From Streptomyces cyanogenus (GTDB lineage: Bacteria > Actinomycetota > Actinomycetes > Streptomycetales > Streptomycetaceae): a stretch of DNA of 64,000 nucleotides. Under the pieces are notes generated by a model, which made no database searches, was not told the DNA's origin, and worked only from the letters and a program-made list of their open reading frames with translations. How positions within the stretch are numbered: position 1 is the stretch's first letter; each line of letters opens with the position of its first letter. Below, one piece after another: positions 1-64,000 of this stretch. The stretch is from NCBI RefSeq assembly GCF_017526105.1, contig NZ_CP071839.1, positions 5,967,001 to 6,031,000 on the forward strand. Direction: 5' to 3'. A program made the translations under genes and the position numbers.

Positions 1-1659
1 TGCACGGGTCTGGTGATCCCGCTCGTCCTGAAGTGGCTGGTGGACGGGCCGGTCGCCGACCGCGACCCGGCGGGAGTGTGGCTCGGCGCGCTGTACCTGC
101 TCCTGCTCGGTTTCGCCGAGGCGGTCCTGTTCGGCATACGGCGCTGGCTCGTGGCCCGGCCGCTGTCGCACGTCGAGGCGGAGATGCGGGCGGATCTGTA
201 CCGGCGGCTGCAACGGCTGCCGGTCGCCTTCCACGACCGCTGGTCCTCCGGCCAGCTGCTCTCCCGGGGCACGACCGACCTGATGCTGCTGCGCATGTTC
301 CTCGCCTTCCCGCTGACGTTCCTGCTCGTCAACGGCGTCACCATCGTCGTCGGCGTGGTGATCATGCTGCTGCAGGACTGGGTGCTGGGGCTGGTCGTCC
401 TCGGGCCCGCCGTCCCCGTGATGTGGACCTGCGTGGTCTTCGAACGGCGGTACGCGCAGGTGGCGCGCCGCGCCCAGGACCAGGTCGGCGACCTGACCAC
501 GGTGGTCGAGGAGAGCGTGCTCGGCATCCGCGTCATCAAGGGCTTCGGCCGCCACCGCAGCCAGGCCCGCGCCTTCCGCGAACTGTCGGGCCGGCTGCGC
601 GGCACGGAACTGCGCAAGGCGCGGCTGCTGGCCACCATCTGGGGCGTCATCGTGACCCTGCCCGAGGTGGCCGTCGGGGCCGCGCTGGTGCTGGGCGCGG
701 TGCGGGTGGCCGACGGGGAGCTGTCCGCGGGCACGCTGGTCGCCTTCCTCAGTACGGCCCTCGCGCTGCGGTGGCCGGTCGACTCGATCGGGTTCCTGCT
801 GGCGATGAGCCAGGAGGCGGCCACCGCGACCGAGCGGTACTTCGAGGTGCGGGACGAGGTGCCGGAGGAGCAGTCCGCCGGGGACGGGCACGCTCGCCCG
901 CGCGCGGGGGGAGTGCCGGGACTCCGGTTCGAGGACGTCTCCTTCCGCTACCCCGACGCGCCCCCCGGCTCCCCGCCCCTCCTCGCCCACGTCGACCTCC
1001 ACATCCGCCCCGGCGAGTCCATGGCCCTCGTGGGGGCGACCGGCAGCGGCAAGACGACCCTCACCGCGCTCGTCCCCCGGCTGCACGAGGTCACCTCGGG
1101 CCGGATCACCCTCGACGGCGTGGACATCACCGCGATGTCCCGCGAGGAACTGCGCACGAAGGTCGCCGTCGCCTTCGAGGAACCCACCCTGTTCTCGGCG
1201 AGCGTCGGCGAGAACGTGCTCATGGGCGCCCCGGACGGCGCCGGACGGCAGGACCTCGACCGGGCCCTCGCCATCGCGCAGGCCGACTTCGCGCACGCCC
1301 TCCCGCAGGGCACCGACACCCGCGTCGGAGAGCAGGGCCTCAGCCTCTCCGGCGGCCAGCGCCAGCGCCTGGCGCTGGCCCGCGCGGTCGTCGGCCGGCC
1401 CCGGTTCCTGGTACTGGACGACCCGCTGTCCGCCCTCGACGTGCACACGGAGGCCGCCGTGGAGGCCGCGCTGCGCCGGGTCCTCGCCGACACCACCGCC
1501 CTGATCGTGGCCCACCGCCCGTCCACGGTGCTGCTCGCCGACCGGGTCGCCCTGCTCTCGGGCGGCCGGATCGCCGCCGTCGGCACCCACCAGGAACTGC
1601 TGCGCCACAACGCCGAGTACGCCCGCCTGATGTCCGGGGAACAGGAGGACTCCCGTTGA
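1..1659 (+). CDS. ABC exporter subunit, degenerate-site half (5' truncated)
   Basis: Half-transporter of the ABC exporter type (membrane domain then ATPase domain); it probably exports a drug, lipid or peptide, substrate unknown. The frame is open from base 1, so the first few dozen residues lie outside the window. Visible protein: about 552 residues, several membrane helices in the first 290, then a nucleotide-binding domain with Walker A GATGSGKTT near residue 344, signature LSGGQ near 449 and Walker B LVLDDPLSALD near 470. The residue after the Walker B aspartate is Asp, not the catalytic Glu, which marks the degenerate half of a heterodimer. The stop overlaps the TTG start of the partner by 4 nt (TTGA), so the two are translationally coupled. 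Confidence 0.93.
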   Translation, partial: CTGLVIPLVLKWLVDGPVADRDPAGVWLGALYLLLLGFAEAVLFGIRRWLVARPLSHVEAEMRADLYRRLQRLPVAFHDRWSSGQLLSRGTTDLMLLRMFLAFPLTFLLVNGVTIVVGVVIMLLQDWVLGLVVLGPAVPVMWTCVVFERRYAQVARRAQDQVGDLTTVVEESVLGIRVIKGFGRHRSQARAFRELSGRLRGTELRKARLLATIWGVIVTLPEVAVGAALVLGAVRVADGELSAGTLVAFLSTALALRWPVDSIGFLLAMSQEAATATERYFEVRDEVPEEQSAGDGHARPRAGGVPGLRFEDVSFRYPDAPPGSPPLLAHVDLHIRPGESMALVGATGSGKTTLTALVPRLHEVTSGRITLDGVDITAMSREELRTKVAVAFEEPTLFSASVGENVLMGAPDGAGRQDLDRALAIAQADFAHALPQGTDTRVGEQGLSLSGGQRQRLALARAVVGRPRFLVLDDPLSALDVHTEAAVEAALRRVLADTTALIVAHRPSTVLLADRVALLSGGRIAAVGTHQELLRHNAEYARLMSGEQEDSR

Positions 1660-3518
1660 CCAGCACGACCGCCTCCGCCCCCGCCGTCGCGGACGACGAC
1701 CCCGACCGCCGCCGGGAGACGGGCGACGGCGACCCCTTCGACCGGGACGTCCTGCCCACCCCGCCCGGCGCCACCGGCGCCCTGCTGCGCTCGCTGCTCG
1801 CACCCATGAAGGCCCGGGTCGCCCTGACCACGCTCCTGCTGCTGCTCCAGCAGGCGGCGGTGCAGACCGGCCCGCTGCTGGTGGCGTACGCCATCGACAG
1901 CGCCGTACCGGCGTTCCGGGACGACCGGCACGGCCCGCTGCTCGCGGTCGGCGCCGGCTACCTGCTGTGCGCCCTCGCCTCGGGCGGGCTGCAGTTCGCG
2001 TTCATCGAGACCTCCGCGCGGGTCAACCAGGACGTACTGCTGGACCTGCGGGGGCGGATCTTCCGGCACGCGCAGGCGCTCAGCGTCGACTTCCACGAGC
2101 GGTACACCTCCGGCCGGCTCATCTCCCGGTCCACCACGGACGTCGAGTCGCTGCGCGAACTCCTCGACGAGGGGCTCCAGGAGCTGGTGACCGTCGTCCT
2201 GTCCTTCGTCTACATCTCGGCGATGCTGCTCTGGCTGGACCTCGGCCTCGGCGCGGTCGCGGTGGCGTCCTTCGGGCCGCTGTATCTGCTGGTCCGGCTC
2301 TACCGGCGGCGCGCGGGGCGGGTGTTCCAGGCACGGTCCACGGCGATCGCGGCGGTCATCGTGAAGTTCGTGGAGACGATGAACGGCATCCGCCCGGTGC
2401 GCGCCTTCCGCCGGGAGGCCGCCAACGACGCCGAGTTCGCGGTGCTGAACCAGCGGCACGAACGCACCAACGGGGACGCACTGCTGGAGATGGCCCGCTA
2501 TGTGGTCGGCTCGCGGCTGGTGGCCAACACGGCGGTCGCGGCGATCGTGCTCTGGGGCGCCCACCGGGTGGCGTCCGGCTCGCTGGAGCTGGGCGTGCTG
2601 GCGGCGGCGGTGCTGTATCTGCGCCGGCTGTACGACCCGATCGACCGGCTCGGCATGTTCCTGAACTCCTACCAGTCGGCGGCCGCATCCCTGGAGAAGA
2701 TCGCCGGGCTGCTGGCGCAGACGCCGTCCGTGCCCGAGCCGGAGCGGCCGGGCGAACTCCCGCCGCTCAAGGGCGAGATCCCCGGACGCGAGGTCGTCTT
2801 CGACGGGGTCCGGTTCGGCTACCGCACCGGCGGCGAGGTGCTGCCCCGGTTCGACCTGACCCTTCCCGCCGGGCAGACGGTCGCCGTCGTCGGCTCCACC
2901 GGCGCGGGCAAGTCGACCCTGGCCAAGCTGCTCGCCCGTTTCTACGACCCCTCCGGCGGACGCGTGCTGCTGGACGGCGTGGACCTGCGCGAACTGCCGA
3001 TGCCCGAGCTGCGGCGCGGGGTGGTCATGGTGACGCAGGAGGCGTTCCTGTTCTCCGGCACGGTCGCCGACAACATCGCGATCGGCCGCCCCGAGGCCAC
3101 CCGGGAGGAGATCGAGCAGGCCGCGAAGGCGATCGGCGCGCACGAGTTCATCAGCGCGCTGCCCGACGGCTACGACACCGACGTCCGCAAACGCGGCGGC
3201 CGAATCTCCGCCGGGCAGCGCCAGCTGGTCGCCTTCGCCCGGGCGTTGCTCGCCGACCCGGCGGTGCTGATCCTGGACGAGGCGACCAGCTCACTGGACG
3301 TGCCGGGGGAGCGGGCGGTGCAGCGGGCGATGGCGACGGTGCTGCGCGGCCGTACCGCGGTGGTCATCGCGCACCGGCTGTCCACGGTGGAGATCGCGGA
3401 CCGGGTGCTGGTGATGGAGCACGGCCGGATCGTGGAGGACGGCCGCCCGGACGAACTCATCTCGGGCACCGGCCGGTTCGCCGACCTGCACCGGGCGTGG
3501 CGGGACAGCCTGGCCTAG
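1656..3518 (+). CDS. ABC exporter subunit, catalytic half
   Basis: Second half of the heterodimeric exporter, 620 residues. I chose the TTG at 1656 because it overlaps the upstream stop, has AGGAGG-like sequence about 10 nt before it, and gives a normal length with a roughly 50-residue cytosolic N-terminus before the helices. Walker A GSTGAGKST lies near residue 413 and Walker B VLILDEATSSLD near 537 keeps the catalytic Glu. Its own signature is ISAGQ instead of LSGGQ. Pairing the canonical Walker B here with the LSGGQ of the upstream subunit gives one competent ATP site; the other site is degenerate. This is the known asymmetric arrangement of heterodimeric exporters. Substrate unknown. Confidence 0.93.
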   Translation: MTSTTASAPAVADDDPDRRRETGDGDPFDRDVLPTPPGATGALLRSLLAPMKARVALTTLLLLLQQAAVQTGPLLVAYAIDSAVPAFRDDRHGPLLAVGAGYLLCALASGGLQFAFIETSARVNQDVLLDLRGRIFRHAQALSVDFHERYTSGRLISRSTTDVESLRELLDEGLQELVTVVLSFVYISAMLLWLDLGLGAVAVASFGPLYLLVRLYRRRAGRVFQARSTAIAAVIVKFVETMNGIRPVRAFRREAANDAEFAVLNQRHERTNGDALLEMARYVVGSRLVANTAVAAIVLWGAHRVASGSLELGVLAAAVLYLRRLYDPIDRLGMFLNSYQSAAASLEKIAGLLAQTPSVPEPERPGELPPLKGEIPGREVVFDGVRFGYRTGGEVLPRFDLTLPAGQTVAVVGSTGAGKSTLAKLLARFYDPSGGRVLLDGVDLRELPMPELRRGVVMVTQEAFLFSGTVADNIAIGRPEATREEIEQAAKAIGAHEFISALPDGYDTDVRKRGGRISAGQRQLVAFARALLADPAVLILDEATSSLDVPGERAVQRAMATVLRGRTAVVIAHRLSTVEIADRVLVMEHGRIVEDGRPDELISGTGRFADLHRAWRDSLA

Positions 3519-3537
3519 CCGTCCCGGGTACGGCGGA

Positions 3538-4776
3538 TCACGGCACCCCCAGCTCGAACAGCACGTACCCGGCGTACGAGCCGGAGGCCAGGGCCGCGAT
3601 GCCCAGCAGCGTGCACAGCACGGGCAGGCTCAGCCGGCGCAGGGCGACCGCGAGCGGCAGGAACAGCGGGAAGCAGGGCAGCAGGTAGCGGGAGACGTTC
3701 GCGAAGATCTGCTGGCTGCCCAGGACCAGGGCGAGCGTCAGCACGGTGTGCACGACCAGCACGGCGGGCGGGCGCAGCCGCAGCAGCAGCGGCAGCAGCG
3801 CGAGGGCCAGCAGCACCACGCCGACCCCGATGACGTCCGCGAAGGGGTAGGCGAACAGATAGGTGAAGTGGCCGACCGGCACGGACGTCAGCACGTCGAG
3901 GGTCTGCTCGCCGTAGTCGAAACTGTGCGCCCACGCGCCCGACTGGAGCTCGAAGTAGCCGCCCAGGTCGCCCATGCGGTTGCCGACCCACAGCAGATAG
4001 CCGAGCAGCCCCAGCGGGGCCAGGGCCATGGCGAGCAGCGGACGCAGCGGGCCTTCCTCGCGGCGGCGCAGGGAGAGCAGCGCGGCCACGCCGAGCGCGG
4101 CGATCAGCGCGGCGGCCGTGGGCCGGTTGAGGCCGGCCGCGAAGGTGAGCACGCCGGCGGTGAGCCAGCGGCGGGTCATGACGGCGTGGCAGGCCCAGAC
4201 GGCCAGGGCCACGTACAGGGAGTCGGAGTACACCGCCCACTCCACGCCCGAGCCCGGCCACACCGCCCACAGCCCGGCCGCCGCGAGCCCGGCCCGCCGG
4301 CCGCCGAACCGCTCGGCGACGGCATGGACGCCGAGGGCGGCGGCGAAGGAGGCGACGATCGAGACCAGCAGGCCGGCGCCGTACGGGCCGAGCCCGGTGA
4401 CCGCCGAGGTCAGCCGCATCAGGGCCGGGTAGAGCGGGAAGAACGCCGCCGAGTTGCCCTCCAGCGTGATCAGGCCGGTGGCGCCCGGCACCGGAACGAG
4501 CTTCGGGTCGTAGCCGTGCAGCGCGATCTGCTGGTACCACCAGCCGTCCCAGGTGGCCAGCACGTCCCAGGCGTGCGCCCCGCCGCCGAACCGGGGGTGC
4601 TTGCCGCGGAAGTCCCCGGCGGCGGACAGCAGGTACATGAAGGAGCAGAAACCGGCCAGCTTCAACGCGCCGAACAGGGCGAGGACCGGTCCGTACCGGC
4701 GGGCCGCGGCCCCGAACCGGGAGCCGGGCGTGGGGTCGGGGGCCGTGCCGCGTAGGTCGGGCAGGGTCGCGGTCAC
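3538..4776 (-). CDS. GT-C type mannosyltransferase, PIG-V-like membrane protein
   Basis: Polytopic membrane protein of 412 residues with about nine or ten hydrophobic segments. Near residues 60-75 it carries WDGWWYQQIALHGY and later FFPLYPALMR, which resemble the luminal-loop motifs of PIG-V-like polyprenyl-phosphate-sugar-dependent transferases. It probably moves a sugar from a lipid carrier to an exported glycan or protein. The GTG start at 4776 overlaps the stop of the upstream glycosyltransferase (GTGA), so the carrier-charging enzyme and this transferase are coupled. A longer upstream frame is arginine/proline-rich shadow sequence over the neighbouring gene and was left out. It ends 20 nt from the convergent exporter gene. 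The sugar and acceptor are not visible in the sequence. Confidence 0.85.
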   Translation of the reverse strand: MTATLPDLRGTAPDPTPGSRFGAAARRYGPVLALFGALKLAGFCSFMYLLSAAGDFRGKHPRFGGGAHAWDVLATWDGWWYQQIALHGYDPKLVPVPGATGLITLEGNSAAFFPLYPALMRLTSAVTGLGPYGAGLLVSIVASFAAALGVHAVAERFGGRRAGLAAAGLWAVWPGSGVEWAVYSDSLYVALAVWACHAVMTRRWLTAGVLTFAAGLNRPTAAALIAALGVAALLSLRRREEGPLRPLLAMALAPLGLLGYLLWVGNRMGDLGGYFELQSGAWAHSFDYGEQTLDVLTSVPVGHFTYLFAYPFADVIGVGVVLLALALLPLLLRLRPPAVLVVHTVLTLALVLGSQQIFANVSRYLLPCFPLFLPLAVALRRLSLPVLCTLLGIAALASGSYAGYVLFELGVP

Positions 4777-5591
4777 CGGGCCACCGGCTTCGGCCGGCGG
4801 CGGGCCAGGGTGCGGCGCATCCGGAGGATCCCGCGCAGGTCCGCCAGCGCGGTGGCGAGGATGTCGACGCTGCTGTCCGGGTCGTCGACCCAGTCCACCG
4901 GCACCTCGTGGATCCTGAGCCCGGCCCGCTCGGCGAGCACCAGCAGCTCGGTGTCGAAGAACCACTCCCCGTCCCGCACCAGCGGCAGCAGCCGCTCGGC
5001 GGCCTCCCGCCGGACCGCCTTGAAACCGCACTGGGCGTCGGAGAAGCCGACGGCGAGCGTGCACCGCAGCAGGACGTTGTAACACCGGGATATGACCTCG
5101 CGCTTGGTCCCGCGCACCACCCGCGCGCCCGGCGCCAGCCGGGTGCCGATGGCCAGGTCGGAGTGGCCGGAGATGAGCGGTGCGACCAGCGGCAGCAGCG
5201 CGGCGAGCCCGGTGGACAGGTCCACGTCGAGATACGCCAGCACGGGCGCCCGGGAGCCCGACCAGGCGGCCCGCAGCGCCCGGCCGCGGCCCTTGCGGGG
5301 CAGCCGCAGCGAGGTCACCTCGGGGAACTCGCCGGCCAGCCGGGCGGCGATGACCGGGGTGCGGTCGGTGCTCGCGTTGTCCGCGATGGTGATCCGGAAC
5401 GGGTAGGGGAAGGTGTCCCGCAGATGCGCGTGCAGCCGCCGGACGTTGGGCTCCAGGTCCTTCTCCTCGTTGAACACCGGTACGGCCACGTCCAGGACCG
5501 GCTCCTCGCGGCCCGTCGGCAGCGGGGTGTGCCGGGGTGCCGGTGCCGCGGCCGGCGGAGGGCTCGGCCGGTTCGATCGGATGAATGTCAC
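4773..5591 (-). CDS. Family 2 glycosyltransferase, dolichyl-phosphate glucosyl/mannosyltransferase-like
   Basis: GT-A enzyme of the family that loads polyprenyl phosphate with a sugar from a nucleotide donor. The nucleotide-binding start is VAVPVFNEEKDLEPNV, the DxD-like metal motif is LDVDLSTG, and the segment SDAQCGFKA is typical of dolichyl-phosphate glucose/mannose synthases. No membrane helices, as in the soluble subfamily. I prefer the GTG at 5591, which has GGGGA 5 nt upstream; an in-frame ATG at 5624 would add 11 residues but lacks a ribosome site. With the coupled PIG-V-like transferase it makes a two-step lipid-linked sugar module. The actual sugar is inference. Confidence 0.85.
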   Translation of the reverse strand: MTFIRSNRPSPPPAAAPAPRHTPLPTGREEPVLDVAVPVFNEEKDLEPNVRRLHAHLRDTFPYPFRITIADNASTDRTPVIAARLAGEFPEVTSLRLPRKGRGRALRAAWSGSRAPVLAYLDVDLSTGLAALLPLVAPLISGHSDLAIGTRLAPGARVVRGTKREVISRCYNVLLRCTLAVGFSDAQCGFKAVRREAAERLLPLVRDGEWFFDTELLVLAERAGLRIHEVPVDWVDDPDSSVDILATALADLRGILRMRRTLARRRPKPVAR

Positions 5592-5660
5592 GTGTATCCC
5601 CGTTTGTTCAGGTGTGTCGGGCATGCCGAGGGCACGCGGGAGTGGGTGGAGGAGTGCGGG

Positions 5661-6440
5661 CTAGCCGGTCGCGTCGACCGTGGACGAGGGCTCGCCCGAC
5701 GGCTCGGCGGGTTCGCTCACCGGTACCGTGGCCGGCGCGGTGGTGCTGCCGCCCCGGGAGGTGGCCGTGGCCGACGGTGGCGGGTACGAGGCGGTGGCGG
5801 CGATGGTGCTTCCGGTGGTCGCCGGCGGGCCGGAGGTCGACCAGGAGTGGGTCGGCGTCGGGGAGTCCGGCGGCGCCGAGGACGTCACGGACGGCGGCGC
5901 GCTCGGCGACTCGGTGGGCGACTGCGACGGCGAGGTGCTCGGCGTGGGCGCCGGGCTGATCGCGGGCCGGGGGTGCGGTGCGGTGGGCCGGTCGTCGACG
6001 TGCCCGTGCGGCCACAGGAACAGGCCCAGACCGATCCCGGCCGCCGCCAGCAGGGAGCCGGCCGCCCGGCGCGCCGTGCGCACCCGGTGCCGGGCCCGCA
6101 CCCCGGCGCGCAGCGCCTCCCGGTGCCGGGCCTCGAAGGGCGCGGGCTGCTGGGCCCGGTGCATCAGCTGCGCCAACTGCCGCTCGAAGGCGTCCGAGCC
6201 ACCCGCCCGGCCCCCGCCGTCCGAGCCACCCGCCCGGCCCCCGCCGTCGGTGCCGCCCGTCCGGCCTGTCCCGTCCGGCCGGTCCGCCGCGTCCATGCGG
6301 CGCGTCTGTTCCATGCCGGTCCGATCCATGCGGCCCGTCCGGTCGAAGCGGTCCATCATGTGATCCGTCTGGTCGGTTCGGTCCGTGCGGTCTGCGTGAT
6401 CCGTGCGATCCGTGTCATCCCTGCGATCCCTGCGGTCCAT
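5661..6440 (-). CDS. One-span membrane protein, putative anti-sigma partner of the adjacent sigma factor
   Basis: Protein of 259 residues starting at the ATG at 6440, which has GGGAGGG just upstream and lies 10 nt after the sigma-factor stop. Order: a very unusual charged N-terminus built of degenerate DRTD/DRTG units (about residues 1-60), a Gly-rich perfect duplication GGGRAGGSD, a basic cytosolic segment, one membrane helix near AAAGIGLGLFLW, and an extracytoplasmic tail of about 120 residues rich in Pro, Ser and Thr. The position directly after an ECF-type sigma gene and the single span suggest an anti-sigma or signal-receiver role, but I see no ZAS zinc motif (HxxxCxxC), so this rests on context. 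No enzymatic motif. Confidence 0.7.
   Translation of the reverse strand: MDRRDRRDDTDRTDHADRTDRTDQTDHMMDRFDRTGRMDRTGMEQTRRMDAADRPDGTGRTGGTDGGGRAGGSDGGGRAGGSDAFERQLAQLMHRAQQPAPFEARHREALRAGVRARHRVRTARRAAGSLLAAAGIGLGLFLWPHGHVDDRPTAPHPRPAISPAPTPSTSPSQSPTESPSAPPSVTSSAPPDSPTPTHSWSTSGPPATTGSTIAATASYPPPSATATSRGGSTTAPATVPVSEPAEPSGEPSSTVDATG
6193..6246. repeat. Perfect 27-bp tandem duplication inside the sigma-partner gene
   Basis: Two identical 27-bp units follow one another (6193-6219 and 6220-6246), with a degenerate third copy after them on the plus strand. In the protein they read GGGRAGGSD twice. A multiple of three keeps the frame, so copy number could vary between strains. Confidence 0.9.
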
Positions 6441-6450
6441 GGGCCCTCCC

Positions 6451-6963
6451 TCACCCCACCGGCTCGATGACGTCGGCCAGGAGCCGGCGCAGCCGGGCCA
6501 CCCCGCGCGCGGCATGGGACCGGGCCGTGCCCACCGGGCAGCCCAGGGTCTCCGCGACCTGCCGGTCGGGCAGGTCCTGGTAGTAGCGCAGGACCACGGC
6601 GGCCCGCTGCTGCGGCGTCAGCTGCGCGAGCGCCGCCTCCAGCCGGGAGCGCTCGGCCACGGTCGCCGACATGTCATCGGCCGCCGCCACCTCGGGCAGC
6701 TGCTCCACGGGCCGCTCGCCCCACCAGCGCCGCCGTGCCGAGCGGGCCGCGGCCCGCGCCAGCACCTTGCGCACATAGGCCTCCGGCGCCTCGTCGGCGA
6801 CCTTCGGCCAGACGAACCACAGCTTGACCAAGGACTCCTGCAACAGGTCCTCGGCGCGGTGCCGGTCCCCTCCGGTGAGCAGACGGGCGAGATGGAACAA
6901 CACCGACCAGCGGGCCGCCACGAACGCGTCGTACTCACCGGCCCTGGTCTGCTCCATTCCCAC
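6451..6963 (-). CDS. SigE-family ECF RNA polymerase sigma factor
   Basis: Sigma factor of 170 residues with region 2 in the first 90 residues (ARLLTGGDRHRAEDLLQESL) and region 4 in the last 60 (LTPQQRAAVVLRYYQDLPDR followed by the helix-turn-helix VAETLGCPVGTARSHAARG). The short length, the tryptophan-containing region-2 end and the ending match the SigE family of actinobacterial ECF sigmas, often followed by a membrane regulator as here. The GTG at 6963 and the ATG at 6957 are both possible starts, giving nearly the same protein. It is the first gene of a two-gene unit. The regulon is unknown. Confidence 0.9.
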   Translation of the reverse strand: MGMEQTRAGEYDAFVAARWSVLFHLARLLTGGDRHRAEDLLQESLVKLWFVWPKVADEAPEAYVRKVLARAAARSARRRWWGERPVEQLPEVAAADDMSATVAERSRLEAALAQLTPQQRAAVVLRYYQDLPDRQVAETLGCPVGTARSHAARGVARLRRLLADVIEPVG

Positions 6964-7070
6964 GGTCCCCGTTCTCGCCGGCTTCTCTTCACCAGGGGTA
7001 AGGCCCTGGACCCCGGCCGACGCTGCACCCGCGAAGCGTGATCCGTGTCACGCACAGGTGCCACACAGAC

Positions 7071-9314
<2,244 letters not shown>

Positions 9315-9363
9315 TGTCGGCCCCTCTTCTCGGTGGGCACGCCCGAGGGCGCGTCCGGCCGTG

Positions 9364-9405
9364 CCGGGCGGCCGGGGGAGCGTTCCTGCACCCCCGGCCG
9401 CCCGG
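9364..9405. promoter_or_regulatory. 15-bp inverted repeat between glgX and the transpeptidase genes
   Basis: Arms 9364-9378 and 9391-9405 are perfectly complementary over 15 bp, all G/C, around a 12-nt spacer. It lies in the 220-nt region between two divergent genes, 50 nt upstream of the glgX start, so it would fold in the glgX leader if transcription starts upstream of it. It could be an attenuator, an insulator or a leftover terminator. Confidence 0.6.
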
Positions 9406-9534
9406 TACGACTGCGCCCCGACGGCTCCGAGGCGGGCGCGGCGGCTCCCCGACGTGTCGTCCTTCCCTCTGTTCTGCCCAGCGCGTGGGTCGCACTCACG
9501 TTTCCCCGGGGCGTGCCCCGTCGTTGAGCCTCGC

Positions 9535-10758
9535 GTGAGGCACGTAACAGGACGCGCACGGCGCGCGGGGGCCGCGCTGGCCGCCGCACTGACATGGGCG
9601 GGGCTGCTCGCGGGCTGCTCCGCGGACGGCCCGGGCCCGCTGGGCATGGGCGGGGCACTGGGCGAACCGCCGCCCCCCGAGGACGTCATCCGGGTGACCC
9701 CGGAGGACGGCAGCAAGGCCGTACGCCCCGGCGACCGGCTGCTGGTACGGGTGCCCGGCGGGCGCCTGGAGAAGGTCACCGTGGTCAGGTCGCAGGACGC
9801 GCAGGACGCGCCGGTCCCGGGGCACATCAGCGAGGACGGGCTGACCTGGCGGCCGGACGACGACCGGCTGGCGCTGGCCGCCAAGTACACCGTCGACGTG
9901 GTCGCGCTGGACTCCCAGGGCCGCCGCGCGGCCCGGCACACCACCTTCACCACCTACGTCCCCGACCGGCGGTTCATCGCCTACGTCACCCCGGAGAACC
10001 GCGCCACCGTCGGCACCGGCATGATCGTTTCGCTCTCCTTCAGCCAGGAGATCACCGATCGAGCCGCCGTCGAACGCGCCGTCCGGGTCAGCGCACGGCC
10101 CCCGGTCGAGATCCGCCCGCACTGGTTCGGCAAGGGCCGCCTGGACTTCCGCCCGGAGCACTACTGGAAACCGGGCACCGAGGTCACCGTCGACCTGGCC
10201 CTGCGGGACGTCGAGGGCGCCCGTGGGTTCTACGGCCTGCAGGACAAGACCCTGTCCTTCACCGTCGGCCGCAGCCAGGTCTCCCTGGTCGACGCGGCCA
10301 AGCACACCATGGAGGTACGCCGAGACGGACAGCTCCTGGCCACCGTCCCCGTCACCGCGGGCGCCCCCAAGCACCCGACCTACAACGGGAAGATGGTGGT
10401 GATGGACATGCTGGAGGTCACCCGCATGAACAGCCAGACGGTCGGCCTGGGCGCCGAGTACGACATCGCCGACGTCCCGCACGCCATGCGGCTCACCGAA
10501 TCCGGCACCTTCCTGCACGGCAACTACTGGGCCACGGACGCCCCCGGCCGGGTCAACGTCAGCCACGGCTGCGTGGGCCTCGTGGACGTCAAGGGCGGCA
10601 GCTCGGACACCCCGGCCGGCTGGTTCTTCGACCGCAGCCGGGTCGGGGACGTCGTCGAAGTCGTGAACAGCCAGGACAAAACAGTCGCACCCGACAACGG
10701 CCTCGGCGGATGGAACATGGGCTGGAAGGAGTGGAAAGCGGGCAGCGCGGAGAAGTAA
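9535..10758 (+). CDS. L,D-transpeptidase lipoprotein (YkuD domain), copy 1
   Basis: Makes 3-3 peptidoglycan cross-links by moving the L-centre of meso/LL-Dap onto a second stem, outside the membrane. 407 residues from the GTG at 9535. The N-terminus has an arginine-rich segment, a hydrophobic stretch and the lipobox LLAGC near residue 32. Two Ig-like domains (about 50-150 and 150-265), as in actinobacterial Ldt enzymes, precede the YkuD domain. The catalytic motif is complete: HGNYW (about 328), then S343-H344-G345-C346. The next gene is a paralogue with the same architecture, so the pair looks like a tandem duplication. The frame extends upstream but without lipoprotein logic. Confidence 0.93.
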   Translation: MRHVTGRARRAGAALAAALTWAGLLAGCSADGPGPLGMGGALGEPPPPEDVIRVTPEDGSKAVRPGDRLLVRVPGGRLEKVTVVRSQDAQDAPVPGHISEDGLTWRPDDDRLALAAKYTVDVVALDSQGRRAARHTTFTTYVPDRRFIAYVTPENRATVGTGMIVSLSFSQEITDRAAVERAVRVSARPPVEIRPHWFGKGRLDFRPEHYWKPGTEVTVDLALRDVEGARGFYGLQDKTLSFTVGRSQVSLVDAAKHTMEVRRDGQLLATVPVTAGAPKHPTYNGKMVVMDMLEVTRMNSQTVGLGAEYDIADVPHAMRLTESGTFLHGNYWATDAPGRVNVSHGCVGLVDVKGGSSDTPAGWFFDRSRVGDVVEVVNSQDKTVAPDNGLGGWNMGWKEWKAGSAEK

Positions 10759-10852
10759 CCAGGTGAGGGGTGGGGGCGCTGGTGTGGGTGCCGGGCGGAA
10801 GTTGCGACGGAATGGTGACATTCGCCTGACACCCTGCTCAAAACCTGGCAGC

Positions 10853-10858
10853 TAATAT
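10853..10858 (+). promoter_or_regulatory. -10 box (TAATAT) of the second L,D-transpeptidase gene
   Basis: TAATAT in an otherwise GC-rich 158-nt gap, 59 nt before the TTG start. No convincing -35 at the usual spacing was seen, so an extended or alternative-sigma promoter is possible. Confidence 0.45.
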
Positions 10859-10916
10859 GCGCGCACAACGTGGTGGGGAGCGGGTCTGATCAGGGGCCCG
10901 GCGAGGGGAGAACAAC

Positions 10917-12149
10917 TTGAACATGCGGCCTGTATCGGGGGCGTCGGATCGGGGGCGGCGGGGCCGTAGGGGACTGGCAGTCATAGCCGGCGCCCTGGTG
11001 CTGTCGCTCACCGCGTGCGGCGGAGGCGGCGGATCGGGGTCCGGTTCCGGGGACGGCAAGGGCAAGGGCGACGGCCGGAAGGGCGGGCAGTCCGCGGCGG
11101 CGGTCAGCATCGCGCCCAAGTCGGGTGCGACCGGCGTCGACACCAGCGGCGCGCTGAAGGTCAGCGTCGCCAAGGGCAAGCTGACCGAGGTCACCGTCAA
11201 GGACGAGAAGGGCGCGAAGGTCGAGGGCGCCCTCACCGGGGGCGGCTCCGCCTGGACGCCGTCGTCGCATCTGGCCGCGGCCACCAAGTACACCGTGCAC
11301 GCGGTGGCGAAGGACGCCGAGGGCCGCGAGGCCGCCGAGGACGCCACCTTCACCACGCTCACCCCGAAGAACACCTTCGTCGGCTACTTCACCCCCGAGG
11401 ACGGCTCCACGGTCGGCGTCGGCATGCCGTTCTCCATACGCTTCACCCGGGGCATCACCAGCCCCGAGGCGGTCGAGAAGGCCGTCCGGATCAAGACCGA
11501 GCCGGCCGTCGACGTCCAGGGCCACTGGTTCGGCAACGACCGCCTCGACTTCCGCCCCGAGAAGTACTGGAAGGAAGGCACCAAGGTCACCGTCGACCTC
11601 GACCTGGACGGCGTCGAGGGCCGCGACGGCGTCTACGGCAAGCAGCGCAAGACCCTGAAGTTCACCATCGGCCGCAACCAGGTCTCCGTCGTGGACGCCA
11701 AGAAGCACACGATGAAGGTCACCCAGGACGGCAAGGTCGTCAAGACCCTCCCGGTCACCACCGGCAAGCCCGGCTACGACACCTGGAACGGCCAGATGGT
11801 CATGACCGAGAAGCTCGCCGTCACCCGCATGAACGGCGAGACGGTCGGCTACGGCGGCGAGTACGACATCAAGGACGTCCCGCACGCCATCCGCCTCACC
11901 AACTCCGGCACCTTCATCCACGGCAACTACTGGGGCGGCGACGCCTTCGGCAACTACAACGCCAGCCACGGCTGCGTGGGCCTGCGCGACGTCCGCGGCG
12001 GCTACGACGGCTCGGTCCCGGCCGCCTGGTTCTTCAACCACTCGATGATCGGTGACGTGGTGGTCGTCAAGAACTCCCACGACGCCACGGTGGCCCCGGA
12101 CAACGGCCTCAACGGCTGGAACATGTCGTGGTCCGAGTGGACGAAGTGA
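10917..12149 (+). CDS. L,D-transpeptidase lipoprotein (YkuD domain), copy 2
   Basis: Paralogue of the preceding gene, 410 residues, with the same role in 3-3 peptidoglycan cross-linking at the outer face of the membrane. The TTG at 10917 is favoured by GGGGAG about 7 nt upstream; an in-frame ATG follows two codons later. The signal ends in lipobox LTAC, followed by a Gly/Ser/Lys linker, two Ig-like domains, then the YkuD domain with HGNYW and S350-H351-G352-C353 intact. Its linker and surface are much richer in lysine than copy 1 (for example DGKGKGDGRKGG), so the two may differ in wall binding or timing. A strong hairpin terminator follows at 12166. Confidence 0.93.
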   Translation: MNMRPVSGASDRGRRGRRGLAVIAGALVLSLTACGGGGGSGSGSGDGKGKGDGRKGGQSAAAVSIAPKSGATGVDTSGALKVSVAKGKLTEVTVKDEKGAKVEGALTGGGSAWTPSSHLAAATKYTVHAVAKDAEGREAAEDATFTTLTPKNTFVGYFTPEDGSTVGVGMPFSIRFTRGITSPEAVEKAVRIKTEPAVDVQGHWFGNDRLDFRPEKYWKEGTKVTVDLDLDGVEGRDGVYGKQRKTLKFTIGRNQVSVVDAKKHTMKVTQDGKVVKTLPVTTGKPGYDTWNGQMVMTEKLAVTRMNGETVGYGGEYDIKDVPHAIRLTNSGTFIHGNYWGGDAFGNYNASHGCVGLRDVRGGYDGSVPAAWFFNHSMIGDVVVVKNSHDATVAPDNGLNGWNMSWSEWTK

Positions 12150-12165
12150 ACCCCGGCTGACGCCA

Positions 12166-12198
12166 GGGCCCGGTGCTGTGAGGAACGGCACCGGGCCC
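12166..12198 (+). terminator. Terminator after the L,D-transpeptidase genes
   Basis: Perfect 11-bp arms 12166-12176 and 12188-12198 (GGGCCCGGTGC and its complement) around an 11-nt loop, 17 nt after the stop. There is no U-tract, as is usual in Streptomyces. Confidence 0.8.
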
Positions 12199-12216
12199 CC
12201 TGTCGTTAGTGGCCGT

Positions 12217-12222
12217 TAACCT
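12217..12222 (+). promoter_or_regulatory. -10 box TAACCT for a leaderless enoyl-CoA hydratase mRNA
   Basis: TAACCT ends 7 nt before the ATG at 12230, the spacing of leaderless actinobacterial genes; there is no ribosome site. A 16-nt stretch around it (12211-12226) recurs with one mismatch at 16579-16594 upstream of the EF-hand gene. Confidence 0.55.
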
Positions 12223-12229
12223 GACCTGC

Positions 12230-12997
12230 ATGACCGTCACTCTGGAAGTCGCCGAAGGCGTCGGCACCCTGCGTCTGGACCGGCCGCCGATGAACGCGCT
12301 GGACATCGCCACCCAGGACCGGCTGAAGGAACTCGCCGAGGAGGCCACGGACCGCGACGACGTGCGCGCCGTGGTGATCTACGGCGGCGAGCGGGTGTTC
12401 GCGGCGGGCGCGGACATCAAGGAGATGCAGAACATGGACCATCCCGCGATGGTCCGGCGCTCCCGCGCCCTGCAGGAGGCCTTCACCGCCGTGGCCCGCA
12501 TCCCCAAGCCGGTCGTCGCCGCCATCACCGGCTACGCGCTCGGCGGCGGCTGCGAGCTGGCCCTGTGCGCCGACTACCGCATCGCTGCCGAGAACGCCAA
12601 GCTGGGCCAGCCCGAGATCCTGCTCGGGCTGATCCCGGGCGCCGGCGGCACCCAGCGGCTGCCCCGGCTGATCGGGCCCTCCAAGGCCAAGGACCTGATC
12701 TTCACCGGCCGTCAGGTCAGGGCCGACGAGGCCCTCGCCATCGGCCTGGTGGACCGGGTCGTCCCGGCCGCCGAGGTGTACGAGCAGGCGCACGCCTGGG
12801 CCGCCAAGCTCGCCCAGGGCCCGGCGATCGCGCTGCGCGCGGCCAAGGAGTCGGTCGACACCGGCCTGGAGGCCGACATCGACACCGGGCTCGCCGTCGA
12901 GCGGAACTGGTTCGCGGGTCTGTTCGCCACCGAGGACCGCGAGCGGGGCATGCGCAGCTTCGTGGAGGAGGGGCCGGGCAAGGCCAAGTTCGTCTGA
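12230..12997 (+). CDS. Enoyl-CoA hydratase/isomerase family protein
   Basis: Crotonase-fold enzyme of 255 residues, probably adding water to trans-2-enoyl-CoA in fatty-acid beta-oxidation. The oxyanion-hole segments are AAGADIKEM (residues about 60-68) and ALGGGCELALCADYRIA (about 103-119). The catalytic glutamates of classical hydratases correspond to the Glu in GGGCELAL and the Glu in GQPEILLGLIPGAGG, both present. The ATG at 12230 is placed for leaderless translation after a TAACCT -10 box; a GTG at 12209 is in frame but would put the promoter inside the gene. Single-gene unit; no other beta-oxidation gene nearby. Confidence 0.92.
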   Translation: MTVTLEVAEGVGTLRLDRPPMNALDIATQDRLKELAEEATDRDDVRAVVIYGGERVFAAGADIKEMQNMDHPAMVRRSRALQEAFTAVARIPKPVVAAITGYALGGGCELALCADYRIAAENAKLGQPEILLGLIPGAGGTQRLPRLIGPSKAKDLIFTGRQVRADEALAIGLVDRVVPAAEVYEQAHAWAAKLAQGPAIALRAAKESVDTGLEADIDTGLAVERNWFAGLFATEDRERGMRSFVEEGPGKAKFV

Positions 12998-13298
12998 CCG
13001 TCAACGGCGTGCGCCTCCCGCGCCGACTCCCTTGGAGTGAGGGGCAGTTGACGCGTCGTCCCCTTCGGGTCCCTCGATGGGGCGGTTTATGGGAGCCTTA
13101 AGGCAACCTTAAGCCCGCTTTGTCGAGGGAGCCCGTCGCTTGCCGGGAAGCGAGCCTTCTCCGCAGGTCAACCAGGCCGCGCCGGACACTGTCATGCCGA
13201 CGGCATATGCCGGGCGACGGGAGCGGAACGGGGGCGTGAGGGGGGCGTATTCCTCCGGAACGGCCCCCAAGCAGGCTCCGGACGGCCATCATGGGGGC

Positions 13299-13802
13299 AT
13301 GGCGGGGCTGGAGGGCATCGAACAGCCGCGGGGACACAGCCGTGCAGCCGCGGCGCGCTGGTCGCCCGCGGTCGAGGACGAACAGGCGCTCAAGGCGATC
13401 GAACTGTTCGGCAACCCGACGGAGGCGGAGGTGCCGCTGCCGTCCCGCCCCGAATCCGCCGCCACCGCCCGCCGGCTCGCCCAGGTCGTCGTCCTGCGCA
13501 CCTGGCGGCTCAGCCCCAAGCTGGCCGAGGACGTGGTCCTGCTCGTGTCGGAACTCGTCGGCAACGCCGTGCGGCACACCGGCGCCCGGGTCTTCGGCCT
13601 GCGGATGCGCCGCCGCACCGGCTGGATCCGGGTGGAGGTCCGCGACCCCTCGCGCGGGCTGCCCTGTCTGATGCCGGTCCAGGAACTCGACGTCAGCGGA
13701 CGCGGGCTGTTCCTGGTGGACAAGCTCTCCGACCGGTGGGGCGTCGACCTGCTGCCGCGCGGCAAGACGACCTGGTTCGAGATGCGGGTCGCGGACCGGT
13801 AG
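13299..13802 (+). CDS. HATPase_c (RsbW-like) ATP-binding regulatory protein
   Basis: Small GHKL-fold protein of 167 residues. The N-box is SELVGNAVRHTG (about residues 80-91) and the ATP-lid glycine motif is GRGLFLVD (about 132-139). Streptomyces encodes many such stand-alone kinases related to anti-sigma factors; they usually bind a sigma factor or an STAS-domain antagonist and can phosphorylate the latter on Ser/Thr. No STAS gene is adjacent. A SigB/F-type sigma factor lies 11 kb away, but nothing in the sequence links them. The start at 13299 is the ATG nearest the conserved region; upstream in-frame ATG codons would add an unconserved tail. Confident on fold, not on partner. Confidence 0.82.
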   Translation: MAGLEGIEQPRGHSRAAAARWSPAVEDEQALKAIELFGNPTEAEVPLPSRPESAATARRLAQVVVLRTWRLSPKLAEDVVLLVSELVGNAVRHTGARVFGLRMRRRTGWIRVEVRDPSRGLPCLMPVQELDVSGRGLFLVDKLSDRWGVDLLPRGKTTWFEMRVADR

Positions 13803-13878
13803 CGGGATTCCCGGCACGGCGACCCGAAGTCACTCCCAAGCGGGCTAATCGCCCGTTTTCTCGCCAACCCATCCTTAA

Positions 13879-14679
13879 ATGGTGCGGGTGACCTCCACCC
13901 TCCGCCGAGATGTGCTGCGCGCCGGCACCGGGCTCGTTGCCGGCGGTGCGCTCGCCGCCGGGTGCGGTACCGGCCGGACCGCCGCCCCGCCCCCCGCCCC
14001 GGCCCCCACATCCCCCACATCCCCCACGCCTCCCTCCGTCCGCCCCTCCACGGCCCCGGCCCCGCGGGCCTATCCCGGCCACCCCGCCCAGATCACCCAC
14101 GGCCCGCGCAGCCGCCCCCAGGTGGCCCTCACCTTCCACGGTCAGGGCGACCCCGCCCTGGCCCGCGCACTGCTCACCACGGCCGAGCGGCACGGCGCCC
14201 GGCTCACCGTGCTCGCCGTCGGCACCTGGCTGGACGAACACCCGGACCTGGCCCGCCGCGTCCTCGACGGCGGCCACGACCTCGGCAACCACACCCAGCG
14301 GCACATCGGCATCAACACCCTGGCCGAGGCGGACGCCCGCCGGGAGATCACCGAATGCGCCGAGCGGCTCAGGCGGCTCACCGGCTCCGTCGGCACCTGG
14401 TTCCGCCCCTCCCGCGCCCCGGCCGCCTCCCCGCTCGTGGCCCGGCTGGCCCACGCCGCCGGCTATCCGCACGTGCTGTCGTACGACGTCGACTCGCTCG
14501 ACTACACCCGCCCCGGCGCCGCCGCCGTCACCCGCGAGGTCCTCGCCGGCGTGCGCAACGGATCGGTGGTGAGCCTGCACTTCGGCTACCCGGACACGGT
14601 CGCCGCCCTCCCCGACGTCCTGACCGAACTCGGCCGCCGCGGACTGCGCGCGGTCACCACCACGGAGCTGCTGAGCTGA
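13879..14679 (+). CDS. NodB/polysaccharide-deacetylase-like lipoprotein lacking the catalytic aspartates
   Basis: Protein of 266 residues. It begins with a twin-arginine signal (LRRDVLRAG) ending in lipobox LAAGC, then a Pro/Thr linker, then a NodB-homology domain (about 65-265). Motif 1, normally TFDDG, reads TFHGQGDP, so both the catalytic-base Asp and the metal-ligand Asp are replaced. Motif 2 with its two metal-binding histidines is kept (NHTQRH). Either the later Asp substitutes or the protein is a non-catalytic glycan binder. The stop overlaps the start of the next lipoprotein gene (TGATG), so the two are coupled. Start chosen at the first ATG; a GTG at 13888 is also in frame. Export through Tat is inferred from the signal. 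Confidence 0.85.
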   Translation: MVRVTSTLRRDVLRAGTGLVAGGALAAGCGTGRTAAPPPAPAPTSPTSPTPPSVRPSTAPAPRAYPGHPAQITHGPRSRPQVALTFHGQGDPALARALLTTAERHGARLTVLAVGTWLDEHPDLARRVLDGGHDLGNHTQRHIGINTLAEADARREITECAERLRRLTGSVGTWFRPSRAPAASPLVARLAHAAGYPHVLSYDVDSLDYTRPGAAAVTREVLAGVRNGSVVSLHFGYPDTVAALPDVLTELGRRGLRAVTTTELLS

Positions 14680-15863
14680 TGCGAACCACGAAAGCCGCCC
14701 GCCTGCTGGCCGCCGGTGCCGCCCTCACCGCCCTGACGCTGCTCTCCGCGTGCGGCGGCAACGGGGACCGCGAGAGCGAGGCCCTCGGGAGCAAGGCCCC
14801 GGTCCAGCCGCGGGTGCAGAAGCCGCGGGTGAACGTGCTGCCCGGGATGCCCCCGGTCGAGGACCCGGCCGACCTGTACTCCGCCGATCGGCCGAACCGG
14901 CTCTCGCCCGTGGTCCGGGGCTTCCCCTCCCGGGTGTACGTGCCGAACACCAACTCCGACACCGTCACCGTGATCGACCCGGCGACCCACAAGGTCGTCG
15001 AGACCATCCCGGTCGGCCGCCAGCCCCAGCACGTCGTACCGTCCTGGGACCTGAAGACGCTCTGGGTCAACAACGACCTCGGCAACAGCCTCACCCCCAT
15101 CGACCCGCGGACCGGCCGGGCAGGCAAGCCGGTCGCCGTGCACGACCCGTACAACCTGTACTTCACGCCCGACGGCAAGTACGCCGTCGTCATGGCCTCC
15201 ATGGACCGCGAGCTGGTCTTCCGGGACGCGCACACCATGAAGGTCGTCAAGACCGTCCCGGTCACCTGTTACGGCGTCAACCACGCCGACTTCTCCATCG
15301 ACGGCCGCTACTTCGTCGTCTCCTGCGAGTTCAGCGGCGAGCTCCTCAAGGTCGACACCGCGCGGATGAAGGTCGTCGCCCAGGAGAAGCTGCCGTTCCG
15401 CGGCGCCATGCCGCAGGACGTCAAGATCTCCCCGGACGGCAAGCTGTTCTACATCGCCGACATGATGGCCAACGGGCTGTGGATCCTCGACGGGGACCGC
15501 TTCACCCGGCCCCGGTTCCTGGCCACCGGCAAGGGCGCCCACGGCCTCTACGTCAGCCGCGACTCCCGCGAGATGTACGTCTCCAACCGTGGCGAGGGCA
15601 CCATCTCCGTCTTCGACTTCACCCAGGACCGGCTCAGCAAGAAGTGGCACCTGCCCGGCGGCGGCAGCCCCGACATGGGCGGAGTCTCCGCCGACGGCAG
15701 GATCCTGTGGCTCTCCGGCCGCTACGACGCCGAGGTGTACGCCATCGACACCCGCACCGGCACCGAGGTGGCCCGCATCAAGGTCGGCAGCGGCCCGCAC
15801 GGCCTCGCCGTCTACCCCCAGCCGGGCCGCTACTCACTGGGGCACACCGGCATCTTCCGCTGA
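14679..15863 (+). CDS. YVTN-family beta-propeller lipoprotein
   Basis: Surface-anchored lipoprotein of 394 residues. Lipobox LLSAC lies near residue 24, followed by a short Pro-rich linker and a seven-bladed propeller of YVTN repeats; clear blades include VYVPNTNSDTVTVIDPAT, LWVNNDLGNSLTPIDP and MYVSNRGEGTISVFDF. Such propellers bind ligands or act as enzymes on cell-surface material; no catalytic residues can be named. It is translationally coupled to the NodB-like lipoprotein (ATG inside TGATG) and the two probably work together at the cell surface. The 3' end overlaps the convergent GNAT gene by 34 nt. Well conserved in look, unknown function. Confidence 0.87.
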   Translation: MRTTKAARLLAAGAALTALTLLSACGGNGDRESEALGSKAPVQPRVQKPRVNVLPGMPPVEDPADLYSADRPNRLSPVVRGFPSRVYVPNTNSDTVTVIDPATHKVVETIPVGRQPQHVVPSWDLKTLWVNNDLGNSLTPIDPRTGRAGKPVAVHDPYNLYFTPDGKYAVVMASMDRELVFRDAHTMKVVKTVPVTCYGVNHADFSIDGRYFVVSCEFSGELLKVDTARMKVVAQEKLPFRGAMPQDVKISPDGKLFYIADMMANGLWILDGDRFTRPRFLATGKGAHGLYVSRDSREMYVSNRGEGTISVFDFTQDRLSKKWHLPGGGSPDMGGVSADGRILWLSGRYDAEVYAIDTRTGTEVARIKVGSGPHGLAVYPQPGRYSLGHTGIFR

Positions 15864-16483
15864 AGCAGCAGCTCCGCGCCGACCGGACGGTAACCGGCCG
15901 CCTGGAACGCCCGTACGCTGCGGGCGTTCCCCGGGGCGACCTGCGCCCACAGCGGCTCCACGGCGAGCTGCCGGGCCGCGGTCACCAGCAGCCGCCCGAG
16001 CCCCCGGTGCCGTACCTTCTCGTCCACCTCGACCGACACCTCCAGCCGCCCGGCGACCCCGCGCCCCATCACCAGCACCCCGCCCTCGGCGGTCCAGGCC
16101 CGCACCCCGTCGCGCCGCCCGTGGGCATAGGCGATCCGGGGGTGGCCGGGGTCCGCGATCTCGTGCAGCGCGAGCGGCGGCTCACCCGGCAGCGGGTCGG
16201 CCACCAGGACCGCGTCTATCGTCTCGGTGCGGCGCCCGGTCCGGTCCATGAGGGCGGTAAGGAACCGCGGGTTCATCGTCGCCGCCAGCGCGTCGCAGTC
16301 CGTGCCGCGCAGCGTCTCGCGCACCCACTGCGGGTCCTCGTCGGTGAAGACCACCGAGTGCGCGGTGAACGACATCACTCCCGCGTCCCGCGGTGAGGGC
16401 TGCGGTACGACCGTCGTACCGCCGTCCGCCGCCGGGAAGACGCCGGCCGCCGCCGCGTCGAGAATGTCCCGCAGGGTCTGCAA
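15830..16483 (-). CDS. GNAT-family N-acetyltransferase
   Basis: 217 residues, start at a TTG (16483) with GGGAG 6 nt upstream; no ATG gives a comparable ribosome site, and upstream in-frame ATGs would run into the EF-hand gene. The C-terminal half is a GNAT domain: acetyl-CoA pyrophosphate loop VRHRGLGRLLV and the end ARSVRAFQAAGYRPVG are typical. The N-terminal half (about 100 residues) is less conserved and may set acceptor specificity. It ends 34 nt inside the convergent propeller gene. Substrate unknown. Confidence 0.82.
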   Translation of the reverse strand: MQTLRDILDAAAAGVFPAADGGTTVVPQPSPRDAGVMSFTAHSVVFTDEDPQWVRETLRGTDCDALAATMNPRFLTALMDRTGRRTETIDAVLVADPLPGEPPLALHEIADPGHPRIAYAHGRRDGVRAWTAEGGVLVMGRGVAGRLEVSVEVDEKVRHRGLGRLLVTAARQLAVEPLWAQVAPGNARSVRAFQAAGYRPVGAELLLQRKMPVCPSE

Positions 16484-16584
16484 GGCCCGCTCCCTGAGTC
16501 TCCACCCACTGAAGGCCCAGACTCCCAGACATGAGCGAGGACGTCGCCTGGGTGGTCGCCGCACTCCGGGCTGGTGCAGGCCGT

Positions 16585-16590
16585 TAATCT
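16585..16590 (+). promoter_or_regulatory. -10 box TAATCT of the EF-hand gene
   Basis: TAATCT within GGCCGTTAATCTGACC, nearly identical to the promoter region of the enoyl-CoA hydratase gene. Transcription from about 16597 would give a 50-nt leader containing the AAGGGG ribosome site at 16633. Confidence 0.45.
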
Positions 16591-16646
16591 GACCAGCGTC
16601 AGTACGCCAGCACGGCATGAGAAACACGAACAAAAGGGGCGGATCG

Positions 16647-16859
16647 GTGGCGGACATCGAGGAAGCACGCAAGCAGTTCCAGCGGATCGACGCGGACGGT
16701 GACGGATTCATCACCGCAGCGGAGTTCAAGTCCGCCCTGGCGCAGGAAGGTGACTGGAACGTCACCGAGACGGTCGCGGAGGCCATCATCAAGTCCCGCG
16801 ACCTCAACGGCGACAAGGTGCTGTCGTTCGACGAGTTCTGGGCCTACCTGAACAAGTGA
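16647..16859 (+). CDS. EF-hand calcium-binding protein, calmodulin-like (CabB type)
   Basis: Protein of 70 residues made of two EF hands. The first loop DADGDGFITAAE has the canonical ligands (D-x-D-x-D-G-x-I-x-x-x-E). The second, DLNGDKVLSFDE, keeps D1, N3, D5 and E12 but has Lys at the usual glycine position, so it may bind more weakly. The GTG at 16647 follows AAGGGG at good spacing; an ATG at 16617 would add ten poorly conserved residues. Streptomyces has several such small Cab proteins; size and neighbourhood agree with CabB of S. coelicolor as I remember it. Likely a cytosolic calcium buffer or sensor; targets unknown. Confidence 0.88.
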   Translation: MADIEEARKQFQRIDADGDGFITAAEFKSALAQEGDWNVTETVAEAIIKSRDLNGDKVLSFDEFWAYLNK

Positions 16860-16871
16860 CCCGATGACGAC

Positions 16872-16906
16872 AGGGGGTGCCCGCCCGAACGGCCCGGGCA
16901 CCCCCT
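16872..16906. terminator. Bidirectional terminator between the EF-hand and ABC ATPase genes
   Basis: Arms 16872-16883 and 16895-16906 pair over 12 bp (AGGGGGTGCCCG and its complement) with an 11-nt loop. It sits between two convergent stops and can serve both strands. Confidence 0.8.
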
Positions 16907-16917
16907 TCGTCACACCG

Positions 16918-17718
16918 TCACCGCGTGCGCCGGATCCGCACGCTCCAGCGGCCTTCCTGCCGCTCCAGCGCCAGCGGCAGATCGAAACACAGGCCGACCT
17001 GGTCACCGGTGAGCACGGACGCGACCGGACCGGAGGCCGGCACCCGCCCCTCGCGCAGCAGCACGGCGTGCGTGGTGCCCGCCGCCAGCTCCTCCAGGTG
17101 GTGGGTGACCAGCACCGTCGCCAGCGCGGGATGCGCCGTCCGCAGCTCCTCCAGGGCCGCGAGCAGCCGCTCCCGGCCGGGCAGGTCGAGTCCGGTCGCC
17201 GGTTCGTCCAGGAGCAGCAGCCGAGGCTCGGGCATCAGCGCGCGGGCGATCAGCGTCCGGCCGCGCTGCCCCTGCGAGAGCGTCGGCCACCGGGCGTCCC
17301 GCAGCGCGTCCAGCCCCAGCGTGGCCAGCAGCGCCTCGGCCCGCTCCGCCTGCTCGTGGGTGGGCCGCCACCGGGGGAGTGGCTCGACCGAGTTCGTCAG
17401 CCCGGTGAGCACCACGTCCCGCACCCGCAGCGGCGAGGTGAGCGGATGGCGCGGGTTCACGTGTCCGACGAACGCCCGCAGCTCGCGCAGGTCCACCCGG
17501 CCCAGCCGGTGGCCGAGCACCTCCACCGTGCCCCGCGTCGGATGCACCACCGCGCCGAGCAGGCCGAGCAGCGTGGACTTGCCCGCGCCGTTGGTCCCGA
17601 GCAGCGCCCAGTGCTCACCGGCCCGGACGGTCAGCGAGACGTCCCGGAGGAGGGGCCGCCCGTCCCGGACGACGTGCACGTCCTCGGCGCGCAGCACCTC
17701 GGCTGCCGTCCGCGTCAC
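16918..17718 (-). CDS. Stand-alone ABC transporter ATP-binding protein
   Basis: Single nucleotide-binding domain of 266 residues. Walker [10 protein letters not shown] (about residues 41-49), signature LSQGQRGR (about 147), Walker [17 protein letters not shown] (about 166-181) and H-loop VTHHLEE are all intact, so it should hydrolyse ATP. The signature has Gln for the first Gly, like the ModF/YlmA group. No permease or binding-protein gene is adjacent; instead the GTG start overlaps the leuA stop by 4 nt (GTGA), which couples its translation to leucine synthesis. It may energise a permease encoded elsewhere or act in a non-transport role. Function unknown. Confidence 0.88.
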
Positions 17719-19400
17719 CGCATCGCCCGGTTCACCGCGGACAGCACCGCGTGCACGGCGGCCGAGGGGCCCGTGCCCGCTCCCCAGGCCGTGACGCCAC
17801 CGACCCGGCACTCGGCGAAGGCCGTCGTGCCGTCCTCCGCGAAGTCCAGCACGTCGGCCGCGACGCCGACGCCGGCCAGTGCGTCGACGAACGCGGTCAG
17901 TGCACCGGCGCCCGTGCCCTCGTGGTCGCCGACACGGCCCCCGGCCTCCAGCGTGCAGACGAACCGGTGCACACCGGGTGCCTGCTCGTACGAGGACCAG
18001 GCGTGCAGCCGCACCGAGCCTTCCGTCAGATAGGTCGCCCGGAACAGCTCGTACAGCTCCTTCGGCGTCGCCTCCCGCCCGCTGTCGTCCGTCGCCGCCT
18101 GTACGACCCGCGAGAAGTCGGACCGCATGCGCGGCGGCAGGTCGATGCCGTGGTGCGTGCGCAGCAGATACGCCACCCCGCCCTTGCCCGACTGCGAGTT
18201 GACGCGGATCACCGCCTCGTACGACCGCCCGACATCCGCCGGATCGATCGGCAGGTACGGCACCGACCACGGCGCGTCCGCCTCCGGCACACCCGACTCC
18301 CGGGCGCGACGGGCGTGGTGGTCGAGCCCCTTGCCGATCGCGTCCTGATGGGTGCCGGAGAACGCCGTGTACACCAGGTCGCCCGCGTAGGGATGCCGCG
18401 GGTGGACGGGCAGCCGGTTGCAGTGCTCCACCGTCTCCCGTACGGCGTCGATGTCCCCGAAGTCCACCATCGGGTCCACCCCCTGGGCGTACAGGTTGAG
18501 GGCGAGGGTCACCAGGTCGACGTTGCCGGTGCGCTCCCCGTTGCCGAACAGGCAGCCCTCCACCCGCTGGGCGCCGGCCAGCACGGCGAGTTCGGCGCAG
18601 GCGACGCCGGTGCCGCGGTCGTTGTGCGGGTGCACCGAGAGGATCACGGAGTCCCGGCGGGCGAGGTGCCGGTGCACGTACTCGATCTGGTCGGCGTAGA
18701 CGTTCGGGGTGGCGATCTCCACGGTCGCGGGGAGGTTGTGGGTCACCGGGCGGTCCGGGCTCGCGTCCCACAACCCGGTCAGCCCGTCGCAGAGTTCGAG
18801 GACGAAGTCCGGCTCGGTGAGGTTGAAGGTCTCCGGCGAGAACTGGAAGCGGACACCGGGCGCGTCACCGGCCCGCCGGGCCATGTGCTCCGCCGCCTGC
18901 CGCACGGTCCGCCACACCTCGGCCCGGCTGCGGCCGAGCACCACCTCCCGCCACACCTGCGACGTGGCGATGTACAGGTGGACCACGACCCGCGGCAGGC
19001 CCTGGACCGCGTCGAAGGTCCGGTCGATCAGGTCGGCGCGGGCGGGTGTGAAGACGACGGGGGTCACGTCGTCCGGTACCGCCCCGCCGCGCGCGAGGTG
19101 CCGTACGAAGTCGAAGTCCGCGCGGCTCGCGGAGGGGTAGCCGACCTCGATCTCCTTGAAGCCCACCGCGGTCAGCAGGTCGAAGAAGCGGCGCTTGCGG
19201 GGGGTGTCCATCGGCTCGGCGAGCGCCTGGTTGCCGTCGCGCAGGTCGACCGGCACCCAGAGGGGGGCGCGTTCCAGGCGCGCGTCGGGCCAGCGCCGGT
19301 CGCCGGCGGGGACGTGCACGCGGTCCTGGTAGGGGCGGTAGCGGTGGTACGGCATTCCGCTGGACCGCTGCGGGTTCCAGACGGGAGTGGTGGTGGTCAT
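17715..19400 (-). CDS. leuA: 2-isopropylmalate synthase LeuA
   Basis: First committed step of leucine synthesis: acetyl-CoA plus 2-oxoisovalerate gives 2-isopropylmalate. 561 residues, the usual length of the actinobacterial type-2 enzyme. The TIM-barrel domain begins with [10 protein letters not shown] (catalytic/metal region, about residues 50-59) and contains the metal-binding HPHNDRGTG (about 285); the C-terminal 130 residues are the LeuA regulatory domain with Gly-rich turns, so leucine feedback is likely. ATG at 19400 with GAGAGGC upstream. Transcription appears controlled by a leader peptide and hairpin at 19432-19519. The downstream ABC ATPase is coupled. Whether another leuA exists in the genome cannot be seen here. 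Confidence 0.93.
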
Positions 19401-19431
19401 CGTCGGCTGCCTCTCGGCTCGGTCGGACGGC

Positions 19432-19468
19432 GACCGGCAGCGCGGGGCCCCGCGGCGGGGTGCCGGTC
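19432..19468 (-). terminator. Attenuator-like hairpin between the leucine leader peptide and leuA
   Basis: Outer arms 19432-19439 and 19461-19468 (GACCGGCA and its complement) enclose a second, self-complementary GC block at 19441-19454. On the leuA mRNA it starts 3 nt after the leader-peptide stop and ends 31 nt before the leuA start. Alternative pairings between the blocks are possible, as expected of terminator/antiterminator switching. Confidence 0.65.
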
Positions 19469-19471
19469 GTG

Positions 19472-19519
19472 TCAAACCCCGTCGCGGCAGCCGAGGAGGA
19501 GCAGACCGCGGAGTGTCAT
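19472..19519 (-). CDS. Leucine leader peptide of leuA (15 residues)
   Basis: Short reading frame [15 protein letters not shown] upstream of leuA, with four leucine codons in a row (five leucines in 15 residues). Its ATG lies exactly 7 nt after a TAGCGT -10 box, so it would be translated from a leaderless transcript. A stable hairpin follows at once. This is the classical layout of ribosome-mediated attenuation: ribosomes stalled for lack of charged leucyl-tRNA would favour read-through into leuA. The role is inferred from layout and from similar leaders known in actinobacteria. Confidence 0.75.
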
Positions 19520-19526
19520 GCCGGAT

Positions 19527-19556
19527 ACGCTAGTCACTGCTCAGCTCCTCAGACAA
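19527..19556 (-). promoter_or_regulatory. leuA leader promoter (TTGTCT, 18 nt, TAGCGT)
   Basis: On the minus strand TTGTCT (19556-19551) and TAGCGT (19532-19527) are 18 nt apart, close to the vegetative consensus. The predicted start of transcription coincides with the ATG of the leader peptide at 19519. Confidence 0.7.
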
Positions 19557-19582
19557 CTGGAATACACGAACTCCTCAGACAA
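19545..19582. repeat. Direct repeat CTCCTCAGACAA, candidate regulator site
   Basis: Identical 12-mers at 19545-19556 and 19571-19582, 26 bp apart, both in the leuA/gntR intergenic region. The first overlaps the -35 box of the leuA promoter and the second lies 14 nt before the GntR start. This fits a binding site for the divergently encoded GntR protein, which is inference. Confidence 0.55.
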
Positions 19583-19595
19583 GTTGGTGACCTCT

Positions 19596-20288
19596 ATGCC
19601 GCTCGGTGCCCTCCGCCCCAGCCCGCTGGTCGAACAGGCCGCGGAGCACCTCCGGGAGCAGATCGCCGCCGGCCACTGGCCCGTGGGCACGGCGCTGCCC
19701 GGCGAGACCACCCTCGCCAGGGAACTCGGCGTCGGCCGCTCCACCGTCCGTGAGGCACTCCGCGCGCTGGCCGGCGCCGGGCTGGTCCGGCCCCGGCACG
19801 GTGCCGGCGTCTTCGTCATCGCCACAGAGCCCGTCGAGGACTGGCCCACCCGGCTGCGGCGGGCTGCGGTCACCGACGTCTACGAGGTTCGCACGGGCGT
19901 CGAGGTGCAGGCGGCCAGACTGGCCGCGCAGCGTCGTACCCCCGAGGACATCACGGCGCTGCGGGCCGCGCTGGAGGGCCGCCGCACGGCCGCCGCGGGG
20001 GACGACGCCGGCTTCGTGGAGGCCGACATCGCCCTGCACGGGGCCGTGGTCGCCGCCGCCCACAACCCCGTCCTCAGCGACCTGTTCGCCGAGTTCGTCC
20101 CCGTCCTGCGCGAGGGCCTGGTGACCCTGCTGGACCTCACCCGGCTGCGGCACGAGGACGCGAACACCGGCGACGACACCCACGCCGCCCTGGTCCACGC
20201 CGTCGCGGAGGGCGACGCGGACCGGGCGGCGGCCGTCCTGCTGGCGGAACTGGAGCAGACGCTGGAACGCCTGCGCGGACGACGGTGA
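19596..20288 (+). CDS. GntR-family (FadR/FCD) transcriptional regulator
   Basis: Regulator of 230 residues: winged helix at the N-terminus (about residues 10-75, with LPGETTLARELGVGRSTVREALRALAG) followed by an FCD all-helical ligand domain, whose metal-ligand-type residues (D and H in ADIALHGAVV, H near the end) are visible. FCD regulators usually respond to small carboxylates. I take the ATG at 19596; in-frame starts at 19584, 19587 and 19518 exist, but the last would place the start inside the leuA leader region. It diverges from leuA and may control it through the direct repeats between them. The next gene on the strand is an oxidoreductase. Confidence 0.85.
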   Translation: MPLGALRPSPLVEQAAEHLREQIAAGHWPVGTALPGETTLARELGVGRSTVREALRALAGAGLVRPRHGAGVFVIATEPVEDWPTRLRRAAVTDVYEVRTGVEVQAARLAAQRRTPEDITALRAALEGRRTAAAGDDAGFVEADIALHGAVVAAAHNPVLSDLFAEFVPVLREGLVTLLDLTRLRHEDANTGDDTHAALVHAVAEGDADRAAAVLLAELEQTLERLRGRR

Positions 20289-20404
20289 CGGATGCGAGCG
20301 CGCCGGTCAGCCGTCCGGCGGCGGTGCGGAATAGCCTCCGCCCCGGTGCGGTTGACCGGGACGACAGGAGCATGCACGCGCATAAAATCTGCGGAGGGTC
20401 AGTC

Positions 20405-21064
20405 ATGAAGATCGGCATCATCGGCGCCGGCAACATCGGCGGCAACCTCACCCGGCGGCTCACCGCCCTCGGCCATGACGTCTCCGTCGCCAACTCCCGC
20501 GGCCCCGAGACACTGCGGGAACTGGCCGAGGAGACCGGCGCCACCGCCGTCCGGGCCGAGGACGCGGCCGAGGGGGCCGAGGTCGTGGTCGTCACCGTTC
20601 CGCTGAAGGCGGTCCCGGCCCTGCCCGCAGGTCTGCTGGACGGCGCGGCCGAGGGTGTCGCGGTGATCGACACCGGCAACTACTACCCGCAGCGGGACGG
20701 CCGGATCGCGGCCGTCGAGGACGAGGGCCTCACCGAGAGCCGCTGGACCGAGCAGCACCTCGGCCACCCGGTGATCAAGGCCTTCAACGGCACCTACGCC
20801 CAGGACATCCTGGACCGGCACCGGCCCGCGGGCGCCCCCGACCGCCTGGCCCTCCCGGTCGCCGGCGACGACGAGGCCGCCAAGCGGACCGTCCGCGCCC
20901 TGATCGACGAACTGGGCTTCGACACGGTCGACGCCGGCACCATCGCCGACTCCTGGCGTCAGCAGCCCGGCACCCCGGTCTACGGCCTCCGGGCCGGCAG
21001 GGCCGCCGTGGAGAAGGCCCTGGCGGAGGCCTCGCCGGAGCGCCCGGTGGACTTCCGGGGCTGA
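20405..21064 (+). CDS. NAD(P)-binding protein, F420-dependent NADP reductase-like
   Basis: Protein of 219 residues with an N-terminal Rossmann motif IGIIGAGNIGGNL, VANSRGP after strand 2 (a Ser-Arg pair compatible with NADP) and AFNGTYAQDI (about 125), typical of the F420 oxidoreductase/ProC-related family. The ATG at 20405 follows GGAGGG at good spacing. It may reduce an F420 or other small substrate; the natural substrate is not evident. A TAAAAT -10 candidate lies at 20383, so it probably has its own promoter and is not strictly an operon with the GntR gene 117 nt upstream. Confidence 0.82.
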   Translation: MKIGIIGAGNIGGNLTRRLTALGHDVSVANSRGPETLRELAEETGATAVRAEDAAEGAEVVVVTVPLKAVPALPAGLLDGAAEGVAVIDTGNYYPQRDGRIAAVEDEGLTESRWTEQHLGHPVIKAFNGTYAQDILDRHRPAGAPDRLALPVAGDDEAAKRTVRALIDELGFDTVDAGTIADSWRQQPGTPVYGLRAGRAAVEKALAEASPERPVDFRG

Positions 21065-21080
21065 GCCCGCCGCCCGGTCC

Positions 21081-21635
21081 CTAGGGGGTGGCCCACTCCT
21101 TCAGCGCCGCCTTGCTCGCGAAGTTCGCCACGTCCTTGTCGTGGGGTTCGCTGGTGTACTGGTGGAACCGCCACTTGGCCTTGATGCGGGGCTTGCCGGC
21201 GGCGACGTAGTCCGCGATCCACAGCCCGTCCCCGGCGTAGGAGGTGGTGTCGTGGTTCAGCCAGAAGTGCCGGTTGCAGTAGAGCACGACCCGGTTGTGC
21301 GGCCGTAACGCCTTCAGTTTGCGGATGAAGCGGTCCTTCTCCGCGTTGCTCGCGTGCGTTCCGTCACCCGTGGTCTCCCAGTCGACCGCGAGGATGTCGC
21401 CGGTGCGGTCCGGGGCGTGGCGGAGGAAGTACTCGGCCTGGGCGGTGAGGTCGCCCGGCCACAGGAAATGGTAGAAACCGACGACCAGTCCGGCGTCGCG
21501 CGCGGTCTTCGTCTGCGCGGTCAGCCGGGGATTGACGTACGAACGGCCCTCCGTCGCCTTGACGAACGCGAAGGAGAGGCCGTCCGTTTCGTAGGAGGAG
21601 GACTGGAAGGCGCTCACGTCGATGCCATGCAGCAT
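21081..21635 (-). CDS. GH25 family lysozyme (muramidase)
   Basis: 184 residues covering a single GH25 domain, which cleaves the beta-1,4 bond between MurNAc and GlcNAc. The family motifs GIDVSAFQ at the start, FVKATEG, FYHFLWPGD and the catalytic DWE in ILAVDWETTG are present, as is the closing FHQYTS-type segment. There is no signal peptide before GIDVS, unlike most chromosomal Streptomyces GH25 enzymes; no upstream in-frame extension supplies one. It begins 37 nt after the PI-PLC stop on the same strand, so it may be the second gene of a two-gene unit. Release could be by lysis or a non-classical route. Confidence 0.87.
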   Translation of the reverse strand: MLHGIDVSAFQSSSYETDGLSFAFVKATEGRSYVNPRLTAQTKTARDAGLVVGFYHFLWPGDLTAQAEYFLRHAPDRTGDILAVDWETTGDGTHASNAEKDRFIRKLKALRPHNRVVLYCNRHFWLNHDTTSYAGDGLWIADYVAAGKPRIKAKWRFHQYTSEPHDKDVANFASKAALKEWATP

Positions 21636-21671
21636 GTGAGGGTTGTCCCCCGTGAGCCGCTGTCCGGAACC

Positions 21672-22703
21672 TCAGCTTCGGGTGGTCACCGAACTCAGCA
21701 CCGACGCGGACTTCGCCGACCAGTCCGAGGTGATCAGACTGGCGTGGTTCTCGGCCAGGAGAGCGAGCCGAGCCGCCACTTCGGCGTCCGTCGGGTTGGT
21801 GGAGGAGATCGCCGGAGACACGCCGTGCGCTCCCGTGGCGATGAGGATGTAGTGGTTCGCGGAGTAGAACGCGGTGTCGTAGCCGTTGTTCACGTACGTG
21901 GCCGCGTCACCGTCGAAGAAGACGAACCAGGGGCGGATCGAGGCGTCGTAGCGGCTGGTGCGCGGATCGCCGTTCGCCGCGCCGAGCACGGCCGGGAAGG
22001 CGCGGGCCGAGGAGATGTTCCCGGAGGCGTAGAGGTCGCGCAGGTGGTCGCCGTACTCCTCGTCCGTCCAGTAGTGGTCGAACGGGTTGGACTGCTCCAC
22101 CGTGCCGGGGATCAGGTCGAAGACGAACTTGCCCCGCAGGGAGTCCCGGGCGGGCCAGGCGTCGGCCTTCGCCGCCGCGTCCAGTGTGGGGTACGTCCCG
22201 CCGAGCAGGTCGGCCGGCTTGTAGACACTGCTGCCCAGCTTCTGCGCCACCAGCGTGTCGAACTCGTCCGGTCCGAGGCCCGCCCTGTCGTTGAAGCCGA
22301 CCTTCATCTCGACCTTGACGAGGATCGGCGGGTGGTCGGGGTGGAGCTGGTTCCAGGCGGCCATGTTGTCCAGGCAGCTGCCGAAGTCCTGGTTGCGGCT
22401 CTTGCCGTACAGCTCGCCGGGGGTCTTCGCCGCCTCGCAGTTGTTGTCGTTGCCCAGCGGGTTGCTGTGGCTGACCCGCCAGCGGTGGCTGAGGGTGTCG
22501 GCGTAGACGTCCAGTTCCAGCAGTGAGGCGCCGGAGTCCAGGGCCTGCGCGAAGTACGTGTACTTGGACTTGTCGTACGCGTTGTGCGTGCCGATGGCCG
22601 TCGTCTCGGAGAACTTCGGCGACGCCGCCTGTGCGTTGCCCGGCGCCACCGCAAGCAGAGCCGCGGCCCCTGCGAGCGCCGCCAGCCGTCTCAATCCGCG
22701 CAT
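21672..22703 (-). CDS. Secreted Ca2+-dependent phosphoinositide-specific phospholipase C (PI-PLC-C1)
   Basis: Secreted protein of 343 residues. A Sec signal peptide (MRGLRRLAALAG to NAQAA, about 28 residues) precedes a PLC-X-like barrel. The two catalytic histidines fit AIGTHNAYDKS and WRVSHSNP, with acidic metal ligands in LLELDVYAD and KVEMKVG. The architecture matches the bacterial and fungal PI-PLC-C1 family, which cleaves phosphatidylinositol by cyclisation using calcium. ATG at 22703 with GGGAAG upstream. It is followed by the GH25 gene, and the divergent neighbour is an aminopeptidase, so the locus is a small set of lytic enzymes. Natural substrate not proven by sequence. Confidence 0.83.
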   Translation of the reverse strand: MRGLRRLAALAGAAALLAVAPGNAQAASPKFSETTAIGTHNAYDKSKYTYFAQALDSGASLLELDVYADTLSHRWRVSHSNPLGNDNNCEAAKTPGELYGKSRNQDFGSCLDNMAAWNQLHPDHPPILVKVEMKVGFNDRAGLGPDEFDTLVAQKLGSSVYKPADLLGGTYPTLDAAAKADAWPARDSLRGKFVFDLIPGTVEQSNPFDHYWTDEEYGDHLRDLYASGNISSARAFPAVLGAANGDPRTSRYDASIRPWFVFFDGDAATYVNNGYDTAFYSANHYILIATGAHGVSPAISSTNPTDAEVAARLALLAENHASLITSDWSAKSASVLSSVTTRS

Positions 22704-22933
22704 CCCCGAACTTCCCTTCGCTGTCGCCGAGTTGACGGCAGCGTAGGGCCGAGCGGTTACCGTGCGGTAGCCCCGGGAGGAATGTGGCGCGTCGGACGGC
22801 ATGCTTCCGATCCGGCCGGTCTGGTGGGTTGAGGTTGAAGCGCCGTTGGCATGCGCATGCTCATCAGGGCGGAGCGGTACGGCCCACCCAGGCCCGACGC
22901 CCCCCTCCCGTTTCCTCCACCCCACAAGGAGAC

Positions 22934-24697
22934 ATGGTGCTACGACCACGAAGACTCTCCCTGGCAGGCCTAGCGCTGGCCACGGCCGCCGCGGGCCTCA
23001 CGATGCTCCCCGCGGGCGCCGAGGCGGCCCCCGGCGGCCACACCGCGGCGGTGGCGACCGCGGCCCCCGCCCTGGCCGCGACCGCGCCCGACATCGACGT
23101 CACCCGCGTGCAGGCGCACCTCACCGAGCTCAACGCCATAGCCGGCCGCAACGGCGGCACCCGCAGATCCACCACCCAGGGCTACCGCGACTCGGTCGCC
23201 TACGTGAAGGGCAAGCTCCAGGCGGCCGGTTACACCGTCACCGAGCAGGCCTGCACCTCCGGTTGCACCAGCGGCGCCGGACCCAACCTGATCGCCGAGT
23301 GGCCCCAGGGCGACGCGTCGAAGGTGTACATGTTCGGCTCACACCTGGACAGCGTCTCCGCCGGACCCGGCATCAACGACAACGGCTCCGGCAGCGCGAC
23401 CCTCCTGGAGGTCGCGCTGAAACTCGCCGAGACCAAGCCGTCGATGGCCGCGCGCGTCCGCTTCGGCTGGTGGACGGACGAGGAGCAGGGCCTCAACGGC
23501 TCGGACTTCTACGTCCGTTCGCTGACCTCCGCCCAACGTTCCGCGATCAAGGCGTACTACAACTTCGACATGGTCGCCTCGCCCAACGGCGGCTACTTCA
23601 TCAACCACATCAACTCCACCGCCGCCGCGCCCATGAAGGCGTACTGGGACTCGCTGAACCTCCAGCCCGAGGAGAACACCGAGGGCGCGGGCCGCTCCGA
23701 CGACTACTCCTTCGAGAACCACGGCGTCCCGACCTCCGGCTACGCCATGGGCGCGAGCGCCCGCAAGACCTCGGCGCAGGCGGCCAAGTGGGGCGGTACG
23801 GCAGGCGCCGCGTACGACGGCTGCTACCACTCCTCCTGCGACACCACCGCGAACATCAACGCCACCGGGCTGAACCGCAGCGCCGACGGCGTCGCCTACA
23901 CGCTGTGGAAGCAGGCGGTCGCGGACACCGCCCCGGCGAACGACTTCTCGCTCTCGGCGAGCCCGGCCACCGGCAGCACCGGCCCGGGCACCTCGCTGAC
24001 CACCACCGTCTCCACGGCCACCACCAGCGGCTCGGCGCAGACGGTGAACCTGTCCGCCTCGGGCGCCCCGTCGGGCGTCACCGTCTCCTTCAGCCCGGTC
24101 TCGGTGACCTCCGGCGCCTCGTCCACGGCGACGGTCTCCGTCGGCTCCTCCGTGCCGCCCGGCACGTACCCGCTCACCATCACCGGCACCGGCACCACCA
24201 CGCACACCGCCTCGTACACGCTCACCGTCACGGGCGCGGGCGGCTGCACGGCCTCGCAGGTGATCTCCAACGGCGGCTTCGAGAGCGGTACGTCACCGTG
24301 GACGGGTGACACCGGTGCCATCGGGGCGTTCAGCGGCCAGTCCGCGCACTCCGGCTCCCGGTACGCCTGGCTCGCGGGCTACGGCTACGCGGCCACCGAC
24401 ACCCTCGCCCAGACGGTGACCGTCCCGTCCGGCTGCACCAGGGCGACCCTGAGGTACTGGCTGCACGTCGACACCGCCGAGTCGGGCACGACGGCGTACG
24501 ACACCTTCCAGGTCAAGGTCGACGGGACCGTGAAGCAGACGTACTCCAACGCCGACGCGGCCTCGGGGTACACCGAGCGCACCCTGGACCTGAGCCAGTA
24601 CCTCGGCCGGCAGCTCACGCTGACCTTCACCGCCACCGAGGACTCCAGCCTCCAGACCAGCTTCGTGGTGGACGACGCCACTCTGACGACGAGCTGA
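22934..24697 (+). CDS. Secreted M28 aminopeptidase with C-terminal binding domains
   Basis: 587 residues: signal peptide ending near AEAAPG, propeptide-like segment, M28 zinc peptidase (about 60-335), an Ig-like Ser/Thr-rich domain (about 340-440) and a C-terminal jelly-roll, carbohydrate-binding-like domain (about 445-587). Zinc ligands and base match S. griseus aminopeptidase in order and spacing: H137 (GSHLDS), D149 (INDNGSG), E183/E184 (TDEEQG), D212 (NFDMV), H299 (YHSSC). It removes N-terminal, preferably large hydrophobic, residues outside the cell. AAGGAGAC before the ATG sets the start. The two added domains are absent from the classic short enzyme. A perfect terminator follows at 24704. 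Confidence 0.93.
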
Positions 24698-24703
24698 GCC
24701 GCA

Positions 24704-24737
24704 CACCGGCCGGCATTCGCGGGAATGCCGGCCGGTG
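24704..24737 (+). terminator. Terminator after the M28 aminopeptidase gene
   Basis: Perfect 15-bp arms 24704-24718 and 24723-24737 with a 4-nt loop, 6 nt after the stop. One of the strongest hairpins in the window. Confidence 0.88.
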
Positions 24738-24807
24738 ACCGGGGTAGACGCGGCTTGCCGGACAATGGACCGGCGAGACGAAGCCGATCGACTGGGAGGG
24801 ACGCGTG

Positions 24808-25650
24808 ATGCCGACGACGACCGCGCACACTGCGGAGCAGATGGTGGACGTGCCGGAGATCGCGGATCCTTCCCAGGTCGCTCCGAAGGACGCGCGGGAG
24901 CTGTCGCGGCTGTTCTTCGACCGGCTGGCGGTGCTGGAGGAGGGCACGCCCGAGTACCAGTGCGCGCGGAACACGCTGATCGAGATGAACATGTCGCTGG
25001 TCCGCTACGCGGCCGGCCGGTTCCGCAGCCGTGGGCCGGAGGAGATGGAGGACATCGTCCAGGTCGGCATGATCGGGCTGATCAAGGCGATCGACCGGTT
25101 CGAGCTGTCCCGCGAGGTGGAGTTCACCTCCTTCGCGGTCCCCTACATCGTCGGGGAGATCAAGCGGTTCTTCCGGGACACCTCCTGGGCGGTGCACGTG
25201 CCGCGGCGGCTGCAGGAGGCCCGGGTCCAGCTGGCCCGTGCCAACGAGGAGCTGCGCAGCCGTCTGGGCCGGACGCCGACGACCCGGGAGCTGTCCGAGC
25301 TGATGAGCCTTCCGGAGGACGAGGTCGTCGAGGCCCAGCTGGCCTCCAACGGCTACAGGTCGGCCTCCCTGGACGCGGCGATCAGCGGCAGCGAGGAGGG
25401 CGAGGCGGCGCTGGCGGACTTCATCGGCGACGAGGACGCGGCGCTGGGCCTGGTGGAGGACTTCCACGCTCTCGCCCCGATGATCGCCGAACTCGACGAG
25501 CGCGACCGGAAGATCATCCACTGGCGGTTCGTGGAGGAACTCACCCAGGCCCAGATCGGCGAGCGCCTGGGCGTCTCCCAGATGCACGTCTCCCGCCTGA
25601 TCACGCGGCTGCTGGCCCGCCTGCGCGAAGGCATGCTCAGCACCACGTGA
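24808..25650 (+). CDS. SigB/SigF/SigG-type RNA polymerase sigma factor
   Basis: Group 3 sigma factor of 280 residues with regions 2, 3 and 4. Region 2 has MEDIVQVGMIGLIKAIDRFE and the core-binding FTSFAVPYIVGEIKRF; region 3 follows; region 4 ends in the helix-turn-helix LTQAQIGERLGVSQMHVSRL. This matches the SigB/F/G stress and sporulation group, which is usually held by RsbW-type anti-sigma factors. No anti-sigma gene is adjacent; the HATPase protein at 13299 is one distant candidate. I take the ATG at 24808 (GGGAGGG at 7 nt); the GTG at 24805 adds one codon. Ends at a shared terminator facing sdaA. Confidence 0.92.
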   Translation: MPTTTAHTAEQMVDVPEIADPSQVAPKDARELSRLFFDRLAVLEEGTPEYQCARNTLIEMNMSLVRYAAGRFRSRGPEEMEDIVQVGMIGLIKAIDRFELSREVEFTSFAVPYIVGEIKRFFRDTSWAVHVPRRLQEARVQLARANEELRSRLGRTPTTRELSELMSLPEDEVVEAQLASNGYRSASLDAAISGSEEGEAALADFIGDEDAALGLVEDFHALAPMIAELDERDRKIIHWRFVEELTQAQIGERLGVSQMHVSRLITRLLARLREGMLSTT

Positions 25651-25652
25651 GG

Positions 25653-25676
25653 CCGGGCGGCCCGGGGGCCGCCCGG
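25653..25676. terminator. Bidirectional terminator between the sigma gene and sdaA
   Basis: Arms 25653-25662 and 25667-25676 (CCGGGCGGCC and its complement) pair perfectly over 10 bp with a 4-nt loop, filling the 30-nt gap between convergent stops. Confidence 0.8.
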
Positions 25677-25680
25677 TGCG

Positions 25681-27048
<1,368 letters not shown>

Positions 27049-27096
27049 GGATGACTCCTCAATACGGGTGGTGCACAAAAGGTGGTACAGGGGCGC

Positions 27097-27137
27097 GGGC
27101 ACCGCGCACGCCGGTACCTCCAGTGTGCGCGGTGCCC
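27097..27137 (-). terminator. Intercistronic hairpin between glyA and sdaA
   Basis: Perfect 13-bp arms 27097-27109 and 27125-27137 with a 15-nt loop, 14 nt after the glyA stop and 49 nt before the sdaA start. It probably works as a partial terminator or mRNA-processing boundary within the operon. Confidence 0.65.
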
Positions 27138-27150
27138 CGCGAAAGGTGAC

Positions 27151-28419
27151 TTACTTGTTCAGACCCGCGTACAGCGGGTGCTTGTCGGCGAGCGCCTTCA
27201 CGCGCGCCTTGAGGGCCTCGGCGTCGTAGGACGGCTTCAGCGCCTCGGCGATCACGTCCGCGACCTCGGCGAAGTCCTCGGCCGTGAAGCCGCGGGTGGC
27301 CAGGGCCGGCGTACCGATGCGCAGACCCGAGGTGACCATCGGCGGGCGCGGGTCGTTCGGGACCGCGTTGCGGTTGACCGTGATCCCGACCTCGTGGAGC
27401 CGGTCCTCGGCCTGCTGGCCGTCCAGCTCGCTCTCGCGCAGGTCGACCAGGATGAGGTGCACGTCCGTACCGCCGGACAGCACGTTCACCCCGGCCGCAC
27501 GGGCGTCGGGAGCCGTCAGGCGCTCGGCGAGGATGCGGGCACCCTCCACCGTACGGCGCTGGCGCTCCTTGAAGTCCTCCGAGGCGGCGACCTTGAAGGA
27601 GACCGCCTTCGCCGCGATCACGTGCTCCAGGGGACCGCCCTGGAAGCCCGGGAAGACGGCCGAGTTCAGCTTCTTCGCGAAGTCCTTGCCGCGCGCGAGG
27701 ATGATGCCGCCGCGCGGACCGCCCAGCGTCTTGTGGGTGGTCGAGGTGACCACGTCCGCGTACGGCACCGGGTTCTCGTGCAGGCCCGCCGCGACCAGTC
27801 CCGCGAAGTGCGCCATGTCGACCCACAGGTGGGCCTCGACCTCGTCGGCGATCCGGCGGAACTCGGCGAAGTCCAGCTGCCGCGGGTACGCCGACCAGCC
27901 CGCGATGATCACCTTCGGGCGGTGCTCCTTGGCGAGCCGCTCCACCTCGGCCATGTCGACCAGGCCGGTCTCGGCGTCCACGTGGTAGGCGACCACGTTG
28001 AACTGCTTGCCGGAGAAGTTCAGCCGCATCCCGTGGGTCAGGTGGCCGCCGTGCGCCAGGTCCAGGCCGAGGATGGTGTCCCCGGGCTGGGCCAGCGCGA
28101 ACAGGGCCGCCTGGTTCGCGGAGGCGCCGGAGTGGGGCTGCACGTTGGCGTACTCGGCGCCGAACAGCTCCTTGACCCGGTCGATCGCGATCTGCTCGGC
28201 GACGTCGACGTGCTCGCAGCCGCCGTAGTAGCGGCGGCCCGGGTAGCCCTCGGCGTACTTGTTGGTCAGGACCGAGCCCTGGGCCTCCATCACCGCGAGC
28301 GGCGCGAAGTTCTCGGAGGCGATCATCTCCAGGGTCGACTGCTGGCGGTTCAGCTCGGCGTCGACCGCGGCGGCGATCTCCGGGTCCAGCTCGTGCAGGG
28401 GCGTGTTCAGAACAGTCAT
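27151..28419 (-). CDS. glyA: Serine hydroxymethyltransferase
   Basis: PLP enzyme that interconverts serine and glycine with tetrahydrofolate as one-carbon carrier. 422 residues, normal length. N-terminal [19 protein letters not shown] and the PLP lysine in [14 protein letters not shown] (about residue 230) are diagnostic. It begins 14 nt after the gcvH stop, so the two are co-transcribed. Within this operon it uses the methylene-THF made by the cleavage system to turn a second glycine into serine. Expression should follow the glycine riboswitch upstream of gcvT. A second glyA may exist elsewhere; not visible here. Confidence 0.96.
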
Positions 28420-28433
28420 GGGGCTACGACTCC

Positions 28434-28811
28434 TCAGCCGGCGGAAAAGGCGGTGTACTCGTCGGCGGAGAGCAGGTCGGCCGGCTCCTCCGCGACGCGC
28501 ACCTTGAACAGCCAGCCGCCCTCGAAGGGGGCGGAGTTCACCAGCGACGGGTCGTTGACGACGTCCTCGTTGACCTCGGTGACCTCACCGGTGACCGGCG
28601 AGTACAGGTCGGAGACCGACTTCGTCGACTCCAGCTCGCCGCAGGTCTCGCCCGCGGACACGGTGGTGCCGGCCTCGGGGAGCTGGACGAAGACGACGTC
28701 ACCGAGCGCGTTGGCCGCGTGCTCCGTGATGCCGACCGTCGCGACGCCGTCCTCGGCGGTCGACAGCCACTCGTGCTCCTTGCTGTAGCGCAGCTGCTGG
28801 GGGTTGCTCAT
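28434..28811 (-). CDS. gcvH: Glycine cleavage system H protein
   Basis: Lipoyl carrier of the glycine cleavage complex, 125 residues. The lipoylated lysine is K64 in [15 protein letters not shown]. It shuttles the aminomethyl group from P protein to T protein and returns reduced lipoate to L protein. ATG at 28811 with AGGAG upstream. The gap to gcvT (about 120 nt) holds no strong hairpin. gcvP, which decarboxylates glycine, is not in this window. Confidence 0.96.
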
Positions 28812-28930
28812 GGCCTGAATTCTCCTGTACGCGGGGAAGTGCTGATGAAGGGGGACTGCTGAGGAACGCGCGTGAGCAGCGCTGATGTGCCCGACATCAC
28901 GTTCCGGCACGACGCGGGGCTACGACGGTG

Positions 28931-30058
28931 TCACTTCTGGCGCTTGTAGAACGGCAGCGCCACGACCTGGTACGGCTCGTGGGTGCCCCGGATGTCCACG
29001 CCGACGCCCTCGGTGCCCGGCGCCGCGTGCGCCGCGTCGACGTAGGCCATCGCGATCGGCCTGCCCAGGGTGGGGGAGGGGGCACCGGAGGTGACCTCGC
29101 CGATCACCTCGCCGCCGGCGACCACGGCGTACCCGGCGCGCGGCACCCGGCGGCCCTCGGCGACCAGGCCGACCAGCACCCGCGGCGGGTTCTCCTGGGC
29201 CCGGGCGGCGGCCTCGGCGAGCGCCTCGCGGCCCACGAAGTCGCCCTCCTTCTCGAACTTCACCACCCGGCCGAGCCCGGCGTCGAACGGGGTCAGCTCG
29301 CGGGTCAGCTCGTGCCCGTACAGCGGCATGCCCGCCTCCAGGCGCAGCGTGTCCCGGCAGGACAGCCCGCACGGGACCAGTCCGGCGCCCTCGCCGGCCT
29401 TGGTGAGCGCCTGCCACAGCTCGACGGCGTGCTCAGGCCGCACGAACAGCTCGAAGCCGTCCTCGCCGGTGTAGCCGGTGCGGGCGATCAGCGCCGGCAC
29501 GCCGGCGACCGTGCCGGGCAGGCCGGCGTAGTACTTCAGGCCGTCCAGGTCGGCGTCGGTGAGCGACTTCAGGATGCCGGGGGACTCCGGTCCCTGCACG
29601 GCGATCAGCGCGTACGCGTCCCGGTCGTCACGGACCTCGGCGTCGAATCCGGCGGCCCGCTCGGTGAGCGCGTCCAGCACCACCTGGGCGTTGGAGGCGT
29701 TGGCCACCACCATGTACTCGGTCTCGGCCAGGCGGTAGACGATCAGGTCGTCCAGGATGCCGCCGTCGGCCTGGCAGATCATGGTGTAACGGGCGCGGCC
29801 GACGCCGACGGAGGCGATGTTGCCGACCAGGGCGTGGTTCAGCAGGGCGGCGGCGTCGGTGCCGGTGACGGTGATCTCACCCATGTGGGAGAGGTCGAAC
29901 AGTCCGGCCCGGGTGCGCACGGCGAGGTGCTCGTCGCGCTCGGAGCCGTAGCGCAGGGGCATGTCCCAGCCGGCGAAGTCGGTCATCGTCGCACCGAGCG
30001 AACGATGCACGGCATCGAGCGCGGTGTGGCGCAGCTCAGTGGGTTCGGTACTGCTCAT
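28931..30058 (-). CDS. gcvT: Glycine cleavage system T protein (aminomethyltransferase)
   Basis: Transfers the methylene group from H-protein-bound aminomethyl to tetrahydrofolate and releases ammonia. 375 residues, usual length. Family features: DFAGWDMPLRYGS at the start, FDLSHMGEI, the folate-site aspartate in the ADGGILDDLIVYR region, and GRVVKFEKEGDFVGREAL in the C-terminal domain. ATG at 30058 with GGGAG upstream; an in-frame upstream start would enter the riboswitch. First gene of the gcvT-gcvH-glyA-sdaA operon; its leader (30087-30318) contains a tandem glycine riboswitch, so high glycine should raise expression. Confidence 0.96.
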   Translation of the reverse strand: MSSTEPTELRHTALDAVHRSLGATMTDFAGWDMPLRYGSERDEHLAVRTRAGLFDLSHMGEITVTGTDAAALLNHALVGNIASVGVGRARYTMICQADGGILDDLIVYRLAETEYMVVANASNAQVVLDALTERAAGFDAEVRDDRDAYALIAVQGPESPGILKSLTDADLDGLKYYAGLPGTVAGVPALIARTGYTGEDGFELFVRPEHAVELWQALTKAGEGAGLVPCGLSCRDTLRLEAGMPLYGHELTRELTPFDAGLGRVVKFEKEGDFVGREALAEAAARAQENPPRVLVGLVAEGRRVPRAGYAVVAGGEVIGEVTSGAPSPTLGRPIAMAYVDAAHAAPGTEGVGVDIRGTHEPYQVVALPFYKRQK

Positions 30059-30086
30059 CGGTCGGTCGTCTCCCAGGGCAACAGGG

Positions 30087-30112
30087 ATGGGGCGAGGAAC
30101 GTTCCTCCCCAT
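30087..30112 (-). promoter_or_regulatory. Expression-platform hairpin of the glycine riboswitch
   Basis: On the mRNA a 12-bp stem with a small bulge forms between 30112-30101 and 30100-30087. Its 5' strand shares bases 30110-30112 with the P1 stem of aptamer 2, so the two cannot form together. It precedes the gcvT ribosome site by about 15 nt and has no U-tract. Likely the off-state structure, released when glycine stabilises P1. Confidence 0.65.
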
Positions 30113-30318
30113 CTGTCATCGGAACCTGAGAGGTTCGCCACGACCGCCACAGGGACGATCACGGCTTGCACCTTGGGTGGAGCCGCTGTCGCAGCGGCCC
30201 GCTTTTCAGATGTGCCTCGCCCACGCGGTAACGGTGCCTGAGAGATTCAAGGGAGGGACTTGCTCCTTCGGCGCCCCAGCGGCACAGACGTACGGCTGGG
30301 AACTCTCCCGCGCGGATT
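30107..30318 (-). ncRNA. Tandem glycine riboswitch
   Basis: Two glycine aptamers in series in the gcvT leader. Aptamer 1 spans about 30318-30222 and ends with CUCUCAGGCACC; aptamer 2 spans about 30219-30107 and ends with CCUCUCAGGUUCC. Both carry the conserved 3' CUCUCAGG block of the family. P1 of aptamer 2 pairs 30212-30207 (CAUCUG) with 30115-30110 (CAGAUG). Linker between them is short, as in the cooperative tandem class. The element controls an operon for glycine breakdown and serine formation. Confidence 0.9.
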
Positions 30319-30497
30319 CAAACGGCCGGTATGCAGTTGGCGCGCACATCATTGCACGCCGCACCGCGGCCAGCCAGAGCACGCTGCTTGTGACCGACCT
30401 GTGGCACCACGCACACGAAGCACCGACCGTTGCCCATTACCTTCTCTTTACATACAACGGGGATGGGACGACCGAGCCCACTGGGAGGACGATCACG

Positions 30498-31166
30498 GTG
30501 AACAGGACCTCGGCCTACGCCACCGACGCCGGCATCGCGGTACCGAAGCCGCCCTCCGCCCTGGCCCGCGAGCGCGGCGCGGACCGGCCCGCCCCGGTCG
30601 TCCGCGACCTGCGCGACCGCGCGGGCCGCAGCCCGCACGCCCTGCTCTTCGGCCCCCGCGACCTGGTGGTGGTCACCGGACTGCCCGGCAGCGGCAAGTC
30701 CACCCTGATGCACCGCGCGGTCACCGGCCACCGCATCGACTCCCAGGACGCCCGCGACCGGTGGGCGGCCCGCGTGCCCCGCAGCCTGCCCTACGCGCTG
30801 TACCGCCCCCTGGTCCGCCTCGCCCACTACACCGCCCTGCGCCGCGCCCTGCGCACCGGCGAGGGAGTCGTCGTGCACGACTGCGGCACCCAGGCCTGGG
30901 TGCGCGCCTGGCTGGCCCGCGAGGCCCGGCGCCGGGGCGGCACCCTGCACCTGATCCTGCTGGACGTCAGCCCCGCGGCGGCCCGGCAGGGCCAGCACGA
31001 GCGCGGCCGGGGCGTGTCCCGCTACGCCTTCCGCCGCCACCGCCGTACCACCGCCCGGCTGCTGCGCGCGGTGGAGAAGGGCGAGCTGCCCGCCGGCTGC
31101 GGCGCGGCGGTGCTGCTGGACCGGGACGCGGCGGACGTCCTCAGGCGCGTCGGCTTCACTCGGTGA
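30498..31166 (+). CDS. P-loop kinase-like ATP-binding protein
   Basis: Protein of 222 residues with a clear Walker A, VVTGLPGSGKSTLM (about residues 56-69), and a kinase-like order: short substrate segment DSQDARDRWAARVP after it, Walker B-like VVVHDCGTQAW (about 118) and a basic lid RYAFRRHRRTTARLLR (about 174). This resembles the AAA_33 / zeta-toxin / polynucleotide-kinase group, but no specific substrate can be named. GTG at 30498 follows GGGAGG with 9 nt spacing. It diverges from the glycine operon, and its own promoter must lie in 30320-30490; longer upstream frames run through the riboswitch and were rejected. Confidence 0.8.
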   Translation: MNRTSAYATDAGIAVPKPPSALARERGADRPAPVVRDLRDRAGRSPHALLFGPRDLVVVTGLPGSGKSTLMHRAVTGHRIDSQDARDRWAARVPRSLPYALYRPLVRLAHYTALRRALRTGEGVVVHDCGTQAWVRAWLAREARRRGGTLHLILLDVSPAAARQGQHERGRGVSRYAFRRHRRTTARLLRAVEKGELPAGCGAAVLLDRDAADVLRRVGFTR

Positions 31167-31187
31167 GGGACTGTCACAGCCACCCGC

Positions 31188-31193
31188 TAGCCT
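31188..31193 (+). promoter_or_regulatory. -10 box TAGCCT upstream of the first sseB-like gene
   Basis: TAnnnT match 39 nt before the ATG at 31233; a -35 box is not obvious. Confidence 0.35.
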
Positions 31194-31232
31194 TCATGCT
31201 CACAGCAGTGGTTCCCAGCAGGCGGTAGGCAG

Positions 31233-32024
31233 ATGGACTTCCCGGCGGACTTTCCCACGGACTTCCCGGCACAGGCGCACCCCCACCCGCACGGCGGGTG
31301 GCCCGGCAACGAGCTGGAGGAGGTGCTGTCGGCCTCCCTCGGCGTCCCCTCGGCGGGCGGCCGGATCATCGAGGTCCTCGGCCGGAGCTTCCTGTGGATA
31401 CCGCTGCCCAACGGCGGTGGCCCGGACAGCGGCCAGCTGGACCTGCCGACCATGGACATCGACGGCCAGACGTACGTCCCGGTGTTCAGCTCCGAGGAGC
31501 AGCTGCGCCAGGCGACCGGTGCCCACATGTCGTACACCATCGCCCCCGCGGTCGAGTTCGCCCGGGGCCTGCCCCCGCAGGCGGGCATCGCGGTGAACCC
31601 GGGCGGTGTGGTCGGCGTCCCGCTGCCGCCCGAGGCCGTGGCCGAACTGTGCCGGGCCGGCCGCACCCCGCTGGACGGCCCCAGCACCGGCGGCCGGGTC
31701 CGCCTCTTCGAGCCCGACTGGCAGGACGACCCGGTCGACTTCCTCGCCGCCGCCTCCGCCGAGTTCGCCGACACCGGCGTGGTGCTCACCGCCCGCCGCT
31801 GCCTGGCCGCCATCGAGACGGCCGAGCCGGTGATGTTCGTCGGCGTGGAACTCTCCCAGTGGGAGGGCGACCTGCGGACCCTGCCCCTGGACGCCCTGGG
31901 CCGGGCCCTCGGCAAGGTCCCGGTCACGTGGCCGGTCAACCTGGTCCTCATGGACGTCGCCGACGACCCGGTCTCCGACTGGCTGAAGACGAACGTGCGT
32001 CCCTTCTACGAGCACGGCTACTAG
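31233..32024 (+). CDS. SseB-family protein, copy 1
   Basis: 263 residues. After a His/Pro-rich N-terminus the first half is an SseB N-terminal domain (about 30-130, with LWIPLPNGGG and PVFSSEEQLRQATG) and the second half an SseB C-terminal-type domain ending in WLKTNVRPFYEHGY. The family is named for enhanced serine sensitivity on overexpression in E. coli; the biochemical role is unknown. The next gene shares the ending W-L-x-N-x-RPFY, so the two are related in their C-terminal parts. They lie next to the serine/glycine operon, which is suggestive given the family name but is only context. Likely cytosolic. Confidence 0.82.
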   Translation: MDFPADFPTDFPAQAHPHPHGGWPGNELEEVLSASLGVPSAGGRIIEVLGRSFLWIPLPNGGGPDSGQLDLPTMDIDGQTYVPVFSSEEQLRQATGAHMSYTIAPAVEFARGLPPQAGIAVNPGGVVGVPLPPEAVAELCRAGRTPLDGPSTGGRVRLFEPDWQDDPVDFLAAASAEFADTGVVLTARRCLAAIETAEPVMFVGVELSQWEGDLRTLPLDALGRALGKVPVTWPVNLVLMDVADDPVSDWLKTNVRPFYEHGY

Positions 32025-32228
32025 ATGTTCCGGGAGGACGGCGACCGGAACCCGGTACCGGGGCAGCGGACCCGGGGGGCGCGGGCCGCATGCGATGTGC
32101 GGCTCCGCCGCGGGGGCGCGAGAACCCACCACGCACCCGCACCCGCGCACGAGCAGAAGGCCCCGAGGTGCCGGGCGCTTAAGCTGTCTCCGAACGCGGG
32201 GCACTGAAAAGAAGGGCCGGTACAACAG

Positions 32229-33047
32229 GTGAGCGCGAGCCACAGCGGCAGCGTGGAGCACATGCTGCGCCAGGTCACGCCCGGACGCTACGACGCCTAC
32301 GAGGCCCTGCTCCGCGCCCTCGCCACCCCCTCCTCCGGCCAGGTCTGGATGCTGCTGTGGCACGGCCAGGCCGGCTCCCCGGACGCGCAGTACGGGAACA
32401 TGGAGGTCGAGGGCTTCCACTACGCCCCCTGCGTCACCTCCGCCCAGGAGCTGTCGGCCAGCGGCTGGAACCGCTCCTACGAAGTGGTCGACGGCCTGGA
32501 CGTGGCCCGCACCCTCTATCCCGACCACTACGGCCTCTGGCTCAACCCGCACGCCCCGGGCGGCGGCGTCGGCATCCCCTGGCTGGATCTGCGCCGCATC
32601 GCCACCGGCCTGGACCGCCAGCCCGCCGGGCCGCTGCGCCTGTCCGAACCCGGCATCGAGATCCCCCAGTTCTACGCCCTGCTGGCGCAGAACGCGCACC
32701 GCACCCCCGCGCTCCGCTCGCTGCGCCGCGCCTGGGTGCAGCCCGCGCTCGGGGCGCCGTACCTCGCCATCGGCCTGGACGTGTACGACACCTCGCCGGC
32801 CGCGGTGGACTCGGTGCGCGCGATGATGCAGCAGTCCATCGGCGCCGTCCCGGAGGGGCTGCCCGTGTCGACGGTTGCGATGAGCGACGACCACGACCCG
32901 GTGGTGATGTGGTTGCGGGCCAACGCGCGTCCCTTCTACGACCGCGAGGCCCACGTGCCCGCGCCGCAGCCCCAGCTGCAGGCACCGGTCCCGCCGCAGG
33001 CCCCGGCCGCTGGGTACGGCTACCCACCGGTGCACGGCGGCTACTGA
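32229..33047 (+). CDS. SseB-family protein, copy 2
   Basis: 272 residues, starting at a GTG. It has the two-part SseB layout: an N-terminal part with TPGRYDAYEALLRAL and LWLNPHAPGGGVGIPW, a C-terminal part with GAPYLAIGLDVYD and the shared ending MWLRANARPFYDRE, then a 35-residue Pro/Gln/Ala tail not found in copy 1. Function unknown, as for copy 1. The 205-nt gap before it carries no terminator; it contains a GCTTAAGC palindrome near 32178, and a separate promoter is possible. No membrane segment or signal peptide. Confidence 0.8.
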   Translation: MSASHSGSVEHMLRQVTPGRYDAYEALLRALATPSSGQVWMLLWHGQAGSPDAQYGNMEVEGFHYAPCVTSAQELSASGWNRSYEVVDGLDVARTLYPDHYGLWLNPHAPGGGVGIPWLDLRRIATGLDRQPAGPLRLSEPGIEIPQFYALLAQNAHRTPALRSLRRAWVQPALGAPYLAIGLDVYDTSPAAVDSVRAMMQQSIGAVPEGLPVSTVAMSDDHDPVVMWLRANARPFYDREAHVPAPQPQLQAPVPPQAPAAGYGYPPVHGGY

Positions 33048-33230
33048 TCAGCACGGGTCGACCGGGCCGGAGGGCACCCTCCTGGGACCGGATCGCAGAA
33101 TTCACGCGGCGGACACATTTCTTCGCGCGTAGACATCGCCCGATCGCCCTGAACCGCGCAGAATCGCCGTTCTGTCCCAACTGGCCCGCGTCCGAGAGCC
33201 GCTACCCGCTGTTCGGATAACGGAATCCCC

Positions 33231-33258
33231 TGGACTGCATCACGGTTGCGCATACTTT
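33231..33258 (+). promoter_or_regulatory. Promoter of the peptide ABC operon (TGGACT, 16 nt, TACTTT)
   Basis: TGGACT at 33231-33236 and TACTTT at 33253-33258 are 16 nt apart. Transcription would start near 33265, giving a leader of about 143 nt. It lies in the 360-nt gap 33048-33407, which otherwise holds a small inverted repeat at 33159-33174, the palindrome at 33312 and no gene. Confidence 0.55.
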
Positions 33259-33311
33259 CGCCGCCAGCTCTGGCGGGTGATCGCAGCGACGCTGAAGACT
33301 CCCGACTCAGA

Positions 33312-33331
33312 CATGAGGTCGAGACCTCATG
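33312..33331. promoter_or_regulatory. Perfect 20-bp palindrome in the leader of the peptide ABC operon
   Basis: CATGAGGTC, GA, GACCTCATG: 9-bp arms with a 2-bp centre. It lies about 50 bp downstream of the predicted transcription start, so it could be an operator acting as a roadblock or fold as a short RNA hairpin. Confidence 0.5.
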
Positions 33332-33407
33332 CTCGATGGCAAGTCGACAAAGCCGCAATCCGCGGCAGGCGCAGGCCGGTCACCACCGGCGAGAGGGGTC
33401 GCTCACC

Positions 33408-34406
33408 GTGACCGCACCGATCGAGACCACCGGGGCGGCAGCCGAGGCACAGCCGGAGGCTGTGCTGGAGGGTGCCGGTAAGGGGCAGATCGAGGGTCGT
33501 TCCCTGGGCCAGATCGCCTGGACCCGGTTCAAGAAGGACAAGGTGGCCGTCGCGGGCGGCGTCATCGTGATCCTGCTGATCCTCCTCGCCGTCCTCTCGC
33601 GGCCCATCCAGGCCCTGCTCGGGCTCGACCCCAACGCCTTCAACCAGGACCTGATCGACCCCAACACCTCCCTTCCCAAGGGCAGTTGGGGCGGCATGAG
33701 CGCGGACCACCCGCTCGGCGTGGACCCGAAGTTCGGCCGGGACATCGCCACCCGCATCCTGGAGGGCTCCTGGGTGTCGCTGGTGGTCGCCTTCGGCGCC
33801 ACCATCCTGTCCAACGTGATCGGCGCCGTCATGGGCGTGATCGCGGGCTACTACGGCGGACGGGTGGACTCGATCATCAGCCGGCTGATGGACACGTTCC
33901 TGGCCTTCCCCCTCCTGCTGTTCGCCATCTCCATCTCCGCCACGCTGCAGGGCGGCGCGTTCGGCCTGAACGGACTGCCGCTGCACCTGAGCGTGCTGAT
34001 CTTCGTCATCGGCTTCTTCAACTGGCCCTATCTGGGGCGGATCGTGCGCGGCCAGACCCTCGCCCTGCGCGAGCGCGAGTTCGTCGACGCCTCCCGGGGC
34101 ATGGGCGCCAAGGCTCCGTACATCCTGTTCCGGGAGCTGATGCCCAACCTGGTCGGCCCGATCATCGTCTACTCGACGCTGCTCATCCCGACCAACATCC
34201 TCTTCGAGGCGTCCCTGAGCTTCCTCGGCGTCGGCATCCAGCCCCCGCAGGCGTCCTGGGGCGGCATGCTCCGCGAGGCGGTCAACTTCTACAAGGTCGA
34301 CCCCCAGTTCATGATCGTCCCTGGACTCGCCATCTTCGTGACCGTCCTCGCCTTCAACCTGCTCGGTGACGGTCTCCGCGATGCTCTCGACCCGCGCAGT
34401 CGCTGA
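33408..34406 (+). CDS. Oligopeptide/dipeptide ABC transporter permease (DppC type)
   Basis: Membrane subunit of 332 residues. After a cytosolic N-terminus (about 50 residues) the OppC_N segment and about six helices follow. The ATPase-docking EAA loop is DASRGMGAKAPYILFRELMPN (about 225-245, shown here in part by DASRGMGAK). GTG at 33408 with GAGAGGGG upstream. It is first in an operon ordered permease, binding lipoprotein, permease, ATPase, ATPase, the order of the bldK oligopeptide locus of S. coelicolor; from memory a paralogous set (SCO5476-5480) sits at this chromosomal position. Imports peptides; the exact substrate is unknown. Confidence 0.92.
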   Translation: MTAPIETTGAAAEAQPEAVLEGAGKGQIEGRSLGQIAWTRFKKDKVAVAGGVIVILLILLAVLSRPIQALLGLDPNAFNQDLIDPNTSLPKGSWGGMSADHPLGVDPKFGRDIATRILEGSWVSLVVAFGATILSNVIGAVMGVIAGYYGGRVDSIISRLMDTFLAFPLLLFAISISATLQGGAFGLNGLPLHLSVLIFVIGFFNWPYLGRIVRGQTLALREREFVDASRGMGAKAPYILFRELMPNLVGPIIVYSTLLIPTNILFEASLSFLGVGIQPPQASWGGMLREAVNFYKVDPQFMIVPGLAIFVTVLAFNLLGDGLRDALDPRSR

Positions 34407-34461
34407 CGCCTGCCACAGAGAGCCCGAAAAGTTTCCAACAATGGAGGGGAAAGCGCCCATC

Positions 34462-36213
34462 ATGCGAAGGTCAGCGCTGGCCGCGATCGCGGCCATCGGC
34501 TCCGCCAGCCTGCTCATTGCCGGCTGCAGCAAGGCCGATGACAACAAGAACGAGAACGGCACCAAGTCGGCCGGGGCCAACGCCGCGACCAAGGGCGTCG
34601 TCAACGCGTCGGACAAGAAGGGCGGCACGCTCACCTACGAGCTGTCCGACGTCCCGGACTCGTTCGACCCGGGCAACACGTACTACGCGTACATGTACAA
34701 CCTCAGCCGGCTGTGGGCCCGCCCGCTGATGACCTTCAAGCCCGGCCCCGGCGAGGAGGGCAACGCCCTCGTCCCGGACCTCGCGGCGAGCAAGGGCGTT
34801 CCGAGCGAGGGCGGCAAGACCTGGACGTACAAGCTGCGTTCGGGCCTGAAGTACGAGGACGGTTCGCCGATCACCTCGAAGGACGTCAAGTACGCCGTCG
34901 AGCGCTCCAACTTCGCGCGTGACGTGCTCTCCCTCGGCCCGAACTACTTCCAGCAGTTCCTGGCCGGCGGCGACAAGTACAAGGGCCCGTACAAGGACAA
35001 GAGCGACAAGGGTCTGTCCTCCATCGAGACGCCGGACGACACCACGATCGTCTTCCACCTGAAGCAGGCCTTCCAGGAGTTCGACTACCTGGTCGCCGCC
35101 CCGCAGACGGCGCCGGTGCCCAAGGCGAAGGACAAGGGCGTCGACTACGTCAAGAGCATCGTCTCCTCGGGCTCGTACAAGTTCCAGAGCTACGAGGACG
35201 GCAAGCAGGCCGTCCTGGTGCGCAACGAGAACTGGGACGCGAAGACCGACCCGCTGCGCAAGCAGCTGCCGGACAAGATCGTCGTCAAGCTGAAGGTCAA
35301 CCCGGAGACGATCGACCAGGACGTCCTCGCCGGCAAGGCGATCGACCTGGCCGGTACCGGCGTCCAGGCCTCGACGCAGGCCGACGTCATCACCGACCCG
35401 GACAAGAAGGCCGGCACCGACAACACCTTCGGTGGCCGTCTCGTCTACATGGCGATCAACACCAAGGTCGCGCCGTTCGACAAGATCGAGTGCCGCAAGG
35501 CCGTCCAGTACGCCATCGACAAGGTCTCGGTGCAGACCGCCGAGGGCGGCCCGATCCGCGGTGAGATCGCGTCCACCGTGCTGCCGCCGGACATCCCCGG
35601 CTACGCCAAGTCGGACGTCTACGCCACCTCCGGCAACAAGGGTGACGTCGCCAAGGCCAAGGAGCAGCTGAAGGCCTGCGGCAAGTCGTCCATCTCCACC
35701 AACATCTCGGCCCGCTCGGACCGTCCGCAGGAGGTCGACGCCGCCACGGCGATCATCAACTCGCTGAAGAAGGTCGGCATCAACGCCAGCCTGAAGCAGT
35801 ACCCGTCCGGCAAGTACTTCACCGACTACGCGGGTGTGCCGAAGTTCACCGAGAAGCAGAACCTCGGTCTGATCATGATGCAGTGGGGCGCCGACTGGCC
35901 GTCGGGCTACGGCTTCCTGCAGCAGATCCTGAACGGCAAGGCGATCAGCCAGTCCGGCAACACCAACCTGTCGCAGTACGACAGCAAGGACGTCAACGCT
36001 CTGCTGAGCAAGGCGATCGGCACCCAGGACAACGCCGAGCGCAACAGCCTCTACACGCAGATCGACAAGAAGACCATGGACGACGCCGTCCTCGTCCCGC
36101 TGACCTACTTCAAGGTCCTGCTCGCCCGCCCGCAGAACTACACCAACCTGGTTTCCACGGCGGCCTTCAGCGGTCAGTACGACTACCTCAACATCGGCGT
36201 CGCGTCGAAGTAG
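34462..36213 (+). CDS. Peptide-binding lipoprotein (SBP family 5)
   Basis: Extracellular receptor of the transporter, 583 residues. Lipobox LIAGC near residue 19, then a lysine/asparagine-rich linker, then the large two-lobe SBP_bac_5 fold with the family signatures GGTLTYELSDVPDSFDPG and TYKLRSGLKYEDGSPITSKD. I use the ATG at 34462 as the signal-peptide start; the in-frame ATG at 34441 overlaps the ribosome site GGAGGGG. A perfect 13-bp hairpin follows 27 nt after the stop and probably lets the receptor be made in excess over the membrane parts. Codon use here is noticeably richer in GCC/AAG, as in highly expressed genes. Confidence 0.94.
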   Translation: MRRSALAAIAAIGSASLLIAGCSKADDNKNENGTKSAGANAATKGVVNASDKKGGTLTYELSDVPDSFDPGNTYYAYMYNLSRLWARPLMTFKPGPGEEGNALVPDLAASKGVPSEGGKTWTYKLRSGLKYEDGSPITSKDVKYAVERSNFARDVLSLGPNYFQQFLAGGDKYKGPYKDKSDKGLSSIETPDDTTIVFHLKQAFQEFDYLVAAPQTAPVPKAKDKGVDYVKSIVSSGSYKFQSYEDGKQAVLVRNENWDAKTDPLRKQLPDKIVVKLKVNPETIDQDVLAGKAIDLAGTGVQASTQADVITDPDKKAGTDNTFGGRLVYMAINTKVAPFDKIECRKAVQYAIDKVSVQTAEGGPIRGEIASTVLPPDIPGYAKSDVYATSGNKGDVAKAKEQLKACGKSSISTNISARSDRPQEVDAATAIINSLKKVGINASLKQYPSGKYFTDYAGVPKFTEKQNLGLIMMQWGADWPSGYGFLQQILNGKAISQSGNTNLSQYDSKDVNALLSKAIGTQDNAERNSLYTQIDKKTMDDAVLVPLTYFKVLLARPQNYTNLVSTAAFSGQYDYLNIGVASK

Positions 36214-36240
36214 CAGCCCCGGAAGGCAGGTGAAGGCATT

Positions 36241-36272
36241 GGTGCCCGCGGGCTTCGCGGCCCGCGGGCACC
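36241..36272 (+). terminator. Intercistronic hairpin after the binding-protein gene
   Basis: Perfect 13-bp arms 36241-36253 and 36260-36272 around TTCGCG, between receptor and permease genes. Read-through must occur for the rest of the operon, so it is likely a partial terminator or a 3' stabiliser of the receptor mRNA. Confidence 0.75.
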
Positions 36273-36285
36273 AGCGCCGGTCCCC

Positions 36286-37293
36286 GTGATCTCGTACATC
36301 CTCCGCCGGACGTTCGCGGCAGTGATCCTGCTGCTGGTCGTCTCCGCGGTCACCTTTGCCATCTTCTTCCTGCTGCCACGGCTCGCCGGCCAGACAGCGG
36401 ACCAGCTGGCGCAGCAGTACATCGGCAAGAGCCCGTCGAAGGCGGACATCGCCGCGGTCAAGCACAACCTCGGTCTGGACCAGCCCGTCTACGTCCAGTA
36501 CTGGCACTTCATCAAGGGGATCGTGGCCGGCGCCGACTACAGCATCGGCCCCACCACGGTGCACTGCGACGCACCCTGCTTCGGCTACTCCTTCAAGAAC
36601 CACCAGGCGGTCTGGCCGGAACTCACCTCCCGTATCCCGATCACGCTCTCGCTCGCCGTGGGCGCCGCAGCGCTGTGGCTGGTCTCGGGTGTGGTGGCCG
36701 GTGTCATTTCCGCGCTCAAGCCGCGGTCGATCTACGACCGGGCTTTCATGGGCATCGCGCTCGCCGGCGTCTCGCTGCCCATGTTCTTCACGGGGAACCT
36801 GGCGATCCTGCTCTTCAGGTTCCAGTTGCCGCTCTTCGGCAGTGACTACGTCCCGTTCACCGAGAACCCCTCGCAGTGGGCCAACACCCTCTTCCCGGCC
36901 TGGTGTTCCCTCGCCCTGCTGTACTCCGCCATCTACGCGCGGCTCACCCGCTCGGGCATGCTGGAGACGATGAGCGAGGACTTCATCCGCACGGCCCGCG
37001 CCAAGGGCCTCGGCGAGCGCAAGGTCGTGGTCCGGCACGGTCTGCGCGCGGCCCTCACTCCGATCATCACGGTGTTCGGCATGGACCTCGGTCTGCTGCT
37101 CGGCGGTGCCGTGATCACCGAGTACGTGTTCTCGTTGCCGGGCATCGGCCAGTACGCGGTGCAGGGCATCACCGACAACGACCTGCCCAAGATCCTCGGC
37201 GTGACCCTGCTCGCCGCCTTCTTCGTCGTGATCGCAAATCTTGTGGTGGACGTGCTCTACGCCGCCGCCGACCCGCGGGTGAGGCTCTCGTGA
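36286..37293 (+). CDS. Oligopeptide/dipeptide ABC transporter permease (DppB type)
   Basis: Second membrane subunit, 335 residues, six helices. The N-terminal helix [20 protein letters not shown] is typical for DppB/OppB, and the EAA loop [20 protein letters not shown] (about 243-262) docks the ATPase. A large external loop with two cysteines ([12 protein letters not shown], about 86-97) sits between helices 1 and 2; two cysteines this close may form a disulfide. GTG at 36286, 14 nt after the intercistronic hairpin. The stop overlaps the next start by 4 nt. Confidence 0.93.
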
Positions 37294-38377
37294 CCGAACT
37301 CTCCAAGACCGGCGCGGCCGTGGGCGAGCCCACGCCCGCCAAGGCGCCCGAGGCCTTCCTGGAGGTCCGCGACCTCAAGGTGCACTTCCCGACCGACGAC
37401 GGCCTGGTCAAGTCCGTCGACGGGCTCAGCTTCTCGCTGGAGAAGGGCAGGACCCTCGCCATCGTCGGCGAGTCCGGCTCCGGCAAGTCGGTGACCTCGC
37501 AGGCCATCATGGGCCTGCACCGGCTCGGCACCCGCGGCAAGAACGTGCGGATGTCCGGCGAGATCTGGCTGGACGGCAAGGAACTGGTCGGCGCCGCCCC
37601 GGACGAGGTGCGCAAGCTCCGCGGCCGCGAGATGGCGATGATCTTCCAGGACCCGCTGTCCGCGATGCACCCGTACTACAAGGTCGGCGACCAGATCGTC
37701 GAGGCGTACCGGGTGCACCACGACGTCAGCAAGAAGGTCGCCCGCGCGCGGGCCATCGAGATGCTCGACCGAGTCGGCATCCCCGAGCCGGCCAAGCGCG
37801 TCGACGGCTACCCGCACGAGTTCTCCGGCGGTATGCGCCAGCGCGCCATGATCGCCATGGCGCTGGTGAACAACCCCGAGCTGCTCATCGCGGACGAGCC
37901 GACCACCGCCCTCGACGTGACCGTCCAGGCGCAGATCCTCGACCTGATCAGGGACCTGCAGAAGGAGTTCGGCTCCGCGGTCATCATGATCACCCACGAC
38001 CTGGGCGTGGTCGCCGAGATCGCCGACGACGTCCTCGTGATGTACGGCGGCCGGTGCGTGGAGCGCGGTCCGGCCGGCGAGGTCTTCGAACAGCCGCAGC
38101 ACCCCTACACCTGGGGCCTGCTCGGCTCGATGCCCCGCATCGACCGCGAGACCTCCGAGCGGCTCATCCCGGTCAAGGGCTCCCCGCCGAGCCTCATCAA
38201 CGTCCCCTCGGGCTGTGCCTTCCACCCGCGCTGCCCGTACGCGGACATCCCCAAGGGGAACGTCACCCGCACGGTGCGCCCCGAGCTGGAGCAGGTGAGC
38301 ACCGGGCACTGGTCCGCCTGTCACCTCTCGACCGAGGACCGCCAGCGGATCTGGACCGAAGAGATTGCGCCGAAGCT

Positions 38378-38381
<4 letters not shown>
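37290..38381 (+). CDS. Oligopeptide/dipeptide ABC transporter ATPase (DppD type)
   Basis: ATPase of 363 residues. Walker [10 protein letters not shown] (about 58-66), signature [15 protein letters not shown] (about 178), Walker [15 protein letters not shown] (about 198) and H-loop ITHDLGVV are intact. The C-terminal oligopeptide-transport domain has a [11 protein letters not shown] motif and a final SACH, but the third cysteine of the usual four-cysteine iron-sulfur set is missing (ADIPKGN follows). Start GTG at 37290 and stop at 38381 both overlap neighbours by 4 nt (GTGA), so the last three genes are tightly coupled. Confidence 0.94.
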
Positions 38382-39862
<1,481 letters not shown>

Positions 39863-39872
39863 CATCCGGGAA

Positions 39873-39909
39873 CGAACGGGAGAGAGCGGTCCCCGCACTC
39901 TCCCGTTCG
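39873..39909 (+). terminator. Terminator of the peptide ABC operon
   Basis: Perfect 12-bp arms 39873-39884 and 39898-39909 (CGAACGGGAGAG and its complement) with a 13-nt loop, 11 nt after the last stop. Confidence 0.85.
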
Positions 39910-39986
39910 GCATATCCGCCAGGGAAACCCGGCCCATGATCCTGGCTTTGTAAGGTTCAGGCGCGCTGACAGGTAAGAATGTCAGG

Positions 39987-40646
39987 GTGCAGCTCCAGCA
40001 ACTCTTCAGTCCCTCCGTCCAGCACACGCTCGATGTCATCGGCATCTTCGTGTTCGCGATCTCCGGCGCCCTGCTGGCCGTACGGAAGAACTTCGACATC
40101 TTCGGCATCGCCGTGCTCGCCGAGGTCACCGCGCTCGGCGGGGGACTCTTCCGCGACCTGGTGATCGGTGCCGTACCCCCGGCCGCTTTCACGGACCTCG
40201 GGTACTTCGTCACCCCGCTGCTCGCCGCGCTCGTCGTGTTCTTCCTGCACCCGCACGTGGAGCGCATCCAGGCGGCGGTGCTGGTCTTCGACGCGGCCGG
40301 CCTCGGCCTGTTCTGCGTCAGCGGTACGACGAAGGCGTACAGCTACGGCCTCGGCCTGACCGCGTCGGCGACGCTGGGGCTGGCCACCGCGGTCGGCGGC
40401 GGCGTGCTGCGGGACGTGCTGGCCAACGAGGTGCCCTCGCTGCTGCGCTGGGACCGTGACCTGTACGCGGTCCCCGCGATCGTCGGCGCCACGATGGTCG
40501 TGCTGTGCGTCCGCTACGACGCGCTCAACCCCTTCACCAGCGGGCTCGCGGCCGTCACGGCCTTCGTGCTGCGCCTGCTCGCGATGCGGTTCCACTGGCG
40601 AGCGCCGCGCGCGTGGAACCGCCGGTCGACGGTGACGGAGGAGTAG
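39987..40646 (+). CDS. TRIC/UPF0126-family membrane channel protein
   Basis: Seven-helix membrane protein of 219 residues made of two inverted repeats, each with the family motif G-G-G-x-x-R-D (GGGLFRD near 51 and GGGVLRD near 132). Prokaryotic TRIC proteins form trimeric monovalent-cation channels; some annotations call the domain a glycine transporter. GTG at 39987; no strong ribosome site apart from CAGG immediately upstream. The last 92 nt overlap the 3' end of the convergent esterase gene, unusually long for two conserved genes. Confidence 0.87.
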   Translation: MQLQQLFSPSVQHTLDVIGIFVFAISGALLAVRKNFDIFGIAVLAEVTALGGGLFRDLVIGAVPPAAFTDLGYFVTPLLAALVVFFLHPHVERIQAAVLVFDAAGLGLFCVSGTTKAYSYGLGLTASATLGLATAVGGGVLRDVLANEVPSLLRWDRDLYAVPAIVGATMVVLCVRYDALNPFTSGLAAVTAFVLRLLAMRFHWRAPRAWNRRSTVTEE

Positions 40647-41805
40647 GGGTCCCGGCGACGGACGCGTCCCGCCCCTTGGCGTGGCTCTGGCCCATCTGCA
40701 GGGTCAGCCAGCGGAAGACGGTGTCCACCTGGGGGCGCCACAGCGCCATGGTGTGCCCGCCCGCGCTGCGCGGCAGGAGCACCACCCGCACGGTGGTCGG
40801 CGCCTTGGCGATGGACTCCAGGGCCATGCCCGCCTGGTAGCCGTCGCCGGACTGGCCGGAGAGGTACAGCGCGACCCGGGGCGGTACGGCCGCCTTCCGC
40901 AGCAGCAGGTAAGGGTTGTTCGCGGCGCGCAGCGCGGGGGACTGGGCGGCGAGGGAGTCGCGTTCGCCGATGGGGTCGTTGTAGCCGGACATGCTCACCG
41001 CGGCCCGGTACCGGTCGGGGTGGGCCACGGCCAGCTTGACCGCGCAGTGCGCGCCCGCCGAGTACCCGGCCACCGCCCAGCCCCGGGGCGCCGGCTGGGC
41101 CCGGAAGTTGTCCGTGACCATCTTCGGCACGTCGATGCTGAGCCAGGTGTCGGCGTTGACCTGGCCCGGGATGTTGGCGCAGCCGGTGTCCACGCCGGCC
41201 AGCAGGTTGGTGCGCGGGGCGACCAGGATGAACGGCGCCACCTGACCGCTGCGCATCAGCGGCAGCAGCTGCTCGTGGGCCTTCATCGCGCCGAACCAGG
41301 CCTTGGCGGAACCGGGGTAGCCCGGCAGCAGCTCCACCACCGGGAACCTGGTGTGGCGGTAGGCCGGTTCGCCGTACTGCGGCGGCAGCCAGACGTAGAC
41401 CTCGGCGTTCACACCGGAGACCCGCCCCTTGAGCTGGGTGACCCGCACCCCGCCGGCCGCGTTCATGCCGGGCCCGTGGGCGGCCGTGAAGGTTTGTCTC
41501 ACCTTGGGCAACCGCTTCACCGAGATACCGCCGGTGCCGTCCCGGCCGAGGTCGGCGGCCTGCTGGACGTGGTCACCGGTGCCGAGCAGGTCGGCCCAGT
41601 TGTCGTACAGGTTGTTCTGGTTGTTGACCAGCACGAAGACCAGCGTGACGGCCGTGCCCTGGGCGAAGAGCAGCATCAGCACCCGGGCCGCGGCGCGCAG
41701 CGGCCTGGGTCCGCGCATCCGCGACCACAGGACGAGCGGCAGTACCAGGGCGACCACGGACAGCACGACGGTCAGGTAGAGGAACGGGGTCCCGGTGAGG
41801 CTCAT
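40555..41805 (-). CDS. Membrane-anchored alpha/beta-hydrolase, esterase family (antigen 85/mycolyltransferase-like fold)
   Basis: 416 residues: two or three N-terminal membrane helices (about 5-60), an extracytoplasmic linker, then an esterase-D/antigen-85-like hydrolase. The nucleophile is the Ser in AVAGYSAGAH (about residue 240) and the histidine lies in RSAGGHTMALW (about 355). Mycolic acids are absent from Streptomyces, so it is more likely an esterase or acyltransferase for other cell-envelope compounds. ATG at 41805 with GAGGAC just before it. The last 30 residues (Ser/Thr/Ala/Arg-rich) are encoded by the strand opposite the TRIC gene end and are probably a loose tail. Confidence 0.83.
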   Translation of the reverse strand: MSLTGTPFLYLTVVLSVVALVLPLVLWSRMRGPRPLRAAARVLMLLFAQGTAVTLVFVLVNNQNNLYDNWADLLGTGDHVQQAADLGRDGTGGISVKRLPKVRQTFTAAHGPGMNAAGGVRVTQLKGRVSGVNAEVYVWLPPQYGEPAYRHTRFPVVELLPGYPGSAKAWFGAMKAHEQLLPLMRSGQVAPFILVAPRTNLLAGVDTGCANIPGQVNADTWLSIDVPKMVTDNFRAQPAPRGWAVAGYSAGAHCAVKLAVAHPDRYRAAVSMSGYNDPIGERDSLAAQSPALRAANNPYLLLRKAAVPPRVALYLSGQSGDGYQAGMALESIAKAPTTVRVVLLPRSAGGHTMALWRPQVDTVFRWLTLQMGQSHAKGRDASVAGTPTPPSPSTGGSTRAALASGTASRAGAARRP

Positions 41806-41947
41806 GTCCTCATAGAGGGAGATCGGCGGCCCGGGGTTGTGGACGTGTCTGGGCACTTACCGAGAAATTGCCGGAACCTCACCCTGGGGCTGGATCACGT
41901 CACCGGGCGTCACGCCAAAAAAGCTACCGCTTAGTAGTTTCCTGCTG

Positions 41948-41953
41948 TACGGT
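41948..41953 (+). promoter_or_regulatory. -10 box TACGGT for a leaderless thioesterase mRNA
   Basis: TACGGT ends 6 nt before the ATG at 41960, with no ribosome site. A CTAC...GTAG imperfect palindrome lies just upstream (41924-41937). Confidence 0.5.
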
Positions 41954-41959
41954 TCATCC

Positions 41960-42820
41960 ATGCCAGAAGCAGCTTCCGTCCCCGCCGTACGGGCCCTGAC
42001 AGGTGACAGCGAGTTCGACCGCGACACCGCGGTCACCCGGCGCGAGCCCGGCGTCTACGACATCGACCTCTCGGCCGGCTGGACCATCATCAGCGCCGTC
42101 AACGGCGGCTACCTGCTGGCCGTGCTCGGCCGGGCCCTCGCGGACACCCTCCCGCACCCGGACCCGTTCACCATCTCCGCGCACTACCTGACCGCCTCCC
42201 AGCCGGGCCCCGCGGTCGTGCGCACCGAGACCGTGCGCACCGGCCGGACCCTCTCCACCGGGCAGGCCTCACTCCTCCAGTACGACGACGAGGGCAACGA
42301 GGTCGAACGCATCCGCGTCCTCGCCTCCTACGGCGACCTCGGCACCCTGCCCGACGACGTCCGTACGACGGCCGTCCCGCCCGCGATCCCGCCGATGGAG
42401 GAGTGCTTCGGCCCCGAGGACGGGCCCGCCCCGGTCGAGGGCAGCTCCGCCATCACCGACCGGCTGATGCTCAAGCTGGACCCCGCCACCCTCGGCTGGG
42501 CGCTCGGCGCGCCCTCCGGCAAGGGCGAGATGCGCGCCTGGTTCGGGCTCGCCGACGGCCGCGACCCCGACCCGCTCTCGCTGCTCCTCGCCGTGGACGC
42601 GCTCCCGCCCACCGCCTTCGAACTCGGCCTCAAGGGCTGGGTGCCGACCGTGGAACTCACCGTCCACGTCCGCCACCGCCCGGCCCCCGGCCCGCTGCGG
42701 GTGTCGATCACCACCCGCAACCTGGCCGGCGGCTTCCTGGAGGAGGACGCCGAGGTGTGGGACAGCGCGGACCGCCTGGTCGCCCAGTCCCGCCAGCTCG
42801 CCCGGGTCAGGCTCGGCTGA
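41960..42820 (+). CDS. Acyl-CoA thioesterase family protein (double hot dog)
   Basis: 286 residues with two hot-dog halves (about 25-120 and 150-285), the arrangement of TesB-like thioesterases that release free acids from acyl-CoA. Recognisable segments are WTIISAVNGGYLLAVLGRAL and FTISAHYLTASQPGP in the first half and GWVPTVELTVHVRHRP in the second. The ATG at 41960 fits a leaderless transcript. The stop lies 14 nt inside the convergent DinB-like gene. Natural acyl group unknown. Confidence 0.85.
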   Translation: MPEAASVPAVRALTGDSEFDRDTAVTRREPGVYDIDLSAGWTIISAVNGGYLLAVLGRALADTLPHPDPFTISAHYLTASQPGPAVVRTETVRTGRTLSTGQASLLQYDDEGNEVERIRVLASYGDLGTLPDDVRTTAVPPAIPPMEECFGPEDGPAPVEGSSAITDRLMLKLDPATLGWALGAPSGKGEMRAWFGLADGRDPDPLSLLLAVDALPPTAFELGLKGWVPTVELTVHVRHRPAPGPLRVSITTRNLAGGFLEEDAEVWDSADRLVAQSRQLARVRLG

Positions 42821-43406
42821 GCGGCTCGCGCCCCAGCCAGGCCGCCAGCCGCTCGTAGGCACCGGCTCCCTCCGGCGCCTCACGGCGGGCGTCGAAGGGC
42901 GTCTCCGCGTCGCGGGGGCGGCTGTCCGGCAGCACCGCGCGGGCCGTGGCGAGCGCGAACTCGGCCAGCTCCGGGTCGAGTTCGCGCCCGGCGTCGATCG
43001 CCTCGGCCAGGTCCCAGGTGTGCGTGACGATCTCCATGACGTAACCGGAGAGTGCCGCGTGGCCGGGGACCTCGCCCCAGGGCACCCGCACCGGGGTCAC
43101 CATCCGCTCGTCGCTCTCCCAGGCCTTCAGGACCCGGACCCGCACCTCGTCGTAGGCCGCGGCCCAGCCGTCGTCCTCGACGCCGTCGGCGGACGGGTGC
43201 ACGGCGAGCCCGTCACCGCCCTCGCCCACCACCGCGATCCGCCGGGTGCCGCCGACGATGTGGCTCAGCAGGCCCCGGACGTCGAACTCGGAACAGGGTG
43301 TCGGCCGGGTCAGGTCTTCGGGGCGCACGGTCTTGATCAGGGCGGCCGCCTGCTCGGTGGCGCGGACGTACACGGGGCGCGGATCGATGAACTCGGTGCT
43401 GGTCAT
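42807..43406 (-). CDS. TIGR03086-type DinB/mycothiol-maleylpyruvate-isomerase-like metal-binding protein
   Basis: 199 residues with a four-helix DinB-like fold. Metal-ligand histidines are in LLSHIVGGTRR (about 47) and EIVTHTWDLAEAI (about 127-135), the pattern of the actinobacterial TIGR03086 family related to mycothiol-dependent enzymes. ATG at 43406 with GGGAG upstream. It diverges from a WYL regulator, and a palindrome lies between them, so it is the likely target of that regulator. Overlaps the thioesterase 3' end by 14 nt. Reaction unknown. Confidence 0.85.
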   Translation of the reverse strand: MTSTEFIDPRPVYVRATEQAAALIKTVRPEDLTRPTPCSEFDVRGLLSHIVGGTRRIAVVGEGGDGLAVHPSADGVEDDGWAAAYDEVRVRVLKAWESDERMVTPVRVPWGEVPGHAALSGYVMEIVTHTWDLAEAIDAGRELDPELAEFALATARAVLPDSRPRDAETPFDARREAPEGAGAYERLAAWLGREPLSRA

Positions 43407-43450
43407 GGTGTGTCTCTCCCTTGGTCGGTGAGACCAGGATGGCCGGATAA

Positions 43451-43469
43451 CCTGACAACCGGCGTCAGG
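43451..43469. promoter_or_regulatory. Candidate operator (CCTGAC, 7 nt, GTCAGG) of the WYL regulator
   Basis: Perfect 6-bp inverted repeat with a 7-bp spacer, centred between the divergent DinB-like and WYL genes and overlapping a TAACCT -10 candidate (43447-43452). Position and symmetry fit autoregulation plus control of the neighbour. Confidence 0.6.
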
Positions 43470-43507
43470 ATTTGGAACGCCCTGCGCAAGGGCGGGATCC
43501 TGGCACG

Positions 43508-44491
43508 GTGAAGTCCGACCGGCTGCTGTCGATCCTGCTGCTCCTCCAGACCCGGGGCCGCGTCCCCGCGCCCGAACTCGCCGACCGGCTGGAGGTGTCG
43601 GTCCGGACCATCTACCGGGACGTCGAGGCGCTGTCCGCCGCCGGAGTCCCGGTGTACACCGAGCGCGGCCGGCACGGCGGCATCGAACTCCTCCCCGGCT
43701 TCCGCACCGACGTCACGGGGCTGACCGCCGACGAGTCCCGGGCCCTGTTCGTCCTGGCCGCGCAGGGCGCCCATGCCGCACTCGGCCTCGACGCGGCCCT
43801 CGGCTCGGCCCTGCGCAAGGTGATGGCCGCGCTGCCGGCGCCGCACCGGCCCGCCGCCGAGGTGACCAGCCGCCGGGTCATCGTCGACGCCACCCGCTGG
43901 ATGAGCGGCCCGCGACAGTCCGTCGACCTGGACGTGCTCCAGGACGCGGTGTTCTCCGACCGCCGCCTGAGGCTGCGCTACCGGCACAGCGGCGAGCGCG
44001 AGCCGCGGACGTACACCGTGGATCCCTACGGCCTCGTCGCCAAGGCCGGGGTCTGGTACCTGGTCGCCGACCGGCGTGGCCGGCCCCGGCTGTTCCGCGC
44101 GGACCGGGTGCACTCCGCCCGGCTGCTGGACGACCCCGTACGGCGCCGGCCCGGGGTGGAACTCGCGGACGTCTGGGAGAAGTTGCGCCGGCAGGTGGAG
44201 GAGCGGGAGAAGGAGGTCGAGGTCACCGTGCGGGTACGCCGTGAACTGCTCGACATGTTCCGGCGCATGGCCGCCGCGCAGCTGACGGCTGCGCCCGAGG
44301 ACGGCGGCGACAGCGCGTGGGTCACCGCGCGACTGGCCTACCCGACGCTGCGCGCCGTACGCCAACTCCTCGCGTTCTCCGACCGGGTGGAGGTCCTGGA
44401 CCCGCCCGAGGCCCGCGCCGAACTGCTCGCCGGGGCCCGCTCCGTCGCGGCCCTGTACGGGAACGGAGACGCGGACCCGGCCGCCGGCTGA
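43508..44491 (+). CDS. WYL-domain transcriptional regulator (YafY/DeoR-type HTH)
   Basis: 327 residues. N-terminal helix-turn-helix (about 1-60: RLLSILLLLQTRGRVPAPEL, then SVRTIYRDVEALSAAGVP), linker, WYL domain (about 140-215: LRYRHSGEREPRTYTVDPYG, GVWYLVADRRG, FRADRV) and WCX C-terminal domain. The WYL core reads W-Y-L in GVWYLVA. GTG at 43508 as first residue of KSDRLLSIL. Such regulators are usually divergent from a small enzyme they control, as here with the DinB-like gene; the palindrome at 43451 is the candidate site. The ligand is unknown. Confidence 0.9.
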   Translation: MKSDRLLSILLLLQTRGRVPAPELADRLEVSVRTIYRDVEALSAAGVPVYTERGRHGGIELLPGFRTDVTGLTADESRALFVLAAQGAHAALGLDAALGSALRKVMAALPAPHRPAAEVTSRRVIVDATRWMSGPRQSVDLDVLQDAVFSDRRLRLRYRHSGEREPRTYTVDPYGLVAKAGVWYLVADRRGRPRLFRADRVHSARLLDDPVRRRPGVELADVWEKLRRQVEEREKEVEVTVRVRRELLDMFRRMAAAQLTAAPEDGGDSAWVTARLAYPTLRAVRQLLAFSDRVEVLDPPEARAELLAGARSVAALYGNGDADPAAG

Positions 44492-44612
44492 GACCGCGGG
44501 CGGACCCGGCCGACGGCCGGCGCCGCGGGCGGGGACGGGCGGGGGCTCGGGGCGCGCTCTGGCCGGTCGACGGGGCGGGGACGGGGCAGCGGCCCGGCAG
44601 GGCCGGCCGGCG

Positions 44613-45239
44613 TCAGTCCAGCCAGTGGCTGCGGCCGATGCTGATGAGCCGCAGCTGGCGGGTGGCGAGCTGCGTCACCCGTTCCCGCTCCTCCGCCGGG
44701 GCCTCCAGCGCCTCCAGGAACAGGGAGGCGGTGATGAGCATCTGGTCGACGTAGAGGTGCGCGAGCATCAGCAGGTCGTCGTCGCTCCAGCCCGCCGCCT
44801 CCGGGTCCTTGGCCAGCTCGGCCTTCACCTCCTCGGCGAACCGGACCAGTTGGGCCCGGATGGCCTCGCGCACCGGCTGCACCCCGCCGTGCCGCTCCCT
44901 GGCGATGAAACGGACGTGCGCGGGGTACGCGTCCACGTGACGGGCGATCAGCTCGACGGCGCGGGTGATGCGCTCCTCGCTGTCGCCCGTGGTGGACACC
45001 GTCGTCCGCACCATCGGGTGCAGGCTGCCCAGCGCCTCGTCGACCAGGGCCACACCGAGGTCGGCGGTCGAGCGGAAGTGCCGGTAGAAGGCGGTCGGGG
45101 CGACTCCGACGGCCCGGGTGACCTCGCGCAGGCCCAGGCTGCTCAAGCTCTGCTCCTCCAGCAGGGCGAGCGCCGCGTCGAGGAACGCCTGCCGGGTCTT
45201 CTGCTTCTGGGCCTGCCGGATGCCGAGGGTGTGACTCAT
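44613..45239 (-). CDS. TetR-family regulator (FabR-like)
   Basis: 208 residues: N-terminal helix-turn-helix (about 10-58, LREVTRAVGVAPTAFYRHFR) and a ligand-binding helical domain. The DNA-binding part is close to the FabR group, which senses acyl chains in other bacteria, but the ligand here is unknown. It diverges from two small membrane-protein genes. Three copies of ACAACTGTT lie in the 145-bp gap and are candidate operators. The 120-nt gap to the convergent WYL gene contains only a GC-rich stretch with a repeated GCGGACCCGGCCG. Confidence 0.88.
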   Translation of the reverse strand: MSHTLGIRQAQKQKTRQAFLDAALALLEEQSLSSLGLREVTRAVGVAPTAFYRHFRSTADLGVALVDEALGSLHPMVRTTVSTTGDSEERITRAVELIARHVDAYPAHVRFIARERHGGVQPVREAIRAQLVRFAEEVKAELAKDPEAAGWSDDDLLMLAHLYVDQMLITASLFLEALEAPAEERERVTQLATRQLRLISIGRSHWLD

Positions 45240-45250
45240 GTCATCCAGTT

Positions 45251-45331
45251 AACAACTGTTCTCTGGAATTGAAAAGCCGGGAGGAGCGCTAGACTCGAAG
45301 TCAGTGAACAACTGTTACTACAACTGTTCAC
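45251..45331. promoter_or_regulatory. Candidate TetR operators (three ACAACTGTT copies) and promoter
   Basis: AACAACTGTT occurs at 45251-45260 and 45307-45316, and ACAACTGTT at 45320-45328. The last two form part of a larger inverted repeat with arms GTGAACA (45304-45310) and TGTTCAC (45325-45331). A promoter TTGAAA (45269) to TAGACT (45290) lies between the sites, with the start of transcription predicted at the larger repeat; binding there would block the plus-strand genes. Confidence 0.6.
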
Positions 45332-45384
45332 CGAAGCTTCACACCGGCTCAACACGAGGCATACCGGAGGGGGGATTCCATCCC

Positions 45385-45552
45385 ATGCTGTTCCTCGTCG
45401 CCGCGCTCATGCTGCTCGGAGTCGTGCTGGGCACCGTCGCCCACGCACCGCTGACCGTCACCGCCGCACTGGCCGCCCTCATCGCCGTCTGGCTCGGCGT
45501 GTTCGCGATCCGCGAGCGCCACGGGCGCCGCCGCCACACCTCGGCCAACTGA
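45385..45552 (+). CDS. Small membrane protein (55 residues)
   Basis: 55 residues from the ATG at 45385, which has GGAGGGGGG upstream. Two hydrophobic segments (MLFLVAALMLLGVVLGTVA and TVTAALAALIAVWLGVFAI) are followed by a basic tail RERHGRRRHTS, so both ends are probably cytosolic. No known domain. It lies 31 nt before another small membrane-protein gene, and both are divergent from the TetR gene with its operator repeats, so the pair is probably a TetR-controlled unit. Confidence 0.7.
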   Translation: MLFLVAALMLLGVVLGTVAHAPLTVTAALAALIAVWLGVFAIRERHGRRRHTSAN

Positions 45553-45583
45553 CCCCTGGAAAGGACCCCCGGAGCTGAGCGCC

Positions 45584-45862
45584 ATGCATCTCACCGCACC
45601 GGCCACCGGCCGCACCGACACCCGCCCGCGCACCCGCGACGCCGACGGCATGGCCGTCGCGTCCTTCATCCTGGGCCTCCTCGGCCTGCTCGTCCTCAAC
45701 CTCTTCCTCGGCCCGATCGCCATCGTCCTGGCCCTGGTCGCCCTCTGGCGCGGCACCACCCGCCGCGGCCGTGCCTACCTGGGCCTCGCCCTCGGCCTCG
45801 CCGACCTGGCGGTCCTGGTGGCAACGATGGAAATCTCCGGGACGGTGTCCTGGAGCCTGTGA
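45584..45862 (+). CDS. DUF4190-type small membrane protein
   Basis: 92 residues: a Thr/Arg/Asp-rich cytosolic start, then DGMAVASFILGLLGLLV and two or three hydrophobic segments ending in LGLADLAVLVATMEISG. The A-x-x-S-x-x-L-G-x-x-x-x-x-x-x pattern is typical of DUF4190 proteins, whose function is unknown. Second gene of the putative TetR-controlled pair. Confidence 0.72.
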   Translation: MHLTAPATGRTDTRPRTRDADGMAVASFILGLLGLLVLNLFLGPIAIVLALVALWRGTTRRGRAYLGLALGLADLAVLVATMEISGTVSWSL

Positions 45863-46013
45863 TCGGCGGCCGAGCCCCGAGGACGACGGGGCGGCCGCCG
45901 CACGCGCACGGCCGGCAACGCCGGTACGCCGCCACCGAGCCGGGCACAGCCGACGCGACGCGCCCGGACCCGACGGCACCCGCCGGCGGCTGAAGCCGAC
46001 TGCACGGGAGCCG

Positions 46014-46019
46014 TAGAAT
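46014..46019 (+). promoter_or_regulatory. -10 box TAGAAT of the cysteine desulfurase gene
   Basis: TAGAAT ends 10 nt before the ATG at 46030, which implies a leader of only a few nucleotides and leaderless-type initiation. Confidence 0.55.
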
Positions 46020-46029
46020 CGGCCTCACC

Positions 46030-47199
46030 ATGGCATACCTCGACCACGCCGCGACCACCCCCATGCTCCCGGAGGCGGCAGAGGCGCTCACCGCCCAGCT
46101 GAGCATCACGGGCAACGCCTCCTCCCTCCACGCATCCGGCCGGCAGGCCCGTCGTACGGTCGAGGAATCGCGCGAGATCCTCGCCGAAGCGCTCGGCGCC
46201 CGCCCCAGCGAGGTCGTCTTCACCTCGGGCGGCACCGAGGCCGACAACCTGGCCGTCAAGGGCCTGTACTGGTCCCGCGTCGCCGCCGACCCGGCCCGCA
46301 CCCGCGTCCTGGCCAGCCCCGTCGAGCACCACGCCGTCCTGGACGCCGTGCACTGGCTCGGCGAGCACGAGGGCGCCACCGTCGAGTACCTCCCCGTCGA
46401 CTCCTACGGCCGCGTCCACCCCGAGGCGCTGCGCGAGGCCATCGCCCGCAACCCCGACGACGTCGCCCTGGCCACCGTGATGTGGGCCAACAACGAGATC
46501 GGCACGGTCATGCCGGTCCGCGAACTCGCCGACGTCGCAGGTGAGTTCGGCGTCCCTCTGCACGCCGACGCGGTCCAGGCCTTCGGTCAGGTCCCGGTCG
46601 GCTTCGAGTCCTCGGGCCTCGCCGCGATGACCGTGTCCGGCCACAAGATCGGCGGCCCGTACGGCATCGGCGCGCTGATCCTCGGCCGCGAGCACACCCC
46701 CGTACCCGTCCTGCACGGCGGCGGTCAGGAGCGGCACGTCCGCTCCGGAACGCTCGACGTCCCGGCCGTCGCCTCCTTCGCCGTCGCCGGCCGGCTCGCC
46801 GCCGAGCAGCGCGCGTGGTTCGCCCGGGAGATCGGCGCCCTGCGCGACCAGCTGATCGACGCCGTGCGCAGCGCCGTACCGGACGCGATCCTCGGCGGCG
46901 ACCCGGCGCCCGAGGGCCGGCTCCCGGCCAATGCGCACTTCACCTTCCCCGGCTGCGAGGGCGACTCCCTGCTGCTCCTGCTGGACGCCCAGGGCATCGA
47001 GTGCTCCACCGGCTCCGCCTGCACCGCGGGCGTCGCCCAGCCCAGCCACGTCCTCCTCGCCACCGGCAGCGACCCGGACCTGGCCCGCGGCACCCTGCGC
47101 TTCTCCCTCGGCCACACCTCCACCGAGGCGGACGTCGAGGCCGTCGCGAAGGCGATCGGCCCGGCGGTGGAGCGCGCCCGGGCGGCCGGGCTCACCTAG
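46030..47199 (+). CDS. Cysteine desulfurase (NifS/IscS type)
   Basis: PLP enzyme of 389 residues that takes sulfur from cysteine as a persulfide. PLP lysine K206 in [11 protein letters not shown] and catalytic Cys331 in the loop STGSACTAG are present; the N-terminus YLDHAATTP is diagnostic. In actinobacteria this type precedes mnmA and supplies sulfur for tRNA 2-thiouridine, so it is probably the sulfur donor of the mnmA product encoded 0.9 kb downstream. Here an amidase gene on the opposite strand lies between the two. A classical isc/suf set is not in the window. Confidence 0.93.
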
Positions 47200-47310
47200 G
47201 GCGTCCCGCCGCCCCCCGGGGCTTTTCGTCTCCGCCTCGGGCCTTCCGTCCGGATCATGCCGGGCGCGCGGACCCCGGCCCCCGATCCGGCCTGGTCCGC
47301 ACGAACGGCC

Positions 47311-48000
47311 CTAGCCGTGCGGTCCCTTGGCGCGCTCGGCGCGCACCAGGCGCAGGTACCGCTCCCAGTCCCAGAACCGCCCCGGGTCCGTGTGGTCCGT
47401 GCCCGGCACCTCCACGTGGCCGATGATGTGCTCGCGGTCCACGGGTATGCCGTACCGGTCGCATATCGCCGCCGTCAGCCGGGCCGAGGCCGCGTACATG
47501 GCGTCCGTGAAGGACGCGGCATCCTCCACGAAGCCCTCGTGCTCGATGCCGACACTGCGTTCGTTGTACGACCGGTTGCCCGCGTGGAAGGCGACGTCCA
47601 GCTCGCGGATCAGCTGGGTGATCCGTCCGTCCTTGCGCACGATGTAGTGCGCCGCGGCGCCGTGCGCGGGGTCCTGGAACACCTTCACCGCCGAGGCGTA
47701 GCCGCCCTGGGTGACATGGACGACCACCCGGTCCACCCGGTAGTCGGCCGGCCGGTCCGCCCGCCGGTAGTTCGCCGCCGAGGCCGCCACCCAGCGCGCA
47801 CCCCGGAAGTCCACCGCGCCCGCCACCCGCGGCTTGTCCACCCCGGGCAGCCGCCACCACAGCCGCGACAGCTCCTCGCGGGCCAGCACCGCCGTGCCCA
47901 CGGCCGCCGCGGCCCCGCCGACGAGCAGCGCCCGCCGGCCCGGCCGCCGGTCCCCGTCGCCGGCCGTCGCCCCTGTGGTCGTCCCAGTCGTCGCCCCCAT
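47311..48000 (-). CDS. N-acetylmuramoyl-L-alanine amidase (amidase_2)
   Basis: 229 residues. A Gly/Thr-rich start, an arginine-preceded hydrophobic segment ([19 protein letters not shown], signal or anchor) and an amidase_2 domain (about 65-225). The zinc-ligand positions fit H in VVVHVTQGG and the H in [15 protein letters not shown], with the catalytic-side SVGIEHEGF in between. It cuts the amide between MurNAc and the stem peptide. ATG at 48000, 60 bp from the divergent mnmA start. It lies antisense between two genes that normally act together in tRNA thiolation. RRALLVGG could be a Tat-like signal, not certain. Confidence 0.87.
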
Positions 48001-48045
48001 GTGATCGTCAACGCATATCCGGCGGACCAGGTTCCCGCGCCCCCG

Positions 48046-48051
48046 TACCCT
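48046..48051 (+). promoter_or_regulatory. -10 box TACCCT of mnmA
   Basis: TACCCT ends 9 nt before the ATG; CGGACC sits 17 nt upstream as a weak -35. GGAAGG lies between the box and the start. Confidence 0.45.
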
Positions 48052-48060
48052 GGAAGGGTT

Positions 48061-49188
48061 ATGACTGACACCCCGCAGCGCACCCGCCCCCTCCGCGTCC
48101 TCGCCGCCATGTCCGGCGGTGTGGACTCCGCCGTCGCCGCCGCGCGGGCCGCGGAAGCAGGCCACGACGTCACCGGCGTCCACCTGGCGCTCTCCGCGAA
48201 CCCGCAGTCCTTCCGCACCGGCGCGCGGGGCTGTTGCACCATCGAGGACTCGCGCGACGCGCGCCGCGCGGCCGACGTCATCGGCATCCCGTTCTACGTC
48301 TGGGACCTCGCCGACCGCTTCCGTGAGGACGTCGTCGAGGACTTCGTCGCCGAGTACGAGGCCGGCCGTACCCCGAACCCGTGCCTGCGCTGCAACGAGA
48401 AGATCAAGTTCGCCGCGCTGCTGGACAAGGCGCTGGCTCTCGGCTTCGACGCCGTCTGCACCGGCCACTACGCCAAGGTGATCGTGAACGAGGACGGCTC
48501 CCGCGAGCTGCACCGCGCCTCCGACATGGCGAAGGACCAGTCGTACGTCCTCGGCGTGCTGGACGACAAGCAGCTCGCGCACGCCATGTTCCCGCTCGGC
48601 GACACGGTCACCACCAAGGAGGAGATCCGCGCGGAGGCCGAGCGGCGGGGCCTGGCCGTGGCCAAGAAGCCCGACTCGCACGACATCTGCTTCATCGCCG
48701 ACGGCGACACCCAGGGCTTCCTGGCCAAGCGGCTCGGCAGGGCCGAGGGCGACATCGTGGACGAGACCGGCACCAAGCTGGGCACGCACGAGGGCGCGTA
48801 CGGCTTCACCATCGGCCAGCGCAAGGGCCTGCGGATCGGCACCCCGGCCCCGGACGGCAAGCCGCGCTACGTCCTGGACATCTCCCCGGTCACCAACACG
48901 GTCACCGTCGGCCCGGCCGCCGCCCTCGACGTCACCGCGCTCACCGCGATCAAGCCCCGCTGGTGCGGCGCCGCCCCCACCGGCCCCGGCACCTACACCG
49001 CCCAGCTGCGCGCCCACGGCGGCGAGACCGAGGTGACCGCCGAGCTGGTGGACGGCTCCCTGCAGGTGACCTTCACCGAGCCGGTCCGCGGGGTCGCCCC
49101 CGGCCAGGCGATCGTGCTGTACGACGGCACGCGCGTGGTGGGCTCGGCGACGATCGCGTCCACCACGCGCGCGGCGGCGGCGGTCTGA
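48061..49188 (+). CDS. mnmA: tRNA-specific 2-thiouridylase MnmA
   Basis: Thiolates U34 of Lys, Glu and Gln tRNAs. 375 residues. The ATP-binding PP-loop is [13 protein letters not shown] (about 14-26); catalytic cysteines are C108 in [12 protein letters not shown] and C210 in [17 protein letters not shown] lies in the central domain. ATG at 48061. A cysteine desulfurase upstream (46030) is the probable sulfur donor. Ends 15 nt from a convergent hydrolase gene. Confidence 0.96.
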
Positions 49189-49203
49189 GCCGGCCCGGCG
49201 CCC

Positions 49204-49986
49204 CTACCCCGCGAAGTACTCCACCAGCACCGGGCCCAGCACGTCCGGCTCCACCGCGTGCGTCTGACCCGGCAGGACCCGGTACGTGCCCTGCGGCACG
49301 GCCTCCGCGACCGCCTGGCTCGCCCGGTGCATCCACTCCGGGCTCGCGCCGCCCGCGACCGCGAGCACGGGCACGGAGACCGCGGCCAGCCGGTCCCGGG
49401 GGAGCAGGCCGTCGCCCATGACCGCGTCGTCGTGGGCGAGGCTCGGGGCGAGGGCCTCCATGCCCGGCCACATCGGGGACTGGCGGGCGCGCTGGATCAT
49501 CTCCTCGCCCAGGCCCGTCAGGCGCAGGAACAGCTCCACCGCGTCCCCGCGCCGGCCCTCGGCGAGCGCCTTGGTCAGCTGCTCCTTGTAGGTGGCCTCC
49601 CGCGTGGCCCCGCCCGCCAGGTGGTCGGCGTACGGCACCTCGTACACCGCCGCCCGGCGCACCGGAAGCCCGCTCGCCGCCGCGTGCAGGACCAGCGCGC
49701 CGCCCGAGGAGACCCCGAACAGTGCCGCGTCGCCGCCCACCGCGTCGAGCAGCGCGGCCAGGTCCTCGATCTCGCGGTCGACCGCGTACGGCGGGGTGTC
49801 GCCGCTCTCGCCGCGGCCCCGCCGGTCGTAGACGACGGCCGTGCAGCGCTCCGCGAGGCGCTCCGCCAGGGGCAGCACGGTGCGGCCGGTGGACATCGCA
49901 CCGCTCACCAGGATCACCATGGGCCCCTGGCCGGTCACGTGGTACGCGAGGGAGGTCCCGTCGCGCGAAGTCGTCTTCTTGTCCAT
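49204..49986 (-). CDS. Alpha/beta hydrolase
   Basis: 260 residues, single alpha/beta-hydrolase domain without signal peptide. Nucleophile Ser in LFGVSSGGALVL (about 93), oxyanion-side segment ILVSGAMSTGR, and catalytic His in PGQTHAVEPDVL (about 245). The DRRGRGES motif is typical of epoxide-hydrolase/esterase relatives. Substrate unknown. It runs towards mnmA and is followed upstream by a DUF427 gene on the same strand with a 38-nt gap, so the two might be co-transcribed. Confidence 0.86.
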   Translation of the reverse strand: MDKKTTSRDGTSLAYHVTGQGPMVILVSGAMSTGRTVLPLAERLAERCTAVVYDRRGRGESGDTPPYAVDREIEDLAALLDAVGGDAALFGVSSGGALVLHAAASGLPVRRAAVYEVPYADHLAGGATREATYKEQLTKALAEGRRGDAVELFLRLTGLGEEMIQRARQSPMWPGMEALAPSLAHDDAVMGDGLLPRDRLAAVSVPVLAVAGGASPEWMHRASQAVAEAVPQGTYRVLPGQTHAVEPDVLGPVLVEYFAG

Positions 49987-50023
49987 GCCCGTGCAGACTG
50001 CCGTACGACACCGGGCTCACCGG

Positions 50024-50347
50024 TCATGACACGTCGGTGTCATAGAAGCAGTAGTGGTCCTTGATCTCCGCCACGCCCGGTTCGGGGTCCGGGTACGCCC
50101 AGACGAGATCGGGCGCGTCCGGCAGCGACCAGTAGGACGCCGTGCCCTTGAAGGGGCAGACGGTGTGCGTGTCGGAGGGCGTCAGCAGATCCAGGCGTAC
50201 GTCCTCGGCGGGGATGTAGTAGCGCACCGGACAGCCCGTCTCGCGCAGTTCCAGGGTGCGGTCGGACTCGGCGAGCACCTGCTCTCCGCGCACCACGCGC
50301 ACGTGCCGGTCGCTCTTCTGGATCGTGATCGTGTGTCCTCGGCTCAT
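50024..50347 (-). CDS. DUF427 domain protein
   Basis: 107 residues forming one DUF427 domain: RHVRVVRGEQVLAESDRTLE, then PVRYYIPAEDVRLDLL, THTVCPFKGTASYWS and a C-terminal WAYPDPEPG, all typical of the family. No enzymatic residue is established; the domain is common in actinobacteria as a small cytosolic protein. ATG at 50347; a longer frame upstream overlaps the divergent LOG-family gene and was rejected. Confidence 0.85.
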   Translation of the reverse strand: MSRGHTITIQKSDRHVRVVRGEQVLAESDRTLELRETGCPVRYYIPAEDVRLDLLTPSDTHTVCPFKGTASYWSLPDAPDLVWAYPDPEPGVAEIKDHYCFYDTDVS

Positions 50348-50400
50348 ACCGGTGCAGCGCCCGGAGGGGCCGTGATTCTTCCCGCCGGGGCCGGGCACCT

Positions 50401-50406
50401 TACGGT
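50401..50406 (+). promoter_or_regulatory. -10 box TACGGT of the LOG-family gene
   Basis: TACGGT ends 7 nt before the ATG at 50414, consistent with a leaderless transcript. Confidence 0.5.
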
Positions 50407-50413
50407 AGGTGGC

Positions 50414-50953
50414 ATGAACATCGGTGTCTTCCTGTCCGCCGCCGACCTCGACGAGCGGTACACGCGTCCCGCGCGTGAGTTCGCGGAACGGATCGGCAAG
50501 GCCGGCCACACCCTCGTCTGGGGCGGCTCCGACGTCGGTCTGATGAAGGTGGTCGCCGACGGCGTGCAGGAGGCCGGCGGCAGGCTGCTGGGCGTCTCCG
50601 TGGAGTTCCTCGCGAACAGGGCCCGCCCCGGCGCCGACGAGATGGTCATCGCGGCCGACCTCGCCGAACGCAAGAAGCTGCTGCTGAAGAAGTCCGACGC
50701 CGTGGTGATCATGGTGGGCGGCACCGGCACGCTGGACGAGGCCACCGAGATCCTGGAGCTGAAGAAGCACGGCCGCACCGAGAAGCCGGTCGTGCTGCTG
50801 AACACCGCGGGCTTCTACGACGGCCTGCGCGAGCAGTTCCGCCGCATGGAGGCCGAGGGCTTCCTGCCCCGCCCGCTGGCCGAGCTGGTCTTCTTCGCCG
50901 ACGAGCCGGCCGGGGCACTGGCCTACCTGGAGGAGCAGGCCGGGCGCCACTGA
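50414..50953 (+). CDS. LOG-family (TIGR00730-like) Rossmann protein
   Basis: 179 residues. The family motif P-G-G-x-G-T-x-x-E appears as VGGTGTLDEATEIL (about 99-112), with Val in place of the first Pro, and the earlier GGSDVGLMKVVADG fits the phosphoribohydrolase fold. Relatives split cytokinin-type nucleotides or other purine monophosphates into base and ribose phosphate. The ADExVIAADLAERKKLLL region matches the active-site arginine/lysine block. The exact nucleotide substrate is unknown. The next gene follows at 17 nt. Confidence 0.83.
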   Translation: MNIGVFLSAADLDERYTRPAREFAERIGKAGHTLVWGGSDVGLMKVVADGVQEAGGRLLGVSVEFLANRARPGADEMVIAADLAERKKLLLKKSDAVVIMVGGTGTLDEATEILELKKHGRTEKPVVLLNTAGFYDGLREQFRRMEAEGFLPRPLAELVFFADEPAGALAYLEEQAGRH

Positions 50954-50969
50954 TGCGAGCATGGCGGGC

Positions 50970-51659
50970 ATGGCTACTCATGTGATCACCGGGGCCGGTT
51001 CCGGCATCGGCGCGGCCGTCGCCCGCCGGCTGCACGCGCGCGGGGACGAACTCGTGCTGCACGCGCGCGACGCGGGCCGCGCGAAGCAGCTGGCGGCCGA
51101 GTTCCCCGGCGCGCGCACCCTGGTCGGCGACCTCGCGGACCCGGACAGGCTGTCCTGGGCCTTTTCGCACCAGACGCTCCCGGACCGGGTGGACTCCCTG
51201 CTGCACATCGCCGGCGTCGTCGACCTCGGCGACGTCGGCGACCTGACCCCGAAGTCCTGGCGCCACCAGCTCAACGTCAACCTGGTCGCGCCCGCCGAAC
51301 TGACCCGGCACTTCCTGCCGCAACTGCGGGCGACCCACGGCCACGTGATCTTCGTCAACTCCGGCGCCGGTCTGAACGCCCACGCCGGCTGGTCCGCGTA
51401 CGCCGCCTCCAAGCACGGCCTGAAGGCCCTCGCCGACGCCCTGCGCCAGGAGGAGCACGCGGCCGGCGTCCGCGTCACCTCCGTCTACCCCGGCCGCACC
51501 GCGAGCCCCATGCAGGCCAAGGTCCACCAGCAGGAGGGCAAGGACTACGACGCCTCCCGGTGGATCGACCCCGAGTCGGTCGCCACGACGATCCTGATGG
51601 CCCTGGACCTGCCGCGGGACGCGGAGGTCAACGACCTGACGGTACGGCCGGGGCGGTGA
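50970..51659 (+). CDS. Short-chain dehydrogenase/reductase
   Basis: 229 residues (ATG at 50970; an ATG at 50961 would add three). Cofactor motif TGAGSGIG (about 8-15), LHIAGVV in place of NNAG, catalytic Ser in IFVNSGAG and Y-x-x-x-K in SAYAASKHGL. The LHARD segment suggests NADP. Substrate unknown. The stop overlaps the GTG of the next gene, so the two are coupled. Confidence 0.9.
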   Translation: MATHVITGAGSGIGAAVARRLHARGDELVLHARDAGRAKQLAAEFPGARTLVGDLADPDRLSWAFSHQTLPDRVDSLLHIAGVVDLGDVGDLTPKSWRHQLNVNLVAPAELTRHFLPQLRATHGHVIFVNSGAGLNAHAGWSAYAASKHGLKALADALRQEEHAAGVRVTSVYPGRTASPMQAKVHQQEGKDYDASRWIDPESVATTILMALDLPRDAEVNDLTVRPGR

Positions 51660-52039
51660 CCGGGTCCGGCGGCGCCGGGATCCGGGCGTGGCTGGCCCAG
51701 GTCTGGCCCCGGACCGAGGCCGCTCTCGTCCTCGCGGGCGGTGACGTGGGCGTCCCGTGCGCCGACGGGCCGGTCCTCGGCGAGATCTTCGACGACGCCG
51801 GCCTCGCGGAGCTGCGCGGTCTCGCGACCGAGGGCGAGTTCACCGGCGACATCTGCCGGTGTCCCGGCAGCCTGACGGTGGCCCTGCTCGACGCGGGAGG
51901 CGCCGTCGCCGGTGCCGCCGGCCTGCACGGCGGCACCGACCTCGCCTGGGAGCGGGGCCGCTTCCGCAACAACCTCGCGGTCGCCGATCCGCAGGGGCTG
52001 TGCGCCTTTCTGCGCCGGTACGGCGCCCACTGGCTGTGA
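51656..52039 (+). CDS. Hypothetical protein, coupled to the SDR gene
   Basis: 127 residues from the GTG that overlaps the upstream stop (GTGA). I recognise no domain. The N-terminal third (GIRAWLAQVWPRTEAALVLA) is amphipathic; the middle holds a C-x-C in FTGDICRCPGSLTVALLD; the end is FRNNLAVADPQGLCAFLRRYG. No signal peptide or membrane segment. The coupling suggests a partner role for the dehydrogenase. Codon bias (G/C at third positions) supports that it is a real gene. Confidence 0.68.
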   Translation: MTGSGGAGIRAWLAQVWPRTEAALVLAGGDVGVPCADGPVLGEIFDDAGLAELRGLATEGEFTGDICRCPGSLTVALLDAGGAVAGAAGLHGGTDLAWERGRFRNNLAVADPQGLCAFLRRYGAHWL

Positions 52040-52059
52040 GACCTCCGGCCGGCGTTACG

Positions 52060-52065
52060 TACCCT
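52060..52065 (+). promoter_or_regulatory. -10 box TACCCT of the MetE-like gene
   Basis: TACCCT ends 6 nt before the GTG at 52072, suggesting a leaderless or near-leaderless transcript. Confidence 0.45.
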
Positions 52066-52071
52066 GCCGGG

Positions 52072-53079
52072 GTGAGCGAAAACAGCCAGTTCAGGTTCCC
52101 GGGAGCCACGGGCGTCGGCTCCCTGCCCGGCGGGGACACCAGGGAAGCCGCCAAGACGGTCACCGGCAGCTTCGAGGACTTTCCCTTCCTTCCGGAGCTG
52201 CCCGCGCGCGGGCCCGGGGCCGACATGATCGGCCGGACCGCCGGGATGCTGGTCGAGCTGTACGCGCGCGTGGAGCCCAGCGGATGGCGGATCGGGGACC
52301 GGCCGGGCCGGGACACCAGGCGGGCCCGGTCCTGGCTGGGCGAGGACCTGGACGCCCTGGAGGAGTTCACCCAGGGCTACGAGGGCGACCTGAAGGTGCA
52401 GGCGGTCGGGCCGTGGACGCTGGCGGCGGCCCTGGAGCTGAAGAACGGCGAGGCCGCCCTGTCGGACCCCGGCGCCTGCCGGGACCTCGCCGCCTCGCTC
52501 GCCGAGGGGCTGCGGCTGCACCTCGGCGAGGTGCGGCGGCGCGTCCCGGGCGCCCGGATCGTCCTCCAGCTCGACGAGCCCTCCCTCACCGCCGTCCTGC
52601 GCGGGCAGGTCCGTACCGCGAGCGGCTACCGCACCCACCGTGCCGTGGACCGGCAGCTCGTGGAGGCCACGCTCCGGGACGTCGTCGGCGCGCACGCCGG
52701 CGGCCCGGTGGTGGTGCACTCGTGCGCCCCGGACGTGCCGTTCGCGCTGCTGCGGCGGGCCGGTGCGGCGGCCGTCTCCTTCGACTTCGCGCTTCTCACC
52801 GAGCGTGACGACGAGGCGATCGGCGAGGCCGTGGAGGGCGGCACGCGCCTGTTCGCCGGTGTCGTGCCGGGCACGGACGGCCCGTTGTCAGACCCTGCCG
52901 GTAGCGTCATGGGTGTCAGGACGCTGTGGCGCAGGCTGGGGCTGCATCCGGGGCTTCTCGCGGAGGCGGTCACGGTGACCCCGGCATGCGGTCTCGCGGG
53001 CGCTTCACCCGCCTACGCGCGCCAGGCGCTCGCCCACTGCGTCCGGGCGGCGAGATCCCTCGCGGACAACCCAGAGTAA
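52072..53079 (+). CDS. MetE C-terminal-like methyltransferase (core methionine synthase family)
   Basis: 335 residues, a single barrel like the catalytic half of cobalamin-independent methionine synthase, without the N-terminal half. Zinc ligands match: H-x-C in VVVHSCAPD (about 220) and the later Cys in TPACGLAGAS (about 306); the homocysteine-side LDEPSL (about 165) is also present. Short proteins of this kind use corrinoid or folate methyl donors in some organisms; the donor here is unknown. It ends 15 nt before ligA and probably shares its transcript. Confidence 0.85.
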   Translation: MSENSQFRFPGATGVGSLPGGDTREAAKTVTGSFEDFPFLPELPARGPGADMIGRTAGMLVELYARVEPSGWRIGDRPGRDTRRARSWLGEDLDALEEFTQGYEGDLKVQAVGPWTLAAALELKNGEAALSDPGACRDLAASLAEGLRLHLGEVRRRVPGARIVLQLDEPSLTAVLRGQVRTASGYRTHRAVDRQLVEATLRDVVGAHAGGPVVVHSCAPDVPFALLRRAGAAAVSFDFALLTERDDEAIGEAVEGGTRLFAGVVPGTDGPLSDPAGSVMGVRTLWRRLGLHPGLLAEAVTVTPACGLAGASPAYARQALAHCVRAARSLADNPE

Positions 53080-55290
<2,211 letters not shown>

Positions 55291-55549
55291 CGGTTGAAGG
55301 CCACCCGATCGGCGCATATCAGATGCATACGGGTGGCCCGGGCGCATTCGGGCAACCGTCGGAGACCGCTGCCCGTGGAAGCCTTCCGCGGCCTACTGTT
55401 GAGGTGTGCGCCTGCCGTGCCCAGCTGCGGCTGGGGCACCTCCGTGCCCTCCAGGGGCCCGGGGAAGGTTTCTTCGGCGCGGAGCTGCTGATGGTTGTCG
55501 GGCATCGGGCCGCGTGGCGTGGGCACCGCCGGCTGTGAGAGGGACGGGA

Positions 55550-57787
55550 ATGGAACCGACCGAGAGCGCCGCCCCGGACTCATGGCTGCGCCTGCGCCGC
55601 CGGGCGGTCGCGTGGCGGGGGTACCGGTGGACCGGCCGGGCCGACGGGCGTACGGGCGGTCGGCCGCGCCCGGCCGGACCGGGCGCCGCCACCGAAGCCC
55701 ACGCCCCCCTGCGGGCCGTCGAGTCCGCCCCGGGCCTGGCCGGTGCCGAGGCCGAACGGCACCCGTCCTGGCCGGCGCTGCCCGCGGCCCTCGTGGCCGC
55801 CGCGGGCTTCGCCCTGGGCGCCGCCTTCTACCGCGCCTACATCGGCCACCACGCCCTCTTCCCCTGCGGCACGGTCGGCTGGTCGCTGGCCCTGCTGACC
55901 GGCGTCATCGTCGGCCACCTCGTCATGCTGGGCCGCGCCCGCTGGTGGGGCGGCACCGGCTCGGGGGCCGCCCTCACCCTCGCCGTCCTGCTGCTGTACG
56001 GCTGGGTCCCGGCCGGCCTGGTCAGCCTCACCGTCGTCGTGCTGGTCGGCATCGCCCGCCGGCACCGCTGGCGGCAGGGTGTGCTGCACGGCGCGGTCGA
56101 CGTCCTCGGCATCGGCGCCGGCGCCCTGCTGCTGGGCGCGTTCGGCCGGGTCCCGAGCGTCGAGTCGCCCTGGCGGCCCGACACCTGGAGCATCGCCACG
56201 GCCCCGCAGGTCGTCCTGGTCGCCGTCGCCTACCTCGCCGTCAGCCGCGGCCTGCTGTGGTACCTGCACTCCCCGCGCGGCGGCGGGGTGCCCACCGTCG
56301 CCCGCACCGCCCTGGTCCGGCAGGGCCTGGTCGCCGTGGCACTGCTCGGCATCGCGCCCCTGCTGTGCGTCGTCGCCGACGCCCAGCCGATCCTGCTCCC
56401 GCTCTTCGCCATCCCGCTCATCGCCCTGGACTCCACGCTGTGGATGGCCCGCGCCCGCGCCGAGGAACAGCTGCGCGACCCGCTGACCGGACTGCCCAAC
56501 CGGCAGTGGCTGCTGGAGCGGATCTGGACGGCCCTGGACGACGCCGAGCGTATCGGCGCCCGAGCCGCGCTCATGCTGATCGACCTCGATCGTTTCCGCT
56601 CGGTGAACGACACGCTCGGTCATCTGGCCGGCGACCGGCTGCTGCTCCAGATAGCCGACCGGCTGCGGCTCGCCCTGCCGCGCGGCGCCGAGGCCGCCCG
56701 GCTCGGCGGCGACGAGTTCGCCGTCTTACTGCCCGTCGCCGACTCCACGACGTCGGCCACCCGGGTCGCCCGCGGCCTGGTCACCGCCCTCAGCTCCCCG
56801 CTCGATCTGGACGGCCTCACCCTCGTCCTGGAGGCCAGCGCGGGCGTCGCCGTCTTCCCCGACCACGCCCTCGACGCCGAGGGTCTGCTGCGCCGCGCCG
56901 ACGTCGCGATGTACCAGGCGAAGCGGGACCGCACGGGCGTCGAGGTCTACGAGTCCAAGCGCGACTCCAACACCCCGGACCGCCTGGGCCTGCTGGGCGA
57001 CCTGCGCCGGGCGCTGGACGCGCACGAGGTGCAGCTCCACTACCAGCCCAAGGTCCGCTTCGACGGACAGGTCGCCGGCCTGGAGGCCCTCGTCCGCTGG
57101 GTGCACCCCGAGCGCGGCAAGGTGCCGCCGGACGAGTTCATAGCGATAGCCGAGTCCTCGGGGCTGATGCCCCACCTCACCGAGTACGTGCTGGAGACCG
57201 CGCTCGGCCAGGTCGCCCGGTGGCGCGCACAGGGCCTGCGGGTGCCCGTCGCCGTCAACGTCTCCCCGCGCGACGTCCACACCCCGGGATTCGCCGGATC
57301 GGTCGCCGCGCGCCTCGCCCGGCACGGGGTCCCCGCCGGAGCGCTCCAGCTGGAGATCACGGAACACGTCCTGCTGGAGGACCCGCAGCGGGCCGCCGAC
57401 ACCCTCGCCGGCCTCACCGGCCACGGCGTGAAGATGTCCCTCGACGACTTCGGCACCGGGTATTCGTCGCTGGTGCACCTGCGGCGGCTCCCCGTCAGCG
57501 AGCTGAAGATCGACCGCTCCTTCGTGGCCCGGCTGGCCGTCGACGCCCAGGACGCGGAGATCGTGCGCTGCACGGTGGACCTCGCGCATTCGCTGGGGCT
57601 GCTGGTCGTCGCCGAGGGCGTGGAGGACGACGAGACCTGGGAGCGGCTGCGGGACCTGGGGTGCGACGCGGTGCAGGGCTGGCTGGTCGCCGCCGCGATG
57701 CCGCCCGAGGAGACCACGGCGTGGCTGCTGGCCCGGGGCTCCCGGGGGTGGCAGCGGCCGCGCGCCGCACTGCCCGCGGCCGAGTAG
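55550..57787 (+). CDS. rmdB: Membrane GGDEF-EAL protein (RmdB-type c-di-GMP enzyme)
   Basis: 745 residues: a basic N-terminus, about eight membrane helices (about 75-300), a GGDEF domain (RLGGDEFAV near 386) and an EAL domain (LEALVRW near 511). EAL catalytic features are complete: EALVRW, NVSPRD, LEITEH, LDDFGTGYSS, ELKIDRS, VAEGVED. The GGDEF motif is intact, but the inhibitory RxxD reads RGAE. Position and architecture agree with RmdB (SCO5495, as I recall), a c-di-GMP phosphodiesterase affecting colony morphology and development. ATG at 55550 after GAGAGGGACGGG. The 260-nt gap before it contains TTGAAG-17 nt-TATCAG at 55293 as a possible promoter and nothing else clear. Confidence 0.92.
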   Translation: MEPTESAAPDSWLRLRRRAVAWRGYRWTGRADGRTGGRPRPAGPGAATEAHAPLRAVESAPGLAGAEAERHPSWPALPAALVAAAGFALGAAFYRAYIGHHALFPCGTVGWSLALLTGVIVGHLVMLGRARWWGGTGSGAALTLAVLLLYGWVPAGLVSLTVVVLVGIARRHRWRQGVLHGAVDVLGIGAGALLLGAFGRVPSVESPWRPDTWSIATAPQVVLVAVAYLAVSRGLLWYLHSPRGGGVPTVARTALVRQGLVAVALLGIAPLLCVVADAQPILLPLFAIPLIALDSTLWMARARAEEQLRDPLTGLPNRQWLLERIWTALDDAERIGARAALMLIDLDRFRSVNDTLGHLAGDRLLLQIADRLRLALPRGAEAARLGGDEFAVLLPVADSTTSATRVARGLVTALSSPLDLDGLTLVLEASAGVAVFPDHALDAEGLLRRADVAMYQAKRDRTGVEVYESKRDSNTPDRLGLLGDLRRALDAHEVQLHYQPKVRFDGQVAGLEALVRWVHPERGKVPPDEFIAIAESSGLMPHLTEYVLETALGQVARWRAQGLRVPVAVNVSPRDVHTPGFAGSVAARLARHGVPAGALQLEITEHVLLEDPQRAADTLAGLTGHGVKMSLDDFGTGYSSLVHLRRLPVSELKIDRSFVARLAVDAQDAEIVRCTVDLAHSLGLLVVAEGVEDDETWERLRDLGCDAVQGWLVAAAMPPEETTAWLLARGSRGWQRPRAALPAAE

Positions 57788-57799
57788 GCCGCGGCCGGC

Positions 57800-58378
57800 C
57801 TAGCGCCCCGCGAAGTGGCCGATCAGCAGTGACAGGCGCGTCTCGTGCGCGGGTGCCGGCAGTCTGCCGCTGCGCATCAGCGTCACCAGACCGTGCAGCC
57901 CCGCCCAGAACGTCTCCGTCAGCAGCCCGCAGTCCTCGCCCTCGGCCGCGATCGGCTCCACCGCGAAGCGCAGTTCGGCGAAGGCCTCCCGCAGCGGAGC
58001 CGGAGCCTCCTCGGTGGCGAACGGGAGGTCCACCAGGTGGGTGAACATCACGTCGTAGAGGGCGGGCCGGCGCTCGGCGAAGGACGTGTACGTCCTGGCC
58101 ACCGCCGCCAGCGCCTCCCGGGTGCCGTGCGCCGCGGTGCGGGCCTGCCGTAGTTCCGCCGCCAGATCGGCGCACCCCTGCACCGCGACCGCCGCCATGA
58201 TCGCGTCCTTGCCCTTGAAGTGGCTGTAGAGGACGGGCTGGCTGTACTCGATCTCCGCGGCCAGCCGGCGCGTGGTCACCGCGTCCCAGCCCTCGGCCTC
58301 CGCCAGCTCCCGCGCGGCCGTGACGATGAGCCGCTCGCGTTCCGCTCGTTCGCGCTCCCGGCGCGTCTGGATCGACAT
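57800..58378 (-). CDS. TetR-family regulator of the DUF4267 gene
   Basis: 192 residues: a charged start (TRRERERAERERLI), helix-turn-helix (about 12-55, TTRRLAAEIEYSQPVLYSHF) and C-terminal ligand domain. The ATG at 58378 is 8 nt after a TAGAAT -10 box on the minus strand, so the mRNA looks leaderless; an in-frame TTG at 58405 would place the operator inside the gene. It diverges from the DUF4267 gene across a 95-bp region with two copies of the palindrome CTAGC-3 nt-GCTAG. It faces rmdB; the two stops are linked by a small TAGGCC/GGCCTA stem. Confidence 0.88.
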   Translation of the reverse strand: MSIQTRRERERAERERLIVTAARELAEAEGWDAVTTRRLAAEIEYSQPVLYSHFKGKDAIMAAVAVQGCADLAAELRQARTAAHGTREALAAVARTYTSFAERRPALYDVMFTHLVDLPFATEEAPAPLREAFAELRFAVEPIAAEGEDCGLLTETFWAGLHGLVTLMRSGRLPAPAHETRLSLLIGHFAGR

Positions 58379-58386
58379 GCCTCGGA

Positions 58387-58392
58387 TTCTAG
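58387..58392 (-). promoter_or_regulatory. -10 box TAGAAT of the leaderless TetR gene
   Basis: TAGAAT on the minus strand, 8 nt before the ATG at 58378. It overlaps operator 1 (58389-58401), which explains autoregulation. Confidence 0.65.
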
Positions 58393-58401
58393 CAGCGCTA
58401 G
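58389..58401. promoter_or_regulatory. Operator 1 (CTAGC, 3 nt, GCTAG) of the TetR pair
   Basis: Perfect 5-bp inverted repeat with a 3-bp centre, followed on the plus strand by GCCAAA, the same flank as operator 2. It overlaps the TetR promoter. Confidence 0.7.
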
Positions 58402-58438
58402 CCAAACTGTCGGCGCTCTGCTAGCGTCGCTCACACAT

Positions 58439-58451
58439 CTAGCGCTGCTAG
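58439..58451. promoter_or_regulatory. Operator 2 (CTAGC, 3 nt, GCTAG) of the TetR pair
   Basis: Second copy 50 bp from the first, also followed by GCCAAA. It lies just downstream of a plus-strand TAGCGT -10 candidate (58422-58427), so a bound repressor would cover the start of the DUF4267 mRNA. Confidence 0.7.
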
Positions 58452-58473
58452 CCAAAGAAACGGGGAGAAAAAC

Positions 58474-58845
58474 ATGACCGTGACCGCGTACACCCTGGCC
58501 GTCCTGCTCGACCTGTTCTGCGTGTTCCTCGGCTACCGGTTCTGGTTCCAGCCCGGTCCGGCGGCGGCCGGCTACGGCGTCCCGGCCGACCCGCGCGGCG
58601 ACGCCCGCGCCTACCTGACGGTCAAGGGACTCCGGGACGGCGCCTTCGGACTGGTGGGCCTCGCCCTGCTCGCCTTCGCCGGAGCCCGCGCCGAGGCCTG
58701 GTTCATGGTCTGCGTGGCTCTCGTACCGTTCGCGGACACGGTGATCGTGCTGCGCAACGGCGGCACGAAAGCCGTCGCTTTCGGGATCCACTTCGCCACC
58801 GCGATCGTTGTACTGATCAGTGCCGGACTGCTCTTCGCGGTCTGA
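58474..58845 (+). CDS. DUF4267 family membrane protein
   Basis: 123 residues with four hydrophobic segments (from YTLAVLLDLFCVFLGYRF to AIVVLISAGLLFAV) and the conserved loop DARAYLTVKGLRDGAFG. No enzymatic motif; function unknown. The ATG follows GGGGAG. It is the obvious target of the divergent TetR regulator because of the palindromes between them. The cupin gene 36 nt downstream may belong to the same mRNA. Confidence 0.82.
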   Translation: MTVTAYTLAVLLDLFCVFLGYRFWFQPGPAAAGYGVPADPRGDARAYLTVKGLRDGAFGLVGLALLAFAGARAEAWFMVCVALVPFADTVIVLRNGGTKAVAFGIHFATAIVVLISAGLLFAV

Positions 58846-58881
58846 CCGCCCGAAGCGGGCGCCACACGAGGGGGATGTGCC

Positions 58882-59376
58882 ATGTCGTTGTTCGTGCCCA
58901 GGTTCGACGAGACCGTGCTGGTCCGGGACGCCGAGGCCGAGGTCCTCGGCGGTGCCCCCGTCGGCGTGCGGCTGCTGGCCGACAGCAGCGCCACCGGCGG
59001 CGCGCTGTCCACCGTGCGCGTCACGCTCGGCGAGGGCGCCGACGGCGCCCGGCCGCATGTGCACCACAACTCGGCCGAGATGTTCTACCTGCTCGACGGT
59101 GAGGCCGAGGTCCTCTCCGGCGACGACGTCGTGACCGCCGGGCGCGGCGACCTGATCATCGTCCCGCCCGACCGCCCCCACGCCTTCGCCGCCGCCCCCG
59201 GCAGCACCGCCGACCTGCTCATCGTCATCGCCCCGGGCGTCGAGCGCTTCGAGTACTTCCGCCACCTCCAGCGCATCCGCCTCGGCGAGGCCACCCCGGA
59301 GAGCCTGCTGGAGGTCCAGGAGCTGTACGACAACCACTTCCTCGCGAGCGACGCCTGGGACGGCCGCCACCGGTGA
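58882..59376 (+). CDS. Cupin domain protein
   Basis: 164 residues, one beta-barrel cupin. The metal motif 1 is seen in RPHVHHNSAEMFYLLDGEAEV (part: HVHHNSAEMFYLLDG), with three histidines and a glutamate, and motif 2 in PPDRPHAFAA. It may be a dioxygenase, an isomerase or a binding protein; no choice can be made. The C-terminal 45 residues (ERFEYFRHLQRI) form helices. GAGGGGGA precedes the ATG. It follows DUF4267 closely and may be co-regulated by the TetR protein. Confidence 0.84.
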   Translation: MSLFVPRFDETVLVRDAEAEVLGGAPVGVRLLADSSATGGALSTVRVTLGEGADGARPHVHHNSAEMFYLLDGEAEVLSGDDVVTAGRGDLIIVPPDRPHAFAAAPGSTADLLIVIAPGVERFEYFRHLQRIRLGEATPESLLEVQELYDNHFLASDAWDGRHR

Positions 59377-59469
59377 GCGCCGGGCCGCCGGCAAACCGTT
59401 TAACAGGCACGGGCCACCGCCCCATAGGATTGGGCCAAACCACACACACTCACCCCAGAGGATCGCTGC

Positions 59470-59766
59470 ATGCCTGGCATCACGCGCGAGGAGGTCGCCC
59501 ACCTCGCCCGGCTGGCGCGTCTGGAGCTGAAGCCCGAAGAGCTTGAACACTTCGCCGGCCAGCTGGACGACATCATCGGCGCGGTGGCCCGCGTCAGCGA
59601 GGTCGCCGACCAAGACGTACCGCCGACCTCGCACCCGCTCCCGCTGACGAACGTCATGCGGCCGGACGAGATCCGTCCCTCGCTCACCCCCGAGCAGGCG
59701 CTCTCCTGCGCCCCGGCCCAGGAGCAGCAGCGTTTCAAGGTGCCGCAGATCCTGGGGGAGGAGTGA
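59470..59766 (+). CDS. gatC: Asp-tRNA(Asn)/Glu-tRNA(Gln) amidotransferase subunit GatC
   Basis: 98 residues, helical subunit that holds GatA and GatB together. Family start [18 protein letters not shown] and end [16 protein letters not shown] are diagnostic. First gene of the gatC-gatA-gatB unit; its stop lies 5 nt before the gatA start. Confidence 0.96.
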
Positions 59767-59771
59767 CCGCC

Positions 59772-61271
59772 ATGACGGACAACGCCATCATCAAGCTCAC
59801 CGCGGCCGAGACCGCCGCGAAGATCGCCTCAGGCGAACTGACGGCGGTCCAGGTCACCGAGGCCCACCTCGCGCGGATCGAGGCGGTGGACGAGAAGGTG
59901 CACGCCTTCCTCCACGTCGACCGCGAGGGCGCCCTCGCCCAGGCCCGTGCCGTGGACGAGAAGCGGGAGCGCGGCGAGAAGCTCGGCCCGCTGGCCGGCG
60001 TCCCGCTCGCGCTCAAGGACATCTTCACCACCGAGGGCGTGCCCACGACCGTCGGCTCGAAGATCCTGGAGGGCTGGATCCCGCCGTACGACGCGACGGT
60101 CACCAAGCGGCTGAAGGCCGCCGACATCGTCATCCTCGGCAAGACCAACATGGACGAGTTCGCCATGGGGTCCTCCACCGAGAACAGTGCCTACGGCCCG
60201 ACCGGCAACCCCTGGGACCTCACCCGGATCCCCGGCGGCTCCGGCGGCGGCTCCTCCGCCGCGCTCGCCGCCTACGAGGCCCCGCTCGCCATCGGCACCG
60301 ACACCGGCGGTTCCATCCGCCAGCCGGCCGCCGTCACCGGCACGGTCGGCGTGAAGCCGACGTACGGCGGCGTCTCCCGCTACGGCATGGTCGCCTTCTC
60401 GTCCTCCCTCGACCAGGGCGGCCCCTGCGCCCGCACGGTCCTGGACGCGGCCCTGCTGCACGAGGTGATCGCCGGGCACGACCCGCTCGACTCCACCTCC
60501 ATCGACGCCCCCGTCCCGCCGGTGGTCGAGGCCGCCCGCAACGGCAGCGTCCAGGGCATGCGCGTCGGCGTGGTCAGGCAGTTCCGCGGCGAGGGCTACC
60601 AGGCCGGCGTCATCCAGCGCTTCGACGAGTCCGTCGAGCTGCTGAAGGAGCTGGGCGCCGAGATCGTCGAGCTGGACTGCCCGTCCTTCGACCTCGCCCT
60701 GTCGGCGTACTACCTGATCGCCCCGTCCGAGTGCTCCTCCAACCTCGCCCGCTTCGACGGCCTGCGCTACGGCCTGCGCACCGGTGACGACGGCACGCAC
60801 TCCGCCGAGGAGGTCACCTCCCTCACCCGCGAGGCCGGCTTCGGCCCCGAGGTGAAGCGCCGCATCATGCTCGGCACGTACGCCCTGTCGAGCGGTTACT
60901 ACGACGCGTACTACGGCAGCGCCCAGAAGGTCCGCACGCTGATCAAGCAGGACTTCGACAAGGCCTTCGAGCAGGTCGACGTGATCGTCTCCCCGACGAC
61001 CCCGACCACCGCCTTCGCGATCGGCGAGCGCGCCGACGACCCGATGGCGATGTACCTCGCGGACCTGTGCACCATCCCGACCAACCTGGCGGGCAACGCG
61101 GCCATGTCCCTGCCCTGCGGCCTCGCCCCGGAGGACAACCTCCCGGTCGGCCTGCAGATCATCGCCCCGGTGATGAAGGACGACCGGCTGTACAAGGTGG
61201 GCGCCGCCGTCGAGGCCGCCTACGTGGAAAAGTGGGGTCACCCGCTGCTGGAGGAGGCTCCGTCGCTGTGA
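59772..61271 (+). CDS. gatA: Amidotransferase subunit GatA (glutaminase)
   Basis: 499 residues, amidase-signature enzyme that releases ammonia from glutamine and passes it to GatB. The Ser-cisSer-Lys triad is visible: Lys in [11 protein letters not shown], cis-Ser in [13 protein letters not shown] and nucleophile Ser in [11 protein letters not shown]. The ATG at 59772 follows GGAGGAG at about 8 nt; a GTG at 59763 overlapping the gatC stop is a weaker choice. The stop overlaps the start of a small gene lying between gatA and gatB. Confidence 0.97.
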
Positions 61272-61507
61272 GCGCACTGACCAAGGCCAAGGGCTTCAAG
61301 AAGTCCAGGTCCGGTACGTACCTGTCCATGGCCGCCACCGCGTTCGGTGCGGTCGGCGCCGCGAAGCAGATCAAGAAGGCGCGCGCCGAGAACGACACGC
61401 TGCGGCTCGTCGACGCCGTCGTCACCGCGGCCGGCATCGTCACCGGCCTCGCCATCCTCTACCGCGAGCTGAAGCGGCTGGGCGACGACGACGTCCTGCT
61501 GGGCTGA
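61268..61507 (+). CDS. Small protein between gatA and gatB
   Basis: 79 residues from a GTG overlapping the gatA stop. Basic start ([17 protein letters not shown]), then a weakly hydrophobic segment [14 protein letters not shown] and a second one, [20 protein letters not shown]. It resembles small conserved actinobacterial proteins seen at this position; function unknown. Translational coupling on one side and 15 nt to gatB on the other place it firmly in the operon, but I see no sign that it belongs to the amidotransferase itself. Confidence 0.75.
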
Positions 61508-61522
61508 GAGGGAAGTTTCACC

Positions 61523-63037
61523 GTGACCACCACGACCGACCTGGTGTCGTACGAGGACGCGCTGGCGTCGTACGACCCCGTCATGGGCCTTGAGGTCCAT
61601 GTCGAACTCGGCACCAAGACGAAGATGTTCTGCGGCTGCTCGACGGCGCTCGGTGCCGACCCGAACAGCCAGACCTGCCCGGTCTGCCTCGGCCTGCCCG
61701 GCGCGCTCCCGGTCGTCAACGCGACCGGCGTCGAGTCCGCGATCAAGATCGGTCTCGCGCTGAACTGCGAGATCGCCGAGTGGTGCCGCTTCGCCCGGAA
61801 GAACTACTTCTATCCGGACATGCCGAAGAACTTCCAGACCTCCCAGTACGACGAGCCGATCGCCTTCAACGGCTACCTCGACGTGCAGCTGGAGGACGGC
61901 GAGGTCTTCCGCGTGGAGATCGAGCGCGCCCACATGGAGGAGGACACCGGCAAGTCGACGCACGTCGGCGGCGCCACCGGCCGTATCCACGGCGCGTCCC
62001 ACTCCCTGCTGGACTACAACCGCGCCGGCATCCCGCTGATCGAGATCGTCACCAAGCCGATCGAGGGCGCCGGCGAGCGCGCCCCCGAGGTGGCGAAGGC
62101 GTACGTCCGCGAGCTGCGCGAGCTGATCCGTGCCCTCGATGTGTCCGAGGCCCGCATGGAGATGGGCCAGATGCGCTGCGACGTGAACCTGTCGCTGATG
62201 CCGAAGGGCGCCGAGAAGTTCGGCACGCGCTCGGAGACGAAGAACGTCAACTCCCTGCGCTCGGTGGAGCGCGCGGTGCGTTTCGAGATCCAGCGGCACG
62301 CGGCGGTGCTGTCCTCCGGTGGCACCATCGTCCAGGAGACCCGCCACTTCCACGAGGACACCGGGTCCACGACCTCGGGCCGCGTGAAGGAGGAGGCCGA
62401 GGACTACCGGTACTTCCCGGAGCCCGACCTGGTGCCGGTCGCGCCCTCGCGCGAGTGGGTCGAGAAGATCCGCGCGGCCCTGCCCGAGCTGCCGCTGGCC
62501 CGCCGCACCCGGCTGCTGGCCGAGTGGGGCATCTCCGCCACCGACATGCAGGCGATCCTCAACGCCGGTGCACTGGACCCGATCGTCGCCACCATCGACG
62601 CCGGTGCCGACGCGGCCTCCGCCCGCAAGTGGTGGATGGGCGAACTGGCGCGCAGCGCCAACGAGTCCGGCAAGACGCTGGACGAGCTGGCGATCACCCC
62701 GCAGCAGGTGGCCCGGGTCGCCGAGCTGGTCGCGAAGGGTGACCTGAACGACAAGCTGGCCCGTCAGGTCATCGAGGGCGTCCTCGCGGGCGAGGGCACC
62801 CCGGACGAGGTCGTCGACAAGCGCGGCCTGAAGGTCGTCTCCGACGAGGGCGCGCTGACCGCCGCCGTCGAGGAGGCCATCGCCGGAAACCCGGCCATCG
62901 CGGACAAGATCCGCGGCGGCAAGGTGGCCGCGGCCGGCGCCCTGGTCGGCGCGGTCATGAAGGCCACCCGCGGCCAGGCCGACGCGGCCCGCGTCAAGGA
63001 GCTGATCCTGGAGAAGCTGGGCGTCGTCGAGGGCTGA
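61523..63037 (+). CDS. gatB: Amidotransferase subunit GatB
   Basis: 504 residues. Binds and phosphorylates misacylated Glu-tRNA(Gln) or Asp-tRNA(Asn), then amidates it with ammonia from GatA. Family features: [20 protein letters not shown] with zinc cysteines (CGCS and TCPVCLG), [23 protein letters not shown] and the C-terminal YqeY-like helical domain. GTG at 61523 with GAGGGAAG upstream. A strong terminator follows 14 nt after the stop. Confidence 0.97.
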
Positions 63038-63051
63038 GCCCGAGCACAGCC

Positions 63052-63086
63052 GTACGGCCCCGGAGGCATGTCCTCCGGGGCCGTAC
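63052..63086 (+). terminator. Terminator of the gat operon
   Basis: Perfect 15-bp arms 63052-63066 and 63072-63086 with a 5-nt loop, 14 nt after the gatB stop. Confidence 0.9.
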
Positions 63087-63334
63087 CGCCGGCTGCGGCG
63101 GCCCATCGCCCGGGTGAACCCGAGCAGGCGCCCGCGGTCGGCGTTCAGCGGGTCCACCGAGTCACGGGCCGGCCCGGCCATGAACTCGTTCGGGCTCTCC
63201 TCGGCGCACACCTCGCTCCGCAGCAGCCGGTCCCGGCAGCCGTCCGGCAGCCAGTCGGCGGCCTCGGCGGTCACGGCGCCCGTACGGGCCCGGTTCCGGT
63301 GCCACCACAGCAGCCACAGCGCGTGCGGGGTCGG
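63083..63334 (-). pseudogene. Probable gene remnant downstream of gatB
   Basis: Between the gat terminator and the next gene a minus-strand frame of about 84 codons has protein-like composition (ADWLPDGCRDRLLRSEVC, then SPNEFMAGPARDSVDPLNAD), unlike the usual Arg/Pro-rich shadow frames. A stop precedes it at 63335, the only standard start is a GTG at 63274 without ribosome site, and no stop follows until deep inside gatB. The lack of proper ends suggests a decayed gene or one disturbed by the terminator insertion. An intact short gene cannot be excluded. No family recognised. Confidence 0.4.
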
Positions 63335-63399
63335 TCACGGACGACCTGCTCGGCCACCGAAGACACCGCCCCGCACCGGGTTTTCCCACCCCGAGGCGG

Positions 63400-63405
63400 T
63401 ACGCT
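63400..63405 (+). promoter_or_regulatory. -10 box TACGCT of the two-span membrane protein gene
   Basis: TACGCT ends 8 nt before the ATG at 63414, consistent with leaderless expression. Confidence 0.45.
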
Positions 63406-63413
63406 CGCCCGCC

Positions 63414-63803
63414 ATGAGTGGACGCACCAATTCCGACACCGAGCCCGTGATAGCCGAGGACAGCCAGGCCGGCCACGACACCGACGGCGCGGAAGGCGCT
63501 GAAGCAACCGAAGCCACCGAAGACGCTGAAGACGCCGAGGCTGCCGAGGAGTACGCCGGGGACGCCCGGCAGGCCCGGTGGGTCGCCGCCGGCACCGGAG
63601 CGCTCCTCTGCCTCGCGGGGCTCGCCGCCGCCCTGCTGCGGCTCACCGGTTCCGCGCCGGCCCGCGTCCCCGCCGCCTACGCCCTCGGCGCCGCCGTCTG
63701 CGCCCTCGCGGCGGTGCTCGGCTCCCGGGGCCGTACCCGCAGGGCCCTGTGGCTGCTCATCGCCGGGGTGATGGTCATGGCGCTCGGAGACCAGTTCGAC
63801 TGA
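63414..63803 (+). CDS. Acidic-start membrane protein
   Basis: 129 residues. The first 50 residues are acidic and repetitive (EGAEATEATEDAEDAEAAEE), then three hydrophobic segments follow: VAAGTGALLCLAGLAAALL, AAYALGAAVCALAAVLG and ALWLLIAGVMVMALGD. No known domain. The acidic repeat resembles the tail of the peptide-transport ATPase but no relation is implied. ATG at 63414, leaderless-type promoter. Confidence 0.7.
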   Translation: MSGRTNSDTEPVIAEDSQAGHDTDGAEGAEATEATEDAEDAEAAEEYAGDARQARWVAAGTGALLCLAGLAAALLRLTGSAPARVPAAYALGAAVCALAAVLGSRGRTRRALWLLIAGVMVMALGDQFD

Positions 63804-63907
63804 CGTCCCGCAGGCGTTCCGCGCGGTTGTACGCCGCCGACCCGTGGCCGCGCATGAGAGGCTCGGCCGGGTCCCGGTGGACGAACTGCGGAAGGAAGAA
63901 CGGCACC

Positions 63908-64000
63908 ATGTACGCGATATCGCTCGGTGACGGCGCCGAACTGCGGCCCCTGGAGGTCTGGCACGCGGCGGAGCTGCTGGCGAACATCGACAGGGGGCGG
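63908..64000 (+). CDS. GNAT-family acetyltransferase, 3' truncated by the window
   Basis: Only the first 31 residues are visible. MYAISLGDGAELRPLEVWHA is the usual start of RimJ/RimL-like ribosomal-protein-type acetyltransferases (beta-strand 1 and helix 1). GGAAG lies 11 nt before the ATG. The rest lies outside the window, so the family call rests on the N-terminal pattern. Confidence 0.6.
   Translation, partial: MYAISLGDGAELRPLEVWHAAELLANIDRGR

Follow-up and report, generated by a model that had tools for sequence, protein, structure and literature searches.

A conserved, probably leaderless leucine leader with a covarying pseudoknot precedes the second leuA gene of Streptomyces cyanogenus

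What controls a leuA gene that is preceded by a short reading frame with a run of leucine codons? The question is raised by a locus in the window, that is, the whole stretch of 64,000 nt of S. cyanogenus DNA analysed here, in which the original prediction saw a leucine attenuator with a leaderless leader peptide. The parts that it named, namely promoter-like boxes, an ATG, a peptide with four leucines, its stop, a hairpin and leuA, are all present on the minus strand (Table 1). The target gene is indeed a leuA, but it is the second paralog. The genome contains two leuA genes, and the window copy, called leuA2 below, is 52% identical to the housekeeping one. All 121 genomes of the genus Streptomyces carry leuA, and 21 carry a leuA2 at least 70% identical to the window gene. 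Ten genomes from several actinobacterial genera, checked via their leuA2 locus, each have another leuA with about 50–57% identity to the query. By homology, leuA2 is an accessory second isopropylmalate synthase.

Table 1. Features at and around the leuA2 leader; positions are those of the window.
Feature	Position	Strand	Remark
GntR-family (FCD) transcription regulator, divergent	19596..20288	+	Pfam GntR 1.1e-19, FCD 2.1e-23
Probable GntR operator, upstream TTGTCTGAGGAG box copy	19571..19582	-	Exact repeat of the other box, 26-bp spacing
Probable operator, downstream TTGTCTGAGGAG copy, overlaps -35	19545..19556	-	Contains TTGTCT
TTGTCT (-35 of the original prediction)	19556-19551	-	18-nt spacer to -10
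-10 box TAGCGT (TAnnnT)	19532-19527	-	7 nt before leader ATG
Leader ORF, probably leaderless	ATG 19519, stop codon end 19472	-	Homologous leaders in relatives
Pseudoknot strand a CCGCGACGGGG	19477..19487	-	Within leader ORF; pairs with a'
Pseudoknot strand b GACCGGC	19462..19468	-	Pairs with b', crosses helix a
Pseudoknot strand a' CCCCGCCGCGG	19450..19460	-	Partner of strand a
Pseudoknot strand b' GCCGGTC	19432..19438	-	Partner of strand b
leuA2 Shine-Dalgarno region GCCGAGAGGCAGCC	19405..19418	-	Possible partner of Leu-codon run
leuA2, second 2-isopropylmalate synthase	17715..19400	-	Pfam HMGL-like and IPMS_D2; NCBIfam 2-isopropylmalate synthase
ABC transporter ATPase, third module member	16918..17718	-	GTG start overlaps leuA2 stop (GTGA)

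The leader peptide has 15 residues, four of them encoded by the consecutive leucine codons CTG CTC CTC CTC. Both strands of the window were searched for reading frames of 8–35 codons that begin with ATG or GTG, contain at least three consecutive leucines and have TAnnnT 5–9 nt upstream; the leader was the single match. In first-order Markov simulations, the number expected by chance at a spacing of 6–7 nt is 0.0 per window for four leucines and 0.08 for three. Of 80 loci that encode relatives of leuA2, 74 have a short leucine-run ORF upstream, and such a leader is present in all 21 Streptomyces genomes with leuA2 of at least 70% identity. Judged from these comparisons, conservation of the leader is far beyond chance. 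A comparison of leuA leaders across Streptomyces had been named by the original prediction as a check, and it came out in its favor.

TAGCGT is the sole TAnnnT motif within 140 nt upstream of the leader ATG. A consensus promoter scan, which expects E. coli-like hexamers, returned no promoter here. Among 93 leuA2-type loci, a set in which some species are possibly counted twice, the leader begins with ATG in 79 cases and with GTG in 14, and in 89 TAnnnT stands 6–7 nt ahead of this start. An SD-like motif precedes the leader start in none of these 93 loci. In S. lividans, the mean distance from the -10 box to the start is 6.3 nt, and the first base of leaderless transcripts is nearly always a purine (PMC8079986). 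Initiation on the A of the leader ATG is therefore the expected outcome, and the start of the leuA2 leader probably coincides with the first transcribed base or adjoins it. The statement that no ribosome-binding step precedes the sensor goes too far, since the ribosome must still bind the 5' AUG of a leaderless transcript. The broader claim, that leuA is preceded by a leucine leader peptide which is conserved and probably leaderless, is supported by the homologous leaders in relatives and by the S. lividans counterpart LeuL1, which is leaderless by its mapped start (PMC8079986).

The original prediction also described a hairpin with alternative pairing. The hairpin GACCGGC...GCCGGTC lies 3' of the leader stop (19468-19432, with the leuA ATG at 19400), and the alternative pairing strands exist, but they correspond to the pseudoknot of the LEU element and not to a classical terminator and antiterminator; no terminator-like site was found. 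Strand a consists of the last leader codons and pairs with the downstream strand a'; this helix crosses helix b/b', which gives an H-type pseudoknot. Across 50 sequences, the two helices have 96.8% of their cells paired, against 93.6% in shuffles. The number of double-change cells is 34 versus 8.8 in shuffles, and seven pairs change on both sides versus 2.6 in shuffles; 0 of 500 shuffles reach these values. In helix a, 97.8% of cells pair in the same 50 sequences and both-side changes occur at 5 of 11 pairs; in helix b, 95.1% of cells pair. Controls with slid strands had 31–61% of cells paired. Pair changes fall within the leader coding sequence itself; at column 32, for instance, 17 sequences have A-U in place of G-C. 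The window copy forms 10 of the 11 pairs of helix a, with an A-C mismatch at column 35 that occurs in 0 of the 49 other sequences. The minimum free energy of the leader is at z = -1.48 versus shuffles, and the argument for structure therefore comes from covariation. It is by covariation in the alignment that a pseudoknot is shown to be present in the leuA2 leader family.

To which family does this leader belong? A covariance model trained only on leuA2 leaders (R1) also recovers, with 45 bits, the leader upstream of the genome's housekeeping leuA; that gene has its own LEU leader (MRFWLLLLSCRGEGL, then the stop). R1 has matches in 61 of 61 Streptomyces genomes, in most of them at leuA, and the strong ones precede leuA with one exception (L202). 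Since R1 finds both, the leuA2 and housekeeping leaders form one family, the LEU element. Thus, the leuA2 leader is a LEU element, already known in actinobacteria (PMC1262725). The window leader, itself part of the training set, is a full-length match to the family model (88 bits).

A further weak LEU match in the genome, at 8239213 (E = 0.003), is without a leucine run and was rejected. In Rfam, the leader has no match above the gathering score, and at a permissive E-value only chance matches appeared at it (mir-2110 at 0.39). A gathering-level Rfam search of eight relatives returned only an unrelated guanidine-III riboswitch in a Streptomyces leuA2 flank (L020, 980-1040, minus strand). In L202 (G016 contig 219, 1420-1640, minus strand), a leuA2-type LEU leader stands directly 5' of an ABC ATPase gene, and the N-terminus of this ATPase opens with the leuA2 start residues MTTTTP. 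It appears that leuA2 has been deleted in this locus, which makes it a natural test of leader action on another gene.

As for the function of the leader, we consider it fairly probable that it is a leucine-responsive, leaderless LEU element acting chiefly on translation, with a GntR/FCD layer of transcription control above it. RNA polymerase would start at or beside the A of the leader ATG, and ribosomes would load at the extreme 5' end of the mRNA. With ample leucyl-tRNA, the ribosome would complete the 15 codons and depart, and the RNA would fold into the pseudoknot, which may bring the run of leucine codons to the leuA2 Shine-Dalgarno region and mask it. When leucyl-tRNA is scarce, the ribosome would wait on the four leucine codons and keep this strand unpaired; the freed start would then allow translation of leuA2 and of the overlapping ABC gene. 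The divergent GntR/FCD protein, bound to the two TTGTCTGAGGAG boxes, may control transcription of both genes, as their co-occurrence suggests.

No intrinsic terminator or T-run was found after the leader ORF, so translational control by masking of the Shine-Dalgarno region fits better than classical attenuation. In nested folds, which exclude the pseudoknot, masking of the leucine codons raised the mean unpaired probability of the Shine-Dalgarno region from 0.39 to 0.66, and with a ribosome placed at the leader stop its accessibility fell to 0.03. For the housekeeping leader, masking of the leucine codons was without effect in nested folds. Pairing of the leucine run with the Shine-Dalgarno region in relatives is stronger than in shuffles, with a mean z of -1.6 (50 loci) and -1.9 (18 loci). 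In the window, the duplex energy of this pairing is not stronger than in composition-matched shuffles, 186 of 500 of which reach it.

Leucine-codon mutations in the leuA leader of S. coelicolor were reported to be inconsistent with classical attenuation (PMC1262725). These mutants make the main rival a pseudoknot whose reader is a protein or some other factor, with leader translation secondary or irrelevant to regulation. Seliverstov et al. proposed such a reading for the LEU element after the unexpected behavior of the mutants (PMC1262725), and it agrees with the pseudoknot being the most strongly conserved part of the leader. However, the ORF, its leucine run, its start with the -10 box at 6–7 nt and its stop are maintained in the 93 loci, and the leucine run lies outside both covarying helices. 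We therefore regard this reading as rather unlikely for leuA2.

In classical transcription attenuation, the hairpin after the stop would be a terminator with a competing antiterminator; the original prediction spoke of an attenuator. The hairpin does stand directly 3' of the ORF, and LeuL1 of S. lividans is classed among attenuators (PMC8079986), but the same paper gives LeuL1 as having no Rho-independent terminator. With both a terminator-like site and a T-run absent at leuA2, and with the S. coelicolor mutants that did not fit (PMC1262725), this mechanism is very unlikely and the claim is not supported in its original form. Rho-dependent termination in the leader is possible.

The peptide could also be longer, starting from GTG 19537 with GAGGAG as its Shine-Dalgarno sequence, and the transcript would then not be leaderless. 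In the window, GAGGAG stands 7 nt before this in-frame GTG, and 32 of the 93 loci have a further in-frame start upstream that is accompanied by an SD-like motif. However, 28 of the 93 have no in-frame upstream start, the sole TAnnnT in 140 nt sits downstream of GTG 19537, and GAGGAG is part of the box linked to GntR. This makes the longer peptide highly improbable.

Turning to that box, a gntR homolog stands beside 69 of 80 leuA2-type loci, and the TTGTCTGAGGAG box or a close form of it occurs in 70 of 79. A divergent gntR is found in 66 of the 70 loci with the box versus 2 of the 9 without it (Fisher p = 4e-6; the loci are related by descent, and p overstates their independence). Among the upstream regions of housekeeping leuA1, 0 of 40 have the box. 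The two sites in the window are the only exact TTGTCTGAGGA matches in the 8.77-Mb genome. A wider regulon was rejected, one-mismatch sites in the genome being found only at the level of the reversed-pattern control. The box lies 30–38 nt from the leader start in most loci and 52 nt in four. Since this distance varies while the -10 box is fixed, the box cannot always be the -35 element. TTGTCT, which had been taken for the -35, is present with its 18-nt spacer, but it is part of the longer conserved box, whose distance is variable and which is probably an operator. The TTGTCTGAGGAG box is thus probably the operator of the GntR protein, predicted from its association with gntR, and overlaps the -35 in Streptomyces.

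In four loci (L015, L021, L052 and L070), the box sits near leuA2, and the search for a leader ORF recognized none. Apparently the leader is dispensable, as these loci keep the box without it; they may have lost the RNA layer and kept the GntR layer. The least probable reading, that the GntR protein alone regulates leuA2 and that its leader is merely left over from the housekeeping element, can point to these four loci and to the mismatch in helix a of the window, but the compensatory changes across the leuA2 family indicate selection on the leader, and the window leader, itself in the training set, is still a full-length family-model match.

The ABC ATPase also accompanies this locus. In 34 of 80 loci, its homolog is a neighbor of leuA2 or gntR. 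In Streptomyces it follows leuA2, whereas Mycolicibacterium, Nocardia and Microbacterium have it on the side of gntR. The C-terminal leucine-feedback domain (LeuA_dimer) of LeuA2 scores 25.5 bits, barely above the Pfam cut-off, versus 115 in the housekeeping LeuA. This suggests that feedback inhibition of LeuA2 may be reduced or altered. We tentatively propose, as a possibility short of the probable, that gntR, leuA2 and the ABC ATPase gene form an accessory leucine module with one promoter and two sensors, a GntR/FCD repressor and a leaderless switch of leucine codons and pseudoknot; the feedback domain would have diverged, so that control moved from enzyme inhibition to expression. In the papers searched, no description of a gntR-leuA2-ABC module was found, and the only leuA2 found was an S. 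avermitilis gene of this name.

The mechanism of the LEU element has been under question since the paradoxical leucine-codon mutants of S. coelicolor. In the leuA2 family there are dozens of divergent copies that covary clearly, the start is defined and a second regulator lies close by, so that tests at the level of helices and codons become straightforward. A leaderless-looking sensor ORF is maintained in it over many actinobacterial families. The present analysis adds the paralog, a pseudoknot backed by covariation in many genera, a leaderless geometry that is conserved, and the module of GntR, box, leuA2 and ABC ATPase.

The leaderless sensor as such is not new, as leaderless amino-acid leaders have been described for ilvB and for mycobacterial polycysteine ORFs. 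The latter (Canestrari et al. 2020) are reported to be alike in that they are short and leaderless, contain one amino acid in abundance and, as a response to it, attenuate the genes downstream; they differ in that this amino acid is cysteine instead of leucine. In Corynebacterium glutamicum, the ilvBNC leader (Morbach et al. 2000, cited in PMC4046766) is reported to be alike in that its leader peptide is formed without a ribosome-binding site. Terminator hairpins are reported for ilvB leaders (PMC1262725), in contrast to leuA2, which has none. LeuL1 (MRFGLLLLSCRGEGL) of S. lividans leuA (PMC8079986) shares with the window leader the 15 residues, the four consecutive leucines and the lack of a Rho-independent terminator. 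It differs in belonging to the housekeeping leuA, in its peptide and promoter, and with respect to the GntR box (0/40 leuA1 upstream regions). The closest description is that of the LEU element (Seliverstov et al. 2005, PMC1262725), which has the same upstream ORF with a leucine run, the same two crossing helices before leuA, a possible base stem between the leucine codons and the leuA Shine-Dalgarno sequence, and likewise no obvious terminator. In contrast to it, the leuA behind the window copy is the accessory second one, next to a GntR gene in divergent orientation and boxes that resemble operators, and the -10 box lies 6–7 nt from the leader start in leuA2 versus 9–10 nt in the housekeeping leuA1 leaders (41 of 41 examined).

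Follow-up and report, generated by a model that had tools for sequence, protein, structure and literature searches.

The window analysed is a 64,000-nucleotide stretch of a Streptomyces chromosome, corresponding to positions 5967001-6031000 of a single 8.77 Mb contig. Pfam analysis demonstrated that the genes gcvT-gcvH-glyA-sdaA follow one another on the minus strand, downstream of a tandem riboswitch (Table 1). The 80 best GcvT relatives were from Streptomyces throughout, with 89-97% identity. A divergent gene on the plus strand (30501-31166) encodes a small P-loop protein (Pfam AAA_33) and lies upstream of the riboswitch.

Table 1. Features computed for the gcvT riboswitch locus (window positions)
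Feature	Position	Strand	Basis
Glycine aptamer 1 (RF00504)	30216..30320	-	67.0 bits, E 9.4e-12
Glycine aptamer 2 (RF00504)	30103..30215	-	38.5 bits, gathering score 32
Aptamer-2 P1, 5' strand, CACATCTG	30207..30214	-	Rfam alignment
Aptamer-2 P1, 3' strand, CAGATGGG, common to P1 and hairpin	30108..30115	-	Rfam alignment
Competing hairpin, core: GATGGGGAGGA, loop ACGT, TCCT, bulge CG, CCCCATC	30086..30113	-	Fold, -14.9 kcal/mol
Extended hairpin: four outer pairs, one G-U; whole P1 3' strand covered	30080..30117	-	Isolated-segment fold, -16.7 kcal/mol
SD-like GGGAGA of gcvT, outside hairpin	30069..30074	-	Sequence
gcvT	28931..30058	-	ATG 30058-30056; Pfam GCV_T + GCV_T_C
gcvH, open frame, actual start likely internal	28434..28910	-	Pfam GCV_H, residues 40-155 of 158
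glyA	27151..28419	-	Pfam SHMT
sdaA-type L-serine dehydratase, open frame	25681..27102	-	Pfam SDH_alpha + SDH_beta

Only two RF00504 matches above the gathering score were identified in the window; they are adjacent and both on the minus strand, and constitute a tandem glycine riboswitch. They are followed by glycine-breakdown genes, the placement expected of the RF00504 class. In the Rfam alignment, P1 of aptamer 2 pairs 30214-30207 with 30115-30108, with one pair mismatched. The host genome contained four RF00504 matches forming two tandems, the second of which precedes gcvP. RF00504 was present in all 121 Streptomyces genomes sampled, in 100 of the 101 genomes of a family sample and in 116 of the 148 genomes of a class sample, the three samples having some genomes in common. 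Six matches, compared with the usual four or fewer, were found in two genomes of the family sample (G131 and G142) and in one of the class sample (G215), which suggests that these may carry an extra tandem riboswitch.

The riboswitch itself is already known and is widespread in Streptomyces. In S. griseus, activation by glycine through the glycine riboswitches of gcvTH and gcvP has reportedly been observed. The gcvTH and gcvP riboswitches described from S. griseus, S. lividans (PMC8079986) and S. avermitilis (PMC8780764) share with the present locus the genus, the genes and the tandem RF00504 aptamers. In the portions of PMC8079986 and PMC8780764 consulted, no hairpin anatomy or stop mechanism of the Streptomyces glycine riboswitches was found.

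Folding placed a hairpin between aptamer 2 and gcvT. The first-pass annotation had located this hairpin at 30087-30112; it is present, but its core is one pair longer, spanning 30113-30086. Three bases had been counted as common to the hairpin and aptamer-2 P1, and this overlap exists but is larger, since the core takes six of the eight bases of the P1 3' strand (30113-30108) and the extended form takes all eight. The hairpin and aptamer-2 P1 are mutually exclusive, as had been proposed, and their computed overlap is more complete than was claimed. The eight bases 3' of the core are CCTGTTGC and contain no U-tract, and a pattern scan of 29900-30600 identified no terminator-like site with a T-run, in agreement with the earlier view that this is not a canonical terminator. 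Among the Streptomyces leaders, five T of eight was the highest content reached, in only 2 of 101. The gcvT platform of Bacillus subtilis is a canonical terminator with a U-tract, from which the Streptomyces gcvT hairpin differs in having none. It had also been stated that the ribosome site is left uncovered, and the SD (30074-30069) and the ATG (30058-30056) indeed lie outside the hairpin, the extended form of which stops 5 bases short of the SD. In the Streptomyces leaders measured, the right arm ended at least 4 bases before the SD, with folds trimmed at the SD.

The stability of the hairpin was compared with that of random segments of the same window. A 28-base fold of -14.9 kcal/mol or better was obtained from 136 of 6000 random 28-base windows, and a 41-base fold of -17.5 or better from 1026 of 6000 random 41-base windows. 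Of 800 random 60-base stretches, 148 contained a fold as stable as the core hairpin. Nor did the whole leader stand out from its shuffles: its z was -0.94, and 33 of 200 shuffles folded equally well or better. The stability of the hairpin is therefore unremarkable for this DNA and not beyond chance. Term-seq of S. clavuligerus set highly structured transcript ends apart at a boundary of -23 kcal/mol, and Rho or other mechanisms were suspected for the less-structured class, as given in part of PMC8269248. This boundary was reached by only 2 of 101 Streptomyces gcvT leaders (37 C), so the gcvT site would belong to the less-structured class. The U-less stem of the window, at about -17 kcal/mol, is likewise weaker than the boundary of the highly structured class.

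To follow the hairpin in relatives, 137 unique leaders were collected from 160 loci, with no separate tally of loci that lacked the motif or had no start that could be recognised. An alignment was made of 55 distinct Streptomyces leaders of at most 58 bases, namely the window and 54 others; it omits L074, which has the same sequence as the window, and leaders longer than 58 bases, among them the ones that carry palindromic repeat insertions. All 18 columns of the left arm, the P1 3' strand included, were invariant in 55 of 55 aligned leaders. The right arm differed in length and sequence and was still complementary to the left arm. The nine core pairs were standard in 97.8% of 491 cells, and this value fell to 48.5-60.6% when the partner was slid by 1-3 columns. 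The GAGG just past P1 was invariant as well, and its partner CCTC paired in 53 to 55 of 55 leaders at each of the four positions, plus one GU cell.

Covariation of the hairpin in relatives had been named by the first-pass annotation as a check, with its absence counting against the hairpin. In the nine core pairs of the 55 distinct Streptomyces sequences, no two-sided covariation was observed, which is formally the unfavourable outcome; on the other side stand 21 of the 491 cells in which a change on one side alone preserved pairing (GU or UA), compared with 11 unpaired cells, and right arms that differ between genera. Within the genus this check is blind: the same bases serve as left arm and as P1 strand, and they show no variation in the alignment. 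A column shuffle returned the observed value, since one side of the stem is fixed, and is uninformative.

With shuffled downstream sequence, 5.24 of 8 P1-3' bases paired and the energy was -15.3; with the real sequence, the values were 6.43 of 8 and -19.2. The leader's own shuffle mean was beaten by 85 of 97 leaders for P1-3' pairing and by 92 of 97 for energy, counts that do not amount to a probability since the leaders are related. A single-sequence duplex test, from which one gcvT leader was skipped as too short, was mostly not significant: 14 of 120 gcvT leaders reached p <= 0.05 with the P1 strand and 28 of 120 with GAGG included (Fisher over genera, 0.10 and 0.16), and of 77 gcvP leaders 10 did so with the P1 strand (Fisher, 0.04) and 0 with GAGG included (Fisher, 0.65). 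With these limits, the conserved register in relatives, rather than the stability, is what goes beyond chance. The U-less hairpin opposing P1 is on this comparative basis a conserved variant platform, whose mechanism, set out below, is a proposal.

Outside Streptomyces, downstream pairing took in four or more of the eight P1-3' bases in 16 of 20 gcvT leaders (15 genera), two of the 20 being very short; the leaders were cut off at the SD and the count was made on their minimum-energy folds. The right arms differed between genera, for example CCATCTG (L217), CCGTCTG (L222 and L230) and CCCCTGTC (L195). In the inner stem past GAGG, the first position was AU in 39 cases, GC in 4, CG in 3 and GU in 1, and the second was CG in 9, UA in 9, AU in 2 and UG in 2; these types were tallied only where the fold pairs them, which biases the counts towards pairing. 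The P1 strands varied in step, with C opposite G in 41 and A opposite T in 11 of 59 distinct contexts and 7 others. Two family relatives of one genus (g7), L164 and L178, had an inner hairpin CCCC..GGGG followed by the T-rich stretch TTTCGTCATTCTTTG, which is nearer to a U-tract than what is seen in Streptomyces.

The contrast with the sister riboswitch ahead of gcvP is the most useful addition to what is known of this riboswitch. For this comparison, whole leaders of both genes were folded alike, and those without a recognised SD were dropped (gcvT, 4 of 101 in Streptomyces and 2 of 20 in others; gcvP, 5 of 31 and 0 of 46). Earlier counts of SD overlap were discarded, because only gcvT leaders had been trimmed before the SD and the split was favoured by construction. 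An arm with at least 4 expected pairs to the SD-to-start region was found in 68 of 72 gcvP leaders (26/26 Streptomyces, 42/46 others) and in 1 of 115 gcvT leaders (0/97 Streptomyces, 1/18 others). A switch helix over the SD or start, the mark of an SD-sequestering platform, is thus a feature of the gcvP leaders and not of the gcvT leaders. The gcvP helix GGAGGCC-GGCCTCC was 86% paired in register, compared with 43-57% when slid, in the 71 of 77 leaders with the GGAG anchor. The gcvP leader of the host fits this SD-pairing scheme with 8.6 expected pairs. Judged from these pairings, the gcvP sister riboswitch looks translational, and a single arm seems to feed two different types of output.

Because minimum-energy folding of the full leader fails to recover the aptamers, the energies of the two gcvT states were compared under imposed helices only; left unconstrained, the leader reaches a lower energy (-133.4) than in either state, in a fold that lacks the native aptamers. 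When both states carried identical aptamer helices, the hairpin state (-105.2) was favoured over the P1 state (-99.7) by 5.5 kcal/mol, and by 7.9 when fewer helices were imposed, in a two-state model that takes in neither ligand nor tertiary contacts. The hairpin would therefore likely be the default, and glycine binding would have to pay to keep P1; a hairpin state of lower modelled energy is what a ligand-ON switch would need. The modelled fraction of unpaired SD was 0.27 with the hairpin and 0.06 with P1, or 0.09 and 0.09 in another model run. SD openness is low in both states and is not reduced by the hairpin, which argues against masking of the SD by the hairpin.

We consider it moderately probable that the gcvT riboswitch is a glycine-ON attenuator acting at the transcript level without a U-tract, in which Rho or processing is likelier than a purely intrinsic stop. 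Without glycine, the closing strand of aptamer 2 (30115-30108) would pair downstream and form the hairpin ahead of gcvT; at or soon after the hairpin, RNA polymerase would pause, or the RNA would be released or trimmed, and little gcvT-gcvH-glyA-sdaA mRNA would be made. With glycine bound, aptamer 2 would hold the strand in P1, no hairpin would form and transcription would continue. The stop would most likely require Rho or represent processing back to the stem; these are favoured over a purely intrinsic stop because the stem has moderate stability and no U-tract follows it. What the computations show are the aptamers, their overlap with the hairpin, the conserved register, the missing U-tract and the position of the SD outside the hairpin; what we infer from them is which way the switch works, that there is a stop and that Rho takes part. 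The first-pass annotation did not choose among a Rho-independent stop, a Rho-dependent stop and translation; comparative and published data now lean to early ends of the transcript rather than to a masked SD. In part of the S. avermitilis Term-seq study, the glycine riboswitch ahead of gcvT is among the cis-regulatory units with an early 3' end, and only about 25% of ends have a U-rich motif, the authors suspecting Rho or processing for the others (PMC8780764). Less in line with this reading, a figure legend in PMC4681348 presents the riboswitch ahead of SCO1378 (glycine dehydrogenase, gcvP) of S. coelicolor as a case of attenuation. A gcvP riboswitch, translational-looking here, is thus also presented as attenuation, and early ends do not single out the gcvT platform.

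A polymerase stopped without Rho by a U-less, I-shaped terminator is an unlikely account of the gcvT hairpin. The stem is GC-rich and without a U-tract, and U-lacking structured ends in Streptomyces (part of PMC8269248) and I-shaped hairpins in other GC-rich actinobacteria (parts of PMC5335608 and PMC12288462) provide precedents, but at about -17 kcal/mol the stem is weaker than the -23 boundary that so few leaders reach. Autonomous termination by such hairpins is moreover disputed in the part of PMC5335608 consulted, which cites conflicting evidence, and the suspicion of Rho or processing for U-lacking ends in S. avermitilis (PMC8780764, in part) points the same way. A chance fold of a GC-rich stretch, conserved through P1 and other constraints, would be in line with the frequency of equally stable folds, the weak single-sequence tests and the pairing of 5.24 of 8 P1-3' bases even with shuffled downstream sequence. 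We regard such an incidental hairpin as very improbable, since the invariant GAGG lies past P1 and retains its CCTC partner, the register is specific (97.8% vs at most 60.6% slid), and most leaders beat their own shuffle mean, though they are related.

Improbable, in our estimate, is a translational switch in which glycine alters ribosome access to gcvT and early transcript ends, if any, follow from that. The translational-looking gcvP sister copy (68/72 leaders, and the host copy too), the SD only 5 bases beyond the extended hairpin, a translational tandem glycine riboswitch before gcvT of another bacterium (part of PMC13104608) and the translational platforms that Actinobacteria are said to favour (part of PMC6944388) are in line with it. 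Against it, 114 of 115 gcvT leaders have an arm that does not reach the SD-to-start region, and the hairpin does not lower modelled SD access.

The glycine-ON attenuator proposed here can be set beside known systems, as far as the parts of the sources consulted describe them. The B. subtilis gcvT riboswitch is likewise tandem, before gcvT and glycine-ON (PMC5666159). In the tandem gcvT riboswitch of Neisseria gonorrhoeae, aptamer 2 likewise joins an alternative structure without glycine (PMC13104608), but that structure covers the ribosome site, which the Streptomyces gcvT hairpin does not, and the gcvP copy is the closer match. The U-lacking Streptomyces ends and I-shaped hairpins (PMC8269248, PMC8780764 and PMC5335608) likewise involve GC-rich hairpins without a U-tract, from which the gcvT hairpin differs in being moderately stable, part of a riboswitch and not at a gene end.

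We tentatively suggest, as a possibility somewhat short of probable, that each Streptomyces genome may carry two tandem sensors with one conserved 3' arm (GACAGA-T/G-GGGGAGG). The gcvP arm would capture the SD region and control translation, and the gcvT arm would form a U-less, Rho-assisted hairpin and control transcription of gcvT-gcvH-glyA-sdaA; the two would be interchangeable platforms on one ligand-locked strand, and which of them is used would depend on the gene, in Streptomycetaceae as in some other families of actinobacteria. This split in output was not found stated in the literature searched, which did not extend to the S. griseus study of Tezuka and Ohnishi 2014, so no priority is claimed. 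The way in which transcripts of GC-rich actinobacteria end where no U-tract follows is not settled in the literature consulted (PMC5335608, PMC12288462 and PMC8780764, each in part). A U-less hairpin under ligand control, in a genome whose sister copy is apparently translational, would be a clean test bed, offering the same signal, the same arm and two outputs, and a stop that could be switched by glycine in tests of Rho.

On the minus strand, 30081-30055 could be read as a frame of 8 codons (TTG CCC TGG GAG ...), and its TGA (30057-30055) overlaps the gcvT ATG. A start codon (ATG, GTG or TTG) 12-45 bases upstream was found in this frame in 55 of 102 unique leaders, and in the other two frames in 37 and 25. 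The small upstream ORF was not adopted, as it is missing in 47 of the 102 leaders, and the reading is further weakened by its common ATG, which sits in a block also used by the hairpin.

Unique Streptomyces gcvT leaders longer than 80 bases numbered 16 of 101, not all through a palindromic repeat. In ten leaders (L011, L018, L030, L041, L044, L066, L069, L070, L106 and L112), a GC-rich palindromic repeat was inserted in the right arm of the hairpin, with a CCCCATC-like end able to pair with GATGGGG. The repeat pattern had one match in the host genome, and the CCCCATC of the host right arm could conceivably be the leftover of an inserted repeat.
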